64,000 nt of DNA. Source: Ekhidna lutea. Lineage in GTDB: Bacteria; Bacteroidota; Bacteroidia; Cytophagales; Cyclobacteriaceae. The notes beneath the pieces were generated by a model. The model was not told where the DNA came from and searched no databases. It saw only the letters and a program-made list of their open reading frames with translations. Where the stretch lies: the NCBI RefSeq assembly GCF_900188325.1, contig NZ_FZPD01000005.1:186001-250000 (forward strand), given 5' to 3'. This document shows, in pieces, positions 1 through 64,000 of the stretch. A program made the position numbers and the translations under genes. Position 1 is the first letter of the stretch. Each line of letters starts with the position of its first letter.

Positions 1-707
1 TAATGATCATAGCGGCTGAATATTTAAGCAGCGCCAACAATGGGAGAGGAGTGATTCTGGGAGGAATCACCGGAGTGCCACCCACACGCGTAGTGATCAT
101 AGGTGCCGGCACAGTGGCTGAGTTTGCTGCCAGAGCAGCATTGGGTCACGGAGCTGAAGTTCGGGTCTTTGATAATCAGATTTACAAGATGCGAAGGCTG
201 AAGCATTCCCTTGGACAGGAAATCTATACGTCTACCTATGATGAGGCATTGCTGAAGAAAGAAGTTCAGGAAGCAGATGTGCTAATTGGGGCCGTACGCT
301 TTGAAAAAGGAAAAAGTAAGATGCTGGTGACCGAAGATATGGTGATGAGCATGAAACCCGGTTCGGTCATCATAGATGTAAGCATCGACCATGGCGGATG
401 CATCGAAACATCTGAACTAACGAATCATAAAAAGCCGGTCTTTGTGAAGCATGACGTGACACACTACTGCGTACCTAACATTGCTTCGCGGGTAGCTAGA
501 ACCGCATCACTCGCGATCTCGAACATCTTCACCCCGATCTTACTGGAAGCAGGAGACTGTGGAGGATTTGACGAGATGATCTACACCCATCGTTGGCTGC
601 AAAAAGGTGTGTACTCCTACAAAGGCACCTTGACTAACCTCGCCCTCGCCAAGCGCTTCAACCTGGCATTTAAGGATATCAGTTTATTTATGGCGGCTAG
701 GATATGA
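1..707 (+). CDS. ald: alanine dehydrogenase, C-terminal part (cut by window edge)
   Basis: This is the downstream 234 residues of an NAD-dependent alanine dehydrogenase, which interconverts L-alanine with pyruvate and ammonium in the cytoplasm. The Rossmann nucleotide-binding loop is visible as VVIIGAGTVAEFAA, followed by the acidic residue in VRVFDN that usually contacts the NAD ribose, and the conserved stretch IIDVSIDHGGCIETS typical of the AlaDH/PNT family. The sequence is in frame from the first bases, and the family is normally near 370 to 410 residues, so roughly the first 40 percent lies upstream of the window. The internal ATG at base 3 is not the real start. The stop at 705-707 is only 6 bases from the stop of a convergent small gene. 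Family assignment is secure; the exact substrate is inferred from the family. Confidence 0.9.
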   Translation, partial: MIIAAEYLSSANNGRGVILGGITGVPPTRVVIIGAGTVAEFAARAALGHGAEVRVFDNQIYKMRRLKHSLGQEIYTSTYDEALLKKEVQEADVLIGAVRFEKGKSKMLVTEDMVMSMKPGSVIIDVSIDHGGCIETSELTNHKKPVFVKHDVTHYCVPNIASRVARTASLAISNIFTPILLEAGDCGGFDEMIYTHRWLQKGVYSYKGTLTNLALAKRFNLAFKDISLFMAARI

Positions 708-713
708 ATAGAA

Positions 714-848
714 TTATTTACTCTTTTTTGGAGGAGGAGATGTAGGTGTTCTTGATGTAGGAACTTGTCCTTTAATAACTCCGCTTTCACTTCTTTTTAC
801 GGTACCACCTACATTGGATGGTTTTCCTGATGGTTTTTGTTTAGCCAT
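714..848 (-). CDS. small basic hypothetical protein, 44 aa
   Basis: This short reading frame begins MAKQKPSGKPSN and ends PTSPPPKKSK. It has no hydrophobic segment and is rich in Lys, Pro, Ser and Thr, so it is probably a flexible basic protein. Its ATG overlaps the TAA stop of the upstream 110-codon frame by 8 bases (841-848), the usual signature of translational coupling, which is the main reason to believe both frames are real. It ends 6 bases before the alanine dehydrogenase stop on the other strand. I do not recognise the family and give no function. The composition could also arise from chance reading of noncoding DNA. Confidence 0.45.
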   Translation of the reverse strand: MAKQKPSGKPSNVGGTVKRSESGVIKGQVPTSRTPTSPPPKKSK

Positions 849-1173
849 ATCTGTTATTAAAATATAATTTTTCTTCTCTATCAGTTTTTTCTAATAATTT
901 GGGTATTTGTCTAACGTGTACTTCGTTATCAAGTTCTTCAATTTTTTCTTTAATATCAGATCTGAGTGCGAAAAATGATTCTGATGCCTGATTTTCATTC
1001 ATGATTTTATTTTCAAAATCACTCCATAGTTTCTCTAATTGATTGAAGTATTTTAAATACAGATTTCTCAATGAGCTTATTTTTAACAACTCCTCATCTG
1101 ATTTGATTATTTGATTTTCGATTAGATTAATCAATTGTATTAAGGCTATTATTATACATGCTATTAAAGCCAC
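841..1173 (-). CDS. small membrane-anchored coiled-coil hypothetical protein, 110 aa
   Basis: The frame starts with a GTG at 1173 and runs straight into a hydrophobic N-terminal segment (residues about 2 to 18, ALIACIIIALIQLINL). A long, highly charged, probably helical or coiled-coil region with many Glu, Lys and Leu follows. No ATG or TTG exists upstream in frame before a stop, so GTG is the best available start, although the open frame continues upstream for about 20 codons. It probably forms a two-gene unit with the 44-residue frame that overlaps its stop. A perfect 10-base inverted repeat lies about 50 bases upstream and may be a control site. No family is recognised. Confidence 0.5.
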   Translation of the reverse strand: MALIACIIIALIQLINLIENQIIKSDEELLKISSLRNLYLKYFNQLEKLWSDFENKIMNENQASESFFALRSDIKEKIEELDNEVHVRQIPKLLEKTDREEKLYFNNRYG

Positions 1174-1220
1174 AGGCTCCCAAATTGACCAACCAAAAAC
1201 ACCACCTCCTGAAAAAATTA

Positions 1221-1257
1221 GTGTAAGAATTTTATATTTTTTTTAATATTCTTACAC
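1221..1257. promoter_or_regulatory. 10-base perfect inverted repeat upstream of small gene pair
   Basis: GTGTAAGAAT at 1221-1230 is mirrored exactly by ATTCTTACAC at 1248-1257, with a very AT-rich 17-base spacer. It lies upstream of the minus-strand small genes and could be an operator or a hairpin in their leader. Only the symmetry is seen; the function is inferred. Confidence 0.45.
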
Positions 1258-1423
1258 CTATTGATATAATTAGCTAGATATAGTTCTCCGTACTTGGCGT
1301 CAACCAATTCATACCAAATTTTATTTCTCAACTTTTATAGGTTTTCTTAAAGTTAAGAATTTTATCTCAACAGAGGTAGTTGTGATTGACCCTTATATTT
1401 TTAGATACTAAGCGAGACGGCCC

Positions 1424-1514
1424 TGTCATTTCGACGATAGGAGAAATCTTTACTTCTAGCCATTAGAGATTCCTCGTTCCCTGCCTTTGTCGGCAGGCAG
1501 GCTCGGAATGACAT
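1424..1514. repeat. imperfect hairpin repeat with nested CCTGCC palindrome
   Basis: The ends TGTCATTTCGACGA and the reverse complement of CTCGGAATGACA match imperfectly, as do the inner GAGAAATCT and AGATTCCTC, so the whole element can fold back on itself. A second palindrome, CCTGCC-TTTGTC-GGCAGG at 1480-1497, sits inside the right arm. Hairpin repeats with TGTCAT ends are common between genes in Bacteroidota. It is probably a non-autonomous dispersed element. Confidence 0.55.
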
Positions 1515-1537
1515 CCAGAACAAAGTATTGAGGTTAT

Positions 1538-1560
1538 TCCCCCTTTGAAGGGGGGGGTGA
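1538..1560. repeat. short C-tract/G-tract palindrome
   Basis: A run of C, then TTTGAA, then a run of G forms a strong palindrome. Sequences of this kind recur between genes in many Bacteroidota. It may also slow transcription running out of valS from the other side. Confidence 0.4.
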
Positions 1561-1587
1561 GAGGATGTGTGTTGGCGGGGGATGTCT

Positions 1588-1613
1588 ATCCTTCAACAGG
1601 CTCAGGATGACAA
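1588..1613. repeat. dispersed repeat arm, related to 5675-5742
   Basis: Read on the minus strand this is TTGTCATCCTGAGCCTGTTG followed by AAGGA. It differs at one base over its first 20 bases from the left arm of the element at 5675-5742. It abuts the valS stop codon and probably forms part of the valS transcript end. Confidence 0.6.
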
Positions 1614-1614
1614 G

Positions 1615-4281
1615 CTATAAAGAAGCCAAACTCTCCTCCAGCGTCTTCACTTTAGCCTCAGCATCGGCCAGTTTTTTTCGCTCCATGGCTACCACTTGCT
1701 CAGGGGCACCATTCACGAACCTCTCATTGGAGAGCTTTTTCTCCACAGACTTCATGAAGCCTTTCGTGTAGTTCAGCTCTTCCTCGATCTTCTTCTTTTC
1801 CGCTTCAATGTCGATACTCTCTGTTGCCGGAATGAAGAACTCATCCGATCCCACAACAAAGCTGAATGCATTGGCTGGCTTATCTCCTGATTTAATTTCG
1901 GAAATGTTTGCCAGCTTCTTCAACGATTCGTCAATGGAATCCACAACACTGCTATTAGTCGTCAACTCAAATGTCTCCTTAGGTGAGATACCCTTTGAAC
2001 TTCGGATGTTTCGCACAGCTGAGGTGATTTCAAAAAGTAAATCTGCTTCTTTCAAGATTGTGTCATCAAAGCTTGCTGCTTTAGGCCACTCTGCTACAAT
2101 GATCGCTTCACCATCTTTGCGCTCTTTCAATTCATGCCACAGCTCTTCAGTAATGAATGGCATAAATGGATGCAACAGCTTCAACACCTTTTCAAACAAC
2201 TCAGTAGTTGCTGCATGCGTCTCCGCATCGATCGGTTTGCCGTATTCCGGCTTGATCCATTCAAGGTACCAGCTACAGAAGTCGTTCCACACCAACTTGT
2301 AAGCTGTCATCAGCGCATCCGACATTCGAAACTTGGAGAAATGATCTTCAAGCTCAGTCAATGCCTTGTTAAGCTTACTTTCAAACCAGCTGATCGCTTG
2401 CGCATTGATCGCAGGCTGTTCTGTTTCGGTAATCTCCCAGCCTTTCACCAATCTGAAGGCATTCCAGATTTTATTGGAGAAGTTTCGTCCTTGCTCTACC
2501 AATTTCTCGTCAAATAACAAGTCGTTTCCTGCAGGAGAACTGAATAGCATTCCTGTTCGCACACCGTCTGCACCGAACTGCTTGATCAAATCAAGTGGGT
2601 CAGGCGAGTTGCCCAACGACTTGGACATTTTTCGTCGCTGTTTATCCCGAACAATCCCGGTCAGGTACACATTTTCAAATGGCTTTTCATCCAGGTATTC
2701 ATACCCGGCTATGACCATTCGTGCTACCCAGAAAAATAAGATTTCTGGTGCGGTTACTAATGTCTGAGTAGGGTAGAAGAAGCTCAGTTCTTCATTTTTG
2801 CTCTTGTCAATTTTCCCGGTTGCCGGATCAAAGCAGCTTTCATCAAATCCTCCAAAAGCGGCAATAGGCCACAGGTTGGAAGAAGCCCAGGTGTCCAGTA
2901 CATCCTCGTCCTGTTTCAGATCATCTGCTGTTAGGCTGTTGTTACCGGTCGTCTTGCGCGCCTCTTCTACTGCTTTTTCTATGTTCTCTGCTACTACAAA
3001 ATCACCTTCATCTTGACCGTAGTAGTAGGCCGGGATTCGCTGACCCCACCACAGCTGACGAGAGATACACCAGTCGCGCACATTCTCCATCCAGTGGTTG
3101 TAGGTGTTCTTGAACTTCGCTGGGAAAAGCTGAATTTCATCATCCATCACGGCTTTATGCGCTCGCTTGGAGATATCTTTCATTTTGATGAACCACTGTA
3201 GTGAAAGCTTCGGCTCCACAACCGAGTTGGTTCGTTCCGAGCGACCAATCTTGGTGATGAACTCTTCCTCATCAACCAGTATTTCAGCAGCTTTCAGATC
3301 TTTCACGATCATTTTACGCACCTTGAACCGATCTTCACCCACATACTTTTCAACCTCACATTTTTCATTGAGTGTTCCATCCAGATTGATGGTATCAATG
3401 GTATCCAGGTTGTGTCGCTGACCAATTTCATAATCATTGGGGTCATGCGCAGGCGTTACTTTCAGACAGCCCGTACCGAAATCAAGCTCTACATAATCAT
3501 CGCCGATGATTGGAATCTCTCGGTTGATGAATGGCACTAGGGCTTTCTTTCCAATCAAATGTTTGAATCGCTCATCGCTTGGATTAACGGCAATACCTGT
3601 ATCACCCAGAATCGTCTCCGGTCGCTGGGTAGCGATTGTTACAAACTCATCCGAATCCTTGATCTGATATTTTACATGATAAAGGATCGCTTTCTCTCCA
3701 TCCTCATTGTAGATCACCTCTTCATTGGAAATGGTAGTTTGTGCTTCAGTATCCCAGTTTACCATTCTTAGTCCACGGTAGATGTAGCCTTTGTTGAACA
3801 GGTCCACAAAGTGCTTAATCACTGCATCGTGATAGTTAGGATCCATGGTAAACGTAGTTCGATCCCAGTCACAGGAAGCTCCCAGTTTCTTAAGCTGATC
3901 CAGTATGATTCCCCCATATTTCTCTTTCCATTCCCAGGCGTGCTTCATGAATTCTTCCCTGGATAGATCTGATTTCTTGATTCCTTTTTCGCGCAGCATT
4001 CGTACTACTTTCGCTTCTGTGGCAATGGATGCATGGTCTGTACCGGGCACCCAGCAGGCCTCTTTGCCTTCCATTCTGGCTTTTCGAATCAATACATCCT
4101 GAATAGTGTTGTTGAGCATATGACCCATGTGTAGAACACCAGTGACGTTTGGAGGAGGGATGACGATGGTGTACGCTTCCTTGCCGGTTTTAGGAGTGGC
4201 ATGGAAAAAGTTTTGATCCATCCAGTACTTGTACCATTTGTCCTCTACTTTCGTCGGGTCGTATTGTGCGGAAATGCTCAT
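1615..4281 (-). CDS. valS: valyl-tRNA synthetase
   Basis: This 888-residue class I synthetase attaches valine to tRNA-Val in the cytoplasm and edits mischarged threonine. The ATP-binding HIGH-type motif is HMGH at residues 51-54 within PPPNVTGVLHMGHM. GTDHAS follows, the CP1 editing region lies in the middle, and the second signature KMSKS is at about residues 551-555. The C-terminal 70 residues are charged and alternate Leu and Lys as expected for the ValS coiled-coil arm. Length is normal. The ATG start is supported by the usual N-terminal sequence before PPPNVTG. A TAACTTTG box lies 34 bases upstream in the divergent region shared with fumarylacetoacetase. Confidence 0.97.
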   Translation of the reverse strand: MSISAQYDPTKVEDKWYKYWMDQNFFHATPKTGKEAYTIVIPPPNVTGVLHMGHMLNNTIQDVLIRKARMEGKEACWVPGTDHASIATEAKVVRMLREKGIKKSDLSREEFMKHAWEWKEKYGGIILDQLKKLGASCDWDRTTFTMDPNYHDAVIKHFVDLFNKGYIYRGLRMVNWDTEAQTTISNEEVIYNEDGEKAILYHVKYQIKDSDEFVTIATQRPETILGDTGIAVNPSDERFKHLIGKKALVPFINREIPIIGDDYVELDFGTGCLKVTPAHDPNDYEIGQRHNLDTIDTINLDGTLNEKCEVEKYVGEDRFKVRKMIVKDLKAAEILVDEEEFITKIGRSERTNSVVEPKLSLQWFIKMKDISKRAHKAVMDDEIQLFPAKFKNTYNHWMENVRDWCISRQLWWGQRIPAYYYGQDEGDFVVAENIEKAVEEARKTTGNNSLTADDLKQDEDVLDTWASSNLWPIAAFGGFDESCFDPATGKIDKSKNEELSFFYPTQTLVTAPEILFFWVARMVIAGYEYLDEKPFENVYLTGIVRDKQRRKMSKSLGNSPDPLDLIKQFGADGVRTGMLFSSPAGNDLLFDEKLVEQGRNFSNKIWNAFRLVKGWEITETEQPAINAQAISWFESKLNKALTELEDHFSKFRMSDALMTAYKLVWNDFCSWYLEWIKPEYGKPIDAETHAATTELFEKVLKLLHPFMPFITEELWHELKERKDGEAIIVAEWPKAASFDDTILKEADLLFEITSAVRNIRSSKGISPKETFELTTNSSVVDSIDESLKKLANISEIKSGDKPANAFSFVVGSDEFFIPATESIDIEAEKKKIEEELNYTKGFMKSVEKKLSNERFVNGAPEQVVAMERKKLADAEAKVKTLEESLASL

Positions 4282-4315
4282 GCGTGCTTTAAATCTCTTT
4301 TGAAAAATGAAGCCG

Positions 4316-4323
4316 CAAAGTTA
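4316..4323 (-). promoter_or_regulatory. candidate -7 box for valS (TAACTTTG)
   Basis: TAACTTTG on the minus strand matches the Bacteroidota TAnnTTTG element and lies 34 bases before the valS ATG. No TTG was found at the expected distance upstream, so only the -7 half is supported. Confidence 0.45.
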
Positions 4324-4348
4324 GTAGCAATTAGACTTCTTTGTGTCT

Positions 4349-4379
4349 TTGTCAGATGCAATTATGCCGTGCATATTTG
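4349..4379 (+). promoter_or_regulatory. promoter of fumarylacetoacetase gene
   Basis: TTG at 4349-4351 is followed after exactly 20 bases by CATATTTG at 4372-4379, one mismatch from TAnnTTTG. The spacing is right for the Bacteroidota housekeeping sigma factor. Transcription would start about 20 bases before the chosen ATG, which supports that start over the long upstream extension. Confidence 0.6.
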
Positions 4380-4404
4380 CAGTACCAGAATAAAAAAAGA
4401 AAAA

Positions 4405-5673
4405 ATGGAAATAGCGGCTAATAATCCAAGCTTAAAATCATGGGTAGAGGTACCAGAAAACTCTGACTTCCCGATTCAGAATTTGCCTTTTGGCATCTTT
4501 AAAGAAGGTGGGGCTCAGCGAGCCGGAGTAGCCATCGGCGATAAGGTGTTGGACCTTGCTGTACTCCAATCTCAGGGGTTGTTTGATGGTTTGGGACTTC
4601 CGGATGGAATATTTGATAAAGAAGTATTGAATGACTTTTTAAAGTTGGGAAAGGCGACCGGAAGAGTAGTTCGAAATCGCATTTCAGAATTGCTGCAGGA
4701 AGGAAACGACGAATTACAAAATCACTATGCATTAGGATCGATATTGCTGGATCAAAGCAAGGTGAAGATGTGTATGCCGGTGCAGATTGGCGATTACACT
4801 GATTTTTATTCCAGTGAACAGCACGCCTACAATGTAGGATGTATGTTTCGTGATCCGGATAATGCATTGATGCCAAACTGGAAACACATTCCAGTGGGCT
4901 ATCATGGAAGAGCATCTTCCATCATTGAATCCGGTGTACCAATTCATCGACCAAAAGGCCAACAAAAACCTAGTGATGACGAGCCTCCTGTATTTGGACC
5001 ATGTAAGCTGATGGATTTTGAATTGGAGACTGCCTTCATTACTTGTGGAGGTAATGATCTGGGAGATTCGATCACAACAGCAGAAGCGGAGGATTACATT
5101 TTTGGAATGGTGCTATTCAATGATTGGTCTGCACGAGACATTCAAAAGTGGGAGTATGTGCCTTTAGGTCCATTCTTAGCTAAGAATTTTGCGTCATGCA
5201 TTTCACCCTGGATCGTGACGCTGGATGCCTTGGAGCCATTCCGAATTGCCGGACCAAAACAAGAGCCTGAAGTGTTGCCGTACCTGAAATATGAAGGGAA
5301 CAAGCATTTTGACATTGATTTAGAGGTAGCCATCCAGCCGGAAGGTAGCGAAGAGAAGGTAGTTGGGAATTCCAATTTCAAATACATGTACTGGAACATG
5401 GCGCAGCAGCTGGCGCATCATACCGTGAATGGTTGCAACATCAAGACCGGTGACATGTACGGTAGCGGAACCATTTCGGGACCGGATTCCAGTCAGTTTG
5501 GCTCTATGCTGGAGATTTCCTGGAAAGGCACCAAGCCGGTGAAAATGCCTGATGGCAGTGAGCGTAAGTTCATTCAGGATGGTGACACAGTGATCATGCG
5601 AGGACATGCTAAACAAAACGGCGTTCGTATTGGTTTCGGTGAGGTAGCAACGAAGGTGTTGCCAGCGAAATGA
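4405..5673 (+). CDS. fahA: fumarylacetoacetase
   Basis: This 422-residue enzyme hydrolyses fumarylacetoacetate to fumarate and acetoacetate, the last step of tyrosine and homogentisate breakdown. The N-terminal domain begins SWVEVPENSDFPIQNLPFGIF. The catalytic part shows DYTDFYSSEQHAYNVG, with the conserved active-site His and metal-binding Asp, then VGYHGRASSI, and near the end GSGTISGPDSSQFGSMLEI. The frame is open for 68 codons upstream, but that stretch runs through the divergent promoter region and is rich in unlikely residues, so the ATG at 4405 is chosen. Length fits the family. The following flavin reductase and the pterin genes 5 kb away fit an aromatic amino acid theme. Confidence 0.95.
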   Translation: MEIAANNPSLKSWVEVPENSDFPIQNLPFGIFKEGGAQRAGVAIGDKVLDLAVLQSQGLFDGLGLPDGIFDKEVLNDFLKLGKATGRVVRNRISELLQEGNDELQNHYALGSILLDQSKVKMCMPVQIGDYTDFYSSEQHAYNVGCMFRDPDNALMPNWKHIPVGYHGRASSIIESGVPIHRPKGQQKPSDDEPPVFGPCKLMDFELETAFITCGGNDLGDSITTAEAEDYIFGMVLFNDWSARDIQKWEYVPLGPFLAKNFASCISPWIVTLDALEPFRIAGPKQEPEVLPYLKYEGNKHFDIDLEVAIQPEGSEEKVVGNSNFKYMYWNMAQQLAHHTVNGCNIKTGDMYGSGTISGPDSSQFGSMLEISWKGTKPVKMPDGSERKFIQDGDTVIMRGHAKQNGVRIGFGEVATKVLPAK

Positions 5674-5674
5674 G

Positions 5675-5742
5675 ATTGTCATCCTGAGCCTGTCGAAAGG
5701 AGACATTTGAATGATAGGTTTCGAGAGCCTCAACCTGACAAC
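5675..5742. repeat. hairpin repeat between fahA and flavin reductase gene
   Basis: The arm at about 5675-5700 (TTGTCATCCTGAGCCTGTCG then AAAGG) pairs imperfectly with the arm at about 5717-5742. The sequence begins 2 bases after the fahA stop. The left arm recurs at 1588-1613. It probably acts as a stable transcript end or processing hairpin as well as being a dispersed element. Confidence 0.65.
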
Positions 5743-5759
5743 TAAATGATAATATTTTT

Positions 5760-6644
5760 ATGACAATCGACCCAAAAGAAATACCAGTTCCTCAACTCCA
5801 TGGACACCTGCTCGGCGCTGTAGCCCCCAGGCCAATTGCTTTTGCAAGTACCGTAGATAAGGATGGAAATGTAAATCTGAGTCCGTTTAGCTTCTTCAAT
5901 GTCTTTAGTGCGAATCCTCCAATCATGATCTTTTCACCGGCACGGAGAGGAAGAGACAACACTACAAAGCATACACTAGAAAATGTGAAAGAGCATGCTG
6001 AAGTTGTAGTGAATGTAGTGTCTTACGACATGGTCCAGCAGATGTCGTTAAGCAGCACGGAATATGAAAAGGGTGTCAATGAGTTTGTAAAAGCTGGTTT
6101 TACAGAAGTAAAGTCAGAACGAGTGAAACCACCGAGAGTGAAGGAAGCTCCTGTATCCTTTGAATGTAAAGTGATTGAGGTGAAGTCGCTTGGTGAGCAG
6201 GGTGGCGCAGGTCAGTTGGTGATCTGCGAAGTTCAATTAATGCACATTGCAGATCGGGTATTGGGTGAGGATGGTAAGATCGATCCGAACAAAATTGATT
6301 TGGTCTCAAGAATGGGTGGTAATTGGTATGCCAGAGCGAGCGGAGATGCTATATTTGAAGTAACCAAACCTTTGACAACTATGGGAATAGGTGTTGACCA
6401 AATACCAGATCAGATACGAACAAGCACTGTACTCACGGGCAACCATCTGGGCATGCTCGGAAACGTGGAAGCATTGCCAACTGAAGAAGAGGTAAATGAT
6501 TTTGCAAATGAACCTGAAGTGAGATCCATCCTCGACTCATTCGATGATGAGGAAAATATTCAATTGGAGCTTCATAAGCTTGCAGCTGATCTGCTAAACG
6601 AAGGCGAAGTGGATACTGCCTGGAAAGTGTTGATGATGGGCTAA
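5760..6644 (+). CDS. flavin reductase-like FMN-binding split-barrel protein
   Basis: This 294-residue cytoplasmic protein belongs to the flavin reductase-like/flavoredoxin family. It starts with the typical PRPIAFASTVDKDGNVNLSPFSFFN, followed by NPPIMIFSP, the segment that usually surrounds FMN. The last 90 residues, after the barrel, are acidic and helical and are common in Bacteroidota members. The natural oxidant or partner is unknown. Homologues are often next to aromatic catabolism genes, and here it directly follows fumarylacetoacetase, separated by a hairpin repeat, so a link to tyrosine breakdown is inferred. The ATG at 5760 follows an AT-rich leader without an evident Shine-Dalgarno sequence. 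Confidence 0.85.
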   Translation: MTIDPKEIPVPQLHGHLLGAVAPRPIAFASTVDKDGNVNLSPFSFFNVFSANPPIMIFSPARRGRDNTTKHTLENVKEHAEVVVNVVSYDMVQQMSLSSTEYEKGVNEFVKAGFTEVKSERVKPPRVKEAPVSFECKVIEVKSLGEQGGAGQLVICEVQLMHIADRVLGEDGKIDPNKIDLVSRMGGNWYARASGDAIFEVTKPLTTMGIGVDQIPDQIRTSTVLTGNHLGMLGNVEALPTEEEVNDFANEPEVRSILDSFDDEENIQLELHKLAADLLNEGEVDTAWKVLMMG

Positions 6645-6693
6645 ATAGTCAACAGTCCATCGGTCGACTGTCGACTCAAAACTGTTGACTATT
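6644..6693. repeat. 13-base perfect inverted repeat just before a methyltransferase start
   Basis: AATAGTCAACAGT at 6644-6656 is mirrored by ACTGTTGACTATT at 6681-6693, with GTCGACTGTCGACT in the loop. The right arm ends 3 bases before the next ATG. A related GTCGACTG repeat lies at 9221-9252. In mRNA the hairpin would crowd the start site. Confidence 0.6.
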
Positions 6694-6696
6694 ATT

Positions 6697-7434
6697 ATGA
6701 AAGATAATTTCTCCATCCAATCTGCTGACTATGCAAAGTTTCGCCCGGTCTATCCTCAGGAGTTAATTGACTATCTCATTTCGCTTTGTGAAAATCATAA
6801 GGCATGCTGGGACTGTGGAACAGGGAATGGGCAGTTGGCGGTAAAGTTGGCGGAGACATTTCAGAAAGTTTACGCCACTGATATCAGCGATAAGCAACTA
6901 TCTAATGCTATTCAAAAAACAAACATTGAATACTCAAAACAACCAGCCGAGCAAACCAACTTTCCGAATCAGCATTTTGACTTGATTACTGTCGCTCAGG
7001 CAGCTCACTGGTTCGATCATGAGCGGTTTAATCAGGAGGTAAACCGTATACTTAAACCAAAAGGAGTGATTGCATTAATTGGGTACGGATTGGTCCAGGT
7101 TGAAGGACGAGTAGGTGAGGTCATCAAAGAGTTTTACTGGAATGTCACCAAACCATATTGGGATCCGGAGCGTGATCACATTGAGGTAGCTTATCAAAGC
7201 ATTCCATTTCCCTTTGATGAAATCAAAGATGCTCCTCAGTTTGAAATGAAGAAGGAAATGATGCTAGTGGAGCTGGTTGGCTACATAAGTACCTGGTCAG
7301 CTGTACAGCATTATAAGAAAGACAAAGGCCATTCACCCATTGATCGACTTCACCATAATCTGATGACGGTTTGGAACGGTGAAAAGCTGATCGTTAGCTT
7401 TCCTTTATTTATGCGAATAGGGAGGTTAGACTAA
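6697..7434 (+). CDS. class I SAM-dependent methyltransferase
   Basis: The 245-residue protein has the class I methyltransferase fold. Motif I reads CWDCGTGNGQLAVKLAE near residue 36, the acidic end of strand 2 is in VYATDISDKQL, and AEQTNFPNQHFDLITVAQAAHWFDH covers motifs II and III. This pattern, especially AQAAHWFD, is typical of the methyltransferase type 11 group related to yeast Tmt1-like small-molecule methyltransferases. The substrate cannot be told. A TTG 12 bases upstream would also fit, but the ATG lies just outside the inverted repeat and is preferred. It is tail to tail with the toxin gene, 8 bases apart. Confidence 0.85.
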   Translation: MKDNFSIQSADYAKFRPVYPQELIDYLISLCENHKACWDCGTGNGQLAVKLAETFQKVYATDISDKQLSNAIQKTNIEYSKQPAEQTNFPNQHFDLITVAQAAHWFDHERFNQEVNRILKPKGVIALIGYGLVQVEGRVGEVIKEFYWNVTKPYWDPERDHIEVAYQSIPFPFDEIKDAPQFEMKKEMMLVELVGYISTWSAVQHYKKDKGHSPIDRLHHNLMTVWNGEKLIVSFPLFMRIGRLD

Positions 7435-7442
7435 TTCTGAAA

Positions 7443-7886
7443 TTAACTCTTCATCAACCTTCTATCATAAACGAACCAATCCTGGTTTACAATTTCCATT
7501 TTCAAGTCAGGGTGATTAGGGTTAATAAGAAAATTACTTTCTAGTGGATTGATTGCTGAGGGCACCTTCAAAATAGCAGAAAATTGATTTTTGATCCACT
7601 GATCGCCTATTTTGCTCGTTGTATTTTCATCGGATTTCCAATTTTCCGGTAGTGAGGTTCTCAAGTCTTCAACCTGATTTTCATCTACATTCAATGCCAG
7701 AAGAAGGTATTTAAAAGAATCCGCACCGGTAATGTGAACGAGGTGTTCCAAAATACTTAATGAGCTGGTTTGAGCGGTATAAAGCATGAAGTTTCCAATG
7801 GAATTCCATCTGCCTCCAAAAAGTGCAGCTCCCATTCCACTAAGATCATCGGCATATTTTGGTAGTGTAAGTCTGTATACTATCAA
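7443..7886 (-). CDS. RES-domain toxin
   Basis: This 147-residue RES-family protein is the toxin half of an Xre/RES pair. RES toxins attack NAD+ or ADP-ribosylate a target. The family's Arg, Ser and Glu are visible in order: Arg in IVYRLT (residue 5), then GGRWNSIG, then the Ser and Glu in TSSLSILEHLVH. The C-terminal part ends with the usual SNFLINPNHPD segment. The start is a TTG at 7886 inside the antitoxin stop (TTGA overlap of 4 bases), so translation is coupled to and probably limited by antitoxin translation. No frameshift or missing key residue is seen, so the toxin should be active. Confidence 0.9.
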   Translation of the reverse strand: MIVYRLTLPKYADDLSGMGAALFGGRWNSIGNFMLYTAQTSSLSILEHLVHITGADSFKYLLLALNVDENQVEDLRTSLPENWKSDENTTSKIGDQWIKNQFSAILKVPSAINPLESNFLINPNHPDLKMEIVNQDWFVYDRRLMKS

Positions 7887-8239
7887 GCGGTGATGCCGTG
7901 TTTGATTCTACCAAGGATTTGAAGAACACGATTAGAGCCTGTAATTGTGCGCATCATGTCAAGTGGAACATATCCATCCAACATAGGCTGTGGGGTCTTG
8001 AGCCAGTTAGATAAACTATTTTTTGAACCCAAAGCCTCCTCACCTGATTCGAATATTTGCTGGATGAAATGAAAACGATCCGATTTTTCCTGGCCAAGTG
8101 TAGGCTTTTGCATCATGTTGTAATACGTTTTTTCCGAAACCCCTAAGATACCTGCCATATCATCTTTTGTAAAACCATAAGCGGCTACAGCTTCTTTTAC
8201 CTCATCAGACTTGGCTTCTTTTATCTTGTAGAATTTCAT
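7883..8239 (-). CDS. Xre/MbcA/ParS-family antitoxin
   Basis: This 118-residue protein has an N-terminal helix-turn-helix (around residues 20-48, TKDDMAGILGVSEKTYYNMM) and a C-terminal toxin-binding region of the MbcA/ParS/Xre type (LSNWLKTPQPMLDGYVPLDM). Such antitoxins bind the RES toxin and repress their own operon. It precedes the toxin and overlaps it by 4 bases. Two copies of GTAAAATTAC start 7 bases upstream of the ATG and are likely its operators. Length and gene order match known pairs. Confidence 0.9.
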   Translation of the reverse strand: MKFYKIKEAKSDEVKEAVAAYGFTKDDMAGILGVSEKTYYNMMQKPTLGQEKSDRFHFIQQIFESGEEALGSKNSLSNWLKTPQPMLDGYVPLDMMRTITGSNRVLQILGRIKHGITA

Positions 8240-8243
8240 TGTT

Positions 8244-8279
8244 ATGTAAAATTACATAAATATGTACGTAAAATTACAA
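8244..8279 (-). promoter_or_regulatory. operator repeats of the toxin-antitoxin operon
   Basis: GTAAAATTAC occurs at 8246-8255 and again at 8268-8277, a 22-base period or two helical turns. Each is an imperfect palindrome with GTAA and TTAC half sites two bases apart. The position directly before the antitoxin ATG suggests autorepression by the Xre antitoxin. Confidence 0.65.
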
Positions 8280-8287
8280 TCATAGTT

Positions 8288-9208
8288 TCAAAAAGCAAAT
8301 CTTCCTTTAAATGCTTCCAACTCAGCTTTTAACTCATCTGACTCAAATCGATCTATGTAATCAAAAAGCATACTATCGGCATCTATTTTCAGTTCACGCA
8401 AATTCATGTGTTGATTGGTAAATAAGAATTCCAGAGAAGGGTAGATTTCTTTTAGTACATCCACGATATCTAAAATTTGCAGGTTTTTGTCCACCAGGTT
8501 ATATGTTCCGCTAGGCACTTCCTTTGAAATTGTTTGTGCTAAAGCATTGCAGAGATAATCTACATGAATAAAGGCCCTGGATTGCTTTCCATTACCATTG
8601 ATTTGAATACGATTGGTAAAGTTTGCATCAAACATGAACCGGTTGATAACCGCATCGAAACGCATGGACTTACTGTAGCCATATACGTTACCACCCCGTA
8701 TGTTGATAGCATTCTTCTTTTCAGCCAATCGGTTAACATGCTCTTCACCTCGAAGTTTAGAAATCCCATAAAAGGTTGAAGGGGCGGGAGTCGTGCTTTC
8801 ATTGGCTACTTGTTCACTTGCTCCGTAAACGGAAGTGCTACTCAGGTATATGAATTTTGATATATCAGATTCTTCTGCGCAGTAAACTACCTCCGCTGTT
8901 CCCCAGTGATTGACTTGTTCATAAAAGTGAGGATCGGTATTGGCGAATGGAGTAGTGACAATAGCGGCCAGATGCACCACCACATCAGCATCCTTCATTA
9001 ATTTTTTCAACTGGCGTGTGTCCAGAATATCTCCGCGTACGGACTGGATTTTCTCCTTGTTATTATAATCCTGTCCCAAGAAGAAATTGTGATGCCCCTT
9101 ACTCAGGTTGTCATACACGATTATTTGCTCAATTCCAGTATTGGCTACCAGGTGTTTTACCAGCTTTGTTCCAACGTATCCGGCTCCACCGGTGATTAGT
9201 ACTTTCAT
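8288..9208 (-). CDS. NAD-dependent epimerase/dehydratase (extended SDR)
   Basis: This 306-residue extended short-chain dehydrogenase binds NAD through MKVLITGGAGYVGTKLV at the N-terminus. It has the catalytic Ser/Thr region SSTSVYG and the YxxxK motif as YGISK. Relatives act on nucleotide sugars such as UDP-glucose or GDP-mannose derivatives; the substrate here is not clear. A GTG 15 bases upstream is possible, but the ATG places the first residue right before the Rossmann strand as in most relatives. The gene is on the same strand as cysH, 49 bases downstream of it, with a GTCGACTG repeat between them. No sugar-pathway neighbours are present. Confidence 0.85.
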   Translation of the reverse strand: MKVLITGGAGYVGTKLVKHLVANTGIEQIIVYDNLSKGHHNFFLGQDYNNKEKIQSVRGDILDTRQLKKLMKDADVVVHLAAIVTTPFANTDPHFYEQVNHWGTAEVVYCAEESDISKFIYLSSTSVYGASEQVANESTTPAPSTFYGISKLRGEEHVNRLAEKKNAINIRGGNVYGYSKSMRFDAVINRFMFDANFTNRIQINGNGKQSRAFIHVDYLCNALAQTISKEVPSGTYNLVDKNLQILDIVDVLKEIYPSLEFLFTNQHMNLRELKIDADSMLFDYIDRFESDELKAELEAFKGRFAF

Positions 9209-9220
9209 GTTTTTTATATC

Positions 9221-9252
9221 CACTGTCGACTGACTAGCTGTCGACTGTTGTC
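9221..9252. repeat. CTGTCGACTG direct repeat
   Basis: CTGTCGACTG appears twice with a 5-base gap. The unit is itself nearly palindromic around GTCGAC. It is shared with the loop of the inverted repeat at 6644-6693, so it is probably part of a dispersed intergenic element. Confidence 0.45.
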
Positions 9253-9257
9253 AAAAT

Positions 9258-9911
9258 TTACTTCACTAAATCCGTATGCAACCCACATTCCACTTTATTT
9301 AATCCAAACCATCGTGCTTCGCGTTCCTGCATATCCAGATCCATTTTTCGGGTACATGGCTCGCATCCAATACTAATATATCCCTGAGCATCGAGCGCAT
9401 GTTTGGGTAGATCATGTTCTTTGATGTAAGCAAATATTTTTCGATTGTCCCAGTCCAGCATTGGATGAAAGCGGATACTATCAAAAGGTGCTGGTTGCTC
9501 AACTTTCATGGCTTTCCGCACCGCACTTTGATCTCCTCTTACCCCATTGATCCACACATCATGGCTGGCTAAAACGGATTCCATAGGCTGTGTTTTGTTT
9601 AGATAGCAGCAGTGATCCGGGTCGGTAGTAAACAACAACTTACCATTGGATTCTCGCTGCATGTACTTGGGTGTATTTGGTTTAAGGTCGACGATTTTCA
9701 GTTTCAACCTGTCTGCAACCTCATCTCGAAATGAAACCGTTTCCGGGAAGAGATACCCCGTGTTTATAAAATAGACAGGGATAGAATTATCGATTTCACT
9801 GAGGATATGGAGCATTGGAATACTATGCGTTTGAAAGGAAGAGGTGGTAAATAGCCGTTTGCCCTCACTTCTATATTCCTCAATTTTCTTTCTAATTGCG
9901 TGAATCTCCAT
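9258..9911 (-). CDS. cysH: phosphoadenylyl/adenylyl-sulfate reductase (assimilatory)
   Basis: This 217-residue enzyme reduces activated sulfate (APS or PAPS) to sulfite with thioredoxin. It shows the PAPS-reductase fold with TTSSFQTHSIPMLHI near the start and FINTGYLFPET. The CC pair in DHCCYLNK and the CxxC in GCEPCTRK are the four cysteines that bind a 4Fe-4S cluster in APS-type reductases. The catalytic cysteine is in ECGLHTD near the end. The cluster cysteines favour APS over PAPS. The frame is open for 50 codons upstream and would overlap the divergent pterin gene, so the ATG at 9911 giving MEIHAIRKKIEEY is chosen; another ATG at 9956 is possible. No other sulfate genes are nearby. Confidence 0.88.
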   Translation of the reverse strand: MEIHAIRKKIEEYRSEGKRLFTTSSFQTHSIPMLHILSEIDNSIPVYFINTGYLFPETVSFRDEVADRLKLKIVDLKPNTPKYMQRESNGKLLFTTDPDHCCYLNKTQPMESVLASHDVWINGVRGDQSAVRKAMKVEQPAPFDSIRFHPMLDWDNRKIFAYIKEHDLPKHALDAQGYISIGCEPCTRKMDLDMQEREARWFGLNKVECGLHTDLVK

Positions 9912-10001
9912 AGGATGAATTTGAGGCAAAACAATACCAGCCAAAAATAAATTCATAGCATTCGGAAACATCTTTATAAAACGTGTTGTTAAGAGTTCCA
10001 G

Positions 10002-10009
10002 TAATTTTG
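10002..10009 (+). promoter_or_regulatory. -7 box TAATTTTG, probably giving a leaderless mRNA
   Basis: TAATTTTG matches TAnnTTTG exactly and ends only 4 bases before the ATG at 10014. Transcription from it would begin at or next to the start codon. No TTG is seen at the normal -33 position. Confidence 0.5.
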
Positions 10010-10013
10010 CGAC

Positions 10014-10424
10014 ATGCCAAGAGTAACAATAAACAGGAAAGAGCATTTCAATGCAGCTCACAGGCTCTACAATGAGTCATGGTCTGACGAGAAAAATGAG
10101 GAGATTTTTGGGAAGTGTAATAACCCAAACTGGCATGGACATAATTATGAAATTGTTGTAAGCTTGACAGGTGAGCCAGATCCGGATACCGGATATGTTT
10201 ACGACATGAAGAAATTGAGTGATGTGATCAAAGAGCGGGTGCTTAGTCGATTCGATCACAAAAATTTGAATCTGGATGTAACCGAATTCAAAAATCTGAA
10301 TCCAACAGCAGAAAACATCGTCAAAGTCATCTATGATCTATTGAGACCGGAGATAGAGGACCAATACGAAATGAAAATAACACTTTATGAAACAGAAAGA
10401 AACTTCGTTGAATACCCAGGTTGA
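10014..10424 (+). CDS. 6-pyruvoyl-tetrahydropterin synthase/QueD family protein
   Basis: This 136-residue enzyme converts dihydroneopterin triphosphate to a 6-substituted tetrahydropterin. The zinc-binding His residues are in HFNAAHRL and HGHNY. The catalytic Cys is in FGKCNNPNWHGHNYEI, which closely resembles animal PTPS rather than classical QueD. DHKNLN and ETERNF complete the family pattern. It may make tetrahydrobiopterin precursor for aromatic amino acid hydroxylation, or 6-carboxytetrahydropterin for queuosine; the motif and the folE neighbour favour the former, but queC or queE could lie elsewhere. Its 3' end overlaps folE by 38 bases, so the two are co-expressed. Confidence 0.85.
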   Translation: MPRVTINRKEHFNAAHRLYNESWSDEKNEEIFGKCNNPNWHGHNYEIVVSLTGEPDPDTGYVYDMKKLSDVIKERVLSRFDHKNLNLDVTEFKNLNPTAENIVKVIYDLLRPEIEDQYEMKITLYETERNFVEYPG

Positions 10425-11079
10425 GGTAGATGAGTTTGGCGATGATCATGTAGGTACTTCATACGATACACCTCTTCGTCCGGATGCATTTGAACAAGAT
10501 GATGACTTAAAAATTGAATTGATCTCTAAGCATTTCAAGGAGATTATGCAGATTTTAGGACTGGATTTGGAAGATGACTCTTTAGCCGGAACACCAAAGC
10601 GTGTGGCTAAGATGTATGTAGAAGAAGTCTTTTCTGGCCTAAATCCTAAAAACAAACCAAAAATCCGACTCTTCGATAACAAGTACAATTATGATCAGAT
10701 GCTGGTTGAGAAAGATATTACATTCTACTCTCACTGCGAGCATCATTTTGTGCCCATTTATGGAAAAGCACATGTTGCCTACTTCTCTAGTGGAAAAGTA
10801 ATTGGGCTTTCTAAGATTAATCGAATTGTTCAGTATTTCGCTAAGCGACCCCAGGTTCAGGAGCGGTTGACAGTCCAAATCGGCAAAGAGCTCAAAGCAA
10901 TTCTTAAGACGGAAGATGTAGCGGTCGTGATGGACGCCTCGCACATGTGTGTTTCTTCCAGAGGCGTAAATGATACAAACAGTCGAACAGGAACCGCTTT
11001 TTTCGATGGAAAATTCAAAGATCAGAACATTAAAAATGAATTTTTGAACTACATCAACACCGATTCCTCTGACCTCTAA
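10387..11079 (+). CDS. folE: GTP cyclohydrolase I
   Basis: This 230-residue protein makes dihydroneopterin triphosphate from GTP, the first step to folate and pterins. The zinc ligands are visible as SHCEHHFVP and MCVSSRGV, with KINRIVQYFAKRPQVQERL between them as expected for type IA enzymes. The first 35 residues are a variable acidic extension; the catalytic domain starts near KIELISKHFKEI. The start overlaps the preceding PTPS gene by 38 bases in another frame, consistent with a shared mRNA and with product channelling from FolE to the PTPS-like enzyme. An ATG start further inside the frame is not excluded. Confidence 0.95.
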   Translation: MKQKETSLNTQVEVDEFGDDHVGTSYDTPLRPDAFEQDDDLKIELISKHFKEIMQILGLDLEDDSLAGTPKRVAKMYVEEVFSGLNPKNKPKIRLFDNKYNYDQMLVEKDITFYSHCEHHFVPIYGKAHVAYFSSGKVIGLSKINRIVQYFAKRPQVQERLTVQIGKELKAILKTEDVAVVMDASHMCVSSRGVNDTNSRTGTAFFDGKFKDQNIKNEFLNYINTDSSDL

Positions 11080-11134
11080 TTATTTCTTTTCGTCGATGAT
11101 TTGAATCCGGGTTTTCTATAAAAGCCTGATGTTC

Positions 11135-11142
11135 TATCTTTG
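11135..11142 (+). promoter_or_regulatory. -7 box TATCTTTG for the pyrophosphatase gene
   Basis: TATCTTTG matches the Bacteroidota consensus exactly and lies 31 bases before the ATG. The -33 TTG is not evident at the right spacing. Confidence 0.5.
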
Positions 11143-11173
11143 CGCACTGTTTTTGAAAACCATTTAAAAAATC

Positions 11174-13591
11174 ATGGATAAATTAATCTATTTAGTGCCT
11201 GCGCTAGGGCTTCTAGGGCTTCTTGTGATGATCATCAAATCCCGCTGGGTAAATAAGCAGGATGCAGGAGATGAGAAAATGCAAACACTTGCAAATCACA
11301 TACGAGAGGGGGCATTAGCATTTCTAAGTGCAGAGTATAGAATACTTGCCATCTTCGTTGTTTTGGCAGGAGCTCTATTAGGAGTTATATCAATGATGGT
11401 AGAAACCACTCACTGGTTTATCATCGTTGCATTTGTAATTGGAGCATTCTTTTCAGCATTGGCTGGAAATATTGGTATGCGTATAGCAACTGCTGCCAAC
11501 GTGCGAACCACACAAGCTGCACGAACTAGCTTACCTCAGGCGCTGAAAGTATCATTTACAGGCGGAACAGTAATGGGTCTTGGTGTTGCCGGGCTTGCTG
11601 TATTCGGCCTAAGCATGCTTTTCATCTTTTTGTTTCAATTCTTCATGGGTGGCCAATGGACAGTCAATGGAGTTGAAGATATGACGGTAGTGCTTGAAGC
11701 ACTGGCCGGATTCTCCTTGGGTGCAGAATCTATTGCACTTTTTGCCAGAGTAGGAGGAGGTATCTACACCAAAGCGGCCGATGTTGGAGCTGACCTGGTA
11801 GGAAAAGTAGAGGCTGGAATTCCGGAGGATGATCCAAGAAACCCTGCAACGATCGCTGATAACGTAGGTGATAATGTAGGAGATGTTGCGGGTATGGGTG
11901 CCGATCTTTTTGGCTCATATGTAGCTACTGTACTTGCTTCAATGGTACTAGGAAACTATGTAATTAGAGATATGGGTGGCTCTATTACTGATGAATTCAA
12001 TGGTATTGGACCAATCCTACTTCCTTTGGTTATTGCAGGTTTGGGTATTGTATTCTCATTGTTCGGAACCTTGCTTATTAAAGTTTCCGGAAATGACGCA
12101 AAAGAATCTCAGGTGCAGGCTGCACTTAATAAAGGAAACTGGGGATCAATTATTTTAACTGCAGTCGCATGTTATTTCCTTATTGACTTAATCCTTCCAG
12201 CCAAGATGAGTATGGTCTTCTTTGGTGAAGGGACTTTGGAGGTTACTTCAATGAGCGTTTTCTACGCAGTGTTGGTTGGTTTAGCAGTGGGAGGATTGAT
12301 CTCTTACTTCACCGAATATTACACAGGTCTTGGTAAGAAACCGGTTTTAGATATTGTTCAAAATTCAGCAACTGGAGCAGCAACAAACATCATTGCGGGT
12401 CTTTCTACGGGCATGATTTCGACATTCGCTCCAATCCTTCTTTTCGCTGGTGCGATCTGGGGAGCATATGAGCTAGCTGGATTCTACGGAGTAGGTATCG
12501 CAGCTTCTGCTATGATGGCAACTACTGCTATGCAGTTGGCAATTGATGCTTTTGGACCGATCGCGGATAATGCGGGTGGAATTGCGGAGATGAGTGAACT
12601 TCCCGATGACGTTAGAGAAAAAACAGATATCCTTGATTCAGTAGGAAATACGACAGCTGCAATCGGTAAAGGATTTGCAATTGCTTCTGCAGCATTGACT
12701 GCATTAGCTCTTTTCGCAGCATACGTAACATTCACAGGTATTGACGGAATTAACATCTTCAAAGCTGATGTGCTTGCCGCACTTTTCATTGGAGGTATGG
12801 TTCCAGTAGTTTTCTCTGCCTTAGCTATGAGATCTGTAGGTAAAGCTGCCATGGAAATGGTGAAAGAAGTAAGACGTCAGTTCAAAGAAATCCCTGGTAT
12901 CATGGAAGGAACTGGTAAGCCTGAGTATGGCAAGTGCGTGGATATTTCTACAAAAGCAGCTCTGAGAGAAATGATGCTCCCGGGAGCTATTACCATTATA
13001 GCACCGATCCTGATTGGTTTCCTAATGGGTCCAGAAGCACTTGGTAGCTATATGGCAGGTGTTGCGGTTTCAGGTGTACTTTGGGCGATCTTCCAAAACA
13101 ACGCTGGTGGTGCATGGGATAATGCAAAGAAATCTTTCGAAGCCGGAGTTATGATTGATGGAGAGATGACGTACAAAGGTTCTGAAGCTCACAAAGCAGC
13201 TGTAACTGGTGATACAGTTGGTGATCCATTCAAGGATACTTCCGGACCATCTATGAACATCCTAATAAAATTAACATGTCTGGTAGGTTTGGTAATCGCT
13301 CCAATCTTAGGAGAAGTTTACGGAACTGGAACGCATGGCTCAGGTGAGGATGTAACTGTTGTGGTTTCTGTTGATGAAAAAGGAGAAAAGGTAGTTGAAG
13401 TAGATGGAGAAGCAGTGAAAGAGAAAATGATCAACAAGGAAATCAAGGTTGAGATGACAGGAAAAGAAGGAGATACCCTCGAAGCAATTGTAACTTCAAA
13501 GACTGTTGAGAATGGTGAAGAGGTTGTAAAGGTTGATACTCTACGAGGCACCAAAGCAGAAATACAGGCGCAGATAGATGGAATGAAGTAA
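11174..13591 (+). CDS. hppA: K+-stimulated membrane-bound ion-pumping pyrophosphatase with charged C-terminal tail
   Basis: This 805-residue integral membrane protein couples pyrophosphate hydrolysis to H+ and/or Na+ export. About 16 hydrophobic segments are visible. The signature DVGADLVGK lies near residue 203, followed by [20 protein letters not shown], both of which bind Mg-pyrophosphate. Near residue 491 the motif reads [10 protein letters not shown]; Ala at this position, rather than Lys, marks the K+-dependent subfamily. Whether H+ or Na+ is pumped cannot be read by eye. After the last conserved region (about residue 720) there is an extra hydrophilic tail of about 80 residues rich in Val, Glu and Lys. 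A strong terminator follows. Confidence 0.95.
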
Positions 13592-13616
13592 TAACTTCGT
13601 TTTTAGAAATATTAGG

Positions 13617-13646
13617 AACCCTGTCTGATCAGACAGGGTTTTTTTG
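13617..13646 (+). terminator. Rho-independent terminator after hppA
   Basis: AACCCTGTCTGA and TCAGACAGGGTT form a perfect 12-base stem at 13617-13640, followed by a run of seven or more T. Confidence 0.92.
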
Positions 13647-13669
13647 TGCCTTTATTTTAACTTCCAACT

Positions 13670-16135
13670 GTGACAGATAAAGCCCTTATCAAAATTGGTG
13701 AAGACTGGTTTAAGTCTAAGAACTGGGAGACTTTTGATTTCCAACGAGAGGCATGGTCTGCCTATTTGGAAGGCAAAAGTGGCTTGCTCAATGCGCCAAC
13801 AGGTTCCGGTAAGACATTTGCGCTTTGGATTCCTTGCTTGCTGGAGTTCCTTAGAGATCATGAGCCTTACGATGTAAAACCTGAGCTTCAAATTCTCTGG
13901 ATCACACCGCTTAGAGCTTTAGCTAAGGATATTCAACGAGCGATGCAGCTAGTTTGCGACGAAATGGATATCCGTTGGAAAGTTGGTTTGCGAACAGGCG
14001 AAACAACCACCTCTGAAAGACAAAGACAAAAAAAGATTGCTCCACAGGCACTGGTAATTACCCCGGAAAGCCTTCACGTCTTGCTCAGCCAAAGTGATTA
14101 CCCTAACTATTTGAAGAACATAAAAAGCATCATAGTTGATGAGTGGCATGAGCTAATTGGTACTAAACGTGGAGTAGCGACAGAGCTGGCCATTTCAAGA
14201 ATAAAAAAGCTCACAGAGAATAGATTGAAAGTCTGGGGCATCTCAGCAACCATCGGAAATTTACCCCAAGCGAAACGTGTCTTGCTAGGTGAGGACCTTT
14301 ATAAAGATGCCGTTTCCATCAAATCCAATATTGAAAAGAAAATAGAGGTGACGTCTATCATGCCGGAAGAAGTGGAGAAATTTCCATGGTCAGGCTATCT
14401 GGGAATTAAGCTGCTTGATAAGGTGTTGCCCATTATTCACCAGAGCAATACAACCCTACTTTTCACTAATACTCGATCTCAAACCGAGCTTTGGTATCAG
14501 GCCATCCTGAAAGAAGCCCCGGAATTAGCGGGGATCATTGCTATGCACCACGGTTCAATGGATCAAAATATTAGAGGATGGGTGGAGGATGCTTTGCATG
14601 AAGGAAAGCTGAAATTAGTTGTCTGCACATCAAGCCTGGATTTAGGAGTTGATTTTCGTCCGGTTGATACCGTCATCCAAATCGGTGGCCCTAAAGGTGT
14701 ATCTCGATTTCAACAGCGTGCCGGTAGGAGTGGACATGGGCCAGGAGAGGTCAGCAAAATCTATTTTGTACCAACTCATTCACTTGAACTAATTGAAGGA
14801 GCAGCACTAAGATCAGCGATCAAAGAGGGTAAGTTCGAACAGCGAAAACCTCTGGAAAAATGTCTGGACGTACTTGTCCAATATCTGGTCACACTCTCAG
14901 TAAGTGGAGGATTTCGTCCACTTGAAATACTGCAAGAAATCAAACAAACGTACTGTTATCGCTTACTATCCGCAGATGAATGGAACTGGGCATTGGAATT
15001 CATCACCACAGGTGGGAGTACACTTGGTGAGTACGATGAGTTTTCGCGTGTGTACAATGATGATGGGGTTTATAAGATCATCAACAACAAAGCAGCACTC
15101 AGACACAAATTATCCATCGGTACCATAGTAGGTGATCCGGCCATGAGCGTCAAATTGATTTCGGGAGGACATCTGGGCACGGTCGAGGAAAGCTTTGTAT
15201 CCAAGCTGAATCCAGGAGACCGCTTTTGGTTTGCTGGTCAAAATCTTGAATTCATTCGTATCAAAGATTTGACTGTTTTAGTAAAAAAATCAAAGCGAAA
15301 AAGCGGACTGACACCAGCATGGGGTGGTGGAAGACTACCACTTTCATCCCTGCTATCCGATCAAATCAGAGACAAGTTGCAACGTGCTGTTGAAGGTGAT
15401 TATTCAGATGTTGAACTCCAAAAGATCAAACCAATACTTGACCTTCAAAACAAAATGTCCATGATTCCTGATAAAGATTCTCTACTTATTGAAAAAGTAG
15501 AGACAGAGCACGGCCATCATCTATTCTTCTTCACTTTTGAGGGAATGTTCGTTCATGAGGTTCTGGCGGGTCTTATTGCGTACCGAATAAGCAGACTCCA
15601 AAAAATCACCTTTTCGATATCCATGAATGACTATGGATTTGAATTATTGTCTGATCAGGAAATAGCAATTGAAGAAGCACTGGAGCTTGATCTTTTCTCA
15701 GAAGAAAATATTTATCAGGACATCAATGAGTCTATCAATATGACCGAGATGGCACAGCGGAAATTCAGAGATGTGGCAACAATTGCTGGCTTGATTTTTC
15801 AGGGATACCCGGGTAAAAATATTAAAGCACGGCACCTACAAGCTTCATCAGGAATATTATATCGTGCTTTTAAAGAATATGATCAAAACAATTTACTCTT
15901 AAAACAATCAATGGAAGAAGTGATGACGCTCCAACTAGATCAGTCACGGTTTATGGAAGCGATTCGTAGAATCAACTCACAGCAAATCATTCTGAAGGAA
16001 ACGCAAAAGCCGACACCATTTGCTTTCCCGATCCTGGTTGATATGATCAGACGAGAACGATTAAGTTCAGAAGATGTGACGGATAGAATATTAAAAATGC
16101 AGATGCAGCTTGAACGATCTGTTGGGTCAGACTAA
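13670..16135 (+). CDS. ligase-associated DNA damage response DEXH-box helicase
   Basis: This 821-residue superfamily 2 helicase is related to Lhr. Walker A is NAPTGSGKT near residue 43, the DEXH box is VDEWHE near residue 157, the SAT motif is ISATIGN, and motif VI reads FQQRAGRSGHG. The C-terminal half is the Lhr-type extension. The start is a GTG 24 bases after the hppA terminator. In many bacteria this helicase sits with an ATP-dependent DNA ligase, a nuclease and PdeM; here PdeM is two genes downstream but no ligase is in the window. It probably acts in a DNA repair pathway, inferred from that gene association. Confidence 0.9.
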   Translation: MTDKALIKIGEDWFKSKNWETFDFQREAWSAYLEGKSGLLNAPTGSGKTFALWIPCLLEFLRDHEPYDVKPELQILWITPLRALAKDIQRAMQLVCDEMDIRWKVGLRTGETTTSERQRQKKIAPQALVITPESLHVLLSQSDYPNYLKNIKSIIVDEWHELIGTKRGVATELAISRIKKLTENRLKVWGISATIGNLPQAKRVLLGEDLYKDAVSIKSNIEKKIEVTSIMPEEVEKFPWSGYLGIKLLDKVLPIIHQSNTTLLFTNTRSQTELWYQAILKEAPELAGIIAMHHGSMDQNIRGWVEDALHEGKLKLVVCTSSLDLGVDFRPVDTVIQIGGPKGVSRFQQRAGRSGHGPGEVSKIYFVPTHSLELIEGAALRSAIKEGKFEQRKPLEKCLDVLVQYLVTLSVSGGFRPLEILQEIKQTYCYRLLSADEWNWALEFITTGGSTLGEYDEFSRVYNDDGVYKIINNKAALRHKLSIGTIVGDPAMSVKLISGGHLGTVEESFVSKLNPGDRFWFAGQNLEFIRIKDLTVLVKKSKRKSGLTPAWGGGRLPLSSLLSDQIRDKLQRAVEGDYSDVELQKIKPILDLQNKMSMIPDKDSLLIEKVETEHGHHLFFFTFEGMFVHEVLAGLIAYRISRLQKITFSISMNDYGFELLSDQEIAIEEALELDLFSEENIYQDINESINMTEMAQRKFRDVATIAGLIFQGYPGKNIKARHLQASSGILYRAFKEYDQNNLLLKQSMEEVMTLQLDQSRFMEAIRRINSQQIILKETQKPTPFAFPILVDMIRRERLSSEDVTDRILKMQMQLERSVGSD

Positions 16136-16140
16136 ATTTG
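16110..16140 (+). promoter_or_regulatory. canonical promoter inside the helicase 3' end
   Basis: TTG at 16110-16112 and TAAATTTG at 16133-16140 are separated by exactly 20 bases. The TAA of the -7 box is the helicase stop codon. The next ATG is 5 bases downstream, so the mRNA should be leaderless or nearly so. Confidence 0.7.
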
Positions 16141-16145
16141 GCACA

Positions 16146-16577
16146 ATGAAAATATCAATAACGCTTCTGGCATTATTTGCCGCAACAACACTTTACAGTC
16201 AGTCCATTGTTGGAAAATGGAAAACAATCGATGATGAGTCCGGAAAGCCACGCTCAGTGGTGGAGATTTATGAAAAGGGAGGCAAATATTTCGGCAAGAT
16301 CGTTAAGCTATACAGAGAGCCGGGAGAAGATCCGGATCCAATTTGTGAGGAATGTGGTGACCATAGAGCTGGACAAAAGGTGATTGGTATGGAGATAATT
16401 TCAGATATGAAATATGATAAGGGTGACAATGAATACCGAAAAGGAGAAATTCTGGATCCTGAGAATGGCAATATCTATGATTGTAAGCTATGGGTTGAAG
16501 ATGGGAATCTGAAGGTAAGAGGTTATTTGTTGTTTTTCTATCGCACGCAAACCTGGCTTCCTTATTCAGGTGAGTGA
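16146..16577 (+). CDS. secreted DUF2147 protein
   Basis: This 143-residue protein starts with a signal peptide (MKISITLLALFAATTLYSQS). The mature part begins with IVGKWKTIDDESGKPRSVVEIYEKGGKYFGKIVKLYR, the hallmark of DUF2147, a small lipocalin-like beta-barrel domain of unknown role in the envelope. A CEECGD segment is present, as in other members. It sits between the helicase and PdeM, has its own promoter, and overlaps pdeM by 8 bases. The neighbours are cytoplasmic repair proteins, so the context does not explain its function. An in-frame ATG 36 bases upstream lies inside the helicase gene and would spoil the signal peptide, so it is rejected. Confidence 0.88.
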   Translation: MKISITLLALFAATTLYSQSIVGKWKTIDDESGKPRSVVEIYEKGGKYFGKIVKLYREPGEDPDPICEECGDHRAGQKVIGMEIISDMKYDKGDNEYRKGEILDPENGNIYDCKLWVEDGNLKVRGYLLFFYRTQTWLPYSGE

Positions 16578-17199
16578 AACTGTTGTTCTTATAGCTGAGG
16601 AAGAAATAATCCTTCTTCCGGAAAAAGGGCTTTTTTGGGAAAAGGAAAAACTGCTCGTGGTGTCCGACCTGCATTTAGGAAAAGCAGGTCACTTTCGTAA
16701 GCATGGTATTCCTGTTTCTAAGAAAATTCATTTTACAGATTTTCAGATTCTGGAGTCTATGATCCAGCGTGTCAAGCCTGAAAGAGTGATTCTTTTAGGA
16801 GATTTATTCCACAGCGCTGAAAACAATGAGTGGGATGATTTCCTGCGTTTTTTGGAGCTGTATAAGTTTATAGATTTCATACTTGTCGAAGGCAATCATG
16901 ATATTCTTACGGAATACCCTCCCACACTTACCAGAACGCTGAAACTCGAGCTTCACCCTTTTTCATTCACTCATATAAAAGAACCATCTGACATGTATAA
17001 TATTTCAGGGCATATCCATCCAGGAGTCTCAATCAGGGGAAAAGGCAGACAGAGTATAACTATGCCATGCTTTTATTTTGCGAAAGATTATGGGGTACTT
17101 CCGGCCTTTGGTCAATTTACAGGGATCAAGAAAATCCGACCTAAAAAGGAAGATCGGGTGTATGGTATTGCAGAGGGAAGTGTCATTGAATTAACGTAA
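16570..17199 (+). CDS. pdeM: ligase-associated metallophosphoesterase PdeM
   Basis: This 209-residue calcineurin-like phosphoesterase shows the metal-binding motifs in order: DLHLGKAGHFR near residue 34, GDLFHS near 77, GNHD near 112 and GHIHPG near 147. The DLHLGK...RxxGIP pattern identifies the PdeM subgroup that accompanies the ligase-associated helicase. Family members are predicted nucleases or phosphodiesterases in DNA repair. The GTG start at 16570 overlaps the DUF2147 gene by 8 bases, so its translation is coupled to a secreted protein gene, which is unusual. No ATG start with a full first strand is available. Confidence 0.9.
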   Translation: MSETVVLIAEEEIILLPEKGLFWEKEKLLVVSDLHLGKAGHFRKHGIPVSKKIHFTDFQILESMIQRVKPERVILLGDLFHSAENNEWDDFLRFLELYKFIDFILVEGNHDILTEYPPTLTRTLKLELHPFSFTHIKEPSDMYNISGHIHPGVSIRGKGRQSITMPCFYFAKDYGVLPAFGQFTGIKKIRPKKEDRVYGIAEGSVIELT

Positions 17200-17211
17200 G
17201 TTTTGTCGTAT

Positions 17212-17225
17212 TTTACAATTGTAAA
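17212..17225. promoter_or_regulatory. 14-base perfect palindrome upstream of ECF sigma gene
   Basis: TTTACAATTGTAAA is fully symmetric and lies 64 bases before the sigma factor ATG, in an otherwise gene-free 90-base gap. It could be an operator. Confidence 0.4.
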
Positions 17226-17289
17226 GCCCGAAACTCATCGGTAGGGGTTACTAAATGGATATTAATCGTATTAAAAACTGGCTAGGTGT

Positions 17290-17829
17290 ATGAAGGACAG
17301 TGAGATACTGGAGCGAATCAGTCGTGGCGATGAGCGTATGCTTGATCACCTGTATAAGAAATATTACAGGATGATGACCAAAATTGTGCTCAGCAACAAT
17401 GGGACTGAGGATGAGGCGAAAGACGTATACCAAGAGGCCTTACTCGCTTTTTGGCAGAAAGCTGCCAGTGGGAAGTTGATTTTGACATCCAAGATCAGCA
17501 CCTATCTGTATAGCATCTGTCTCAATCAGTGGAGAAAGGAATTGGATCGCAAAAGTCGCTTGAGCTCAGAAGAAGTAGATCGTGAAGAGTATCAAACACA
17601 TGATGCGAAGGAGCGATTGAAGATTGTGATGGATTGCATCGAGCAGTTGGGAGATGTGTGTAAAAATGTACTCACCCATTACTATTTCGATGGTATGGGC
17701 ATGCAGGAAATAGCCAAGAAAATGAATTTTGCCAATACAGATACGGCAAAAACAAAGAAATATAAGTGTAAGAAGAAATTAGACAGTTTAATAAAGAGTA
17801 AATACACCACCGAAGACTTTTTTGATTAG
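17290..17829 (+). CDS. ECF-type RNA polymerase sigma factor
   Basis: This 179-residue sigma-70 family protein has region 2 at residues about 20-90 (LYKKYYRMMTKIVLSNNGTEDEAKDVYQEALLAFWQ read in two parts) and region 4 near the C-terminus (IEQLGDVCKNVLTHYYFDGMGMQEIAKKM). The helix-turn-helix of region 4 would contact the -35 element. Regions 1 and 3 are absent, as in extracytoplasmic function sigma factors. The stop is followed after 2 bases by a gene for a single-pass membrane protein that is the likely anti-sigma factor. The target regulon is not known. A palindrome lies upstream. Confidence 0.92.
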   Translation: MKDSEILERISRGDERMLDHLYKKYYRMMTKIVLSNNGTEDEAKDVYQEALLAFWQKAASGKLILTSKISTYLYSICLNQWRKELDRKSRLSSEEVDREEYQTHDAKERLKIVMDCIEQLGDVCKNVLTHYYFDGMGMQEIAKKMNFANTDTAKTKKYKCKKKLDSLIKSKYTTEDFFD

Positions 17830-17831
17830 AC

Positions 17832-18743
17832 ATGACAGAAATTAACCAAGAGCAACTAGACAATTACCATTCAGGTCAAATGAGTGATGCGGAAATGGCA
17901 TCATTTGAAAAACAACTGGAGTCTGATCCGGCATTAAAAGCTGAGAGCGACTTACAGGCAGACATTGTTGGTGGTCTAAAAGAATACCGTAAGCTGGAAT
18001 TGAAAGCAAGATTGGATGCCATCAATGTAGGTCCTACCTGGATGGAATTTGTAGGACAATCTGCACTTATGAAATCAATGGGAGGTGTTATTGTCGCTTC
18101 GATTATTGGAACAGGCATATACTTTCTTGGAGAGAAAGAAGACGATGTTTCAAATACTGATCCAATCACCATTGACGCGCCAACCAATGAGTCTATCGAA
18201 TACGTCTGGGAGCTTGGTAAGGATGAAACTCCTTCACAATCCAATCAATTGGAGCGACCTGCTATTGCAAATAATACCGATGAAAAGAATACAAAACCGG
18301 ATCCAGGAGAAGAAGAGGAGGTTGTTTCGGCTAATCAAGCAATTACAAAAGAAGAAACGATAAAACCATTCAAGCCTTCTTTTGAGGCACCAAATGCACA
18401 AGATGTTGCTGATGATAGTCAGTTCGCCGCATCCGGGCTGGATGATCTGCCGGAAAACACGGCTACTGCTACCTCTAATGACCCAATTGATGTTGAAACG
18501 GAGATTAGTAAGAGCACAGTGATCAAATACAAGTATTACGATGGCAAACTATTCTTAAATGGGGACTTTAATAAGGCACCATACGAAATACTTGAAATCA
18601 ATAGCTCAAAAGGTAGACGAATCTATGTTTACTACCTGGGAAATTACTATACTGTTAGTATCACAGATAAGCTTACAACGCTTCCTGAAGTAAACGACAA
18701 AGAGGTAATAAAAGAGCTAAACCTGCTAAGAGAAAATAAGTAG
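17832..18743 (+). CDS. putative anti-sigma factor, single-pass membrane protein
   Basis: The 303-residue product begins with an acidic helical region of the anti-sigma type (NQEQLDNYHSGQMSDAEMASFEKQLESDPALKAE). A single transmembrane segment follows at about residues 82-97 (MGGVIVASIIGTGIYF), then a long acidic, Pro- and Thr-rich linker and a small C-terminal globular part (YKYYDGKLFLNGDFNKAPYEILEIN). This order fits a cytoplasmic sigma-binding end and a periplasmic sensor end. The zinc-finger HxxxCxxC motif of classical anti-sigma factors is not present. The assignment rests mainly on the 2-base spacing from the sigma gene and the N-terminal pattern. Confidence 0.72.
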   Translation: MTEINQEQLDNYHSGQMSDAEMASFEKQLESDPALKAESDLQADIVGGLKEYRKLELKARLDAINVGPTWMEFVGQSALMKSMGGVIVASIIGTGIYFLGEKEDDVSNTDPITIDAPTNESIEYVWELGKDETPSQSNQLERPAIANNTDEKNTKPDPGEEEEVVSANQAITKEETIKPFKPSFEAPNAQDVADDSQFAASGLDDLPENTATATSNDPIDVETEISKSTVIKYKYYDGKLFLNGDFNKAPYEILEINSSKGRRIYVYYLGNYYTVSITDKLTTLPEVNDKEVIKELNLLRENK

Positions 18744-18792
18744 TAAATAAGCCATTTCAAAGCATCTCCATTTTGCCTAAATTCGTGGCTTG

Positions 18793-19683
18793 ATGGAAGA
18801 GAAAAAGACCAGGAAAAAACGAAAACTTGGAAGCTATCCTTTTGCCAGCGTAGTATTTAGTATTACGGTGGCATTGTTGGTTTTGGGTTTATTTGGATGG
18901 CTACTATTGCATAGCTCCAGGTTAGGTACTCGCATCCAGGAGAGCGTTGAGATACAGGTATATCTCAACAAGAACCTTTCACAGTCAGATATTACCAAGA
19001 TTCGCACAGCTATTACGTCTAAGCCATATGTGCTCGTAAAGGAAGAGCCTCAGATCAGACTGATCACAAAAGAAGAGGCAGCAAAGCAATTCGTAGAGGC
19101 TACTGGTGAAGATTTTAAAGACTTTTTGGGTGATAACCCACTGCGAGACCTTTTTGCTGTTAATCTAAAAGGAAGCTATCAATCGCTGGATAGCCTCAAT
19201 CTGATCAAAGCGGAAATAGAAAAATTCAGAGGTGTTTTTGAGGTAGAGTATGAAGAAAGCCTGATCGAAAGCATCAATCAAAACCTGACCAAAATTGGAT
19301 TTATACTATTGGGAATTGCCATTTTCGCACTACTGGTGGTAATCATTCTGATTAACAATACCATAAAGCTTGCACTGTTCTCACAGCGATTTCTTATCAG
19401 AAGTATGCAATTAGTGGGAGCTACAAGCAAATTCATACAGCGTCCATTCTTATTCAGATCCATGTTTTATGGGTTGTTAGCTGGTATTTTAGCATGTGGA
19501 ATTATCTATGGCTTCACTGTATATATGAACTCAATTATTGAGGGGTTATCAGAGTTGCAGGATACCAAAGGATTTTTAATGCTGTTTTCACTAATCCTTA
19601 TTATGGGGATTATCGTAGGCTACTTTAGCTCATTGAGAGCAATCAGAAAATATTTAAAAATGTCGTTAGACGAACTTTATTAA
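18793..19683 (+). CDS. ftsX: cell division ABC permease FtsX
   Basis: This 296-residue membrane protein is FtsX, which with the ATPase FtsE couples the divisome to cell-wall hydrolases. It has the expected layout: a basic N-terminal tail, a first membrane segment (ASVVFSITVALLVLGLFGWL), a periplasmic domain of about 120 residues starting SVEIQVYLNKNLSQSDI, then three membrane segments in the FtsX permease domain (NNTIKLALFSQRFLIRSMQLVGA). A TTG directly before the ATG is not needed. FtsE is not adjacent; the LolD-like ATPase 14 kb away is another family. It starts a run of genes in the same direction that is common in Bacteroidota. Confidence 0.93.
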   Translation: MEEKKTRKKRKLGSYPFASVVFSITVALLVLGLFGWLLLHSSRLGTRIQESVEIQVYLNKNLSQSDITKIRTAITSKPYVLVKEEPQIRLITKEEAAKQFVEATGEDFKDFLGDNPLRDLFAVNLKGSYQSLDSLNLIKAEIEKFRGVFEVEYEESLIESINQNLTKIGFILLGIAIFALLVVIILINNTIKLALFSQRFLIRSMQLVGATSKFIQRPFLFRSMFYGLLAGILACGIIYGFTVYMNSIIEGLSELQDTKGFLMLFSLILIMGIIVGYFSSLRAIRKYLKMSLDELY

Positions 19684-19943
19684 TGCTTACAAGAGATTTG
19701 AAAAGCGAAATATACATCTAGGGGGAGGTATGAAAGTTTGGCGGGCGTGGGATAGATACATGAAAGAGGCAGCTTTAAAACTTTCTTGATTTTTTTGCTC
19801 CGTTTTTTTAGCAAAAAAAATGAAGAATGGGAATAAAAAAGCTTACATATAACAGGGGAAATATAGATTGAAATCATCTATTGGTATATTGTAAGATTGA
19901 ACTGATTTGAAAGGTTATTTAGTTAGACAAACAGTAAAATAAA

Positions 19944-20168
19944 ATGTCAGAAAAAAGAAAACTTGCTTTCAACAAAGCCAACTACATCATCATGATTACC
20001 GGAGTGGTGGTACTCGCTCTGGGCTTTATAATAATGACAATGGACACAGAACCTTATGGATTTGGTTTCCTTGGTCTTACATTGGGACCCATAGTTGTAA
20101 TGCTGGGTTTTATCATCCAGTTTGTAGCAATTTTCTATAAACCAAAATCAAATTCAGATACTGAATGA
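19944..20168 (+). CDS. DUF3098 small membrane protein
   Basis: This 74-residue protein has two membrane segments (IIMITGVVVLALGFIIM and LTLGPIVVMLGFIIQFVAIF) with the DUF3098 pattern FNKANYIIM and MTMDTEPYGFGFLGLTLGP. It is found mainly in Bacteroidota, typically between ftsX and uppP as here. The function is unknown; a role in division or lipid-carrier recycling is only suggested by context. It overlaps uppP by 4 bases (ATGA). The 260 bases before it hold no other gene. Confidence 0.9.
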   Translation: MSEKRKLAFNKANYIIMITGVVVLALGFIIMTMDTEPYGFGFLGLTLGPIVVMLGFIIQFVAIFYKPKSNSDTE

Positions 20169-20950
20169 GTTGGATTGAAGCCCTGATTCTGGGCATTATT
20201 CAAGGACTTACAGAGTTTTTACCCGTCAGCAGCAGCGGTCACTTAGAGATTGGGTCTGTTCTTCTGGATGCTCAAAGCTCTGACAACCTACTTTTTGCCG
20301 TAGTGGTTCACCTGGCAACTGCGTTGGCAACCATCGCAGTTTTTAAAAATGATATCCTTGAGCTTTTAAAGGATATTTTGAAGTTTCAATGGAATGAGTC
20401 AACACAATTTGCAACAAAGATTTTAATATCGATGGTGCCTGTTTTTGTCGTGGCAGTTTTCTTTAAAGATCAAATAGAAGCCCTGTTTATCGGTAATTTG
20501 GCTTTGGTGGGTTCCATGCTGCTTGTTACAGGAGGATTGCTACTTTTTGCTCATTTCAAAAAGGACGGAGATCGGTCGGTTGGTTTTTTAGGTGCCATGG
20601 TGATTGGATTGGCACAGGCTTTTGCCGTTCTGCCAGGTATTTCACGTTCGGGCTCAACCATTGCCACTGCATTAATATTAGGTGTAGAAAGATCCAAAGC
20701 GGCGCGTTTTTCATTTCTGATGGTACTGATCCCCATTTTGGGAGCAAGCTTGCTTGAATTGTTAGATTACTCAGAAAATCCAACGGCTCATTCGATTGAT
20801 TTGATCAGTTTAATTGTTGGATTTGTTGCTGCATTTATAGCCGGATTTGTTGCGTGTAAATGGATGATTAAGATCGTAAGAAAAGGAAAACTCACCTATT
20901 TTGCTGCTTACTGCTTCGTTGTTGGGTTGATAGCTATTGTCGCCTCATGA
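20165..20950 (+). CDS. uppP: undecaprenyl-diphosphatase
   Basis: This 261-residue integral membrane enzyme of the BacA/UppP family dephosphorylates undecaprenyl diphosphate so the lipid carrier can be reused for peptidoglycan and other glycans. The two conserved motifs are seen: GLTEFLPVSSSGH at residues about 15-27 and PGISRSGST near residue 157, both facing the active site. Seven to eight hydrophobic segments are visible. It overlaps DUF3098 by 4 bases and truB by 4 bases, so the three are one transcription unit. Confidence 0.96.
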   Translation: MSWIEALILGIIQGLTEFLPVSSSGHLEIGSVLLDAQSSDNLLFAVVVHLATALATIAVFKNDILELLKDILKFQWNESTQFATKILISMVPVFVVAVFFKDQIEALFIGNLALVGSMLLVTGGLLLFAHFKKDGDRSVGFLGAMVIGLAQAFAVLPGISRSGSTIATALILGVERSKAARFSFLMVLIPILGASLLELLDYSENPTAHSIDLISLIVGFVAAFIAGFVACKWMIKIVRKGKLTYFAAYCFVVGLIAIVAS

Positions 20951-21624
20951 CACAAAATACCTACGAAGAAGGTCGACTACTGTTGATCAATAAACCTGTT
21001 GACTGGACATCTTTTGATGTCGTTAAAAAACTTCGATACACGATAAACGTCAAGAAGATTGGTCATGCGGGAACCTTAGATCCGCTGGCTACCGGACTAT
21101 TAATTATTGGTACCGGAAAATTCACTAAAAAACTAAATGAGCTGCAAGGTCTTGATAAAACCTATGAGGGGATCATAGAAATTGGAAAAACCACACCCTC
21201 ATATGACCTTGAAACAGCATTTGATTCTGAAAAGGACTGGAGTGGAGTGACCAACGAAATGATGGAAACTGCCCGAGAGCAATTAACAGGAGATATTCAA
21301 CAGATTCCCCCCGCACATTCTGCAATTAAAGTAGGAGGGGAAAGGGCCTATAAAAAGGCACGAAAGAATAAAGCTGTAAAACTCGAACCCCGGACGCTCA
21401 CAATTCACGACTTTCAGATTGATTATTCCAGTCTGCCGGAAGTAAAATTCAAGGTTTCATGTTCGAAAGGAACATATATCAGAAGCCTGGCACATGATTT
21501 TGGGCAGCTGATTGGAGTTGGAGGATATTTAAAGAAACTGGTGCGAACAAGTGTAGGAGAATATGAGTTGTCAGATGCAGTAGATTTGGACGAATTTATT
21601 AAACAACACAATGAAGGTCGTTGA
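20947..21624 (+). CDS. truB: tRNA pseudouridine-55 synthase
   Basis: This 225-residue enzyme converts uridine 55 in the T-loop of tRNAs to pseudouridine. The catalytic Asp is residue 45 in HAGTLDPLATG. KTYEG, the PPAHSAIKVGGERAY segment and CSKGTYIRSLAHDFG are all present. It lacks the long C-terminal PUA domain of the E. coli protein, which is usual in this phylum. It overlaps uppP by 4 bases and ribF by 14 bases. Confidence 0.96.
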   Translation: MTQNTYEEGRLLLINKPVDWTSFDVVKKLRYTINVKKIGHAGTLDPLATGLLIIGTGKFTKKLNELQGLDKTYEGIIEIGKTTPSYDLETAFDSEKDWSGVTNEMMETAREQLTGDIQQIPPAHSAIKVGGERAYKKARKNKAVKLEPRTLTIHDFQIDYSSLPEVKFKVSCSKGTYIRSLAHDFGQLIGVGGYLKKLVRTSVGEYELSDAVDLDEFIKQHNEGR

Positions 21625-22537
21625 TCATATTGATGCGTTTGATAAGCCGGATTATGCGGTTGTGACCATAGGTACGTTTGATGGCGTTCACGTTGGACAT
21701 CAAACCATTTTAAAAAGGGTGGTTGACGATGCTAGAAAAAACAATGGCAAGAGCGTACTGATCACCTTTTGGCCTCATCCACGCTTTATTCTTAACAAAG
21801 ACGCTGACAAGCTAAAGCTATTAACCACTTTTGAAGAAAAAGCCGAGTTGGTAAAAGACCTTGGAGTAGATTATCTCTTAAAGATTGCTTTTACTCCGGA
21901 ATTTTCGAACCTCAGTGCCGATGAATTTGTACAACAAATTTTAGTTGATAAAGTAGGTACAAAACATCTGTTTATTGGGTATGATCATCATTTTGGAAAC
22001 AATAGGGAGGGGAATATTCAATTTCTTCATGCGCATGCTGATAAATATGGATTTGAAGTAAATGAGATATCTCGTCAAGAAATTGATCATATTGGAATAA
22101 GCTCCACCAAAATACGAGATACGCTGGCAAGCGGTGAAATACACCTGGCTAATTCTTTGCTAGGCAGACGCTTCAGTATCCGGGGTAAAGTGATAGATGG
22201 CAATAAAAGAGGTCGCTCGATAGGCTATCCTACAGCTAACATTGAAGTGCCTGAAAAATATAAACTTTTGCCGGCAGACGGAGCTTACGCAATAGAAGCC
22301 AGCGTAGATGGTGAGCAGTACAAGGGGATGTTAAATATAGGCTTTAAGCCGACTGTTGATGGAACCAAGCGGACGATTGAAGCACATCTCTTTAATTTTG
22401 ATGAGGATATCTATCAAAAAGATTTGATCGTTGAATTTGTAAGATGTTTGAGAAAGGAAATGAAATTTTCCAGTATTGATGAACTAAAAAATCAATTACA
22501 TAAGGACAAAGAGGCTGCCCTTAATATTCTAGAATGA
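21611..22537 (+). CDS. ribF: bifunctional riboflavin kinase/FAD synthetase
   Basis: This 308-residue enzyme makes FMN from riboflavin and then FAD. The N-terminal nucleotidyltransferase domain shows IGTFDGVHVGHQ near residue 20 and the loop ISSTKIRDTLASGEI. The C-terminal kinase domain starts near residue 180 with GRRFSIRGKVIDGNKRGR and GYPTANIEVPEKYKLLPADG. Length is typical. The start lies 14 bases inside truB in another frame, and its stop overlaps the next gene by 4 bases, so translation is coupled along the operon. Confidence 0.96.
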   Translation: MKVVDHIDAFDKPDYAVVTIGTFDGVHVGHQTILKRVVDDARKNNGKSVLITFWPHPRFILNKDADKLKLLTTFEEKAELVKDLGVDYLLKIAFTPEFSNLSADEFVQQILVDKVGTKHLFIGYDHHFGNNREGNIQFLHAHADKYGFEVNEISRQEIDHIGISSTKIRDTLASGEIHLANSLLGRRFSIRGKVIDGNKRGRSIGYPTANIEVPEKYKLLPADGAYAIEASVDGEQYKGMLNIGFKPTVDGTKRTIEAHLFNFDEDIYQKDLIVEFVRCLRKEMKFSSIDELKNQLHKDKEAALNILE

Positions 22538-23331
22538 AACCGGCTGTAACCATAGCGATAGCGTTATTTATTTGTTTTACTACTTCCTGCAGTAAAACGG
22601 AGGCATTGGTTGACTTTACCGTGGAGGATGAAATGCTGTTAGGAGAAAAGCTCGCTGAAGCATTAATTAATGACGAAAGCTATACCATTATCCCGAGTGA
22701 AGGAAATCCAATTCCTTATGGGTATGTAGAAAGCAGACTCTCCGAAATTCTTGCATCAGATTCACTCGTCAACGCTGACTTTAGCTGGACCATAACCCTT
22801 TTGGAAAACGATAGCAGAACGGCATTTGTACTTCCCGGAGGATATATTTATGTCAATTCCGGAATGATATTCTACCTGGAAAATGAAGATCAGTTCGCCG
22901 GCATGATAGCCCATCTTGTCGCTCATGCGGATAAGTCTCACATCACTGAACGTTTATTTTTTGAGTATGGCGTCAATGGGCTGAAGAATATAGCTAATGG
23001 TAGTGATGAAGAAATGCTATTGTCCATCTTAGATGATTTGGATACGCATGATCAGTTTCTTACCTACAACCGAGCACATGAAATTGAAGCCGATTTTCAT
23101 AGTGTAGGGCTTCTATCAGGTTCAGACCAATCTTGCATAAGTGCAGCTTTATTTTTTAATCGCACATTAAATGTCCAACCTGAGCGTCAGGCAGCCTTTT
23201 TAGGGGCACATAATGGAGCTGAAACACGGGTAGAAGATATTGAAGCTGTTGCTGGTGAGAGAGGGTGCGATACGACTGTAGATAGCGGTTCTTCCTCTCG
23301 CTATCAATCATTTAGAAATTCACTTCCCTAA
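22534..23331 (+). CDS. M48-like lipoprotein with degenerate zinc motif
   Basis: This 265-residue protein has a lipoprotein signal (LFICFTTSC) and the layout of an M48 metallopeptidase: FVLPGGYIYVNSGMIFYLENEDQFAGMIAHLVAHADKSH would be the metal site, and the downstream HEIEAD the third-ligand region. The DNA reads CAT CTT GTC GCT CAT, so the HExxH motif is HLVAH, with the catalytic Glu replaced by Leu. Unless the motif shifts, it should not be an active protease. It overlaps ribF by 4 bases and precedes gldC by 30 bases, so it may have a structural role in the envelope, perhaps in gliding. GldB is next to gldC in flavobacteria, but I cannot equate the two. Confidence 0.8.
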   Translation: MKPAVTIAIALFICFTTSCSKTEALVDFTVEDEMLLGEKLAEALINDESYTIIPSEGNPIPYGYVESRLSEILASDSLVNADFSWTITLLENDSRTAFVLPGGYIYVNSGMIFYLENEDQFAGMIAHLVAHADKSHITERLFFEYGVNGLKNIANGSDEEMLLSILDDLDTHDQFLTYNRAHEIEADFHSVGLLSGSDQSCISAALFFNRTLNVQPERQAAFLGAHNGAETRVEDIEAVAGERGCDTTVDSGSSSRYQSFRNSLP

Positions 23332-23361
23332 TAGGAAAAACATAAATCAAACCGATAATTA

Positions 23362-23691
23362 ATGAAGAAGTCAGAAATCAAGTTCGTAGTAGAATTAGAC
23401 AAGGAAAATATTCCTGAGAAAATAATGTGGGATGCGGATGAAAAAGAACAGCCAGGAATGACAGAAACCAAATCCATTAGCCTTTCGCTTTGGGATCATG
23501 ACAACAAGAACACCATGCGTATTGACTTATGGTCAAAGGACATGCCACTAGATGAAATGAAACACTTCTATATTGACTGTCTGGGAGGATTGGCACAAAG
23601 CGTTTTGAATGCTACCGGTGATGAATACATGAATCAGGAAATGGCTAACTTATGTGATAAGTTGGTTGAGCATGTAAAAAATGAAGGTTGA
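23362..23691 (+). CDS. gldC: gliding motility protein GldC
   Basis: This 109-residue cytoplasmic protein matches GldC, with KSEIKFVVELDKENIPEKIMWDA at the start and LWSKDMPLDEMKHFYIDCLGG in the middle. GldC supports gliding of Bacteroidota but is less essential than other Gld proteins; its biochemical role is unclear. It ends the ftsX-to-gldC run. No other gld or spr genes are in the window. The assignment fits in length and motif. Confidence 0.9.
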   Translation: MKKSEIKFVVELDKENIPEKIMWDADEKEQPGMTETKSISLSLWDHDNKNTMRIDLWSKDMPLDEMKHFYIDCLGGLAQSVLNATGDEYMNQEMANLCDKLVEHVKNEG

Positions 23692-23847
23692 TAGCACCAT
23701 TTAGCTGCGCTAATTCACCAAAAATCATTAATATTATGCATGCATACTAGATTTTAGCGAACATTAGGCTTTCGTTATCTTTTGCTGGAATTTATAGTTA
23801 ATTTTCTATTTAAAAGCCGAATTTTATTTGCTTAAACATCAACCCTT

Positions 23848-26800
23848 ATGAACCGAAATATTTACAAATGGATTTTAGGCATCTGTTTAACCGTATTAAT
23901 GAGTTATTCATATGCACAAACAGCAGTGAACGGAACAATCATTGATGCCGAAACAGGTGAACCATTAATTGGAACGCAGATTTTAGTAAAGGGTACCGTT
24001 CTTGGTACCATCTCAGATGTGAACGGAAATTTTGCACTTTCTGTGCAATCCCCTCCTCCGATCACGCTTGTGATTACCTACGTTGGTTACGAGCGCCAGG
24101 AAATTGAAGTAACATCTTCGGGTCAATCATTAGATATTCAACTTGCTGAGGCCACTTTGCTAGGACAGGAAGTTGTTGTTTCGGCATCCAGAGTTGAAGA
24201 GAATATTTTACAATCCCCAGTAAGTATTGAAAAGATGGATATTCTGGCAGTTCAAAACACTTCTGCTGATACCTACTATAAAGCGATTGCAAATTTGAAG
24301 GGCGTTGACGTTGCTTCCAGTAGTATCAACTTTCAAATTCTAAATGCAAGAGGTTTTGCTTCAACAGGAAATACAAGATTCGTTCAACTAATCGATGGAA
24401 TGGATACGCAGGCACCTGCACTTAACTTTCCAATAGGAAATCTAAATGGTCCATCTGTATTGGATGTAGAAAGTGTAGAACTAATACCAGGGGCAAGTTC
24501 GGCTTTATATGGTGCAAATGCATTTAATGGGGTTCTACTAATTAATTCAAAAAATCCATTTGAATACCAAGGAGTTAGTGCATTTGTGAAAACTGGGGTT
24601 AACCATGTGAGCAGTGATGCTGATCAAGACCCAGCTATTATGAACACATTTTCACTACGCTATGCAAAGGCTTTCAATAATAAACTAGCATTTAAGGTTA
24701 ACGGTACTTACTCATACGCAGATGATTGGCACGGAACTTCTACTTTTGATAGAAATGCAGATAATAATCCATTCCCGGATGAGCCTAATATAGGTGCTGA
24801 TCGTCTACATAAACATGGTGACGAAGCGGCAGCAAATATTGCATTGCTTGGAATTGCAGCAGCAGAAGGATTGAATGAAGGACTTGAAATTTTGTTTAGA
24901 GATAACAATCTTGATAACGGCAATACCATGCTGGATTATGCAAGAGATTTACCAAGTCATACTGTATCACTAACACCCTTTGATGAGGTTGATTTGATAG
25001 ATTATGGTGCTGAGAATTTGAAAATAAATACTGGATTGTATTACAGGCTGAACGATGACTTGGAACTCAGTGCATTATATAATGCTGGTTTTGGAACAAG
25101 TATTTATACTGGTGCTCAACGTTACTCACTTTCAAACTTTGGAATACAGCAAGGTCGTTTACAGCTAAGAGGAGATAACTTCTTTGTGCGAGCATACGGT
25201 ACTTTCGAAAATTCAGGCGATTCATATATAACAGAATTTTTGGCTTTAAGAATGAATGAAGAGCTAGCTTTCACTGGAGGCCGTGCCTATACTTCTAATG
25301 GTGTCGATGGGCAAAGATATGTGCCAAGACTCGCTCCATCAGCTAGAAGTGTGAATAACATGCTTGTATCATACTCACAAGCCTATATACAATTTTTAGC
25401 TAGTGGAAATGCTGATTTGCCGGGACTTGATCCAGGAGAAATCACTTCTTTAAGGGTAAATAATCCGACTTTAGCAGCTCAGTATGATTTAGCAGCACAT
25501 CAACGTGCCAGGCAGTTCATGAATGATGTTTTTCAGTATGAACCTGGCTCACCAGAGTTTGAAGAGGCAAAAAGAGTAGCACTAGAGGGTACTATTCCGG
25601 AGGGTCCTGGATTTGCTGATAAATCAGCAATGTATCAAGCCGATGCACAGTATGATTTTAAAAATGAGGTCGACTTTATGGAGCTACAAGTAGGTGGTAG
25701 CTACAGAATTTTTGACCTTCGATCGGAGGGTACTATTTTTCCAGATAAAGATGGCGGAATACAGATTAATGAATTTGGTGGTTATGTGCAGGTTGGTAAG
25801 AGAGTTATAGATAATCTCAAATTAAGCGGATCTGTACGTTTTGATAAAAACGAGAACTTTAAAGGTCAGGTGAACCCAAGAATATCAGGTGTCTATACCG
25901 CAGGAAGCAATCACAATTTTAGAGCTTCCTATCAAACTGGTTTTAGAAACCCTACTACTCAAGGTCAGTATATTGATTTGAGCGTAATTTCAGCAAGGCT
26001 ACTTGGAGGATTGCAGGAGAACTACGACAAATACCAGCTTGCACGAACTAGCAGAACTGGAGCTGATTTATCATTTACTGCTGGTTCTGTAGAAGCATTC
26101 AAGAGGTCATTTTTTGGGTCCGGAGGTACCAACCTTTCGGAGGCTGTAGGTTTATTAACGCCGTTTACATCCTCTGATATTAAGCCGGTTGTTCCTGAAC
26201 AGGTCAGGTCCATTGAGTTTGGATATAAGAGTTTGATTGGGAATAAGTTGTTAGTTGATGCGGTATATTATCACAATACCTACACAGATTTTATAACTCA
26301 AATTCAGGTTGTTGTGGCTGATGAAGCTACAGATGGGTCTATGAATCCATTGACATTAATCAGTGGTTCAGCTATTACAATTGCCGATGGCGAAACGGTA
26401 ATAGAGGATCCGGATGATCCAACTCCAGATGGTTTCAATGGAAACACAGCTCAGATTTATTCCAACTTGGAAGATGATGCAACAGCACAAGGAGCTGCAT
26501 TGGGGCTTACGTATAATTTACCTAGGGGTTATACCGTAGGAGGCAATTATAGCTGGAACAAGTTTATTGGCGGGTTTACTGACAATAATCTAAATGAGTT
26601 CAATACTCCAGAACATAAATTCAATGTCAACTTCGGAAATAGAAAAATAACCGATAAGCTAGGATTTAATGTTACCTATAGATGGCAAGAGGCATTTCGT
26701 TGGGAGTCTTCATTTGCTGTGGGAGACGTACCATCGTATAGTACAATTGATGCTCAGATTTCTCTTAAGCTTGAAGAAATTAAATCAGTCTTAAAAATTG

Positions 26801-26904
26801 GTGGCTCTAACCTCTTTGGAGATTCATATATTCAGAGCCTTGGAGGACCAAACATTGGATCAATCTATTATGTATCCCTTACCTACGACGAACTAATGAA
26901 CTAA
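23848..26904 (+). CDS. TonB-dependent outer-membrane receptor with carboxypeptidase-regulatory-like domain
   Basis: This 1018-residue receptor has a signal peptide (to about SYAQ at residue 24) and then a CarboxypepD_reg-like beta-sandwich (VNGTIIDAETGEPLIGTQI to about residue 110). The plug domain (residues about 120-240, with LIDGMDTQAPALNFP, VESVELIPGASSALYGANAF and NGVLLI) is followed by a beta-barrel. It takes up a large substrate with energy from TonB-ExbBD. No SusD partner follows, so it is not a classical SusCD system; the next gene is an esterase-like lipoprotein after a terminator. The substrate is unknown. It has a 156-base upstream gap with no clear consensus promoter. Confidence 0.93.
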   Translation: MNRNIYKWILGICLTVLMSYSYAQTAVNGTIIDAETGEPLIGTQILVKGTVLGTISDVNGNFALSVQSPPPITLVITYVGYERQEIEVTSSGQSLDIQLAEATLLGQEVVVSASRVEENILQSPVSIEKMDILAVQNTSADTYYKAIANLKGVDVASSSINFQILNARGFASTGNTRFVQLIDGMDTQAPALNFPIGNLNGPSVLDVESVELIPGASSALYGANAFNGVLLINSKNPFEYQGVSAFVKTGVNHVSSDADQDPAIMNTFSLRYAKAFNNKLAFKVNGTYSYADDWHGTSTFDRNADNNPFPDEPNIGADRLHKHGDEAAANIALLGIAAAEGLNEGLEILFRDNNLDNGNTMLDYARDLPSHTVSLTPFDEVDLIDYGAENLKINTGLYYRLNDDLELSALYNAGFGTSIYTGAQRYSLSNFGIQQGRLQLRGDNFFVRAYGTFENSGDSYITEFLALRMNEELAFTGGRAYTSNGVDGQRYVPRLAPSARSVNNMLVSYSQAYIQFLASGNADLPGLDPGEITSLRVNNPTLAAQYDLAAHQRARQFMNDVFQYEPGSPEFEEAKRVALEGTIPEGPGFADKSAMYQADAQYDFKNEVDFMELQVGGSYRIFDLRSEGTIFPDKDGGIQINEFGGYVQVGKRVIDNLKLSGSVRFDKNENFKGQVNPRISGVYTAGSNHNFRASYQTGFRNPTTQGQYIDLSVISARLLGGLQENYDKYQLARTSRTGADLSFTAGSVEAFKRSFFGSGGTNLSEAVGLLTPFTSSDIKPVVPEQVRSIEFGYKSLIGNKLLVDAVYYHNTYTDFITQIQVVVADEATDGSMNPLTLISGSAITIADGETVIEDPDDPTPDGFNGNTAQIYSNLEDDATAQGAALGLTYNLPRGYTVGGNYSWNKFIGGFTDNNLNEFNTPEHKFNVNFGNRKITDKLGFNVTYRWQEAFRWESSFAVGDVPSYSTIDAQISLKLEEIKSVLKIGGSNLFGDSYIQSLGGPNIGSIYYVSLTYDELMN

Positions 26905-26927
26905 ATTTTAGATACAATACTATAAAT

Positions 26928-26959
26928 AAAACCACCGAGATACTCTTGGTGGTTTTTTT
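26928..26959 (+). terminator. terminator after TonB receptor gene
   Basis: AAAACCACCGAGA pairs with TCTTGGTGGTTTT across a TAC loop, with one G-T pair, followed by a T run. Confidence 0.88.
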
Positions 26960-26979
26960 GTTTCAATTAATAAAAAAGA

Positions 26980-27948
26980 ATGATGAAAAAAATAATATGG
27001 ATGTTGGTCGTCGTAACTCTTGTTTCATGCGACAGTGATGATGATTTAGTTCCTAGCTTAATGGGAGAAAGGTATATTGATAGTGTTTTTACAGATATTA
27101 ATATTGAATTGAATATTCAATATGGATCAAACAATTCGCTTTCGGGAAATAAGAAAAACCTCTTTTTAGATATCTATACCCCAAACAATGATACTTTAAG
27201 CGAACGACCAACAATAGTATTAGCTCATGGTGGTGCTTTTATCGGTGGAAACAAATCTGACCTTGAAACTCTTTGTATTTCATATGCAAGTATGGGTTAT
27301 ACAGTGGCAAGTGTGGGATACAATCTTTTGGATGATAGATTTATTTCAGATTCTGTTCGATTTAGTGAAGGAGTAGTAATTGCCTTAGGAGATTTTAAAG
27401 GAGCAATTAGGTATTTGAGAGACAATGCAATCAATGGAAATAATGATTACGGTATTAATTCTGAGTTAATGTTTGCAGGAGGGATATCAGCTGGAGCAAT
27501 ATTAGCGAACCATGCTGGAATGCTCGATAGTAATGACCCAGCTATCCCTGATTACTTACAAAATCATATTGATAATAATGGAGGATTTGAGGGTGATACA
27601 AACGATCTGACAGTTTCTTCTGAAGTAAGTGGAGTCCTTAGTTTTTCAGGTTCACTGTTAAGGTCCCATTGGATTGATGAAAATGATCCGCCAATATTTA
27701 TGGTTCATGAGGAATTAGATCCTGTGGTTCCATGCGACTATAGCGCTTCTGTCTTGTTTCCATTCCCAATTCTAGCTTATGGTGCTTGTGCATTGCAAAA
27801 TCAAATTGCAGAAGTAGGTATAAAAAATGAGTTTGTATTCTACGAAGGGGCTTCTGAGCATGTTGGGTATTTTACCAATGATGATGAAGGTTCCCAGAAG
27901 GAGTTAATTAAGACATCAGCTACTTTTTTAGCAGAAATTATTCTGTAG
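26980..27948 (+). CDS. alpha/beta-hydrolase lipoprotein (carboxylesterase-like)
   Basis: The 322-residue protein has a lipoprotein signal ending LVSC at about residue 18. It shows the alpha/beta hydrolase features LAHGGAFIGG (oxyanion hole), the nucleophile elbow GGISAG (Ser near residue 171), a likely Asp in HEELDPVVP and a His in ASEHVGYF. These fit the BD-FAE/carboxylesterase group of secreted esterases. It follows the TonB receptor after a terminator and may process the same substrate, which is an inference. ATG codons at 26980 and 26983 are equally possible starts. Confidence 0.85.
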   Translation: MMKKIIWMLVVVTLVSCDSDDDLVPSLMGERYIDSVFTDINIELNIQYGSNNSLSGNKKNLFLDIYTPNNDTLSERPTIVLAHGGAFIGGNKSDLETLCISYASMGYTVASVGYNLLDDRFISDSVRFSEGVVIALGDFKGAIRYLRDNAINGNNDYGINSELMFAGGISAGAILANHAGMLDSNDPAIPDYLQNHIDNNGGFEGDTNDLTVSSEVSGVLSFSGSLLRSHWIDENDPPIFMVHEELDPVVPCDYSASVLFPFPILAYGACALQNQIAEVGIKNEFVFYEGASEHVGYFTNDDEGSQKELIKTSATFLAEIIL

Positions 27949-27977
27949 TTTAATAGAATCCTTTGGCAGATTGGCGT

Positions 27978-28008
27978 AAAAAAAGCTGCTCAACGAGCAG
28001 CTTTTTTT
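27978..28008. terminator. bidirectional terminator between convergent genes
   Basis: AAAAAAAGCTGCTC and GAGCAGCTTTTTTT form a perfect stem around AAC. The T run on both strands lets it end both the esterase and the fasciclin transcripts. Confidence 0.93.
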
Positions 28009-28031
28009 AATTATTGTGTATATGTATTTAC

Positions 28032-29156
28032 TTATTGAGGAGATGCTGGTGCAAGAATTCCTGCAATCACATGGATTCTTCCTTGACTGATTGTAACAGC
28101 ATCAAGAAGAGCAGCTTCAGCGTCGAAATTACCGTAAGTTGTTTGATCTGCAAGATCTACATCTCCATTGCTATCAATATATATTCCTACTCCATTATTT
28201 GGTGGAATTGCATCTGTGTTGTTGAAAAAAGTCAACGTTCCTTGGCTCAAGGTAGTGTAAGTTGCTCCAGTAGTAAGATCATCTGCACCTAATGTATTAA
28301 CACCATCGTCAGTTGATCCACCTTGCCCAATCACAATGTGATTTCTGATATATGCATCCCATTGCTCTGCAGTTAATGAGGCTGCTGTGATTTGTGCCGC
28401 TTCAAATGTTGCGTTCGTCGGAGCAAAAACCGTAAGATCAGTAACTGACGCAAGTGCACCTACAATCGTAGCTTCAGCTGCTTTTCCTTCATCAGCTTTA
28501 GTAATGCCTTCAGCCAAAATGCTAAAATCGGTACCTAACATAACGCTACCGGCTAGAGTGCCAAGTAAAACTGATAATGTTGATTCAACAGAAACAGGAA
28601 TTAAAACACTTTCAGTAATGTGAACCACACCATTTGTAGCTTGAATGTCACCAGTCACAACACTAATTTCTTTATTTGATGACCCGGTTAATACCGTTCC
28701 ATCAGCATTGAATTTAATTGTCTGAACTGTTTCTGATGTAGCATCAGTGTATAGTGTATTGAGCTCAGTGTCAGTTGTGAAATCCGCAGTTGCTACAGCT
28801 TGTCCAGCGACAATATGATATGCTAGTACTCCTTTGATTATTTCAGGATTGATACTTTCAATTCTAGCAGGGAATCCAGGTGTTTCAAGCAAACCAATAA
28901 AGGCATCATTGTTAGGAGCAAAAAATGTAAATGTTCCTTCAGAACCAAGTGTCGCTGTTAATTCAGGATAAACATTTAGATATTTTTTAAGAGAATCCAA
29001 TCCCTCGGTATTATTTACAATATCAAGAATTGAGTCGGTTACCTCATCGACAGGCTCAGTTCCATCATCGTCACCACAACTTGTGACAGCTATCAAGGAT
29101 GCCATAATACCCACAAGGGCAAAGGCTTTAAAATACTTCAAAATCGATTTTTTCAT
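28032..29156 (-). CDS. lipoprotein with two fasciclin (FAS1) domains
   Basis: This 374-residue protein has a lipoprotein signal (LIAVTSC near residue 27) followed by an acidic linker. Two FAS1 domains follow, at about residues 43-190 and 190-370. Each has the FAS1 features: GTFTFFAPNNDAF with VLAYHIVAG and NGVVHITESVLIP in the first, and LTVFAPTNATF with IRNHIVIGQ and GRIHVIAGILAP in the second. FAS1 domains mediate adhesion or matrix binding on the cell surface. The upstream gap is shared with the divergent K+ channel gene. Confidence 0.93.
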   Translation of the reverse strand: MKKSILKYFKAFALVGIMASLIAVTSCGDDDGTEPVDEVTDSILDIVNNTEGLDSLKKYLNVYPELTATLGSEGTFTFFAPNNDAFIGLLETPGFPARIESINPEIIKGVLAYHIVAGQAVATADFTTDTELNTLYTDATSETVQTIKFNADGTVLTGSSNKEISVVTGDIQATNGVVHITESVLIPVSVESTLSVLLGTLAGSVMLGTDFSILAEGITKADEGKAAEATIVGALASVTDLTVFAPTNATFEAAQITAASLTAEQWDAYIRNHIVIGQGGSTDDGVNTLGADDLTTGATYTTLSQGTLTFFNNTDAIPPNNGVGIYIDSNGDVDLADQTTYGNFDAEAALLDAVTISQGRIHVIAGILAPASPQ

Positions 29157-29274
29157 TGTATTTGGTTTTAAGTTAACGTACGAATTTAAAATTAATTAAT
29201 TAATCGCTTAAGTTGCGAAATGTTTGGTTACAAGACACATTTCTACCGAAAAACGTTGACCTATAATTAAAATT

Positions 29275-30114
29275 ATGTCAGAACCCGACTTCAAGTACTT
29301 TCCACGGCTAAGAAATCAATTGTTTCATATTGTTTTCGGTACCGATACCCGCGCGGGTAAACTCTTTGATATTATCCTGCTGTGGGCGATTGTTTTGAGT
29401 GTTTTGAGTGTAATGCTCGAAAGCGTAAAGGAGATAAGTGAGACCTATGATACGGTATTCTTTATTTCTGAATGGTTTTTTACCATCTTGTTTACTGTTG
29501 AGTATATCCTAAGATTATCTATAACGGCAAAACCCAAGAAGTATGCATTTAGCTTCTTTGGTATTATAGATTTATTGGCAACACTTCCTACCTATATCAC
29601 GCTTTTTGTGGCTGGTGGAAGCTATCTTATAGTTATTCGTTCCATTCGATTATTGAGAATATTCAGGATACTCAAACTCGGGAGATATTTAAGAGAAGCT
29701 TCTGTCTTATCTAATGCGCTGGCAGCCAGTCGCTATAAGATATTTATTTTCCTTGGAGCCGTCTTTACCCTGGCCATGATCATGGGGACATTGATGTATA
29801 TGATCGAAGGAGGGGAGAGTGGCTTCACCAGCATTCCAAGAAGTATCTATTGGGCCATTGTGACCATTACAACCGTAGGCTATGGAGATATTGCTCCACA
29901 AACGGTATTGGGTCAGTCTTTTGCGTCCATGCTGATGCTTATGGGATATGCGATTATAGCTGTGCCTACAGGTATTGTGACTTCTGAAATTGCACAGGCA
30001 GAGAAGGATAAGAAAAAAGAGGAGTCTTCAGGTCGTGGAGTCTGTGTGGCCTGTGGTAAGAAGGGACATGATGATGATGCAATTTTCTGTAAAAATTGCT
30101 CTGCTAAGCTCTAG
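29275..30114 (+). CDS. voltage-gated potassium channel with C-terminal zinc ribbon
   Basis: The 279-residue protein has six membrane segments of the Kv type. The S4 segment has regularly spaced arginines (RSIRLLRIFRILKLGRYLR, residues about 123-141), and the selectivity filter TTVGYGD is near residue 200, with the pore helix before it. Cytoplasmic channels of this size usually end after S6, but here the last 25 residues form a CVACGKKGHDDDAIFCKNC zinc ribbon with two CxxC pairs. The ribbon could bind metal, nucleic acid or a partner. The channel conducts K+ across the inner membrane. Its 3' end overlaps a small minus-strand frame by 3 bases. Confidence 0.92.
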   Translation: MSEPDFKYFPRLRNQLFHIVFGTDTRAGKLFDIILLWAIVLSVLSVMLESVKEISETYDTVFFISEWFFTILFTVEYILRLSITAKPKKYAFSFFGIIDLLATLPTYITLFVAGGSYLIVIRSIRLLRIFRILKLGRYLREASVLSNALAASRYKIFIFLGAVFTLAMIMGTLMYMIEGGESGFTSIPRSIYWAIVTITTVGYGDIAPQTVLGQSFASMLMLMGYAIIAVPTGIVTSEIAQAEKDKKKEESSGRGVCVACGKKGHDDDAIFCKNCSAKL

Positions 30115-30257
30115 GCAGATGGTTTATTTCTAAAAGTTCTGACAACCAACCAAATGATCACAATTGTAAATGTGGTCATAAGGAAAACGTTTGAGGCATC
30201 CGAAATGGTCCAGGAGTCTACCCACTCAGTGAATTTCATCGATTCTGTTTCTTCCAT
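30111..30257 (-). CDS. small single-pass membrane protein, 48 aa
   Basis: This short frame reads MEETESMKFTEWVDSW at its start. It has one hydrophobic segment (VFLMTTFTIVIIWLVV, about residues 24-39) and a basic tail (RTFRNKPSA). Acidic outside and basic inside ends fit a single-pass inner-membrane peptide. It is convergent with the K+ channel gene and overlaps its stop. It could be an accessory peptide or an unrelated small protein. No family is recognised; its composition looks like a real membrane peptide. Confidence 0.5.
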   Translation of the reverse strand: MEETESMKFTEWVDSWTISDASNVFLMTTFTIVIIWLVVRTFRNKPSA

Positions 30258-30344
30258 CTGTTTTTTGGCATAAATATAGCAAGCAATATGGTCAACTGAC
30301 CGAAATATGTTTTGTAACTTAGATATTTAAAATTGCATTTAACC

Positions 30345-30716
30345 ATGAAGTTCTTATTTATCGCCATTCTGTATTCATTTTTTCAAAGCCCTGTCACCAT
30401 CGTGAAAAATAACGGTGATGAAATCGAGCTCACCAACGTTTTGCTATATCAAACTACAGCTAAAGGCACACCAGATGTTATTAGCTATTCTTATCGGGGT
30501 GCACCGGGCAAGGTGAATATTAAGGAAGTAAAACGGATTTCGTTTAAGGAAAACCTTGGTCGTAAAAAGGGGGTTACCACCTTTAAAGCTATTTTAGTTA
30601 AAAGGAACAATGATAAGTTGGAAGTAGAGGTAAACCTTGTAAAAGTTGAGGGTACAAACAAAGAGGGTAAAAAGGAATCTATGAACTTTAGTTCTGTCGA
30701 TAAGATTTCGTTTTAG
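30345..30716 (+). CDS. secreted hypothetical protein, 123 aa
   Basis: The protein starts with a short signal peptide (MKFLFIAILYSFFQSPV) followed by TIVKNNGDEIELTNVLLYQTTAKGTPDVISY and further alternating hydrophilic and hydrophobic residues, probably an all-beta domain. Two short motifs, VKRISFKEN and VDKISF, look like the repeats seen in small envelope proteins that end in an ISF strand. An ATG 12 bases upstream is less likely as it weakens the signal peptide. No function is proposed. Confidence 0.7.
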   Translation: MKFLFIAILYSFFQSPVTIVKNNGDEIELTNVLLYQTTAKGTPDVISYSYRGAPGKVNIKEVKRISFKENLGRKKGVTTFKAILVKRNNDKLEVEVNLVKVEGTNKEGKKESMNFSSVDKISF

Positions 30717-30728
30717 TCCGGTTAATTC

Positions 30729-30736
30729 TATATTTG
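30729..30736 (+). promoter_or_regulatory. -7 box TATATTTG of the tRNA-Arg gene
   Basis: TATATTTG matches the consensus exactly and lies 47 bases before the mature tRNA 5' end, leaving a short 5' leader that contains a palindrome. No TTG is seen 20 bases upstream. Confidence 0.5.
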
Positions 30737-30742
30737 CGCCTG

Positions 30743-30757
30743 CCTGTCGTAGACAGG
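30743..30757. repeat. CCTGTC-GTA-GACAGG palindrome in tRNA leader
   Basis: A perfect 6-base palindrome with a 3-base loop preceded by CTG. It resembles the CCTGCC/GGCAGG palindromes at 1480-1497 and 37167-37185 and probably belongs to one dispersed family. Confidence 0.5.
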
Positions 30758-30783
30758 GTTAGTGATGATTTCCAAAACAACCT

Positions 30784-30857
30784 GCACTCGTAGTTCAACT
30801 GGATAGAATACCAGATTTCGGCTCTGGGGGTTGAGGGTTCGAATCCTTCCGAGTGCA
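30784..30857 (+). tRNA. tRNA-Arg (anticodon TCG)
   Basis: The acceptor arms GCACTCG and CGAGTGC pair perfectly over 7 bases. The anticodon stem CCAGA/TCTGG encloses a 7-base loop TTTCGGC, giving anticodon TCG. The T-arm contains GGTTCGAATCC. The 3' CCA is not encoded, as is usual in this phylum. The last 16 bases of the tRNA and 8 bases beyond are repeated at 31169-31192. Confidence 0.95.
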
Positions 30858-30862
30858 CTTTA

Positions 30863-30895
30863 AGCATCTACCAACAGTAGGTGCTTTTTCTTTTT
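30863..30895 (+). terminator. terminator after tRNA-Arg
   Basis: AGCATCTAC and GTAGGTGCT form a 9-base stem with one mismatch around CAACA, followed by TTTTTCTTTTT. Confidence 0.9.
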
Positions 30896-30929
30896 ACAGT
30901 TAATTAAATCAATACAATGATGTTAGGAA

Positions 30930-31167
30930 GGATGAGAATCTCAGGTTCGAAACCCGAAGGGTTCACGAGGGGAGGAGCGCATAGTTGTGGGTATGAGATA
31001 AATGGAGCGTAGCGAAATTCACAAAAGGAAAAGGCGCATGGTTGTGGGTATGAGATAAATGGAGCATAGCGAAATTCACGAAAGGAAAAGGCGCATGGTT
31101 GTGGGTATGAGATAAATGGAGCATAGCGAAATTCACGAAGGGAAAGGCGCATGGTTGTGGGTATGAG
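30930..31167 (+). repeat. tRNA-linked repeat module, four tandem copies
   Basis: Copy 1 (30930-30997) begins GGATGAGA and ends GTGGGTATGAG. Copies 2 to 4 (30998-31054, 31055-31111, 31112-31167) are 57, 57 and 56 bases long, nearly identical to each other, and are shortened versions of copy 1. All share a CGAA...TTCAC core and end GTGGGTATGAG. Copy 1 contains hairpins TGAG-AAT-CTCA and AACCC-GAA-GGGTT. The same module, as a single copy, follows tRNA-Cys at 37186-37260. Because 57 is divisible by 3, a spurious repetitive frame stays open on the minus strand. Confidence 0.9.
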
Positions 31168-31168
31168 T

Positions 31169-31192
31169 AATCCTTCCGAGTGTACTTTAAGC
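31169..31192 (+). repeat. second copy of the tRNA-Arg 3' end
   Basis: 24 bases match 30842-30865 at 23 positions; the tRNA acceptor has one C-to-T change. It begins at AATCC in the T-arm, directly after the last GGGTATGAGT of the module, and is followed by a terminator. Confidence 0.9.
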
Positions 31193-31211
31193 CTCCTTTT
31201 GGAGGCTTTTT
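31191..31211 (+). terminator. terminator after the duplicated tRNA-Arg end
   Basis: GCCTCC and GGAGGC pair around TTTT and are followed by TTTTT. The stem sequence differs from the terminator of the true tRNA. Confidence 0.88.
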
Positions 31212-31352
31212 ATGCTTTCCTATTCTCGTTACTTGCACCATATACTTCTGAATGGGTAGGAGATCCCCAAGTCTCACTCGTACCTCGTTTGCAAGGGGAT
31301 ACGGACCTTGGAGTTAGATTCATAAATCTTACTGATAGTTTATCTTGAAACA

Positions 31353-31388
31353 AGAAAGCCCTTCAACAAGATTGTTGAAGGGCTTTCT
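31353..31388 (-). terminator. 17-base perfect hairpin
   Basis: AGAAAGCCCTTCAACAA at 31353-31369 pairs perfectly with the mirror at 31372-31388. On the minus strand it is followed by a modest T-rich stretch. It lies downstream of the minus-strand small frame and lipoprotein gene and may end their transcript. Confidence 0.6.
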
Positions 31389-31421
31389 ATTAGCGGTGAT
31401 TGTATATACTGGATTTTCTTT

Positions 31422-31487
31422 TTAGCTAAGCATGACAAGCAAAACAATCACCGTTAAAACTGAAAGAATAAACCTGACGTAACTCAT
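31422..31487 (-). CDS. possible 21-residue membrane peptide
   Basis: The frame starts MSYVRFILSVLTVIV and ends LLVMLS; it is one hydrophobic helix with a basic residue near the start. It lies alone in the 175-base gap between the strong hairpin and the lipoprotein gene. Many real bacterial membrane peptides look like this, but a frame this short can occur by chance and no start signal was seen. Confidence 0.3.
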   Translation of the reverse strand: MSYVRFILSVLTVIVLLVMLS

Positions 31488-31563
31488 AATAGATTTTGTT
31501 TGTTGTCAATGATAAGGCCAGTGTGGACTTAGATACCCCCAATTCATTCTTTGAATCAGTCAA

Positions 31564-31989
31564 TTATCTCGATAAAGTAAAGGTATATGTTCGATGACCC
31601 TCCTTAAATGAGGAAGTAATACGATGGGTTTGATCATCGATTTCATCCACTTCCCATACTTGTAAGCTGTCACCAATTTCAACGATGAGACGTTCTTCCG
31701 AACGATCCATATACCATTGGCCAATGGTTCCGGGAGGATCATGTGGCTCACACTTGGTAGCTCCTTCATTTATTTCATAGTTCCCATTGGGGAAATAGGT
31801 GATGAAATTATCAGTTACACACCTGTGAGGTGTCACCGTTCCAATTTCGATTTCGATTTCGTCTACCTGATAGGTTTTTCCAAATTCATCTGTTCCTGAG
31901 ATTAACTCGCCAGGAGATTTAGGCCGTGGACTGTTATCTATACAGCTGACAGCAATGAAGGATAAAAGGATTAAACGTAAAAAAGCCAT
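31564..31989 (-). CDS. hypothetical lipoprotein, 141 aa
   Basis: The product has a lipoprotein signal ending AVSC at residue 16, then an acidic Pro-rich linker and a probable small beta-barrel domain. That domain contains CVTDNFITYFPNGNYEINEGATKCEPHDPPGTIGQWYMD, which looks like a lipocalin-like single-domain protein with a possible Cys-Cys disulfide. No exact family is recognised. The start codon lies inside a perfect inverted repeat, so translation may be controlled by RNA structure. Confidence 0.75.
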   Translation of the reverse strand: MAFLRLILLSFIAVSCIDNSPRPKSPGELISGTDEFGKTYQVDEIEIEIGTVTPHRCVTDNFITYFPNGNYEINEGATKCEPHDPPGTIGQWYMDRSEERLIVEIGDSLQVWEVDEIDDQTHRITSSFKEGHRTYTFTLSR

Positions 31990-32013
31990 AGTTGAGTGAT
32001 TTACAACTATGGC
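31985..32013 (-). promoter_or_regulatory. inverted repeat covering a lipoprotein start codon
   Basis: GCCATAGTTG at 31985-31994 and CAACTATGGC at 32004-32013 form a perfect 10-base stem with a 9-base loop. The ATG of the lipoprotein lies within the stem. It could hide the start codon in mRNA or be an operator. Confidence 0.6.
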
Positions 32014-32057
32014 AAGCTTTTATTTATTGACCCCTAAAGGCTGAATACAGTTTACAC

Positions 32058-33269
32058 TTATGAAAGCACCTCTTTCACCTTCTCAGCAGCATCTTTTAGT
32101 ACAATTGCTGAGGTCACTTTTAACCCTGAATCTTCAATGATTTTAGCTCCTTCTTCAGCGTTGGTTCCTTGAAGTCTCACGATAATTGGAACGTTGATGT
32201 CTCCAATGTTTTTGTATGCCTCAACCACACCGTTTGCTACTCTGTCACATCTTACGATACCACCAAAGATGTTGATTAGAATCGCTTTTACATTAGGGTC
32301 TTTAAGGATGATTCGGAAGCCTGCTTCTACCGTTTGCGCATTTGCCCCACCCCCTACATCCAGGAAGTTTGCAGGCTCACCACCGGAAAGTTTAATGATG
32401 TCCATGGTAGCCATTGCCAGACCTGCGCCATTCACCATGCAACCTACGTTTCCATCTAGCTTCACATAGTTCAGTCCGGACTTGCCAGCCTCCACTTCTA
32501 AAGGATCTTCCTCGGTAAGATCTCTGAGCTCGGCAATATCTTTGTGACGATAAAGTGCATTGTCATCAATATTCACTTTTGCATCAACCGCTAAAATTTT
32601 ATTATCAGAAGTTTTTAGCACAGGGTTAATTTCAAACTGAGATGCATCTGTTGCTTCGTATGCCTTGTATAGGGCAAAGATGAACTTAACCATCCCCTTG
32701 AATGCATCACCTTCCAGGCCAAGTGAGAAAGCTACTTTTCTAGCCTGGAAGCCCTGAAGCCCAACAGCAGGGTCAATCCACTCTTTTACAATCTTATCCG
32801 GTGTTTCTTCAGCAACCGTTTCAATGTCCATGCCACCTTCAGTAGATGCCATGATCACATTTTTGCCCGTTCCTCTATCTAGCAAAATAGACAGGTAATA
32901 TTCTTTAGGATCAGATTCACCCGGATAGTATACATCCTGTGCAATCAATACCTTATTTACTTTTTTGCCTTCAGCTCCAGTCTGATGCGTCACTAATGTT
33001 CCACCCAGGATATCCTTAGCCTTAGGACCTACTTCATCGAGGCTTTTAGCCAATACCACTCCATTTGATCCGGTCTCATTAACCTTTCCTTTTCCTCTAC
33101 CTCCTGCATGTATTTGTGCTTTGATTACATACCATTCAGTTCCTGTTTCTCTATTCAGTTCCTTAGCTGCCTCAACAGCTTTGTCAGGTGTGTCTGCAAC
33201 TACACCTTCCTGGATAGTAACTCCGTAAGATTTAAGAATTTCTTTGGCTTGGTATTCGTGAATGTTCAT
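32058..33269 (-). CDS. sucC: succinyl-CoA ligase (ADP-forming) beta subunit
   Basis: This 403-residue ATP-grasp enzyme subunit forms succinate and ATP or GTP from succinyl-CoA in the citric acid cycle. It starts [17 protein letters not shown], as most SucC proteins do. [14 protein letters not shown] is the nucleotide-binding segment, and [16 protein letters not shown] is the C-terminal region that contacts the alpha subunit. Length is normal. The alpha-subunit gene sucD is not adjacent; separate sucC and sucD are common in Bacteroidota. It is divergent from the LolD-like gene. Confidence 0.96.
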
Positions 33270-33333
33270 GAGCTTAAAATTTTCTGCGAAGCTAAATCAT
33301 TGGGCACGTATAACCAAGCTGAAGCCTTTTCTG

Positions 33334-33366
33334 TTGGCTTATTTCTGATTGATAACCATATCTTTG
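33334..33366 (+). promoter_or_regulatory. promoter of the LolD-like ATPase gene
   Basis: TTG at 33334-33336 and TATCTTTG at 33359-33366 are 22 bases apart, slightly long. The -7 box ends 5 bases before the ATG, so the mRNA should be leaderless or nearly so. Confidence 0.55.
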
Positions 33367-33371
33367 CCGCC

Positions 33372-34019
33372 ATGTTAAAAGCCGAGAAAATTCATAAATC
33401 ATATAATGGTCTCCATGTACTACGTGGGGTCGAACTCTCAATTTCGAAAGAAGAGGTTGTTAGCATTGTTGGAGCTTCCGGTGCAGGAAAAAGCACACTA
33501 CTTCATATACTCGGCACATTAGATACTCCTGATTCAGGGAGCGTATGGTTGAATGGTACAGCGGTTTCTAGTTTGAACCAAAAAAAAATGGCCCAGTTTA
33601 GAAATGAACAGATTGGCTTTATTTTCCAGTTTCATAATCTATTTCCTGAGTTTACTGCACTAGAAAATATTTGTATGCCTGCTTACATCAAAGGCACAAA
33701 GAATCCGGAGAAAAAAGCTTTGGAACTACTGGATATTTTGGGACTTAAAGAACGCAAAGAGCATAAGCCTTCTGAGCTATCTGGCGGTGAGCAGCAGCGT
33801 GTCTCTGTAGCTCGCGCATTAATCAATGATCCGTCAATTGTATTTGCAGATGAACCTAGTGGTAATCTGGATTCTAAAAGTGCTGATGACCTGCATAAAC
33901 TATTCTTTGATCTAAGAAACCAAATTGGACAAACTTTTGTCATAGTCACTCACAATATGGAGCTGGCCGGCATGGCGGATAGAAAATTAGAAATTAAGGA
34001 CGGAATCATAACTACTTGA
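33372..34019 (+). CDS. ABC transporter ATP-binding protein, LolD/MacB type
   Basis: This 215-residue ATPase has Walker A GASGAGKST near residue 36, the signature LSGGEQQRVSVARAL, Walker B IVFADEPSGNLD and the His switch IVTHN. GNLDSKSADDL and the short length place it in the LolD/MacB/FtsE group, which powers lipoprotein release or related envelope work. No permease gene is adjacent, so its partner must be elsewhere; FtsX is 14 kb away, but FtsE usually has a different N-terminus. The ATG at 33372 is right after its -7 box; the longer upstream frame crosses sucC and is rejected. Confidence 0.88.
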   Translation: MLKAEKIHKSYNGLHVLRGVELSISKEEVVSIVGASGAGKSTLLHILGTLDTPDSGSVWLNGTAVSSLNQKKMAQFRNEQIGFIFQFHNLFPEFTALENICMPAYIKGTKNPEKKALELLDILGLKERKEHKPSELSGGEQQRVSVARALINDPSIVFADEPSGNLDSKSADDLHKLFFDLRNQIGQTFVIVTHNMELAGMADRKLEIKDGIITT

Positions 34020-34023
34020 TAGA

Positions 34024-34854
34024 TTGAGTCAGGGAGTTAGATACATGCTTTTTGCTTCGTTCACTTTCACTTTAATGAAGGTGTGCGTGAAGTTGGTCCC
34101 TCACATTCCGGCCATTGAAATCATATTATTCCGATCCGTCATTTCACTTGCTATTAGTTTATTCTTCCTGAACCGACAGAAAGTCAATATATGGGGGAAT
34201 AATAAATTGGTTTTAATCGGTAGAGGTGTTTCAGGAGCAATTGCACTTGTTATTTATTTCAGTCTGCTTCAGCAAATACCGTTGGCCACAGCCTCAACAT
34301 TACAGTATTTAGCTCCAATTTTCACGGCAGTATTAGGCATTTTTCTGGTAGGGGAGAAAGTAAAGAATGTACAGTGGCTATTCTTTGCCATGAGCTTTGC
34401 CGGGATTTTAATCATTCAGGGATTTGACCCGCGAATCACTTTTTGGCACCTGGTAATGGGAGTCAGTGCTTCCTTGTTTATGGGCTTGGCTTACAACTTT
34501 ATCCGTAAGCTAAAAACCAGTGAGCATCCGCTGGTGATTATTTTTTACTTCCCGCTTATCATGTTGCCAATCTCGGCTATTTGGTCATCTTTTGTATGGG
34601 TGCAGCCTATAGGTAATGACTGGTTGGTATTAATTCTTGTGGGAGTCACTACTCAAATCGCCCAATTTTTAATGACCAAAGCTTATCAGAAAGAGGAGTT
34701 AAACAAGGTTTCGATTCTAACCTACCTTGGTATTATTTATTCACTGGCCTTTGGTTTCTTCATATTTGATGAGACTTATAACCTGGTCACATATGGTGGT
34801 ATGGCACTTGTTTTAACTGGAGTGGTACTGAATGTGCTTTGGAAGCGCAATTGA
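34024..34854 (+). CDS. EamA-family (drug/metabolite) transporter
   Basis: This 276-residue membrane protein has ten hydrophobic segments in two EamA repeats: the first starts SQGVRYMLFASFTFTLMKV, the second near HLVMGVSASLFMGLAYNFI. The best conserved part is PLATASTLQYLAPIFTAVLGIFLVGEKV. EamA proteins export amino acids, nucleotides or other metabolites; the substrate here is unknown. The TTG start at 34024 is chosen, 4 bases after the ATPase stop; an ATG at 34045 would remove the usual residues before the first helix. Confidence 0.88.
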   Translation: MSQGVRYMLFASFTFTLMKVCVKLVPHIPAIEIILFRSVISLAISLFFLNRQKVNIWGNNKLVLIGRGVSGAIALVIYFSLLQQIPLATASTLQYLAPIFTAVLGIFLVGEKVKNVQWLFFAMSFAGILIIQGFDPRITFWHLVMGVSASLFMGLAYNFIRKLKTSEHPLVIIFYFPLIMLPISAIWSSFVWVQPIGNDWLVLILVGVTTQIAQFLMTKAYQKEELNKVSILTYLGIIYSLAFGFFIFDETYNLVTYGGMALVLTGVVLNVLWKRN

Positions 34855-34916
34855 TCTTGATTTTAAGCACCCCTTCAGCTTTATTTGCAGTCTACACACG
34901 TATGAAATATTAAATC

Positions 34917-35627
34917 ATGGGAAGAGCGTTTGAATATAGGCGAGCAGCCAAGGAAAAGCGATGGGATAAAATGAGTAAGGTGTTTCCTAAACTGGCCAAA
35001 GCTATAACCGTAGCGGCCAGGGATGGCGGAGAAGACCCTGAAATGAATCCAAAGCTTCGTACAGCTATTCAAAATGCCAAGGCTGAAAACATGCCGAAGG
35101 ACAACATTGAGAATGCAATCAAACGTGCGGCAGGAAAGGATATTGATGAAATCTCTGAGGTCACTTATGAAGGAAAAGGACCTCATGGGGTTTTGGTGTT
35201 TGTGGAATGCGCAACGGATAATACAACGCGTACAGTAGCAAATGTGAAGTCATACTTCAATAAGGCCGGAGGAAGTTTTGTACCGAATGGCTCTTTGGAA
35301 TTTATGTTTGATCGAAAGGCCGTTTTTGAATTCGAGAAGACGGAAGGAATGGATATCGAAGAACTGGAGCTTTCATTGATAGACGGAGGGCTGGAGGAAA
35401 TTGAAGAAAATGAGGGGATGATATATGCCTATGCTGATTACACACAGTTTGGTGAAATGAGTAAGGTGCTGGAAGATTTAGAAATTGATGTAAAAAAAGC
35501 CAATCTGAAACGGATTTCAAACAACCCAGTTGAGTTTACTGATGAGCAGTTAGAGGAAATTGAGAAGATGCTTGATAAAATTGAGGACGATGATGATGTC
35601 CAGGCTGTTTATACCAACATAGCATAA
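34917..35627 (+). CDS. YebC/PmpR family transcriptional regulator
   Basis: This 236-residue protein starts [23 protein letters not shown] with the usual YebC N-terminal helices. [25 protein letters not shown] and [20 protein letters not shown] follow. YebC-like proteins bind DNA or, in newer work, act on ribosomes stalled at proline stretches, so the exact role is not settled. The length is typical. A perfect hairpin terminator follows. Confidence 0.94.
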
Positions 35628-35651
35628 AGTGTAAGGTTATATCAATAACAT

Positions 35652-35685
35652 AAAAAAAAGGGACTCATGTGAGTCCCTTTTTTTA
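35652..35685. terminator. bidirectional terminator between yebC-like gene and gapA
   Basis: AAAAGGGACTCA and TGAGTCCCTTTT form a perfect stem around TG, with long A and T runs, so it works on both strands. Confidence 0.92.
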
Positions 35686-35698
35686 TTTGATGATTATC

Positions 35699-36751
<1,053 letters not shown>

Positions 36752-36834
36752 TCAAAGTGCACCTTTTAATTACTTATAAAAAAGGCACTAAATCATGCAA
36801 TAGTTTTTCTTTGTAATTAAATGATTGACAAGGC

Positions 36835-37083
36835 ATGTTTGAAAACTTGAATTTTGATGAACCTCTTGACGAAAACCGATTTGACCAATGGTTTGATGAG
36901 GGGAGGGAGAGCAAAATTAGATTTGAGTACCTGGTTGTACTATGGGATGAAATGGAAAAGGATTATCGCCCGGTTTTCCTGGCCGAAAGAGCTAAACTTA
37001 AAAAATACGTTGATGACCCAGCTAATGTCGGAGATGTATTTGTTGCGGCCTATGACTTGTATACAGAGTCTAAAGTAATGTAG
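36835..37083 (+). CDS. hypothetical acidic protein, 82 aa
   Basis: The protein is acidic and probably mostly helical (MFENLNFDEPLDENRFDQWF, then FEYLVVLWDEMEKDY). No membrane segment or signal peptide is seen. It is divergent from gapA, and its 3' end abuts a partial copy of the tRNA-linked repeat. I do not recognise a family; base composition is like that of its neighbours, so it looks like a real gene. Confidence 0.6.
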   Translation: MFENLNFDEPLDENRFDQWFDEGRESKIRFEYLVVLWDEMEKDYRPVFLAERAKLKKYVDDPANVGDVFVAAYDLYTESKVM

Positions 37084-37118
37084 GAAGCTTCGAACCTCTG
37101 GATCTCACCATTTCTTAA
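37084..37118 (-). repeat. truncated second module copy downstream of tRNA-Cys
   Basis: Read on the minus strand this begins GTTTAAGAAATGGTGAGATC and then CAGAGGTTCGAAG, an imperfect match to the start of the full module (GGATGAGA...GGTTCGAA). It breaks off at the stop of the convergent gene. Confidence 0.6.
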
Positions 37119-37166
37119 ACAAAAAAAGCAACCCTTTTGAGGTTGCTTGTTAAGAGGCGCTGAGCG
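37119..37166 (-). repeat. second copy of the tRNA-Cys 3' end with its terminator
   Basis: 48 bases are identical to 37271-37318, including the last 11 to 12 bases of the tRNA and the whole terminator hairpin. The period is 152 bases. The copy is interrupted at its tRNA end by the CCTGCC palindrome at 37167-37185. Confidence 0.95.
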
Positions 37167-37185
37167 CCTGCCTGCCGCAGGCAGG
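37167..37185. repeat. CCTGCCTGC-C-GCAGGCAGG palindrome
   Basis: A perfect palindrome of two 9-base arms. Removing 18 bases here would restore the GCG-GATT join found in the native tRNA, so it appears to have inserted into the duplicated tRNA end. Confidence 0.85.
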
Positions 37186-37260
37186 GATTACTCATACCCA
37201 CTACCATACCGCACAACCCCTCGTGAATGCTTCGCATTTCGAACCTTCCGGTTCTCATCC
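37186..37260 (-). repeat. tRNA-linked repeat module, single copy after tRNA-Cys
   Basis: On the minus strand it begins GGATGAGAACC and ends GGGTATGAGTAATC. It shares GGATGAGA, GGTTCGAAA, GAAG, TTCACGAGGGG, GCG and GTGGGTATGAGTAATCC with copy 1 at 30930-30997. It contains hairpins GAACC-GGAA-GGTTC and AATGC-GAA-GCATT. Confidence 0.9.
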
Positions 37261-37270
37261 GCTTATTAAT

Positions 37271-37299
37271 ACAAAAAAAGCAACCCTTTTGAGGTTGCT
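37271..37299 (-). terminator. terminator of tRNA-Cys
   Basis: AGCAACC and GGTTGCT pair across a 7-base loop, followed on the minus strand by TTTTTTTG. An identical terminator lies at 37119-37147. Confidence 0.9.
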
Positions 37300-37306
37300 T
37301 GTTAAG

Positions 37307-37377
37307 AGGCGCTGAGCGGATTCGAACCGCTGTAGAAGGTTTTGCAGACCTCTGCCTAGCCACTCGGCCACAGCGCC
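37307..37377 (-). tRNA. tRNA-Cys (anticodon GCA)
   Basis: The acceptor arms GGCGCTG and CAGCGCC pair perfectly. The anticodon stem GAGGT/ACCTT encloses CTGCAAA, giving GCA. The T-arm contains GCGGTTCGAATCCGC. No CCA is encoded. Its 3' end is duplicated 152 bases downstream. Confidence 0.95.
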
Positions 37378-37389
37378 AAAAATTGATTG

Positions 37390-37419
37390 CAAAAGTAGAA
37401 AAAAAGAGTCACCTACCAA
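37390..37419 (-). promoter_or_regulatory. promoter of tRNA-Cys
   Basis: TTG (37417-37419) and TACTTTTG (37390-37397) on the minus strand are 19 bases apart. It overlaps the rpsA terminator, so the tRNA is transcribed right after rpsA ends. Confidence 0.7.
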
Positions 37420-37433
37420 TCGGCAGATGACTC
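37399..37433 (-). terminator. terminator of rpsA
   Basis: On the minus strand GAGTCA pairs with TGACTC, extended by CT/AG and CC/GG pairs, followed by seven T. Confidence 0.8.
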
Positions 37434-37443
37434 AATTTATGAT

Positions 37444-39603
37444 CTATTTTTCTTCTTCCTTCTTGGCTTTCGCTTTAGTTGTCTTCTTAGGTGTAGCCTT
37501 ACCTGCATCTTCCATTTTATCTTTAAGAGCAGAAAGTGCATCCAGGTCACCTAGTGTAGACTTTTCAACTTCTTTGTTGATCTTGTCTAGGGTGTTACCT
37601 TTCTTGCCACCACCAGACTTCTTAGCTGTAGAGGAAGCTGCTTTTGGCTGTTCTGCATCCTTATCCCAAACAGAAGTATGAGAAAGAACAATTCGCTTAT
37701 CATCTTTCGAGAATTCTAACACTTTAAACTCAAGTGTTTCGCCCTCAGATGCGTTAGTTCCATCTTCTTTCTTCAGGTTTTTAGGTATAACCTGCCCTTC
37801 GAGACCATACGGAAGTTCAATAGTTGCAAACTTGTCACCGATATTAGTGATTGTGCACTTATGAGTAGATCCTTTGGTGAATACTGTTTCGAATGTATCC
37901 CAAGGGTTCTCCTCAAGGTGCTTATGGCTCAATGCCAATCTTCTGTTTTCAACATCAAGCTCCATTACCTTCACTTCTAGCTCTTCGCCAACCTTCACAA
38001 ATTCTGAAGGGTGCTTGATTTTCTTCGTCCATGAAAGATCTGAAACGTGAACAAGACCATCAATACCTTCTTCAAGCTCAATGAAAAGACCGAAGTTGGT
38101 AAGGTTACGTACAGTTCCTTTATGCTCAGTTCCTACTGCATAATTCGTAAGTACATCTTGTTTTGTCCACGGATCTTCTGTAAGCTGCTTGATGCCAACA
38201 GACATTTTTCTTTCTTCTCTGTCGATAGTCAATACTACAGCCTCTATCTCGTCACCTACATTTATGAAATCAGAAGGATTTCTTAAGTGCTGAGACCATG
38301 ACATTTCAGAAACGTGAATAAGACCTTCAACTCCAGGGATGATTTCAAGGAATGCACCATAATCTGCTACATTCACAATCTTACCTTTCACTTTAGATCC
38401 TACATCGATATCCTTATCAAGTGAATCCCAAGGATGATCAGTAAGCTGCTTCATACCTAGAGAGATTCGTTGCTTATTGTCATCGAAATCGAGAACAACA
38501 ACATTTACTTTCTCATCTAGATTAAGCACCTCTTCCGGATGGTTGATTCTGCCCCAGCTGATGTCAGTAATGTGAAGTAAACCATCTACACCACCAAGGT
38601 CGATGAATACACCGAAGTTGGTCATGTTCTTAATTACACCTTCTAGTACCTGACCTTTTTCAAGGTTATTCAGGATTTCAGCTTTTTGCTCTTCGAGATC
38701 TTTCTCGATTAGTACTTTGTGTGAAACAACTACGTTATCGTTCGTGTAGTTGATCTTCACAACTTTAACTTCCATAGACTTCCCTACGAATACGTCAAAG
38801 TCTCTGATAGGCTTCACATCTATTTGTGAACCAGGAAGGAAGGCTTCTACACCGTAAACGTCCACGATCAAACCACCTTTGGTTCTTCGCTTCACGAACC
38901 CTTCAATTACCTCGTCATTGTCAAGTGCACCTTGGATAGATTCCCATGCCTTAACAATTTTTGCTTTTCTTCTCGAAAGAACAAGCTGTCCATTAGCGTT
39001 TTCTTGTTCTTCAATGTAAACCTGAACTTCATCGCCAGCTTTAAGATCCGGCATATCTCTGAATTCAGACAGAGAAACCAGTCCGTCAGATTTGAAGCCA
39101 ATATTTACGATCACTTCACGATCCGTAATACCAACTACAGTACCTGAGATAAGTTCTTTTTCAGTAATCTCTGTAAGTGTATCTTCATAAAGCTTCTCCA
39201 TGGCTTTACGATCTTCCTCAGAGTACTCATCTTCAAAGCCACCCTCAGCGTCAAAGTCAAAATCGTCATCTTGCTCTTCAATAACTGGAGCAGGAACTTC
39301 TTTTTTCTCTTCTTTCTTAGCTTTTGGTTCTTCTTTCTTTTCCGCTTGTGCCTCTACCTTTTCTTCCTTCACCTCTTTCTTTTCCTCCTTTTTAGTTTCA
39401 GCTTTAGCGTCTTCTTTCTTTTCAGCCTTTGCTTTGGTTTCTTTTTTTGCAGCAGGTTTCGAAGCTTTCTTTTCTTCTTTTACTTCTTCTTTTTTATCCT
39501 CTGCTTTTTTTGTTGCTGCTTTCTTAGTTGTGGATTTAGCAGCAGTTGCTTTTGCTTTGGTTTCTTTTTCCTCAGCTTTTGCAGTTTCTTCTTTCTTTGC
39601 CAT
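37444..39603 (-). CDS. rpsA: 30S ribosomal protein S1 with long charged N-terminal extension
   Basis: The 719-residue protein contains six S1 RNA-binding domains: the first starts near LISGTVVGITDREVIVNIG (residue about 152) and the last is THKCTITNIGDKFATIELPYG. Domains 3 to 5 carry the strongest match (VLEGVIKNMTNFGVFIDLGG). S1 brings mRNA to the 30S subunit. Before domain 1 there are about 150 residues of Lys, Glu and Ala repeats, and a shorter Lys-rich tail ends the protein, making it longer than most S1 proteins. Because this phylum rarely uses Shine-Dalgarno pairing, S1 may carry more of the mRNA-binding load. The leader shows rival hairpins. Confidence 0.95.
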   Translation of the reverse strand: MAKKEETAKAEEKETKAKATAAKSTTKKAATKKAEDKKEEVKEEKKASKPAAKKETKAKAEKKEDAKAETKKEEKKEVKEEKVEAQAEKKEEPKAKKEEKKEVPAPVIEEQDDDFDFDAEGGFEDEYSEEDRKAMEKLYEDTLTEITEKELISGTVVGITDREVIVNIGFKSDGLVSLSEFRDMPDLKAGDEVQVYIEEQENANGQLVLSRRKAKIVKAWESIQGALDNDEVIEGFVKRRTKGGLIVDVYGVEAFLPGSQIDVKPIRDFDVFVGKSMEVKVVKINYTNDNVVVSHKVLIEKDLEEQKAEILNNLEKGQVLEGVIKNMTNFGVFIDLGGVDGLLHITDISWGRINHPEEVLNLDEKVNVVVLDFDDNKQRISLGMKQLTDHPWDSLDKDIDVGSKVKGKIVNVADYGAFLEIIPGVEGLIHVSEMSWSQHLRNPSDFINVGDEIEAVVLTIDREERKMSVGIKQLTEDPWTKQDVLTNYAVGTEHKGTVRNLTNFGLFIELEEGIDGLVHVSDLSWTKKIKHPSEFVKVGEELEVKVMELDVENRRLALSHKHLEENPWDTFETVFTKGSTHKCTITNIGDKFATIELPYGLEGQVIPKNLKKEDGTNASEGETLEFKVLEFSKDDKRIVLSHTSVWDKDAEQPKAASSTAKKSGGGKKGNTLDKINKEVEKSTLGDLDALSALKDKMEDAGKATPKKTTKAKAKKEEEK

Positions 39604-39612
39604 AATAAAAAA

Positions 39613-39655
39613 TGACTCCCATCAATACACTGTGTCAGTTGGAGTCAGAACTGAC
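39613..39655 (-). promoter_or_regulatory. alternative hairpins in the rpsA leader
   Basis: TGACTCC (39613-39619) can pair with GGAGTCA (39641-39647). GTCAGTT (39634-39640) can pair with AACTGAC (39649-39655), whose loop is exactly that GGAGTCA. The two stems exclude each other or form a pseudoknot, 10 to 50 bases upstream of the start codon. Confidence 0.55.
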
Positions 39656-39675
39656 CAGCATTTCTATTAAACATT

Positions 39676-39724
39676 CTTTGATATAAAATCAAAGCGCTCC
39701 ATTTTGGAACGGAGCGCAAAGATA
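39676..39724 (-). promoter_or_regulatory. rpsA -7 box and adjoining inverted repeats
   Basis: TATCTTTG on the minus strand (39717-39724) is an exact -7 box. Just downstream are GCGCTCC...GGAGCGC (39694-39717) and CTTTGAT...ATCAAAG (39676-39694), both perfect stems. Transcription would start near 39711, giving a leader of about 108 bases. Confidence 0.6.
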
Positions 39725-39758
39725 ATGTTTAAATAGATTTTTGTTAATAAAAACTATG

Positions 39759-40265
39759 TTATTCTTCTTCAAGGAAGAAAACCGGAGCTATCTCATCCTG
39801 AGTTTTTAGTTTTCTGAGCTTTTTCTCAATCGTACGTGTTTTTTCCTGTTTGCTGAAATGGATAAGTTGATCATGTACTCGATCGATTTCTCTTAACAAA
39901 TCAACCTTATCGGTATAATTATTATCGTCCAAGGCATTGATTTGGGCCTGTCTATAATCAATTAACGTTTGCCCTGCTTTATAGATATGTTTCTTAATTG
40001 CCTGAGTCATTACCTGTGATCCTTCTCCATACCCCACAAAAACTTCTTTTTCTATGAAGTAAAAAGATTGAATTGTTTCTTTTCTCCTTTCGATTTTACT
40101 TTCCAGGCTTATACATTGCTCTTTCAGTGATTCTGAACTGCTACTTTCAGTTCTGGCTTCTGGTTTCTCACCCGGGCTGTTTATTTCAGAATTTCTTTGA
40201 TCTTGTGCACTTGCGAAAAAAACTGAAAGTAGAAATACAATTAAATAGATGGAAGAACTTTTCAT
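39759..40265 (-). CDS. secreted helical hypothetical protein, 168 aa
   Basis: The protein begins with a signal peptide (MKSSSIYLIVFLLSVFFASAQ) followed by a Ser- and Glu-rich linker. The remainder is probably helical with many Glu, Lys and Arg (SLESKIERRKETIQSFYFIEK and later heptad-like stretches), perhaps a periplasmic coiled-coil. No family is recognised. It is upstream of rpsA on the same strand, 155 bases away, and divergent from the amidohydrolase gene. Confidence 0.65.
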   Translation of the reverse strand: MKSSSIYLIVFLLSVFFASAQDQRNSEINSPGEKPEARTESSSSESLKEQCISLESKIERRKETIQSFYFIEKEVFVGYGEGSQVMTQAIKKHIYKAGQTLIDYRQAQINALDDNNYTDKVDLLREIDRVHDQLIHFSKQEKTRTIEKKLRKLKTQDEIAPVFFLEEE

Positions 40266-40314
40266 GTGACTAATTTTGGTGATTAGTAATTTTTGCAGCG
40301 AATTTATAAATCTT

Positions 40315-42027
40315 ATGAAAAAATCCCTTACCGTTTACCTGTGTCTTTTGACCGTACTTACTATTAGTTGTAATCAAACGACAGAAGGGCCAGAAATACA
40401 GGCCGACAAGATCATTTTTAATGGACCTATTTACACAATGGACGTGAAAAACCCAGCAGTGGAGGCTGTAGCTATCAAAGCGGATACTTTTCTATATGTT
40501 GGCTCAAGGGACGGTGTAGATGCTTTTTTAGGAGATTCAACCCGAATCATTGATTTAAACGGGCAGGCGATGGTGCCGGGACTTACAGAGGGCCATGCAC
40601 ACATAATGGGAGTGGGTTACAACCTATTGAATGTGGATTTACGTGAAGCAAAAAGTTATCAGGAGGTTGTGGATATGGTTGCGGAACGTGCAGCAAACAC
40701 CCCTGAAGGCACATGGATAACAGGCAGAGGGTGGCATCAGGATAAGTGGACCGAAAAGCCGGAGATGACCAATGGATTTCCCACCCACGACTTACTTAGT
40801 GAAGCTGTACCTAACCATCCGGTCTGGTTGAAACACGCCAGCGGGCATGCAGCTTTGGGTAATGCAAAAGCAATGGAAGTAGCTGGAATATCAAACCAAA
40901 CTTCGCAACCAGATGGTGGAGAGATATTTATGAGTGTGAGTGGTGAGCCTACCGGAATATTCAATGAAACGGCCCAAGGGTTGGTAACAAAATCAATTCC
41001 TGATGCCACAAAAGAGAGCGATGAGCAGGCTTTAAAACTTGCACTTGAACAGTGCTTTAAATACGGAATTACCGGATTTCATCAAGCCGGTTCTGGTCCG
41101 GATCATATAAACCTATACAAAGAATTTGCACAAAGGGGAGATTTAAAGCTTCGACTCTATGTCATGTTGAATGGTCGGGATGAGGCATTATTGAATGAAT
41201 ATTTTTCTAATGGCATAGAAGAGGACCTGTATGATAATCAGTTAACCGTTCGGTCTGTAAAATTATATGCTGATGGAGCTTTGGGATCCAGAGGCGCCTG
41301 GCTGCTAGAAGAATATACGGATGCACCGGGCGTACATGGACATAATGTGATGCCGATGGATGAAATTGAAGCAATTACAGCTAATGCATATAAGGCCGGC
41401 TTTCAGGTATGTGTTCATGCCATTGGAGATAGAGCAAATCGCGAGGTACTGGATATTTATGAGCGCACATTTAAATTGTATCCTGAAAGTGCCTCTAAGG
41501 AGCCTCGTTTTCGAATAGAGCATGCGCAACATTTTCATCCGGATGATATTCCAAGATTTGCAGAGATGGGCGTTATTCCTTCCATGCAGGCTATTCATAT
41601 GTCTTCGGACAGGCCATGGGCTATCGACAGGCTCGGTCAGCAACGCATTGAATGGGGGGCTTACATGTGGCAGACACTTCTACAGTCAGGAGCACGAATT
41701 GTTAATGGTACGGATGCACCAGTCGAGCCAATAACACCCCTTGCCAGCTTTTATGCTTCAGTAAGTAGAAAAACATTACAGGGAAATCCCGAAGGTGGTT
41801 ATGAGCCTGCCGAAAAAATGACCAGAGAACAGGCACTAAAGTCATATACCCTTGACGCTGCATATGCAGCATTCAGAGAAGACAGAAAGGGGAGTATAGA
41901 AACAGGTAAATGGGCAGACTTAACTATCCTTGATAAGAATATCATGACCATCCCCGAAGATCAAATTCTGGAGACCAACGTGTCAATGACTATCATTGGT
42001 GGTGAAATAGTATATGAAGCTGAATAA
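40315..42027 (+). CDS. YtcJ-like amidohydrolase lipoprotein
   Basis: This 570-residue metal-dependent hydrolase has a lipoprotein signal (LTVLTISC). It shows the amidohydrolase start GQAMVPGLTEGHAHIMG with the HxH motif, the RSVKLYADGALGSRGA segment with the likely carboxylated Lys, VCVHAIGDRANRE, FRIEHAQH and the final metal Asp in VNGTDAPVEP. The YtcJ subgroup includes amidases and carbamoylases; the substrate is unknown. The ATG at 40315 is chosen because it puts the signal peptide at the N-terminus; the frame is open 13 codons further upstream. It is followed 12 bases later by murB. Confidence 0.9.
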   Translation: MKKSLTVYLCLLTVLTISCNQTTEGPEIQADKIIFNGPIYTMDVKNPAVEAVAIKADTFLYVGSRDGVDAFLGDSTRIIDLNGQAMVPGLTEGHAHIMGVGYNLLNVDLREAKSYQEVVDMVAERAANTPEGTWITGRGWHQDKWTEKPEMTNGFPTHDLLSEAVPNHPVWLKHASGHAALGNAKAMEVAGISNQTSQPDGGEIFMSVSGEPTGIFNETAQGLVTKSIPDATKESDEQALKLALEQCFKYGITGFHQAGSGPDHINLYKEFAQRGDLKLRLYVMLNGRDEALLNEYFSNGIEEDLYDNQLTVRSVKLYADGALGSRGAWLLEEYTDAPGVHGHNVMPMDEIEAITANAYKAGFQVCVHAIGDRANREVLDIYERTFKLYPESASKEPRFRIEHAQHFHPDDIPRFAEMGVIPSMQAIHMSSDRPWAIDRLGQQRIEWGAYMWQTLLQSGARIVNGTDAPVEPITPLASFYASVSRKTLQGNPEGGYEPAEKMTREQALKSYTLDAAYAAFREDRKGSIETGKWADLTILDKNIMTIPEDQILETNVSMTIIGGEIVYEAE

Positions 42028-42039
42028 CAGGAAATTACC

Positions 42040-43056
42040 TTGATCGTACAGCAAAACGTTTCATTAAAACCCTATAACACCTTCGGATTGGATGAGAATG
42101 CCGGTTTTTTGGCTATCGTTGATTCCATCGAAGACCTGGATGAAATATTTCAAACCGGGAGGTTCAGAGCGCAGAAAAAAATGATCCTTGGTGGAGGCTC
42201 CAATGTCTTATTTACGCGAGGCTTTACGGGCCTCATTGCGAAAAATGAGATTAGAGGAATCCAGGTTCTCAATGAAACGGAAGAAGATGTATTGGTTTCA
42301 GTAGGTGGTGGTGAAAACTGGCATCAGTTTGTGCTTTGGTGCGTGGAAAAAGGATATGGGGGAGTTGAAAACCTGTCTTTGATTCCAGGCACAGTAGGGG
42401 CGGCTCCCATGCAAAATATTGGAGCATATGGTGTCGAACTAAAGGAAGTGTTTCATTCGCTTGAGGCCTATGAGATCAAAACTGGTAAAACCATTTCCTT
42501 TTTTAAAGAAGATTGTAAGTTCGGATATCGCTTTTCTATTTTTAAAGGTGAACTCAGGGATGAGTTTGTAATCACTAAGGTGTTTTTCAAACTATTTAAG
42601 AAGCCGAAATTCAATATTTCTTATGGGGCCATTAAAGAAACATTGGAAGAGATGGGGGTGCAGGAGCTGACACTAAAGAATGTCAGCCAGGCAGTAATTA
42701 ATATTCGTCAGTCCAAACTTCCTGACCCAATGGATATTGGAAATGCAGGCAGCTTCTTTAAGAACCCGATTATTGAAAAACTACATTTTGAGGCCCTTGA
42801 GGCTCAGTTTCCTGATATTAAAAGTTACCCTATTAACGCTGAGTCTATTAAAATCCCTGCAGGATGGTTGATTGAAAAAGCGGGATGGAAAGGTTTCAAG
42901 AATGGGGAGGTAGGCGTTCATGACCGACAGGCCTTAGTGTTGGTTAACCATGGAAGTGGACGTGGTAAAGACCTTTACAAACTTTCTAAAGACATTCAGA
43001 AGTCCATTCACAACCAGTTTGGCATAGAGCTGGAGCGAGAAGTGAATGTGATTTGA
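42040..43056 (+). CDS. murB: UDP-N-acetylmuramate dehydrogenase
   Basis: This 338-residue flavoprotein reduces enolpyruvyl-UDP-GlcNAc in peptidoglycan synthesis. NVSLKPYNTFGLDENA starts the FAD domain, ILGGGSNVLF and LSLIPGTVGAAPMQNIGAYG bind FAD, and the catalytic Ser and Glu are in NAGSFFKNP and the C-terminal EREVNVI. The 338-residue length with this C-terminal motif matches E. coli-type MurB. The TTG start lies 12 bases after the amidohydrolase stop. It is tail to tail with the GNAT gene, whose stop shares TGATCA with it. Confidence 0.95.
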   Translation: MIVQQNVSLKPYNTFGLDENAGFLAIVDSIEDLDEIFQTGRFRAQKKMILGGGSNVLFTRGFTGLIAKNEIRGIQVLNETEEDVLVSVGGGENWHQFVLWCVEKGYGGVENLSLIPGTVGAAPMQNIGAYGVELKEVFHSLEAYEIKTGKTISFFKEDCKFGYRFSIFKGELRDEFVITKVFFKLFKKPKFNISYGAIKETLEEMGVQELTLKNVSQAVINIRQSKLPDPMDIGNAGSFFKNPIIEKLHFEALEAQFPDIKSYPINAESIKIPAGWLIEKAGWKGFKNGEVGVHDRQALVLVNHGSGRGKDLYKLSKDIQKSIHNQFGIELEREVNVI

Positions 43057-43503
43057 TCACGATTGAGATTTTTCAAACCCTTCTTTAGTTAAGATCATTG
43101 GCGTAATAGGAATACTATAAAATTCAGAGGTAGATCCAGTGACTTTTGCACCCAATGACAAGAGCAACTTCACGGTAATGTCTCTTGCATCAATTACTAT
43201 TTCTTCTACCCCTGTCTGAAACAAATCTGAAAAGGATTGAACGGCCAGCTTTTTTCCAAGCCCATGACCTCTCTGGTTTGAACCTACGGCCAGACGCCCC
43301 CAGTGCCATTCTTTACCGTCTTTCCAGGCGGCTACTGTTCCAACAATTCCTTCACTTCTGACGCACCACCAAAATTGTTCATCAAATGGGAGTGGAATGA
43401 GTTCTTTTGGAATGTGTTGCTCTTTCGTGAAGACCAACTCCAAAAAAGTATACGCTTGCGGTAGCAATGATTTATCTAGTTTTTCAACTTCCAATCGATT
43501 CAT
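43057..43503 (-). CDS. GNAT-family N-acetyltransferase
   Basis: This 148-residue protein has the GNAT pattern: LAVGSNQRGHGLGKKLAVQSF is the acetyl-CoA pyrophosphate loop (Q/RxxGxG/A). Short hydrophobic strands and a C-terminal segment with DARDITVKLLLSLGAK follow. The substrate is unknown. An in-frame TTG 9 bases upstream is possible; the ATG at 43503 is preferred. Confidence 0.85.
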   Translation of the reverse strand: MNRLEVEKLDKSLLPQAYTFLELVFTKEQHIPKELIPLPFDEQFWWCVRSEGIVGTVAAWKDGKEWHWGRLAVGSNQRGHGLGKKLAVQSFSDLFQTGVEEIVIDARDITVKLLLSLGAKVTGSTSEFYSIPITPMILTKEGFEKSQS

Positions 43504-43559
43504 ATTTTTCAATATTCCGATTAAAGTAATGCAATGAGGTAAGAATTGCAGAAATATTT

Positions 43560-44729
43560 ATGTGGTTATTTTCGAGGATGATTGAGCAACCCCTCTACAT
43601 CCTTGCAGTCCTTTTCTTTTTGATATTCCTGAGTGAGTACCTATGTAAGCACACGTTTCTAAAACACATCAGCAGCTCGTTGCTGGTGATCATATTGGGA
43701 GCGATTGTAGCAAACCTTGAGTTGATTCCGTCCGCATCAGATGCCACCCCGGTCTATGATGCCATATTTCAATATGTAGCACCAGCCAGTATTTTCTTTT
43801 TGCTGTTAGGTGTTAACCTGAAACAGTTAAAAAAAGCAGGACTTCCTATGCTCATAGCATTTGTACTAGGCTCGGCAGGTACAATGATTGGAGTTGTGGT
43901 AGCCTTGCAACTGATTGATTATCAAGCTGTATTTGGGGTAAACTATGCAGCAATAGCGGGTATGATGACCGGAACTTATACTGGTGGGAGTGCCAATTTC
44001 AATGCGGTGGCATTACACTATGAGGTTTTTAGGGAAGGTGCCATTTTCACCGGAGTGGTAGTGGCTGATAATATCGTTACGGCTGTTTGGATGATGATCA
44101 CCCTCAGCATACCGGTCTTTATGCAAAAAATACGCCCTCATAAGGAGGTGATCAAAGGGGACAACCATGACGGTGAAGCAGAACGGGAAGAAGAAGCCAT
44201 CAATCCTTCAAACCTGGCCATTTTGCTGGCTGTTGGAGTGGCTGCAATCTGGATATCTAACGAGCTTTCAGCTTGGATGGAAGCCGCTGGTTTCGGGATT
44301 CCTTCCATTTTAATACTAACCACTATTGCATTGATTCTGGCACAAGTGGGGACAGTCCAGCGAATAGCCGGGGCGAAGCTTTTAGGTATGTTTGCGGTTT
44401 ATCTTTTTCTGGTAGTGGTTGGGGCATATTGTGAGATTGGAGCGCTTGTTTCAGTCGGCGCACATGCTTTTGATATACTGCTATTCACTGTTATGATTGT
44501 AGTAATTCACGGGGTGTTTTTATTGATATGTGGCGTGCTGTTAAAGTCAGACTGGTCGATTATCGCTGTGGCCTCTCAAGCAAACATCGGAGGTGCAAGT
44601 ACCGCACTGGCACTCGCTAAAAGTGTAAAACGAAACGATTTGATCCTGCCATCTATCCTGGCCGGTTCCCTGGGTTATGGATTGGGAACATACCTTGGCT
44701 TTTTGGTCGCAGGAATTTTGGGTGGGTGA
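43560..44729 (+). CDS. DUF819 family membrane protein
   Basis: This 389-residue membrane protein has about ten hydrophobic segments and the DUF819 (YjcL-like) pattern, including MMTGTYTGGSANFNAVALHYEVF and, in the second half, ASQANIGGASTALALAKS. The two related GGS/GGA repeats are probably substrate-binding loops of an inverted-repeat transporter. Substrate unknown. ATG codons at 43560 and 43578 are both possible. Confidence 0.9.
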   Translation: MWLFSRMIEQPLYILAVLFFLIFLSEYLCKHTFLKHISSSLLVIILGAIVANLELIPSASDATPVYDAIFQYVAPASIFFLLLGVNLKQLKKAGLPMLIAFVLGSAGTMIGVVVALQLIDYQAVFGVNYAAIAGMMTGTYTGGSANFNAVALHYEVFREGAIFTGVVVADNIVTAVWMMITLSIPVFMQKIRPHKEVIKGDNHDGEAEREEEAINPSNLAILLAVGVAAIWISNELSAWMEAAGFGIPSILILTTIALILAQVGTVQRIAGAKLLGMFAVYLFLVVVGAYCEIGALVSVGAHAFDILLFTVMIVVIHGVFLLICGVLLKSDWSIIAVASQANIGGASTALALAKSVKRNDLILPSILAGSLGYGLGTYLGFLVAGILGG

Positions 44730-44773
44730 TTTGGAATTTAAATATCCAAGTCAAAGCCTGTTTTGATTTTAAA

Positions 44774-44805
44774 ATAAAAAAAGCCAGACCTTACAGCCCG
44801 GCTTT
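44774..44805 (-). terminator. terminator of the S9 peptidase gene
   Basis: On the minus strand AAAGCCGGGC and GTCTGGCTTT pair with one weak position around a 6-base loop, followed by TTTTTTTATTTT. Confidence 0.85.
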
Positions 44806-44827
44806 CCTTCAGGTTGGTTATTAGACG

Positions 44828-47284
44828 TTAGTCTTCATCCACTTCCATTTCAACGGTTGTTTCCATTGGGTCTTTGTTTTTCACATTCTCCTCCAACCAT
44901 TTGTCTTGCTCCCATAGTACATGCATGATGCTCTCTTTGGCACGATAGCCGTGACTTTCTTTTGGTAGCATCACCAGACGTGCTGGTGCACCCAAACCTT
45001 TTAGTGCGTTGAAATAACGCTCACTTTGCATCGGGTAGGTTCCGGAGTTATTATCGGCTTTTCCATGTATCAATAGGAGGGGTGTTTTCATTTTGTCCGC
45101 ATGCATAAACGGTGACATGGTGTAGTACACCTCGGGTGCATCCCAATAGGATCGTTCTTCTCGCTGAAACCCAAACGGAGTGAGTGTTCGATTGTAGGCA
45201 CCACTCCGCGCTATGCCAGCTGCAAACAAATTCGAATGACTCAAAAGATTCGCCACCATAAATGCACCATAGGAGTGGCCTCCCACACCTACACGATTAC
45301 GGTCGATATAGCCCAGTTCGTCGACAGCATCAATCGCTGCTTTACCATTTGCTACAAGCTGTTTCCTGAATGTATCGTTGGGCTCTTCATCTCCCTCACC
45401 AACAATAGGAAAGGCAGCATCATCCAATACCACGTAACCACGAGTTACCCAGAATATTGGCGAACCGTACCATGGGTAAATGAATTCGTTTGGATTTGTA
45501 GTATTCTGTCCGGCACTGGACTTGTCTTTGTACTCAACCGGATATGCCCACAAGATCATAGGCATTTTTTCTTTCTTCTCTTTATCATATCCTACCGGTA
45601 GGTAGAGCGTACCAGTCAGCTCAAGTCCATCATCACGTTTATAGGTAATCACTTCCTTGTGCACATCCTGAATGCTTTTGAATGGATTCTCAAATTGTGT
45701 GATAGGTTTTAAGGCTATCTTCTTTTTGATGTTGCGTAAGTAGTAATTTGGATACTCGGTCGGAGATTCAATTCGAACCAGGATTTCTCCCTTCTTCATA
45801 TCTATCGCGTCTACCAGATCTTCTACTTTGTCTGTGTATGCAGATTGATACAGTCTTTTGGTCTCACCACTTTCCAGGTTTATTTGATCTACAAAAGGAA
45901 ACTGACCTTCATCAGTAAAGCCATCACCCATCAGGTAAGCATTTCCATTGTCAATAGAAAGGACTGACTGATTATAGTTGTTTTTTGTAGTTACGAAATT
46001 CCCCGGATTACTATAGGCATCCTGGTAGTTTCGATCGAAGATGATTTTAGCCTCTTTCGAATTATCCGATGGGTTAAATACGTATGTTTTTGTGTTTCTA
46101 TTATCAAACCAATAGTCATAGGCTACAGCGACCTCATTGGTTCCCCAGGTGATCGCAGAGAAGCGATTTTTGGTTTTCAGCAGGGATCGTTCTTCCCCGG
46201 AGAATGGTGCGGGAAGCTCAAATACCTCATCCCGGTATTCCATTTCGTTGGCAGGATCGCCACCATCTAGTGCCAACGCCCAAACCATCGTGGCTGGCTT
46301 ATCCCCACGCCAACTAAATGATCGCTTTTTATCAGTAGTGGCCATAAAACCTTTTGGACGCACTTCATCAACCGGCATATCGAGTAGCTGCTTCACCAAC
46401 TCCCCATTTTTGCTATAGATGGATGTTTCTGAAGCAAAACGGTAATATGGAACCAGGTAGGAGAACGGTCTCTTTATGGTTGTCATCAGCACATAATTTC
46501 CATCAGGTGAGAAGTCCATTCCTCTGTGCATACCAGTGTCCATCCACTTTGACGTGTTGCCATCCAGTGTTACTTTATGTATCTCGGATCGCGCCAACTG
46601 CTCAAAGTTCTTTTCATCCGTAGGATCTGTTAGTAGATCCTGATAGGTACGATTTTGTGCTTTTGCGCCAGTGCTTTCTGTCACTGTTGGTCCGGTTGGT
46701 ACGGCTGTTTCTGTATCAATAAGGGGCTCACGGTCTCCGGGGAGCATCTTTACAAGTAAAGCCTTGTTGTCGGTAAACCAGGTCATCGGCCAACCCATAT
46801 TGGCATTTGCGCCAGCATTGGTCAACTTCTTGGCCGAACCTTTTTCTACATCCAGCACCCATATTTCCACGCCTGTCGTTGTGGTGTGAGAGAAAGCCAT
46901 CATGCTTTCATCCGGAGACCAGCTGAAATACGCCAGTCGAGGGTTTTCAGGTAGTCCGGTCACTTGCTTGGCATCCGCATCAAAGGCTTTTTTCACCTTG
47001 ATGTTGTTGTAGAAAGTGGTACGGCTCCCGATATTGGTCACCGGGTTGATTCGTAATCCACCTAGTCGCAGTTCTTCTTCAGAAAGTTCTGCGATGGTCT
47101 TGTATGCATTGCGGTAAAGCAGCACAACGTTTTCACCCTTATTGTCAATGCGTACCCAGGGTGCGAGCGGAGCATCAATAAGCTCTTTGATCTCCTGGGG
47201 TGGTTCCTGATACTCAAGACCTCCTTGTGCGAAGGAGCCCACGCCCAAAGCAACCAGTGATAGATAATTTAATATACGTTTCAT
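44828..47284 (-). CDS. S9-family prolyl-oligopeptidase-like secreted peptidase
   Basis: This 818-residue protein has a signal peptide (MKRILNYLSLVALGVGSFAQ), an N-terminal beta-propeller (many YFSWSPDE-type strands) and a C-terminal alpha/beta hydrolase domain. The catalytic Ser is in GVGGHSYGAFM near residue 670, the Asp in LIHGKADNNSG and the His in PKESHGY. The family cleaves peptides in the periplasm or outside the cell; this group includes glutamyl endopeptidase-like enzymes. Length is normal. It is divergent from the two-component system. Confidence 0.92.
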   Translation of the reverse strand: MKRILNYLSLVALGVGSFAQGGLEYQEPPQEIKELIDAPLAPWVRIDNKGENVVLLYRNAYKTIAELSEEELRLGGLRINPVTNIGSRTTFYNNIKVKKAFDADAKQVTGLPENPRLAYFSWSPDESMMAFSHTTTTGVEIWVLDVEKGSAKKLTNAGANANMGWPMTWFTDNKALLVKMLPGDREPLIDTETAVPTGPTVTESTGAKAQNRTYQDLLTDPTDEKNFEQLARSEIHKVTLDGNTSKWMDTGMHRGMDFSPDGNYVLMTTIKRPFSYLVPYYRFASETSIYSKNGELVKQLLDMPVDEVRPKGFMATTDKKRSFSWRGDKPATMVWALALDGGDPANEMEYRDEVFELPAPFSGEERSLLKTKNRFSAITWGTNEVAVAYDYWFDNRNTKTYVFNPSDNSKEAKIIFDRNYQDAYSNPGNFVTTKNNYNQSVLSIDNGNAYLMGDGFTDEGQFPFVDQINLESGETKRLYQSAYTDKVEDLVDAIDMKKGEILVRIESPTEYPNYYLRNIKKKIALKPITQFENPFKSIQDVHKEVITYKRDDGLELTGTLYLPVGYDKEKKEKMPMILWAYPVEYKDKSSAGQNTTNPNEFIYPWYGSPIFWVTRGYVVLDDAAFPIVGEGDEEPNDTFRKQLVANGKAAIDAVDELGYIDRNRVGVGGHSYGAFMVANLLSHSNLFAAGIARSGAYNRTLTPFGFQREERSYWDAPEVYYTMSPFMHADKMKTPLLLIHGKADNNSGTYPMQSERYFNALKGLGAPARLVMLPKESHGYRAKESIMHVLWEQDKWLEENVKNKDPMETTVEMEVDED

Positions 47285-47411
47285 GATCCAGCTGTTAAAT
47301 TGATTGAATCCATGAAGTTATAAAATAAAGAACTTCGATTTTGACCGTTTGTGTAATGGAATTCCCCTTAGTACAAAAGCCCAATTTCAAAATTGCTTCA
47401 AAAAGGCACTT

Positions 47412-47419
47412 TATGTTTG
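47412..47419 (+). promoter_or_regulatory. -7 box TATGTTTG before the response regulator
   Basis: An exact TAnnTTTG match ends 4 bases before the ATG at 47424, implying a leaderless mRNA. A TTG lies 16 bases upstream, shorter than usual. Confidence 0.5.
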
Positions 47420-47423
47420 CTTT

Positions 47424-48101
47424 ATGAAATTACTGTTGGTGGAAGATCAGGAAGAGCTCGCATCCAGCATTCGAAACTATTTTTCGAAAGAAGGTGATGT
47501 GTGCGAGGTTGCCGACTCCTTTGCAAAGGCTACAGAGAAACTCTATGCATTTTCCTATGATGTCCTTTTGTTGGATTTGATGCTGCCTGATGGGGATGGA
47601 CTATCCCTTTTGAGGGTGATAAAAGAGAACTGGACAGATATGGGTGTGGTTATAATTTCGGCAAAAAACGCATTGAATGATAAGCTTAAAGGGCTGGAAT
47701 TGGGCGCTGATGATTACCTCCCTAAACCATTTCATTTGGCTGAGCTAAATGCTAGAGCAAATGCTGTGTACAGAAGAAGGAAGCAGGATGGAAAACGAAC
47801 GTTGAGTTTTAACGAAATAGAGCTTAACCTGGATAACCATGAGGTAATGGTGAACGATAAGTCGATTGAGCTGACCCGAAAGGAGTATGAGTTGCTGCAT
47901 TACTTTGTTGTGAACCAAAACAGGTTGCTAACCAAGCAAGCCATTGCGGAGCATCTTTGGGGGGATTATATGGATACAATGGATTCGTTTGATTTTGTGT
48001 ATCAGCATATTAAAAACCTTAGAAAGAAGATTATGGAAGCAGGAGGCAAGGATTATTTAAAAACAGTTTATGGTGCAGGATATAAAATGAAGGACGAATG
48101 A
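47424..48101 (+). CDS. OmpR-family response regulator
   Basis: This 225-residue protein has a receiver domain (MKLLLVEDQEELASSI; phospho-acceptor Asp in VLLLDLMLPDGDG) and a C-terminal winged helix (LTRKEYELLHYFVVNQNRLLTKQAI; VKTVYGAGYKM at the end). It overlaps the histidine kinase gene by 4 bases (ATGA), so they are a two-component pair. The target may be the beta-barrel gene downstream. The ATG is supported by the -7 box; the upstream 25 codons are rejected. Confidence 0.94.
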   Translation: MKLLLVEDQEELASSIRNYFSKEGDVCEVADSFAKATEKLYAFSYDVLLLDLMLPDGDGLSLLRVIKENWTDMGVVIISAKNALNDKLKGLELGADDYLPKPFHLAELNARANAVYRRRKQDGKRTLSFNEIELNLDNHEVMVNDKSIELTRKEYELLHYFVVNQNRLLTKQAIAEHLWGDYMDTMDSFDFVYQHIKNLRKKIMEAGGKDYLKTVYGAGYKMKDE

Positions 48102-49351
48102 ATCTGATCGCACGTATAACCATACTTTTTGTGTTTGTCTCGCTGGTCGTATTTCTTATTGGCGGAGTGATCAGCTTCAATGTAATGATGCGTGAAGTGA
48201 ATTTTGAGCAACGCAGGTTTTTGATTGAACGACTAGATGGCTTGGAAAAGCGGTTGGAGCGAAGACCTGTTAAAGACACAGCCAGCTGGACTAAGCTAAA
48301 GATCATTCGGATGCCTGAGCTTATGGAGGATAGGACCTCCTTTTCTGATACGGTGGTGATGCACAATCAACTGGATCGACTGGAGCCTCACCTACGCCTT
48401 GATGCTGTCAGGACTGTAGATGGAGTAAGTTACCAAATAAGCTTGTATGATATCATCATCGAACCGGATGATATAAGAGACGGTTTGGTTGAGTCATTGG
48501 TGACAATGTATTTAATTCTGCTTGGGGCTGTTTTAATTATTGGATTTATGGCTTCTTATTTCATCCTTCGGCCATTCAATGTCACACTTGATATCATAAA
48601 AAACTTCTCGCTAACGGGTTCTAATCAACAAGTTGTTTTCCAAAAATCTAATGTTATTGAATTCAATCGATTAAACCATTTTTTGGAAGAAATGACTAAT
48701 AAGGTTCGCTCTGACTATCAATCGCTGAAGGAATTTTCTGAAAATGCGTCACATGAACTACAAACCCCACTTGCTATCGTCCAAAGTAAGCTGGAGGTAC
48801 TGATGGACGGAGAAAACCTAACGGAAGAGCAGTTAGAACAAATCAGCTTTGTTCAAAGCGCCATAAAGCGATTGAGTAACCTCAGTAATGCGTTGGCTTT
48901 ACTTACCAAAATTGAAAATAGAGAGTTTGAAAATGTATCGGAGGTGGATCTCTCAGGTCTGCTATCCAAAATGCTGGAAGAATTCAAAGAGTTGATAGAG
49001 CTAAAGTCAATCGAGCGAGATGAATCAATTACTGAAACAGCAAAAATTCAGGCTGATCAGGTGTTGATTGAGCTGATGCTTACAAACCTGATCAACAATG
49101 CTATTCGACACAACTGGGAGGGCGGTAAAATTAAAGTTGATCTCAATGGGTCAGAACTAACTATAAGCAATACCGGGCAAGAATTAACCATTCCGGGAGA
49201 TCAGCTTTTTGAGCGATTCAAAAAATCAAATCAAAGCAGCCACTCGATGGGGCTTGGTCTGGCTATTGTGAAAAAGATCTGTGATTATTATGATTATGAA
49301 ATTGGGTATGAATACAAAGACGATTTTCATACCATTCACATACGGTTTTGA
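48098..49351 (+). CDS. sensor histidine kinase
   Basis: The 417-residue kinase has two membrane segments (residues about 5-28 and 137-160) around a periplasmic sensor domain. A HAMP-like linker follows, then the H-box ENASHELQTPLAIVQSKLEVL near residue 225 and a HATPase domain with NNAIRH (N box) and GLGLAIVKKIC (G box). It overlaps the regulator by 4 bases. The signal is unknown. Confidence 0.93.
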   Translation: MNLIARITILFVFVSLVVFLIGGVISFNVMMREVNFEQRRFLIERLDGLEKRLERRPVKDTASWTKLKIIRMPELMEDRTSFSDTVVMHNQLDRLEPHLRLDAVRTVDGVSYQISLYDIIIEPDDIRDGLVESLVTMYLILLGAVLIIGFMASYFILRPFNVTLDIIKNFSLTGSNQQVVFQKSNVIEFNRLNHFLEEMTNKVRSDYQSLKEFSENASHELQTPLAIVQSKLEVLMDGENLTEEQLEQISFVQSAIKRLSNLSNALALLTKIENREFENVSEVDLSGLLSKMLEEFKELIELKSIERDESITETAKIQADQVLIELMLTNLINNAIRHNWEGGKIKVDLNGSELTISNTGQELTIPGDQLFERFKKSNQSSHSMGLGLAIVKKICDYYDYEIGYEYKDDFHTIHIRF

Positions 49352-49436
49352 CCTTCGGTAGAAAGAATTTTAAATCTTCAGAATTGCTTCAAATTTCACT
49401 CAAACATGCATCAAATATGCGTGTTAATCTTGTATC

Positions 49437-51911
49437 ATGAATAAAAAAGGACTACTCATACTATTTTTAACAGGCCTGATGACCATGACCTTAGCTCAGG
49501 TTCCACAACGAGGAGGGGAGCGCCCCACATTTACCATTAAAGGACAGCTGGTAAATGCGTCAGATAAACAGCCGGTAGAGTTTGCTACTGTGAGTGTTTT
49601 TGCTACGAAAGATTCATCGCTGGTCACCGGTGGACTCACGGATGTTGAAGGACGATTTGAAATCCCAACGAGACCAGGTGTATTCTACATCAAAATCCAG
49701 TTTATGGGTTTTTTGGATGTAACTATTCCTGACGTAAGACTAAACAGAAACAATCAGGTCTATGATGCTGGGGAAGTAGAGATTAAAGAAAATGAAACCC
49801 TCCTGGAAGAGGTGGTTGTACAAGGTGAACGGACGCAAATGGAGTTAACCCTGGACAAGAAGGTTTTTAATATTGGTAAAGATCTAAGCAATCTCGGAGG
49901 TAGTGCGACAGATATTTTAGACAATCTTCCTTCCGTACAGGTAGATGTAGAAGGAAACGTAAGCTTAAGAGGAAGTGAAAACGTAAGAATACTGATAGAC
50001 GGGAAGCCATCAGGGCTTGTGGGGCTAAGCAGTAACGATGCACTAAGGCAGCTCAACGGTAACCTCATCGAAAGTGTGGAGGTAATCACCAATCCGTCTG
50101 CAAGGTATGATGCTGAGGGTCTGGCTGGAATTATTAACCTGGTTCTGAAAAAGGATAAAAATAAGGGATTGAATGGGAGCTTTCAGGTCAATACAGGAGC
50201 ACCGGCCAATCATGGGGGTTCAGTAAATATGAATCTAAGAAGAAACTGGATCAATTTTTTTACTAATGTGGGTGTAAACTATCGCAGATATAATGGGTCT
50301 GGTTTTTCAGAGCAGGAGTTTTACAATTCAAGCCCGAGTAGTCCTTCATTCACCTTTAGAGATCGCTCGCATGATCGAGGGGGGCTGAGTTATTCTGCTC
50401 GTTTTGGGTCAGATATTTACTTTAATGATCTTAATACACTTACTCTATCATTCTTGTACCGTTACTCAGACGAAGAAAATGATACTAGGCTTATATATCG
50501 TGATTTTTATGAGCCATCGGGTGCAGACTCAGTATCACTCAGAAATGATCAGGAGGGAGAAGGAGATGAAAACCTGGAGTATGCATTGAATTATACCCGA
50601 AACTTCAAAAGAAAAGGACAAAAGTTTACCGCTGATTTTCAGTACCAAAACAATAACGAGCAGGAGCGCAATGATCTTGTACAAAGCCAGGGTAGCAACT
50701 TCAATAATCAAGTTCCATTCCTTTATCAAAAAGCAGTAAACGACGAGATAGAAGAGCGGTACATGCTACAAGCAGACTATATTCATCCTTATGCAAAAGA
50801 TGGTAGGCTTGAGCTTGGAACACGATACACGGATCGTTTGGTTGGGAATGATTACCTGGTGACAGAACGTAACGAAAGTGCGGATTATGTAACTGATCCT
50901 CGTTTTTCCAATGAGTTTGAATACGAAGAAGATGTCTTAGCAATATATGGTATTGTGAGTAATAAATTCAATAAGCTGTCATGGCAGATTGGTGCCAGAT
51001 ATGAACAAACCAAATTGATCACCTTTCAAAAAACAGACACGATTCGTAATGAGCAAAACTATGGCAACCTATTTCCTAGTGCCTTTCTGACCTATCAATT
51101 GACGGAGACACGGGCTGTTCAGGCTAGCTATAGCAGAAGAATCAGCAGACCAAGAGGTAGGAGACTTAATCCATTCAGCTCTATTTCAGACAACAGGAAT
51201 TTCTATGTGGGTAATCCGAACCTGCAGCCGGAATTCACCGACTCTTATGAGCTTGGTTATTTGTTAAACCTCGAGAAAGCTTCATTTTACGGAGGTGTTT
51301 ATTATCGCTACACTGAGGGCGTAGAGCAGCGCCTGCGAACCACAGATGAAAACGGGATTACGTTCACTCGACCTTATAATGTTTCTATTGAGCGGTCCTT
51401 CGGTGCGGAATTTAATATCTCGCAGGATTTGACAGACTGGTATCGGGTAAGTGGAAATGCAAATTTCTTTAGGTCTTATGTGCCGGGAGGGTCTGTCTCT
51501 TTTGGAGATGAAGTACTTACCTATGATGAAGCGGAAGCAGTTTCGCTTTCGACTCGGGTGAGTAATAATTTTAAGTTTAACAACTTGTTTGACGCCCAAC
51601 TAAATGTCAATTACCGAGCCCCACGTAATACCGTTCAAGGTAAAAGATTATCGGTTACTTCTGTGGATATAGGTATGTCAAGAGATGTGCTGAAAAACAA
51701 AGGAACCCTGGCATTCAATGTTCGGGATTTGTTTAACACGCGGAAGCATAGAAGCGAAACATTCAACACGAATTCGTTTCAATACAGTGAATTTCAATGG
51801 CGATCAACTACTGCCACACTTTCCTTCACCTATCGCCTAAACCAGAAAAAGCAACGTAACCGCGATCGCGGTGAAGGTGGCGAAGGTGATTTTGAAGGAG
51901 GAGATTTTTAA
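49437..51911 (+). CDS. outer-membrane beta-barrel protein with carboxypeptidase-regulatory-like domain
   Basis: This 824-residue protein has a signal peptide (to about LAQ, residue 21), a CarboxypepD_reg-like sandwich (FTIKGQLVNASDKQPVEFATV), a short plug-like region (DNLPSVQVDVEGNVSLRGSEN and SVEVITNPSARYDAEG) and an outer-membrane barrel. It belongs to the outer-membrane beta-barrel family related to TonB receptors but lacks a clear long plug. It follows the two-component genes by 85 bases in the same direction and may be their target. Ligand unknown. A terminator follows. Confidence 0.9.
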   Translation: MNKKGLLILFLTGLMTMTLAQVPQRGGERPTFTIKGQLVNASDKQPVEFATVSVFATKDSSLVTGGLTDVEGRFEIPTRPGVFYIKIQFMGFLDVTIPDVRLNRNNQVYDAGEVEIKENETLLEEVVVQGERTQMELTLDKKVFNIGKDLSNLGGSATDILDNLPSVQVDVEGNVSLRGSENVRILIDGKPSGLVGLSSNDALRQLNGNLIESVEVITNPSARYDAEGLAGIINLVLKKDKNKGLNGSFQVNTGAPANHGGSVNMNLRRNWINFFTNVGVNYRRYNGSGFSEQEFYNSSPSSPSFTFRDRSHDRGGLSYSARFGSDIYFNDLNTLTLSFLYRYSDEENDTRLIYRDFYEPSGADSVSLRNDQEGEGDENLEYALNYTRNFKRKGQKFTADFQYQNNNEQERNDLVQSQGSNFNNQVPFLYQKAVNDEIEERYMLQADYIHPYAKDGRLELGTRYTDRLVGNDYLVTERNESADYVTDPRFSNEFEYEEDVLAIYGIVSNKFNKLSWQIGARYEQTKLITFQKTDTIRNEQNYGNLFPSAFLTYQLTETRAVQASYSRRISRPRGRRLNPFSSISDNRNFYVGNPNLQPEFTDSYELGYLLNLEKASFYGGVYYRYTEGVEQRLRTTDENGITFTRPYNVSIERSFGAEFNISQDLTDWYRVSGNANFFRSYVPGGSVSFGDEVLTYDEAEAVSLSTRVSNNFKFNNLFDAQLNVNYRAPRNTVQGKRLSVTSVDIGMSRDVLKNKGTLAFNVRDLFNTRKHRSETFNTNSFQYSEFQWRSTTATLSFTYRLNQKKQRNRDRGEGGEGDFEGGDF

Positions 51912-51935
51912 AGACTATTTTTGAGTAAGTTGGTG

Positions 51936-51969
51936 ACCCTCCTTAGCTGCAAAGCGGGAGGGTTTTTTA
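51936..51969 (+). terminator. terminator after outer-membrane barrel gene
   Basis: ACCCTCC and GGAGGGT pair across a 14-base loop, followed by six T. It lies at the end of the convergent PhoD-like gene. Confidence 0.85.
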
Positions 51970-52989
51970 ATTAAACTGGATTTGATGAGAGGCTAAGGAC
52001 TTCCCGCCTTTACCAATATATTTCAGTTGGATTGATGGTTTACCTGCAATCCAGATAATGGTCATAGTAGCAAAGTTTCTTTCATGGATTTTATTCTTCA
52101 ATCGAAAGCGATTGTTTTCTTCAGAAATAGTAGATGGACTATTGAGACTGCTGGATGTAAGTTCATATAAAGGATAATCATATCCTTCCAAATCGAGTTT
52201 GGAAACTTCGGACAAATGTCTGTCTCCAGAGATTATTATTAGAGGCGTATCAATTTTTTTAATGGTATTTAACAGACGCTCTTTTGCCATGGGAAAATTA
52301 CTCCACTTTTCCCAGCGGTGCTCTTCCGGAATAACCTGAATTCCAGAAGCCAGAATAAACAGATCTATTTCATTGTCAGAAAGTTGATTTTCCAGCCACT
52401 TCCATTGTGTTTCGCCTAAAATATCACCTGTTTCATTCTTTAGCGCTATTTTGTCATCCGTTCCTGGATTTTCCCATTTCAAAGAATCCCTAAAATAGCG
52501 GGCATCCAACAGGATTACCTTGATATTCCCCTGACTGTTATTGTAAGTATAAGATTGGTAGGCACCTTGTCTTTTTCTTGCCGGGTTGTTCTTGTCTACA
52601 TTCAGAAAGTCGAAAAGCAAATCCCTGCTTTGATCCTTCATTGGGTATTCGGCACCTCCATCATTTACACCAAAGTCATGATCATCCCATATGCCGATGA
52701 CGCTGGAGCGAGACAGGAGAGTTTTGTAGCCGGTATGTGATTTTTGCTGGTCATACTTTGCTTTCATCACATCCATATCCTCCGTGTCACCATAAATATT
52801 GTCACCCAGCCATACCCAAAGGTCCGGGTTCGTCTTATTTACCTCAGCCCACAGCTGACTTTCCGGTTGATCCTGCTTGCTACATGAGCCAAAAGCAATA
52901 CGAAGGATTTCTTTATTTACTGCAACGTCTGCTTGTTGAGCTGGAGCAAGAAAGGTTATAAAAATGAGCGAGATGAGAAGGACTTTCAT
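51967..52989 (-). CDS. PhoD-like alkaline phosphatase/metallophosphoesterase
   Basis: This 340-residue secreted enzyme has a short signal peptide (MKVLLISLIFITFLAPAQQ). It shows IAFGSCSKQDQPES, the metal-binding LWVWLGDNIYGD, GIWDDHDFGVND, and the later IIISGDRHLSEVSK, all typical of the PhoD family. These enzymes hydrolyse phosphate esters outside the cytoplasm. It lies 49 bases downstream of the dCMP deaminase gene on the same strand, possibly co-transcribed, although their roles are unrelated. Confidence 0.92.
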   Translation of the reverse strand: MKVLLISLIFITFLAPAQQADVAVNKEILRIAFGSCSKQDQPESQLWAEVNKTNPDLWVWLGDNIYGDTEDMDVMKAKYDQQKSHTGYKTLLSRSSVIGIWDDHDFGVNDGGAEYPMKDQSRDLLFDFLNVDKNNPARKRQGAYQSYTYNNSQGNIKVILLDARYFRDSLKWENPGTDDKIALKNETGDILGETQWKWLENQLSDNEIDLFILASGIQVIPEEHRWEKWSNFPMAKERLLNTIKKIDTPLIIISGDRHLSEVSKLDLEGYDYPLYELTSSSLNSPSTISEENNRFRLKNKIHERNFATMTIIWIAGKPSIQLKYIGKGGKSLASHQIQFN

Positions 52990-53038
52990 ACTGGAAAGCT
53001 ACTCAAGTATTTGCAAACAAGATTTTGAGTTATTAAGC

Positions 53039-53521
53039 TTATACCAGCTCGGTTACATTATCCAGGTTACCTTCATACTTTTCAACGGCTACACCAAATC
53101 GTTTCAGAAAATCGATTCCTTCGTCTGTCGGGATGCCCTTATACTCAGCATAAGATTTAAGATAAATAACCTTTTCAACCTTCATGGTGTAGATGATTCG
53201 CGCACATGCAATGCATGGAGATAAGGTAACATAAAGTGTAGCGCCTTCTACATCTGTTTTGTTTTTTACAGCGTACAAAATAGCATTTTGCTCCGCATGA
53301 AGTGCTAGAGAGCAGCTACCTTTTGAGTCTCGGGGGCAACCTTCTTCCGGCCATTCCTGATCACAATTGTGTGTGCCGGAGGGTGGTCCATTATACCCGA
53401 TGGAAATAATTCTGGTGTCTTTGGTAAGTACCGCACCAACATGGCGTTTGATGCAGTGAGATTTCTTGGCCAGGTTTACTGCCAATTCCATGAATATATC
53501 GTCAAATTCCGGTCGCTCCAT
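53039..53521 (-). CDS. dCMP deaminase family protein
   Basis: This 160-residue protein has the deaminase zinc motifs: LALHAEQNAILYA with the catalytic Glu, and LSPCIACARIIY with two zinc Cys. VGAVLTKDTRIISIGYNGPPSG and the Cys and His in the inserted loop THNCDQEWPEEGC fit deoxycytidylate deaminases. It makes dUMP from dCMP for thymidylate synthesis. A TAATTTCG sequence 4 bases before the ATG resembles the leaderless promoters seen elsewhere in the window. Confidence 0.92.
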   Translation of the reverse strand: MERPEFDDIFMELAVNLAKKSHCIKRHVGAVLTKDTRIISIGYNGPPSGTHNCDQEWPEEGCPRDSKGSCSLALHAEQNAILYAVKNKTDVEGATLYVTLSPCIACARIIYTMKVEKVIYLKSYAEYKGIPTDEGIDFLKRFGVAVEKYEGNLDNVTELV

Positions 53522-53627
53522 ACTGCGAAATTAACCTGCTCAAACCGAAATAGAACCAAATAAGTAAATGACTCGTTCGATGCGGTTTGACATTCGTATT
53601 ATTGTCATTGATTTAAAATCTAAAAGT

Positions 53628-54749
53628 ATGCGCAAAACAATCTTTATCCTTTCGCTTATATTCTCTTCCTCGCTACTGGCACAAGAAGCTGAGCCAACTA
53701 TGAGTTTTGAGGAATACAATCCAATTTCGACATTGGTAGTGCCTGAAAATCCGGTAAAGAGAGCAAAGTTTCCTTTTGTGGATATTCACAGTCATCAATG
53801 GAATCTTACGAAAGAGCGAATTGCTTCCTTGGTGGAAGAAATGGATGAATTGAATATGGGTGCCATGGTTAATTTAAGTGGAAGGGGTTTTAACAGAGAA
53901 GCCGGGGATATTGGAAGTCAGGAATACCTGGCTGGAATGGTTAGAAGGGTAGAAGGAGAAGCTCCCAATCGAATAATCGTTTTTACGAATGTTTCGTTTA
54001 AAAATATTGGTGAAGATGGCTGGACAGAGCAAGCGGTAAGGGAGCTCGAGGAAGATGTAGCTGCGGGCGCAAGAGGACTGAAGATTTATAAAAGCCTGGG
54101 GCTAAGGTATGAAGATACTGAAGGAAAAAGAGTAGCTATTGATGATCCACGAATTGATCCTGTATGGGCTAAATGTGGTGAGCTGGGAATACCTGTGCTC
54201 ATTCATGCAGCAGATCCGAAACCATTCTGGGATGACATGAATGCTGATAATGAACGATGGTTGGAGCTGAAGTTAAGACCGGGCAGAAAGCGCGGACCAA
54301 ATGATCCGGCACCATTTGAACAGATCATCGCAGAGCAGCATAATATTTTCAAAAAGCATCCGAACACCACCTTTGTTAATGCACATATGGGCTGGATGGC
54401 CAATGATCTGGATAAGGCTGGTGAGCACCTGGAAATGTATCCAAATGTATATTTTGGTATAGGTGCTGTCATAGCAGAGTTTGGAAGACAACCACGAAGA
54501 GCCAAGGCCTTTTTTGAAAAGTATCAGGATCGGTTACTTTTCGGAAAAGATGCATACAATCCGGAGGAGTTTTACACATACTTCAGAGTCTTGGAAACAG
54601 AAGATGAATATTTTCCATATTACAAAAAGTACCATGCATTTTGGCGAATGTATGGATTGGGGTTGTCGGATGAGGTACTGAAAAAGATCTATTACAAGAA
54701 TGCGTGTAAGATTATACCCGGGCTGGAGCTGAGTCAGTTTGAAAAGTAA
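53628..54749 (+). CDS. secreted amidohydrolase family 2 metal-dependent hydrolase
   Basis: This 373-residue protein has a signal peptide (MRKTIFILSLIFSSSLLAQ). It shows the TIM-barrel metal motifs FVDIHSHQW (HxH), KIYKSLGLRYED, PVLIHAADP, FVNAHMGWMAND and LLFGKDAYNP. This group hydrolyses or decarboxylates cyclic or aromatic acids; the substrate here is unknown. The ATG at 53628 gives a good signal peptide; the frame is open 20 codons upstream. A repeat element follows the stop. Confidence 0.88.
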   Translation: MRKTIFILSLIFSSSLLAQEAEPTMSFEEYNPISTLVVPENPVKRAKFPFVDIHSHQWNLTKERIASLVEEMDELNMGAMVNLSGRGFNREAGDIGSQEYLAGMVRRVEGEAPNRIIVFTNVSFKNIGEDGWTEQAVRELEEDVAAGARGLKIYKSLGLRYEDTEGKRVAIDDPRIDPVWAKCGELGIPVLIHAADPKPFWDDMNADNERWLELKLRPGRKRGPNDPAPFEQIIAEQHNIFKKHPNTTFVNAHMGWMANDLDKAGEHLEMYPNVYFGIGAVIAEFGRQPRRAKAFFEKYQDRLLFGKDAYNPEEFYTYFRVLETEDEYFPYYKKYHAFWRMYGLGLSDEVLKKIYYKNACKIIPGLELSQFEK

Positions 54750-54751
54750 AC

Positions 54752-54856
54752 TTTAACCACGGAGAGCACAGAGAATCCACTGGGGCTCAGAGAATTAATT
54801 AGTAGATGAAATTTCTGTTATCTCTGAGTTCAATCTCAGAGACTTCTGCGGTTAAA
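54752..54856. repeat. palindromic repeat with TTTAACC ends
   Basis: The ends TTTAACCACGGAGA and the reverse complement of TCTGCGGTTAAA match. A second perfect 8-base hairpin, TCTCTGAG/CTCAGAGA, lies inside at 54821-54842. AACCACGGAGA-type sequences recur in many bacterial genomes and are probably non-autonomous repeats. Confidence 0.65.
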
Positions 54857-54860
54857 CAAC

Positions 54861-55835
54861 TTAATGCTCCTTAAACTGCCGCTTTTTAATCATTCCACCC
54901 CTCAGGTCTTTCACGCTATTCATCACAATGAAGGCTTTTGGATCAATGTTTTTGATTTTGTTTTGTAGACTGGCAATTTCAAGCCTGGTAATTACAGAGT
55001 AAAGAATTTCTGAATCCTGAAGGTCTTCCTTTGGCCCAAAACCACTGGTACCCTTGTAGATGGTGACGCCACGACCCATCTGATCGGTAATCATCACCCT
55101 TATTGCCTCACTACGGTGTGAAATAATGATCACTCCAATATATTCTTCCACACCCTCCACTACAAAGTCTATTGTCTTGGAAGCAGCCAGGTAGGTAAGT
55201 ATTGAGTACAGTGCAATTTCAATTGAAAGGAGGTATGCCGCTGTAGAGAAGATTAAAATATTGAATACAAGAATCAAATCGCCAATGGTCAATCCGGTAA
55301 GACGTCCCAGGTAAATCGCAAGCACTTCGGTTCCATCCAACACACCACCACCCCTTACTGATAATCCTATTCCAGCACCTAAGAAAAATCCTCCAAAAAC
55401 AGCTACCAGCAATTTGTCTGAGGTTATTATTGGGTACTCAATAAAGGTTAGTGCCAGTGCCAATCCCATGATGGCAAGGATGCTTTTGAATACAAATGAT
55501 CGTCCAATCTGGAAATAGCCCAGTACAATGAATGGGATGTTGATTACAACAATTAAAATAGGCAATGGGTATCCTGTAACGGCCCTGGTAAGTAGTGAAA
55601 TGCCGGTAACTCCTCCATCAATGAAGTCATTAGGTAGGAGGAACCCCTTTAATCCAAAACCTGCTGATAATATTCCTAATACAAGAAACACAAACTCTTT
55701 AAGCCAACGGCTCACTCGTTCACGTACCTCTATGGATTGACGGGCAAGTGTGATGTCGCTGATTTTTTCACCTCTACCACCAAGTAGATTTTTTAGCGAT
55801 TTGAGAAATTTAAAAACGGGTCTGGATTTATTCAC
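54861..55835 (-). CDS. YitT family membrane protein
   Basis: This 324-residue protein has a basic N-terminal tail, then five or six membrane segments with the YitT pattern (GFGLKGFLLPNDFIDGGVTGISLL and FFLGAGIGLSVRGGGVLDGTEVLA). A C-terminal DUF2179-type soluble domain follows (GRGVTIYKGTSGFGPKEDLQDS to the end). The function is unknown; a role as transporter is assumed from the fold. The GTG start at 55835 immediately follows the stop of the M48 gene with no gap. Confidence 0.9.
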   Translation of the reverse strand: MNKSRPVFKFLKSLKNLLGGRGEKISDITLARQSIEVRERVSRWLKEFVFLVLGILSAGFGLKGFLLPNDFIDGGVTGISLLTRAVTGYPLPILIVVINIPFIVLGYFQIGRSFVFKSILAIMGLALALTFIEYPIITSDKLLVAVFGGFFLGAGIGLSVRGGGVLDGTEVLAIYLGRLTGLTIGDLILVFNILIFSTAAYLLSIEIALYSILTYLAASKTIDFVVEGVEEYIGVIIISHRSEAIRVMITDQMGRGVTIYKGTSGFGPKEDLQDSEILYSVITRLEIASLQNKIKNIDPKAFIVMNSVKDLRGGMIKKRQFKEH

Positions 55836-56651
55836 TTACTGGCTTTTTCTGTAATATTCCATTGCTTTAGGCATGTTGGCTTTCAGGTCTGAAATTCTTG
55901 TGTCATGTGAGGGGTGAGTGGACACGAATTCTGGTGGAGACTGCCCGCCACTTTGTGCAGCCATTCGCTCCCAAAATTTAGGTGCCTCCTGTGGATTGTA
56001 TCCAGCCATTGCCATGAAGTACAGTCCAAGTTTGTCTGATTCTGATTCGTGTTTTCTGGAGAATGCGAGTATTCCTAGTGAAGTTGCGGCACCAGCTCCC
56101 TGCATGATGATTTCAGTTGGAATGGATGGTGCACTACTGCCACCGGATAATAGGATGCTAACTGCGGAAAGTCCAAATTGAGCTGCATATTGCTGACTGA
56201 TTCGTTCACGGCCATGATTGGCGATGGCATGAGCAATCTCATGTCCCATTACTACAGCCACCCCTGTCTCATCTTTGCAGATGGGCATTATGCCGGTATA
56301 AAATGCAACCTTCCCACCAGGCATACACCAGGCATTTACTGTTTCTTCATCGATTAGGTTAAACTCCCATTTATAGTCATTCAGATAGCTGGATTGCCCC
56401 TGATCTGCAAAGTATTGCTCAACCGCACGTTGTATTCTCGTTCCCACGCGCTTCACCATACGCGCCTCATCTGTTCCAGTAACAATTTTGCTTTCCTTTT
56501 TTACCTGCTCATACTGGTCAAAACTCATTGGAAAGATTTGATCATTACCTATAAGTGCGAGTTGCGACCTGCCGCTCATCGGTACATTGGCACATTGGAA
56601 TAGGAGCAAAGCAAGAAAAAGGAGGGATAGAGAAGCTAACTTATGTTTCAT
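55836..56651 (-). CDS. M48-family metallopeptidase lipoprotein
   Basis: This 271-residue protein has a lipoprotein signal ending LLFQC and the intact zinc motif HEIAHAIANHG near residue 143. KHESESDKLGL carries the third ligand. This fits LoiP/YcaL/BepA-like periplasmic proteases that act on outer-membrane proteins. Unlike the M48-like protein at 22534, all catalytic residues are present. An ATG 9 bases upstream is possible. The YitT gene starts right after its stop codon, so the two are one operon. Confidence 0.92.
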   Translation of the reverse strand: MKHKLASLSLLFLALLLFQCANVPMSGRSQLALIGNDQIFPMSFDQYEQVKKESKIVTGTDEARMVKRVGTRIQRAVEQYFADQGQSSYLNDYKWEFNLIDEETVNAWCMPGGKVAFYTGIMPICKDETGVAVVMGHEIAHAIANHGRERISQQYAAQFGLSAVSILLSGGSSAPSIPTEIIMQGAGAATSLGILAFSRKHESESDKLGLYFMAMAGYNPQEAPKFWERMAAQSGGQSPPEFVSTHPSHDTRISDLKANMPKAMEYYRKSQ

Positions 56652-56676
56652 GAGTAACAATTTTGGATGAAGATAA

Positions 56677-56695
56677 TTCTATTTCAAAAATAGAA
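56677..56695 (-). promoter_or_regulatory. 8-base inverted repeat containing a -7 box
   Basis: TTCTATTT-CAA-AAATAGAA is a perfect inverted repeat. On the minus strand it contains TATTTTTG, a -7 match 33 bases before the M48 ATG. No TTG is found at the usual distance, so it may be promoter and operator combined. Confidence 0.45.
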
Positions 56696-56734
56696 CGTTA
56701 GATTCATTTTTTGATTCCGTTTTACTACCCAATG

Positions 56735-57133
56735 TCATGCCAGAACTGATGAGTTTCTCTCTTTCAGTTTCGGGTGGTTGAAAAAAATATACCCGAAAGC
56801 AATTCCAAAGAAGAGATAAACAATAGCAATAATGATCCACTCGGGTTCGGTGAGTAGATCAGTCAGTACAGGTTTTACTAATGCAAGACCACCAATCCCA
56901 AAATGACAGAAATTTCCTATGGAAACAGGCCTTCCATAAATTCCTCCAATGAGATTGGCTTTTGCGGTCCAGTTGATCATGGCAAAGCCAAAATATAATG
57001 CACCTAATAGTTGGAGGATTAATGCATCACCAGAGTTTAGAAAGGTCGAGATTTCCTGTGGAAAAAATATGAGCGAAATGCCCATGCCACCCAGGAAAAT
57101 AGCGCTTGCTATCATCAGAATTTTCGTATTCAT
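56735..57133 (-). CDS. hypothetical four-helix membrane protein, 132 aa
   Basis: The protein has four hydrophobic segments (for example IASAIFLGGMGISLIFFP and IIIAIVYLFFGIAFGYIFF) with short loops and a basic C-terminal end. It resembles small membrane proteins of unknown function common in Bacteroidota. No family name can be given with certainty. It is divergent from the DUF6090-like gene. Confidence 0.7.
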   Translation of the reverse strand: MNTKILMIASAIFLGGMGISLIFFPQEISTFLNSGDALILQLLGALYFGFAMINWTAKANLIGGIYGRPVSIGNFCHFGIGGLALVKPVLTDLLTEPEWIIIAIVYLFFGIAFGYIFFNHPKLKERNSSVLA

Positions 57134-57219
57134 AAAAATGATTTTTTGAAAGATAAATTGATTAGCGAAACCTTAGATACTTTTTGTTGCGAACGGCAAG
57201 TTTCAATTATTTTTAATCC

Positions 57220-57888
57220 ATGAAGAAGATTAATTGGCTGGATCACTTTGCTAATTTACTTGTTGTGATCCTCGGTATTAGTATTGCTTTCTACCTGGAA
57301 GGGTATAAGGAGGAGACCAATAACAGGGCGAGAGAGCAGAAATACCTCGAAAGCTTAATCAAGGATCTTGAAGCTGATCTTGAAGCATTAGATACTCTAC
57401 AGCAGATTAATCAGATGATCACTAAATCAATCGTTACTCTTTCAGAGGCAACTTCTGGTAAGGAATATGAGGATTTTGCACAGATCAGGAATGATATTTT
57501 GACCATTCAGTATAATCCACCGTTTGTGCCGCAGCGAACGGTTTACGAGTCAATTAAATCTTCTGGTCAGATCGATAAGATTTCTGATTTCGAAATTAGA
57601 AATGAGGTTATTGAATTATATGAACAGTACTATCGGGGTACCAATCAATATGATGAAGCTTTGAATGAGCATGTTAGGGATTTTATTAAACCATTTTTTA
57701 TGAAAAACATCAAGTTTACCTCCAGGTCCACTGTCGCAGATGACTTCTTAAGGAATAATGAATTTCAAAATATGATCTATGCGTACCGTTTTCTTTTTAC
57801 CGCAAAAGACGGATTTTACGGAGAGGTGAAAAAGAAAGTTGAAGATGTTAAGGAGAAGTTGGACGAATATTTAACCGGTTTAAAATAA
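57220..57888 (+). CDS. DUF6090-like single-pass membrane protein
   Basis: This 222-residue protein starts with MKKINWLDHFANLLVVILGISIAFYLEGYKEE, in which the hydrophobic segment anchors it in the membrane. A long charged helical domain follows, with the pattern EQKYLESLIKDLEADLEALD and YESIKSSGQID. This matches a Bacteroidota family that I take to be DUF6090; the function is unknown. It is tail to tail with the ABC-F gene, 1 base apart. Confidence 0.75.
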   Translation: MKKINWLDHFANLLVVILGISIAFYLEGYKEETNNRAREQKYLESLIKDLEADLEALDTLQQINQMITKSIVTLSEATSGKEYEDFAQIRNDILTIQYNPPFVPQRTVYESIKSSGQIDKISDFEIRNEVIELYEQYYRGTNQYDEALNEHVRDFIKPFFMKNIKFTSRSTVADDFLRNNEFQNMIYAYRFLFTAKDGFYGEVKKKVEDVKEKLDEYLTGLK

Positions 57889-57889
57889 G

Positions 57890-59764
57890 TTAAGCCAACT
57901 CTTCCCATTTTTCCATTAGTCTCTCAAGCTCTTCTTTCTTCTTATTGTAGTCGATGTTGACCTTTTCGTACTCCTGAGGGTTTTCGTAAACCTGAGGGTC
58001 AGCCATTTGTGTTTCCAGCAACTTAATGTTGCTTTCCAGCGCTTCAATTTCTTTTTCTACATTTTTCAAATCTTTAATAGCTTGCTGTTCCTCTGCATTT
58101 GTTCGCTGCTTAGTGTTTTGCTTTTTCTCTTTGGGCTTGTCTTCCTTCTTTGCTGTTTCTTGCCCTTTATTATTCTTATTCCACCACCATTCAAACTCTT
58201 TGTATGTGCCCGGGTATTCCTTTACCTCTTTATCTTCTATGTACCAGATCTTATTAGCAACCTGCGTGATAAAGTGCCTGTCGTGAGAAACAAGTAAAAG
58301 AGTCCCCTCGTATTGCTGAAGAGCCTGAACCAAAATACTCACCGACATCATGTCCAGATGGTTTGTAGGTTCATCGAGTAGGAGGAAGTTTGCTTCTGAA
58401 ATTAAAGTTTTTGCAAGCGCTACTCTCGATTTCTCACCCCCTGAAAGCACTTTGATTTTCTTAAACACTTCGTCATCGGAAAATAAGAAACAGCCAAGTA
58501 CACTTCTTAGCTCTTGTTCTGTTTTACCTGTTCCTGCCTGCTTTAGCTCCTCTAGCAAATCGTTTTGAACCTGAAGCGATTCCAGTTGATGCTGGGCATA
58601 AAATGAGTTGATTACGTTGTGGCCGGTCTGTACTTTTCCTTCATGCGATTCTGTTCCTGCAATGATTCTTAGCAAGGTAGATTTCCCTTTTCCATTTGCC
58701 CCAATCAAAGCGATCTTATCACCACGTTCTATGCCAATCGAACTGTTTTTGAGGATATCCAGGTCTCCATATGACTTGGATATATTTTCCAATCTTTTCA
58801 CATGTCTTCCTGATTTGGTTTTGAAGTTGAATCGAAAATTCACCTTCATGTTTTCATCAACAACCTCTTCCACCCGGTCCATCTTTTCCAACATTTTCAT
58901 TTTGGACTGAGCCTGACTGGCTTTAGTGGCTTTAGCTTTGAACCGTTCAATGAATCGCTCCGCTTCTTTGATCTTCTTCTGCTGGTTTTCGAATGCATTT
59001 TGCTGAAGTTCATTCCTGAGCTCTTTTTCTTCCTCATAGAAGTCGTAGTTGCCGGAGTACACATGAAGATCAGCTTGCGTGACCTCAACAATCTTATTCA
59101 CCGTTCGATTAAGAAATTCCCTATCGTGAGATACGATGATATAAGCGCCTTCATACGATTGTAAGTAGTTTTCAATCCATTGAATAGAAGGTAAGTCAAG
59201 GTGGTTTGTCGGCTCATCCAGCATCAGTAGGCTTGGTTTCTCCAATAGTAGTTTCGCAAGCATAACACGCATTCTCCATCCTCCGGAGAATTCACTTAAT
59301 GGACGTTGCAGATCGGAAGTCTTAAAACCAATACCTTCCAATATCTCTTCAGCTCTGGACTGCAATGTATATCCTTCATTTGCCTCAAATCTTTCCTGGA
59401 GTTTTGTTAATTTGTCTACCAACTCATCGCGGTAGTTTTCCTCCATTTCCTTTATCACCTTATCGATCTCTTTTTGTATCTTCATTGATTCGGCAAAGGC
59501 TGTCATAGCTACCGATAAGATGGAGTCCTGGGTTTGAAAAGAGAGGAGGTCTTGATTCAAGAACCCAATTGTAGTGTCTTTACTCATCGATATTTTACCA
59601 CCGGATGGCTGGGCGTCATTCACCATCATTTTAAGGAGGGTAGATTTACCGGTTCCATTCAATCCAATCAGTCCAATCTTGTCTTTTGGACCGATGAATA
59701 AAGATGCCTCATCGTATAGCGCCCGGTCCCCCAGGTAGTAAGAAAGATTCGTAATATCGATCAT
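57890..59764 (-). CDS. ABC-F family ATPase
   Basis: This 624-residue protein has two ABC ATPase domains and no membrane segment. Walker A sites are GLNGTGKST and GANGKGKST, signatures are FSGGWRMRVMLAK and LSGGEKSRVALAK, and both Walker B sites read LDEPTNHLD. Between the domains is the linker with many Lys and Glu, and the C-terminus is a coiled coil (KDLKNVEKEIEALESNIKLLE). ABC-F proteins act at the ribosome on stalled or ailing elongation complexes; this type resembles Uup and YkpA. Not a transporter. Confidence 0.93.
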   Translation of the reverse strand: MIDITNLSYYLGDRALYDEASLFIGPKDKIGLIGLNGTGKSTLLKMMVNDAQPSGGKISMSKDTTIGFLNQDLLSFQTQDSILSVAMTAFAESMKIQKEIDKVIKEMEENYRDELVDKLTKLQERFEANEGYTLQSRAEEILEGIGFKTSDLQRPLSEFSGGWRMRVMLAKLLLEKPSLLMLDEPTNHLDLPSIQWIENYLQSYEGAYIIVSHDREFLNRTVNKIVEVTQADLHVYSGNYDFYEEEKELRNELQQNAFENQQKKIKEAERFIERFKAKATKASQAQSKMKMLEKMDRVEEVVDENMKVNFRFNFKTKSGRHVKRLENISKSYGDLDILKNSSIGIERGDKIALIGANGKGKSTLLRIIAGTESHEGKVQTGHNVINSFYAQHQLESLQVQNDLLEELKQAGTGKTEQELRSVLGCFLFSDDEVFKKIKVLSGGEKSRVALAKTLISEANFLLLDEPTNHLDMMSVSILVQALQQYEGTLLLVSHDRHFITQVANKIWYIEDKEVKEYPGTYKEFEWWWNKNNKGQETAKKEDKPKEKKQNTKQRTNAEEQQAIKDLKNVEKEIEALESNIKLLETQMADPQVYENPQEYEKVNIDYNKKKEELERLMEKWEELA

Positions 59765-59822
59765 GCGCGCAAAAGTAATTGCAATGCAAGACAGAGAATG
59801 AAAACAAACAAAAAACTATTGA

Positions 59823-61811
59823 TTAAACAGGTAATGTAACGGTAAAAGTAGCTCCATTTCCTTCTTCACTCTCCAAGGCGATGGTTCCGTTTAATAGTTT
59901 TACAAGCGTTTTTACGATTGATAGCCCTAAACCAGTGGAACTTTCTCCGGCTGTTGGCCTGGCGGATAGGCGTTGGAATTTTTTAAACACTTTGTCTTTG
60001 TCGTTCTCCTTAAAGCCTGGTCCATTGTCTTTGAAAACAAGTGTGAGACTTTCTTCATTTGCATTGATGTTGAAATTTACTTCTCCACCTTTTGGAGTAA
60101 ACTTGATCGCATTTGAAAGTAGATTATCTGTTATTCTTCCTAAGATATTTACATCTGTTGTTACGATTTTTTGTTTTGAAATCAGATGGCTTTTAAGGAC
60201 AATATCTTTTTTTTCAGCTCTTGCATTATACTCCATCTTTTTTTGATCAAAAAAATCCCCAATGTCAATTGACAACAGCTTAACCTCATAATCACCTTGC
60301 TCAAACACTTTCAGTTCAGTCAGGTTCTCAATCATTGCACGACCATCCATTGTCACTTTTTTGATCATCTCATTAAATTGTGCAGACTGTCCTTCCAGGT
60401 CTGTTCCCATCATTTCGCTTATCCCCTGAATGCTTGAAAGGGGAGCTTTTAAGTCATGTGCTACCACAGCCATTAGATGATCTTTTTCTTTGATGGCTTT
60501 TTGCAATTCAGCATTTTTGGTTTCGATGATTTGATTTTTGTCTTTCAGCGCTTTTGTGCGTCGCTCCACCATTTCCTCCAATTCCTTGTTTACTTTTTTT
60601 AGATGATTTGATAACTCCTCTTTCCCTTTCAAAGCGAAGAGATACCTTCCTGATAAAAGAATCATCAGTTGAATAATGTAGATCGTGATTCCTAAATACA
60701 TAAGCTCGAATGAATAGGAAGGGAGGATGTATTGACTGCTGAGCATGTCATGGACGAGTGTAAGGAAGACCGCAGCGTATCCGATGAGTAAAAATCGGGC
60801 TCCATATTTTCTTGCGATAGCTGCCCGAACAAGACATACAAGGAGGAAGACTCCTATGATGATGTTGTAGCCATGAAGCAATGGGACAATTGAATATGTA
60901 ATTCTTGGATGAACTACGATAACAAATAGGACAAGGGCAATGGCAATGATTGCCATAATGTTAATGATCTTAGTAGGATAGAACTTTGGATAAATTTCTC
61001 TAAGAAATAAGGCGTTGGCGGGACCGGTCATAGCAATAGCCAGGTACAATGTTTTCTTTAAGGTAATCCAGGAGGTATCGGGAAAAAGATCCATGATAGT
61101 GAGATCACCTCTGGTAATGATTATTAGTGACAGAGACATGCAAACCAGAGCAAAGTAGATACAGAATTTTTCCCTGGGATTAAGAATGAAGATGGTAAAC
61201 TGAAAAAGACCGCCTATAAGAATACAGCCGAGAATAATGAGTTTTATGGTACGACCTTGTTCATACCTATTAATGATTCTTGTTTCATAATCGATCGTGG
61301 GAGCATACCATAAACCGCCAGTCTTATGTTCAAAATTGCTAATATGAAAAATGAGTGTGATTGTATCTCCCGCCTGAACAGAGAAATCAAATATTTGATA
61401 GTCAATTCTAGGCTCTGCTTTGTTTTTATCTGCGCCTGGATTACCTACCTGTCCGATAAGTTTTTCGTTCGCATAAAGTTTGTAAGCAAGGCTGACCTCT
61501 GAAACTTCTATTGCCAGCGTAGTATCACGTAGGTTTTGTGGATAGATAAACGTACGATAATAGGTTCCAAAACCATAAGCTCCTACTTTACTACCTTCCC
61601 AAAGCACCTCATTCCAAATGCTGGGGACATTAATTGAAATACTTTTAGGTCTTTGACTGATTTCATCATAACTCAAAAAATCATCCATGACCAAATTCCA
61701 TGAACCATCCAGTTCGATTTGCTGGCCATTGAATGCAAGTGGTTGTCCTTGCGAATAGCTAATACCAAGAGCCAGAAATAGTGAGATATACAGTGACGTT
61801 TTAGCGATCAA
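59823..61811 (-). CDS. 7TMR-DISM sensor histidine kinase
   Basis: This 662-residue kinase has a signal peptide (SLYISLFLALGISYSQG) and a periplasmic beta-sandwich (residues about 25-185, with WNLVMDDF and GFGTYYRTFIYP). Seven membrane segments follow at about residues 195-395, then a coiled coil. The HisKA box is MAVVAHDLKAPLSSIQG, and a HATPase domain follows with NLLSNAIKFT, GPGFKEND and GLGLSIVKTLV. This fits the 7TMR-DISM group that senses extracellular ligands. The start is a TTG at 61811, since no ATG precedes the signal peptide. No response regulator is adjacent. A TAGCTTTG box lies 38 bases upstream. Confidence 0.9.
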   Translation of the reverse strand: MIAKTSLYISLFLALGISYSQGQPLAFNGQQIELDGSWNLVMDDFLSYDEISQRPKSISINVPSIWNEVLWEGSKVGAYGFGTYYRTFIYPQNLRDTTLAIEVSEVSLAYKLYANEKLIGQVGNPGADKNKAEPRIDYQIFDFSVQAGDTITLIFHISNFEHKTGGLWYAPTIDYETRIINRYEQGRTIKLIILGCILIGGLFQFTIFILNPREKFCIYFALVCMSLSLIIITRGDLTIMDLFPDTSWITLKKTLYLAIAMTGPANALFLREIYPKFYPTKIINIMAIIAIALVLFVIVVHPRITYSIVPLLHGYNIIIGVFLLVCLVRAAIARKYGARFLLIGYAAVFLTLVHDMLSSQYILPSYSFELMYLGITIYIIQLMILLSGRYLFALKGKEELSNHLKKVNKELEEMVERRTKALKDKNQIIETKNAELQKAIKEKDHLMAVVAHDLKAPLSSIQGISEMMGTDLEGQSAQFNEMIKKVTMDGRAMIENLTELKVFEQGDYEVKLLSIDIGDFFDQKKMEYNARAEKKDIVLKSHLISKQKIVTTDVNILGRITDNLLSNAIKFTPKGGEVNFNINANEESLTLVFKDNGPGFKENDKDKVFKKFQRLSARPTAGESSTGLGLSIVKTLVKLLNGTIALESEEGNGATFTVTLPV

Positions 61812-61951
61812 GTTGAATCTTCAGATTTGAATGAGAAATCTATGTAAACAAAGCTACCTTTTGTAGATTATTCTATTTAACTGCTTAATTCTTCGATTGA
61901 AGCAACAAAAATGATTAATCTCAGATTTCTTAACTTAAAGAAAAAATTATT

Positions 61952-63118
61952 ATGAATAAGGGCTTAATTCTTGTTTTACTGATTTTTGGTATATCATGTT
62001 CATCAAACAATGCCGATTCACCTGTTGAAACGGATGATAAATCCACGGTTGACCTTACATCCAATGAGGGGCTGAATCTGGATCAGGTGGTACTGCCTGA
62101 AGGTTTTGAAATAAGTGTATTTGCAAGGGTCAACAATGCCCGAGCCATGGTTTTAACTGAAAAAGGTACTCTGTTTGTAAGTAACAGAGGAGGAGATAAG
62201 GTTTACGCGTTGAAAGATACTGATGGAGACGGAAAAGCGGATGAACGATATGTTATAGCAAGTGATATGCGGATGCCAAACGGAATTGCATTCAGAGATG
62301 GTTCATTGTTTGTAGCGGAGGTTTCGAAACTCTGGCGCTTTGATGATATCGAAAACAACCTGGATAACCCTCCCAAACCAGTGAAGATTTATGATGATTA
62401 TCCAACCGATGGCCATCATGGATGGAAATACATCGCTTTTGGGCCTGATGGTAAACTCTATGTGCCGGTAGGGGCTCCCTGTAATATTTGCGAAAGTAAA
62501 AATGAAATGTATGCAAGCATCACGCGTTTGGATCCGGATGGCTCGAATAGAGAAGTGTACGCGCATGGTGTTAGAAATACAGTTGGCTTTACCTGGCATC
62601 CGGAAACCGGTGAGATGTGGTTTACGGATAATGGACGCGACTGGCTGGGCAATGATGAACCTCCTTGCGAGCTGAATCGGGTAGCAGAATCAGGTCAGCA
62701 TTTTGGTTATCCTTATTGCCACGGAGGCTACTTCAAAGACCCGGAATTTGGGCATAAAAGACCCTGTGATGATTTTGTGAAACCTGCTCAAAACTTAGGG
62801 CCACACGTTGCGCCGCTCGGATTGAAGTTTTGCACGAGTGACGCTTTCCCATCCGAGTATAAGCATAAGATTTTCATAGCAGAGCATGGCTCATGGAATA
62901 GGGATGCGGAGGTTGGTCACACCGGTCACAAAATCACAATGGTGACCGAAGAGAATGGTGTAGGTGTTTCTTATGAAGATTTTGCAACAGGTTTCCTAAA
63001 CAAAGAAACGAATACCGCATGGGCACGGCCTGTGGACATAGTTTTTGCTGCTGATGGAGCAATGTTGGTATCTGACGACCTTGCCGAGACTATTTTTCGA
63101 ATTGTTTACAACAATTGA
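61952..63118 (+). CDS. L-sorbosone dehydrogenase-like PQQ-type beta-propeller lipoprotein
   Basis: This 388-residue protein has a lipoprotein signal (LLIFGISC) and a six-bladed beta-propeller of the sorbosone dehydrogenase/GDH-type. It shows DTDGDGKADER, GHHGWKYIAFGPDGKLYVPVGAPCNIC, HGVRNTVGFTWHPETGEMWFTDNGRDW and IAEHGSWNR, the usual motifs of this group, which may use PQQ. The substrate is probably a sugar or aldehyde and is not determined. Four Cys in the middle may form disulfides. It precedes an M16 peptidase lipoprotein by 102 bases. Confidence 0.88.
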   Translation: MNKGLILVLLIFGISCSSNNADSPVETDDKSTVDLTSNEGLNLDQVVLPEGFEISVFARVNNARAMVLTEKGTLFVSNRGGDKVYALKDTDGDGKADERYVIASDMRMPNGIAFRDGSLFVAEVSKLWRFDDIENNLDNPPKPVKIYDDYPTDGHHGWKYIAFGPDGKLYVPVGAPCNICESKNEMYASITRLDPDGSNREVYAHGVRNTVGFTWHPETGEMWFTDNGRDWLGNDEPPCELNRVAESGQHFGYPYCHGGYFKDPEFGHKRPCDDFVKPAQNLGPHVAPLGLKFCTSDAFPSEYKHKIFIAEHGSWNRDAEVGHTGHKITMVTEENGVGVSYEDFATGFLNKETNTAWARPVDIVFAADGAMLVSDDLAETIFRIVYNN

Positions 63119-63220
63119 CATCCGTCACCGGCTGTTTTTTCGCCTTTGGTGTAAATGCCATCTTTTTTCCAGATGAAAATCACTTTCTTTCTATTGCAAT
63201 AATTACCTAATAAATACACT

Positions 63221-64000
63221 ATGAAATACAAAAAGCTATTTCTGATGGCAACCTGCCTGGCATGGCTGGCAGGTTGTACACCAACAGAAGAAAAACAAGA
63301 ATCAGCATCATTTCAGGTTCCGGTCGAGTATTATAAGCTCGACAATGGATTGAAGGTGATCCTTTCACAGGATAAAACATCACCCACCGTTGTGATAGCA
63401 GCTTACTACAACATTGGCTTCCGAATTGAGCCAAAAGATCGTACCGGTTTTGCGCACCTTTTTGAGCACATGATGTTTCAAGGTTCTGAAAATCTGGGCA
63501 AAATGGAGTTTATCAAGCTGGTGCAGCAAAATGGAGGGGTTCTAAATGGCTCTACTCGTTTTGATTTTACCAACTATTTTGAGATAGTCCCTGCACACAA
63601 GTTGGAAACCATGCTGTGGGCTGAAGCTGACCGAATGAGAGGGCTTGATATTACGCAAGAAAATTTATCAAATCAGCAAGGCGTAGTAAAGAATGAAGTA
63701 AAGGTAAACGTCTTGAATCAACCCTATGGCGGGTTCCCATGGTTGGATATGCCACAGTACGCTAATGAAAACTGGTATAACGCCCACAACTTTTATGGCG
63801 ACCTGGAAGATTTGGATGCGGCTACATTGGTTGATGTTCAAAATTTCTTTGACACTTATTATGCTCCTAACAATGCTGCGATTTCTGTAGTAGGAGATTT
63901 TGAAATTGAAGATGCCAAAAAATGGATTGAACAATATTTTGGTGACATTCCATCAGCAGAGCTACCGGAATCACCGGACATTTCCGAGAAGCCTCAAACT
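63221..64000 (+). CDS. M16-family metallopeptidase lipoprotein, N-terminal part (cut by window edge)
   Basis: The first 260 residues of an M16 (pitrilysin/insulinase-type) peptidase are present and the frame is open to the last base. A lipoprotein signal ending LAWLAGC starts at the ATG at 63221. The inverted zinc motif is HLFEHMMFQGSENLG (HxxEH), and the expected downstream Glu region is VVKNEVKVNV, about 70 residues later. M16 proteins degrade peptides in the periplasm or outer membrane and often come as two-domain proteins; the rest lies beyond the window. Confidence 0.9.
   Translation, partial: MKYKKLFLMATCLAWLAGCTPTEEKQESASFQVPVEYYKLDNGLKVILSQDKTSPTVVIAAYYNIGFRIEPKDRTGFAHLFEHMMFQGSENLGKMEFIKLVQQNGGVLNGSTRFDFTNYFEIVPAHKLETMLWAEADRMRGLDITQENLSNQQGVVKNEVKVNVLNQPYGGFPWLDMPQYANENWYNAHNFYGDLEDLDAATLVDVQNFFDTYYAPNNAAISVVGDFEIEDAKKWIEQYFGDIPSAELPESPDISEKPQT

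Follow-up and report, generated by a model that had tools for sequence, protein, structure and literature searches.

The two tRNA loci of the window

The window, a stretch of 64,000 nucleotides of Ekhidna lutea DNA, holds two intact tRNA genes, for tRNA-Arg(tcg) and tRNA-Cys(gca), each followed by a terminator-like stem (T1), a repeat unit, a second copy of the tRNA's own 3' end and a second terminator-like stem (T2). We re-read both loci on both strands and confirmed this structure. Both are tRNA-linked repeats (TLRs) related to the RtT sequences of E. coli. The features are listed below; P1 is the closing stem of the unit.

30784..30858, plus strand: tRNA-Arg(tcg), intact host gene (ARAGORN)
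30862..30886, plus strand: T1 at Arg, terminator-like stem of 10 pairs, then a T run
30926..30933, plus strand: 5' arm of P1 at Arg, GGAAGGAT, complement of ATCCTTCC in the 3' copy; GAG comes next
30944..30951, plus strand: T-loop half GGTTCGAA ahead of the Arg core
30952-31001, 31002-31058, 31059-31115, 31116-31170, plus strand: four tandem TLR cores at Arg (30952-31170; 50, 57, 57 and 55 bases in order)
31169..31185, plus strand: copy of the tRNA-Arg 3' end, AATCCTTCCGAGTGTAC
31189..31208, plus strand: T2 at Arg, terminator-like stem, in sequence unlike T1
37306..37377, minus strand: tRNA-Cys(gca), intact host gene (ARAGORN)
37278..37300, minus strand: T1 at Cys, terminator-like stem
37257..37263, minus strand: 5' arm of P1 at Cys, AGCGGAT, complement of ATCCGCT in the native tRNA
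37188..37245, minus strand: T-loop half GGTTCGAA (37245-37238) and TLR core (37237-37188) at Cys, ending in GTATGAGTAA
37154..37189, minus strand: copy of the 3' end of tRNA-Cys, interrupted by the palindrome CTGCCTGCGGCAGGCAGG (37184-37167)
37126..37148, minus strand: T2 at Cys, exact copy of the Cys T1
about 37080..37112, minus strand: perhaps the decayed beginning of another unit (AATGGTGAGATCCAGAGGTTCGAAGC), past the second Cys terminator, as judged from the sequence

The claim of the earlier note that one module lies behind two different tRNA genes is correct according to both ARAGORN and our re-reading, with four cores in tandem at Arg and one at Cys, and the point of the T-loop at which module and tRNA copy join is fixed, as that note also stated. 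The duplication of the tRNA 3' end is equally real. At Arg the copy, counted from AATCC, agrees with the tRNA in 23 of its 24 bases; at Cys, 48 bases including the terminator are duplicated exactly, the copies starting at 37318 and 37166. The Cys palindrome, 18 bases long, sits after AATCC inside the copied tRNA end and breaks up the pairing of P1 with the copy. The extent first given, 30784-31211, takes in the native tRNA as well; the repeat proper runs from near 30926. Between T1 and the Arg module there is one sigma-70-like site, against 1.3 in shuffles.

A 104-aa open reading frame at 30963-31277 on the minus strand is no more than a translation of the tandem core (with FVNFAMLHLSHTHNHAP as its repeating motif), and it should not be annotated as a gene.

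Partial tRNA copies elsewhere in the genome

The phenomenon is larger than first described. The end word GTGGGTATGAGTAATCC, with up to 2 mismatches, occurs at 11 places in the 4.23 Mb genome, and the reversed pattern at none. The genome has 33 tRNA genes at the RF00005 threshold (150 of 242 candidates scored; ARAGORN also finds 33 in the stretches taken), and for each of them we searched 900 bases downstream and 600 upstream. A partial copy lies downstream of nine: Arg(tcg), Cys, Phe, Gly(tcc), where nearly the whole tRNA is copied in pieces, Asp, Met(cat, L031), Val(gac), Val(tac) and Pro(agg). Upstream of five others, Thr(tgt), Leu(taa), Gln, Glu and Leu(caa), there is a partial 5' copy; two matches between neighbouring Ser and Arg tRNAs (L028) were discounted. 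The module is present in 5/9 of the downstream loci (Arg, Cys, both Val and Pro), and at Val(gac) AATCC comes after it, the remainder of the tRNA copy being absent. All five module-bearing tRNAs have the T-loop TTCGAATC, which is found in 15 of the 33 overall. One unit, with the ends of Thr(tgt), stands as an orphan about 33 kb away from its tRNA. Some partial copies come without the module, a point against the explanation preferred below.

Other hairpins, here called 'type 2' inserts, are seen in the T-loops of the copies of Phe (L021), Asp (L024), Pro (L044), Val-gac (L035) and Gly (L023), and also behind Arg(tcg) in two other genomes (L257 in G003, L266 in G006). One example is GTGGRACGCCACTCCGRTCG, shared by copies of Phe, Pro and Arg in three species; at Phe and Asp inserts of this kind are in tandem. 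The upstream 5' copies (L030 Thr, L032 Leu, L033 Gln, L035 Glu, L042 Leu, and also L230 Val in genome G065) include some with palindromes near the D-loop, e.g. CCTGCCTGCCGGCAGGCAGG or TCCCGATAGCTATCGGGA; G065 has three 5' tRNA copies in tandem.

One could suspect that all this is chance or an assembly artefact, i.e. tRNA-like words that recur and tandem repeats that arise by slippage, since T-arms are near-palindromic (GGTTCGAATCC) and common to many tRNAs. Against this stand the absence of the reversed pattern, the recurrence of the arrangement in many assemblies and in E. coli K-12, and the recovery of copies across phyla by the models described below. The suspicion is already contradicted, and we regard its probability as negligible.

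Distribution in Cytophagales

The core pattern is found in 6 of 98 relatives, E. lutea itself included: in 4/10 genomes of the genus, 2/50 of other family members and 0/38 from the rest of the order. A GTDB scan returned 47 stretches. The earlier note expected hits to be linked to tRNA genes, and this holds for the 24 of the 47 that end in a T-arm (22 by script, L112 and L114 by eye); it does not hold for the 17 of the 41 core-bearing stretches that have the core away from T-arms, nor for six without the surrounding module (L074, L076, L082, L084, L107, L115), which look like chance matches. The names on the 41 core-bearing stretches are mostly Cytophagales, with other titles on L072, L075 and L083. 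The T-arm hosts of the core include Val, Pro, Ser, Arg, Thr and tmRNA, the tmRNA gene being confirmed by ARAGORN in 5/6 such loci.

Occupancy does vary between species of one genus, as had been expected. Val(tac) is occupied in three of ten genus members, with G002 empty despite a tRNA identical to that of Ekhidna lutea, and Arg(tcg) is occupied in two of the five that share an identical tRNA. Occupancy thus differs, but Val(tac) is occupied in several other assemblies too (L075, L105, L116), and part of the pattern may be inherited; the conditions that the earlier note named as refuting its reading give a mixed result. A nearest-neighbour test on 48 cores, from 55 loci of which 7 did not yield to the core pattern and were dropped, detected no signal of spread within a genome or of descent at one tRNA: the nearest neighbour came from the same genome in 3/34 cases and from the same tRNA in 1/26, as in shuffles.

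In Ekhidna DT_28 (L056/L101), a tRNA-Pro-like sequence carries inserts in both the D-loop and the T-loop, and the T-loop insert is a TLR core.

Relationship to the tRNA-linked repeats of E. coli

The earlier note knew of no named element that fits. We disagree on this point, since the TLR/RtT repeats of E. coli do fit. These units and those of the window have an order in common: tRNA, spacer, an arm complementary to the 3' end of that tRNA, GGATGAGAA..GGTTCGA..GAGTAATCC, and the same 3' end once more as a copy. The repeats behind E. coli K-12 tyrT/tyrV read GGGGAAGGATGAGAAGCTTCGACCAAGGTTCGA...GCGCTGAGTAATCCTTCCCCCACCACC, with the GAG and GAGT marks as in Cytophagales. Egan & Landy 1978, Rudd 1999 and Bosl & Kersten are reportedly earlier sources on the E. 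coli repeats. In E. coli the knowledge of TLRs goes back to 1978. They are described as 22 genes at ten K-12 loci, whose last 18-19 bp repeat the end of the gene upstream; the set includes RrA/RrB/RrF and the tyrT rtT, and beyond the binding of RrA/B/F to Hfq and CsrA they are stated to have no known function (PMC8144298).

In K-12, 13 of 44 tRNA/5S genes have such a 3' copy within 450 bases (tyrT and eight further stretches), a number that is not a count of TLRs because operon neighbours can share one copy. The rtT repeat occurs in 4687 of 5426 E. coli genomes, at 1 to 15 places in each. Like those of E. coli, which lie directly downstream of a tRNA or 5S gene, copy the 3' end of that gene and can be tandem, both window repeats lie directly downstream of a tRNA gene and end as it does, AATCC being separated by the palindrome at Cys. 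The T1-repeat-T2 layout at rrnB and the end GAGTAATCC/GAGTCATCC are further likenesses, and the lysV/lysQ repeats of E. coli have in common with the tmRNA copy of Fulvivirga (L091) a plain inverted T-arm form, GATTCGAACC, which in K-12 lysV and lysQ reads GATTCGAACCTGCAGCAGG. The differences are that the Cytophagales units belong to another phylum, that their core and hairpins differ (AAYC..GRTT, CACGAGGGG..GCATG..GTATGAGTAA), that they are also found behind tmRNA, and that cores occur outside tRNA loci too.

Covariance models with rough E-values connect the two groups. R1, built from gammaproteobacterial and E. coli copies, matched the 64-kb window at Cys (E 1.6e-4) and at Arg (E 0.041), and nowhere else at E<=5. 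On 30 chosen Cytophagales loci, two pairs of identical DNA among them, it gave 33 matches at E<=1 in 24 loci, 25 of them at E<=0.0013. It had no match at the other six (L087, L089, L091, L100, L111, L112), four of which are classed as tmRNA loci by ARAGORN or from their 3' end, and this slightly lowers our confidence in the explanation preferred below. On K-12, R1 found all 10 further copies in 8 stretches at E<=1.1e-4, with one extra match at E 0.7.

In the other direction the Cytophagales model R2 matched each of 12 gammaproteobacterial/E. coli sources (16 matches at E<=1.4e-4, 3 weaker), a result that is partly circular because the gammaproteobacterial loci were chosen by a pattern with the shared motifs. 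E. coli tyrT was not chosen by pattern; its copies match R2 at E 3e-5 to 6e-5, and a fourth copy at 4e-6, with lower scores than the gammaproteobacterial loci. Only one of the 10 other K-12 copies (arg/lys/5S) was found by R2, and weakly (E 0.042). The shared-mark pattern itself occurs at 12 places in 11 of 369 Gammaproteobacteria genomes, and its reverse at none. Eleven of the 12 places lie behind a tRNA with a 3' copy following; the twelfth (L296) is on a short contig without a tRNA, and a tRNA-like end follows it.

The Rfam RtT model, RF00391, was built independently. It matches 10/11 gammaproteobacterial loci at E<=1, two of them over the cut-off, and among 14 control genomes only E. coli. 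In 59 relatives, under stricter filters, 4 genomes give 9 matches at E<=1, none over the cut-off, and each lies behind a tRNA: the Val arrays of G000 and G005 account for five and that of G007 for one, a Thr tRNA for two and a Ser tRNA for one. The Thr array (G005) and the Ser locus (G029) came to light only through this model. The gathering cut-off of 45 bits is not reached by the best match in E. lutea (20.2 bits) or in a relative (30.3 bits), and in a scan of 11 loci of the E. lutea genome only tRNA was above the cut-off, RtT not being among the matches at E<=1. The window repeats are related to RtT and are not filed as members of RF00391.

RtT has been reported in Proteobacteria (PMC4986893, PMC8092127), in one report as two RtT RNAs beside tRNA genes that gave Northern signals (PMC4986893). 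Among the matches listed in the literature that we searched, whose scope leaves most subscription journals outside, there was no report of TLRs in Bacteroidota. The kind is already known; what is new is its presence in Bacteroidota and behind tmRNA, the closing arm matched to the tRNA, and the core of about 56 bases standing alone in a CRISPR-type repeat.

The closing arm and the hairpins

The 5' arm of P1 is complementary to the 3' strand of the host tRNA, and at L290, L291, L293 and L295 it is so through T-stem and acceptor. It matches its own tRNA better than other tRNAs. Beyond GAT/ATC, 37 arm pairs (one of them an overlapping parse in L288) have on average 3.78 contiguous pairs, against 1.60 when shuffled and a maximum of 2.32 in 2000 shuffles; for Cytophagales alone (n=24) the values are 2.79, 1.66 and 2.58. 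At some loci the match is poor, e.g. tmRNA L085 and Ser L294.

Gammaproteobacterial copies fold into P1 as closing stem and into hairpins in which changes compensate each other: their alignment (A1) contains 62 double-changed cells against 22.3 when shuffled (0/500), and of five measures one, 'further pair types', is not above shuffles (97/500). The Cytophagales alignment (A2) has P1, P2, P3 and a last hairpin, with 88.4% of cells paired and 25 double changes against 13.0 shuffled; 2/5 covariation measures are not above shuffles there (6 vs 5.3 pairs; 18 vs 17.7 types), and the changes, which are mostly in P1, could reflect how the arm was copied. When single sequences were folded, L290 gave z -7.7 with a long closing stem and E. 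coli z -3.2, and three Cytophagales modules were not clearly better than shuffles (z -1.5, -0.8, -0.6). A hammerhead-like GAUGAG..CGAAA was considered and dropped.

Mobility of the core and the search for a partner

The movement of the core is real, and here the earlier note was right. At L098 copies of the core lie within the last of 53 CRISPR-type repeats, as TGGAA-[core copies]-TTGAAA, the other 52 repeats being intact; this is direct evidence that the core inserts outside tRNAs. The boundaries are AA^T or AA^A: TTCGAA^TC in T-loops, GGAA^TTGAAA in the CRISPR-type repeat, and likewise at other intergenic sites. An AA^ boundary can also be seen by eye in many other core copies. A site of E. 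lutea (C6:240k) and L051 may be an empty and a filled site: they share 91 bp (82%) on the upstream side and, by eye, about 18 bases on the downstream side, a comparison that is suggestive only. In the array at L098:3222-7250, five intervals are about 98 bases longer than the rest and carry TLR-like sequence.

What moves the core is a separate question, and neither a transposase nor a phage partner was found among the Y1_Tnp loci, phage records and IMG/VR patterns searched. Mobilisation of the RAYT/REP type was rejected: the exact core motifs are in 0/16 Y1_Tnp loci from five genomes, four of the loci being from E. lutea, and the presence of Y1_Tnp does not track the core, because PF01797 (Y1_Tnp) is found at E<=0.001 in 70/98 relatives and the core pattern in 6/98. 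E. lutea has several divergent Y1_Tnp (RAYT-like) genes (L205, L213, L218, L222 and others), and the Y1_Tnp genes of several loci across genomes carry, by eye, flanking palindromes of their own. For phages, the E. coli rtT repeat has no BLAST match in 50,697 phage records; it matches 24 plasmid records, some of them chromosome-sized. Phage linkage was rejected as well. One IMG/VR pattern led to a single stretch, which is E. coli rtT, and a looser one to 13, namely E. coli rtT and 12 without a tRNA in the available DNA, 11 of which share one recurring sequence that we take for a viral gene. The 74 stretches from another IMG/VR pattern are taken as mostly chance.

These results bear on two alternatives. 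The first regards the units as selfish and nothing more: a miniature element of the MITE or REP kind, moved by an enzyme acting in trans and without any RNA function, for which T-arms are mere hairpin targets. Insertion in the CRISPR-type repeat and at other sites, tandem copies and variable occupancy all agree with it, and E. coli rtT-like sequences have been linked to BIMEs in a published cluster (PMC2965389); as interspersed palindromic repeats, BIME/REP elements are indeed similar, but no RAYT association was seen in the 16 Y1_Tnp loci. Such an element would also leave the match of the P1 arm to the host tRNA and the compensating changes in gammaproteobacterial hairpins to be accounted for, and the Y1_Tnp results above speak against it as well. 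We consider this alternative possible, though rather doubtful.

The second regards the 3' copies as attachment-site duplications, the scars of islands or phages since almost wholly lost. Partial tRNA copies from integration are common (PMC9897764), integrative elements at T-loops do leave an intact tRNA on one side and a partial copy on the other, and in E. lutea 3' copies are found downstream of the gene and 5' copies upstream of it, with breaks near the anticodon loop in several. But the units measure about 100-380 bases, are in some cases tandem, and in both phyla carry an arm matched to the tRNA and cores that are related to each other; a TLR unit, hundreds of bases at most, has no room for an integrase, and by eye none was seen among the ORFs overlapping 26-42 kb, around both loci. 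The core within the CRISPR-type repeat would remain unexplained, and rtT is without a phage-record match. We therefore consider integration scars improbable. The related suggestion of the earlier note, integration by an integrase acting in trans, finds no support in the Y1-transposase loci or the phage records, and as a whole that note's interpretation is partly supported.

Proposed mechanism

In our opinion the best explanation, which we hold to be probable, is that these are TLRs that make small RNAs by read-through of a terminator, trimmed at the copied tRNA end, while the core moves independently. The RNA unit would consist of the P1 arm, GAG, a hairpin ending in GGUUCGA, a core of further hairpins, GAGUAA, and the tRNA 3' copy from the T-loop on. 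RNA polymerase would read through T1; as laid out at E. coli rrnB, two terminator-like stems bracket each window module. For E. coli RrB, T1 is reported to stop 87% of transcripts, and the copied 5S end has been suggested as an RNase E signal (PMC8144298). By analogy, this model may be carried over to the window loci. P1 would then close into a minihelix resembling the top half of a tRNA, with an enlarged T-loop, and the copied end would be cut as on the tRNA, on the lines proposed for RrB and RNase E. The released small RNA, with T2 as its end, would be present in amounts that track transcription of the tRNA. Arrays would lengthen when the repeated 3' ends and terminators recombine by unequal crossing-over. 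The core can enter new AA^T/AA^A sites independently, be it T-loops, the CRISPR-type repeat, where insertion is shown, or other intergenic sites.

More tentatively, and with less confidence than in this explanation, we can imagine that TLRs are one ancient family of mobile RNA elements that spans the phyla. The closing stem would be rebuilt for each host tRNA, possibly through a hairpin intermediate ended by the tRNA and copied into DNA; T-loops and other AA^ hairpin sites would serve as landing points, and a small-RNA function would be only secondary.

Implications

The TLRs of Bacteroidota provide comparative material for asking which parts of these repeats are constrained, whether the repeats are RNAs or travellers, and how a unit adapts to a new tRNA. 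They also call for caution, since partial tRNA copies are not always the scars of integration.
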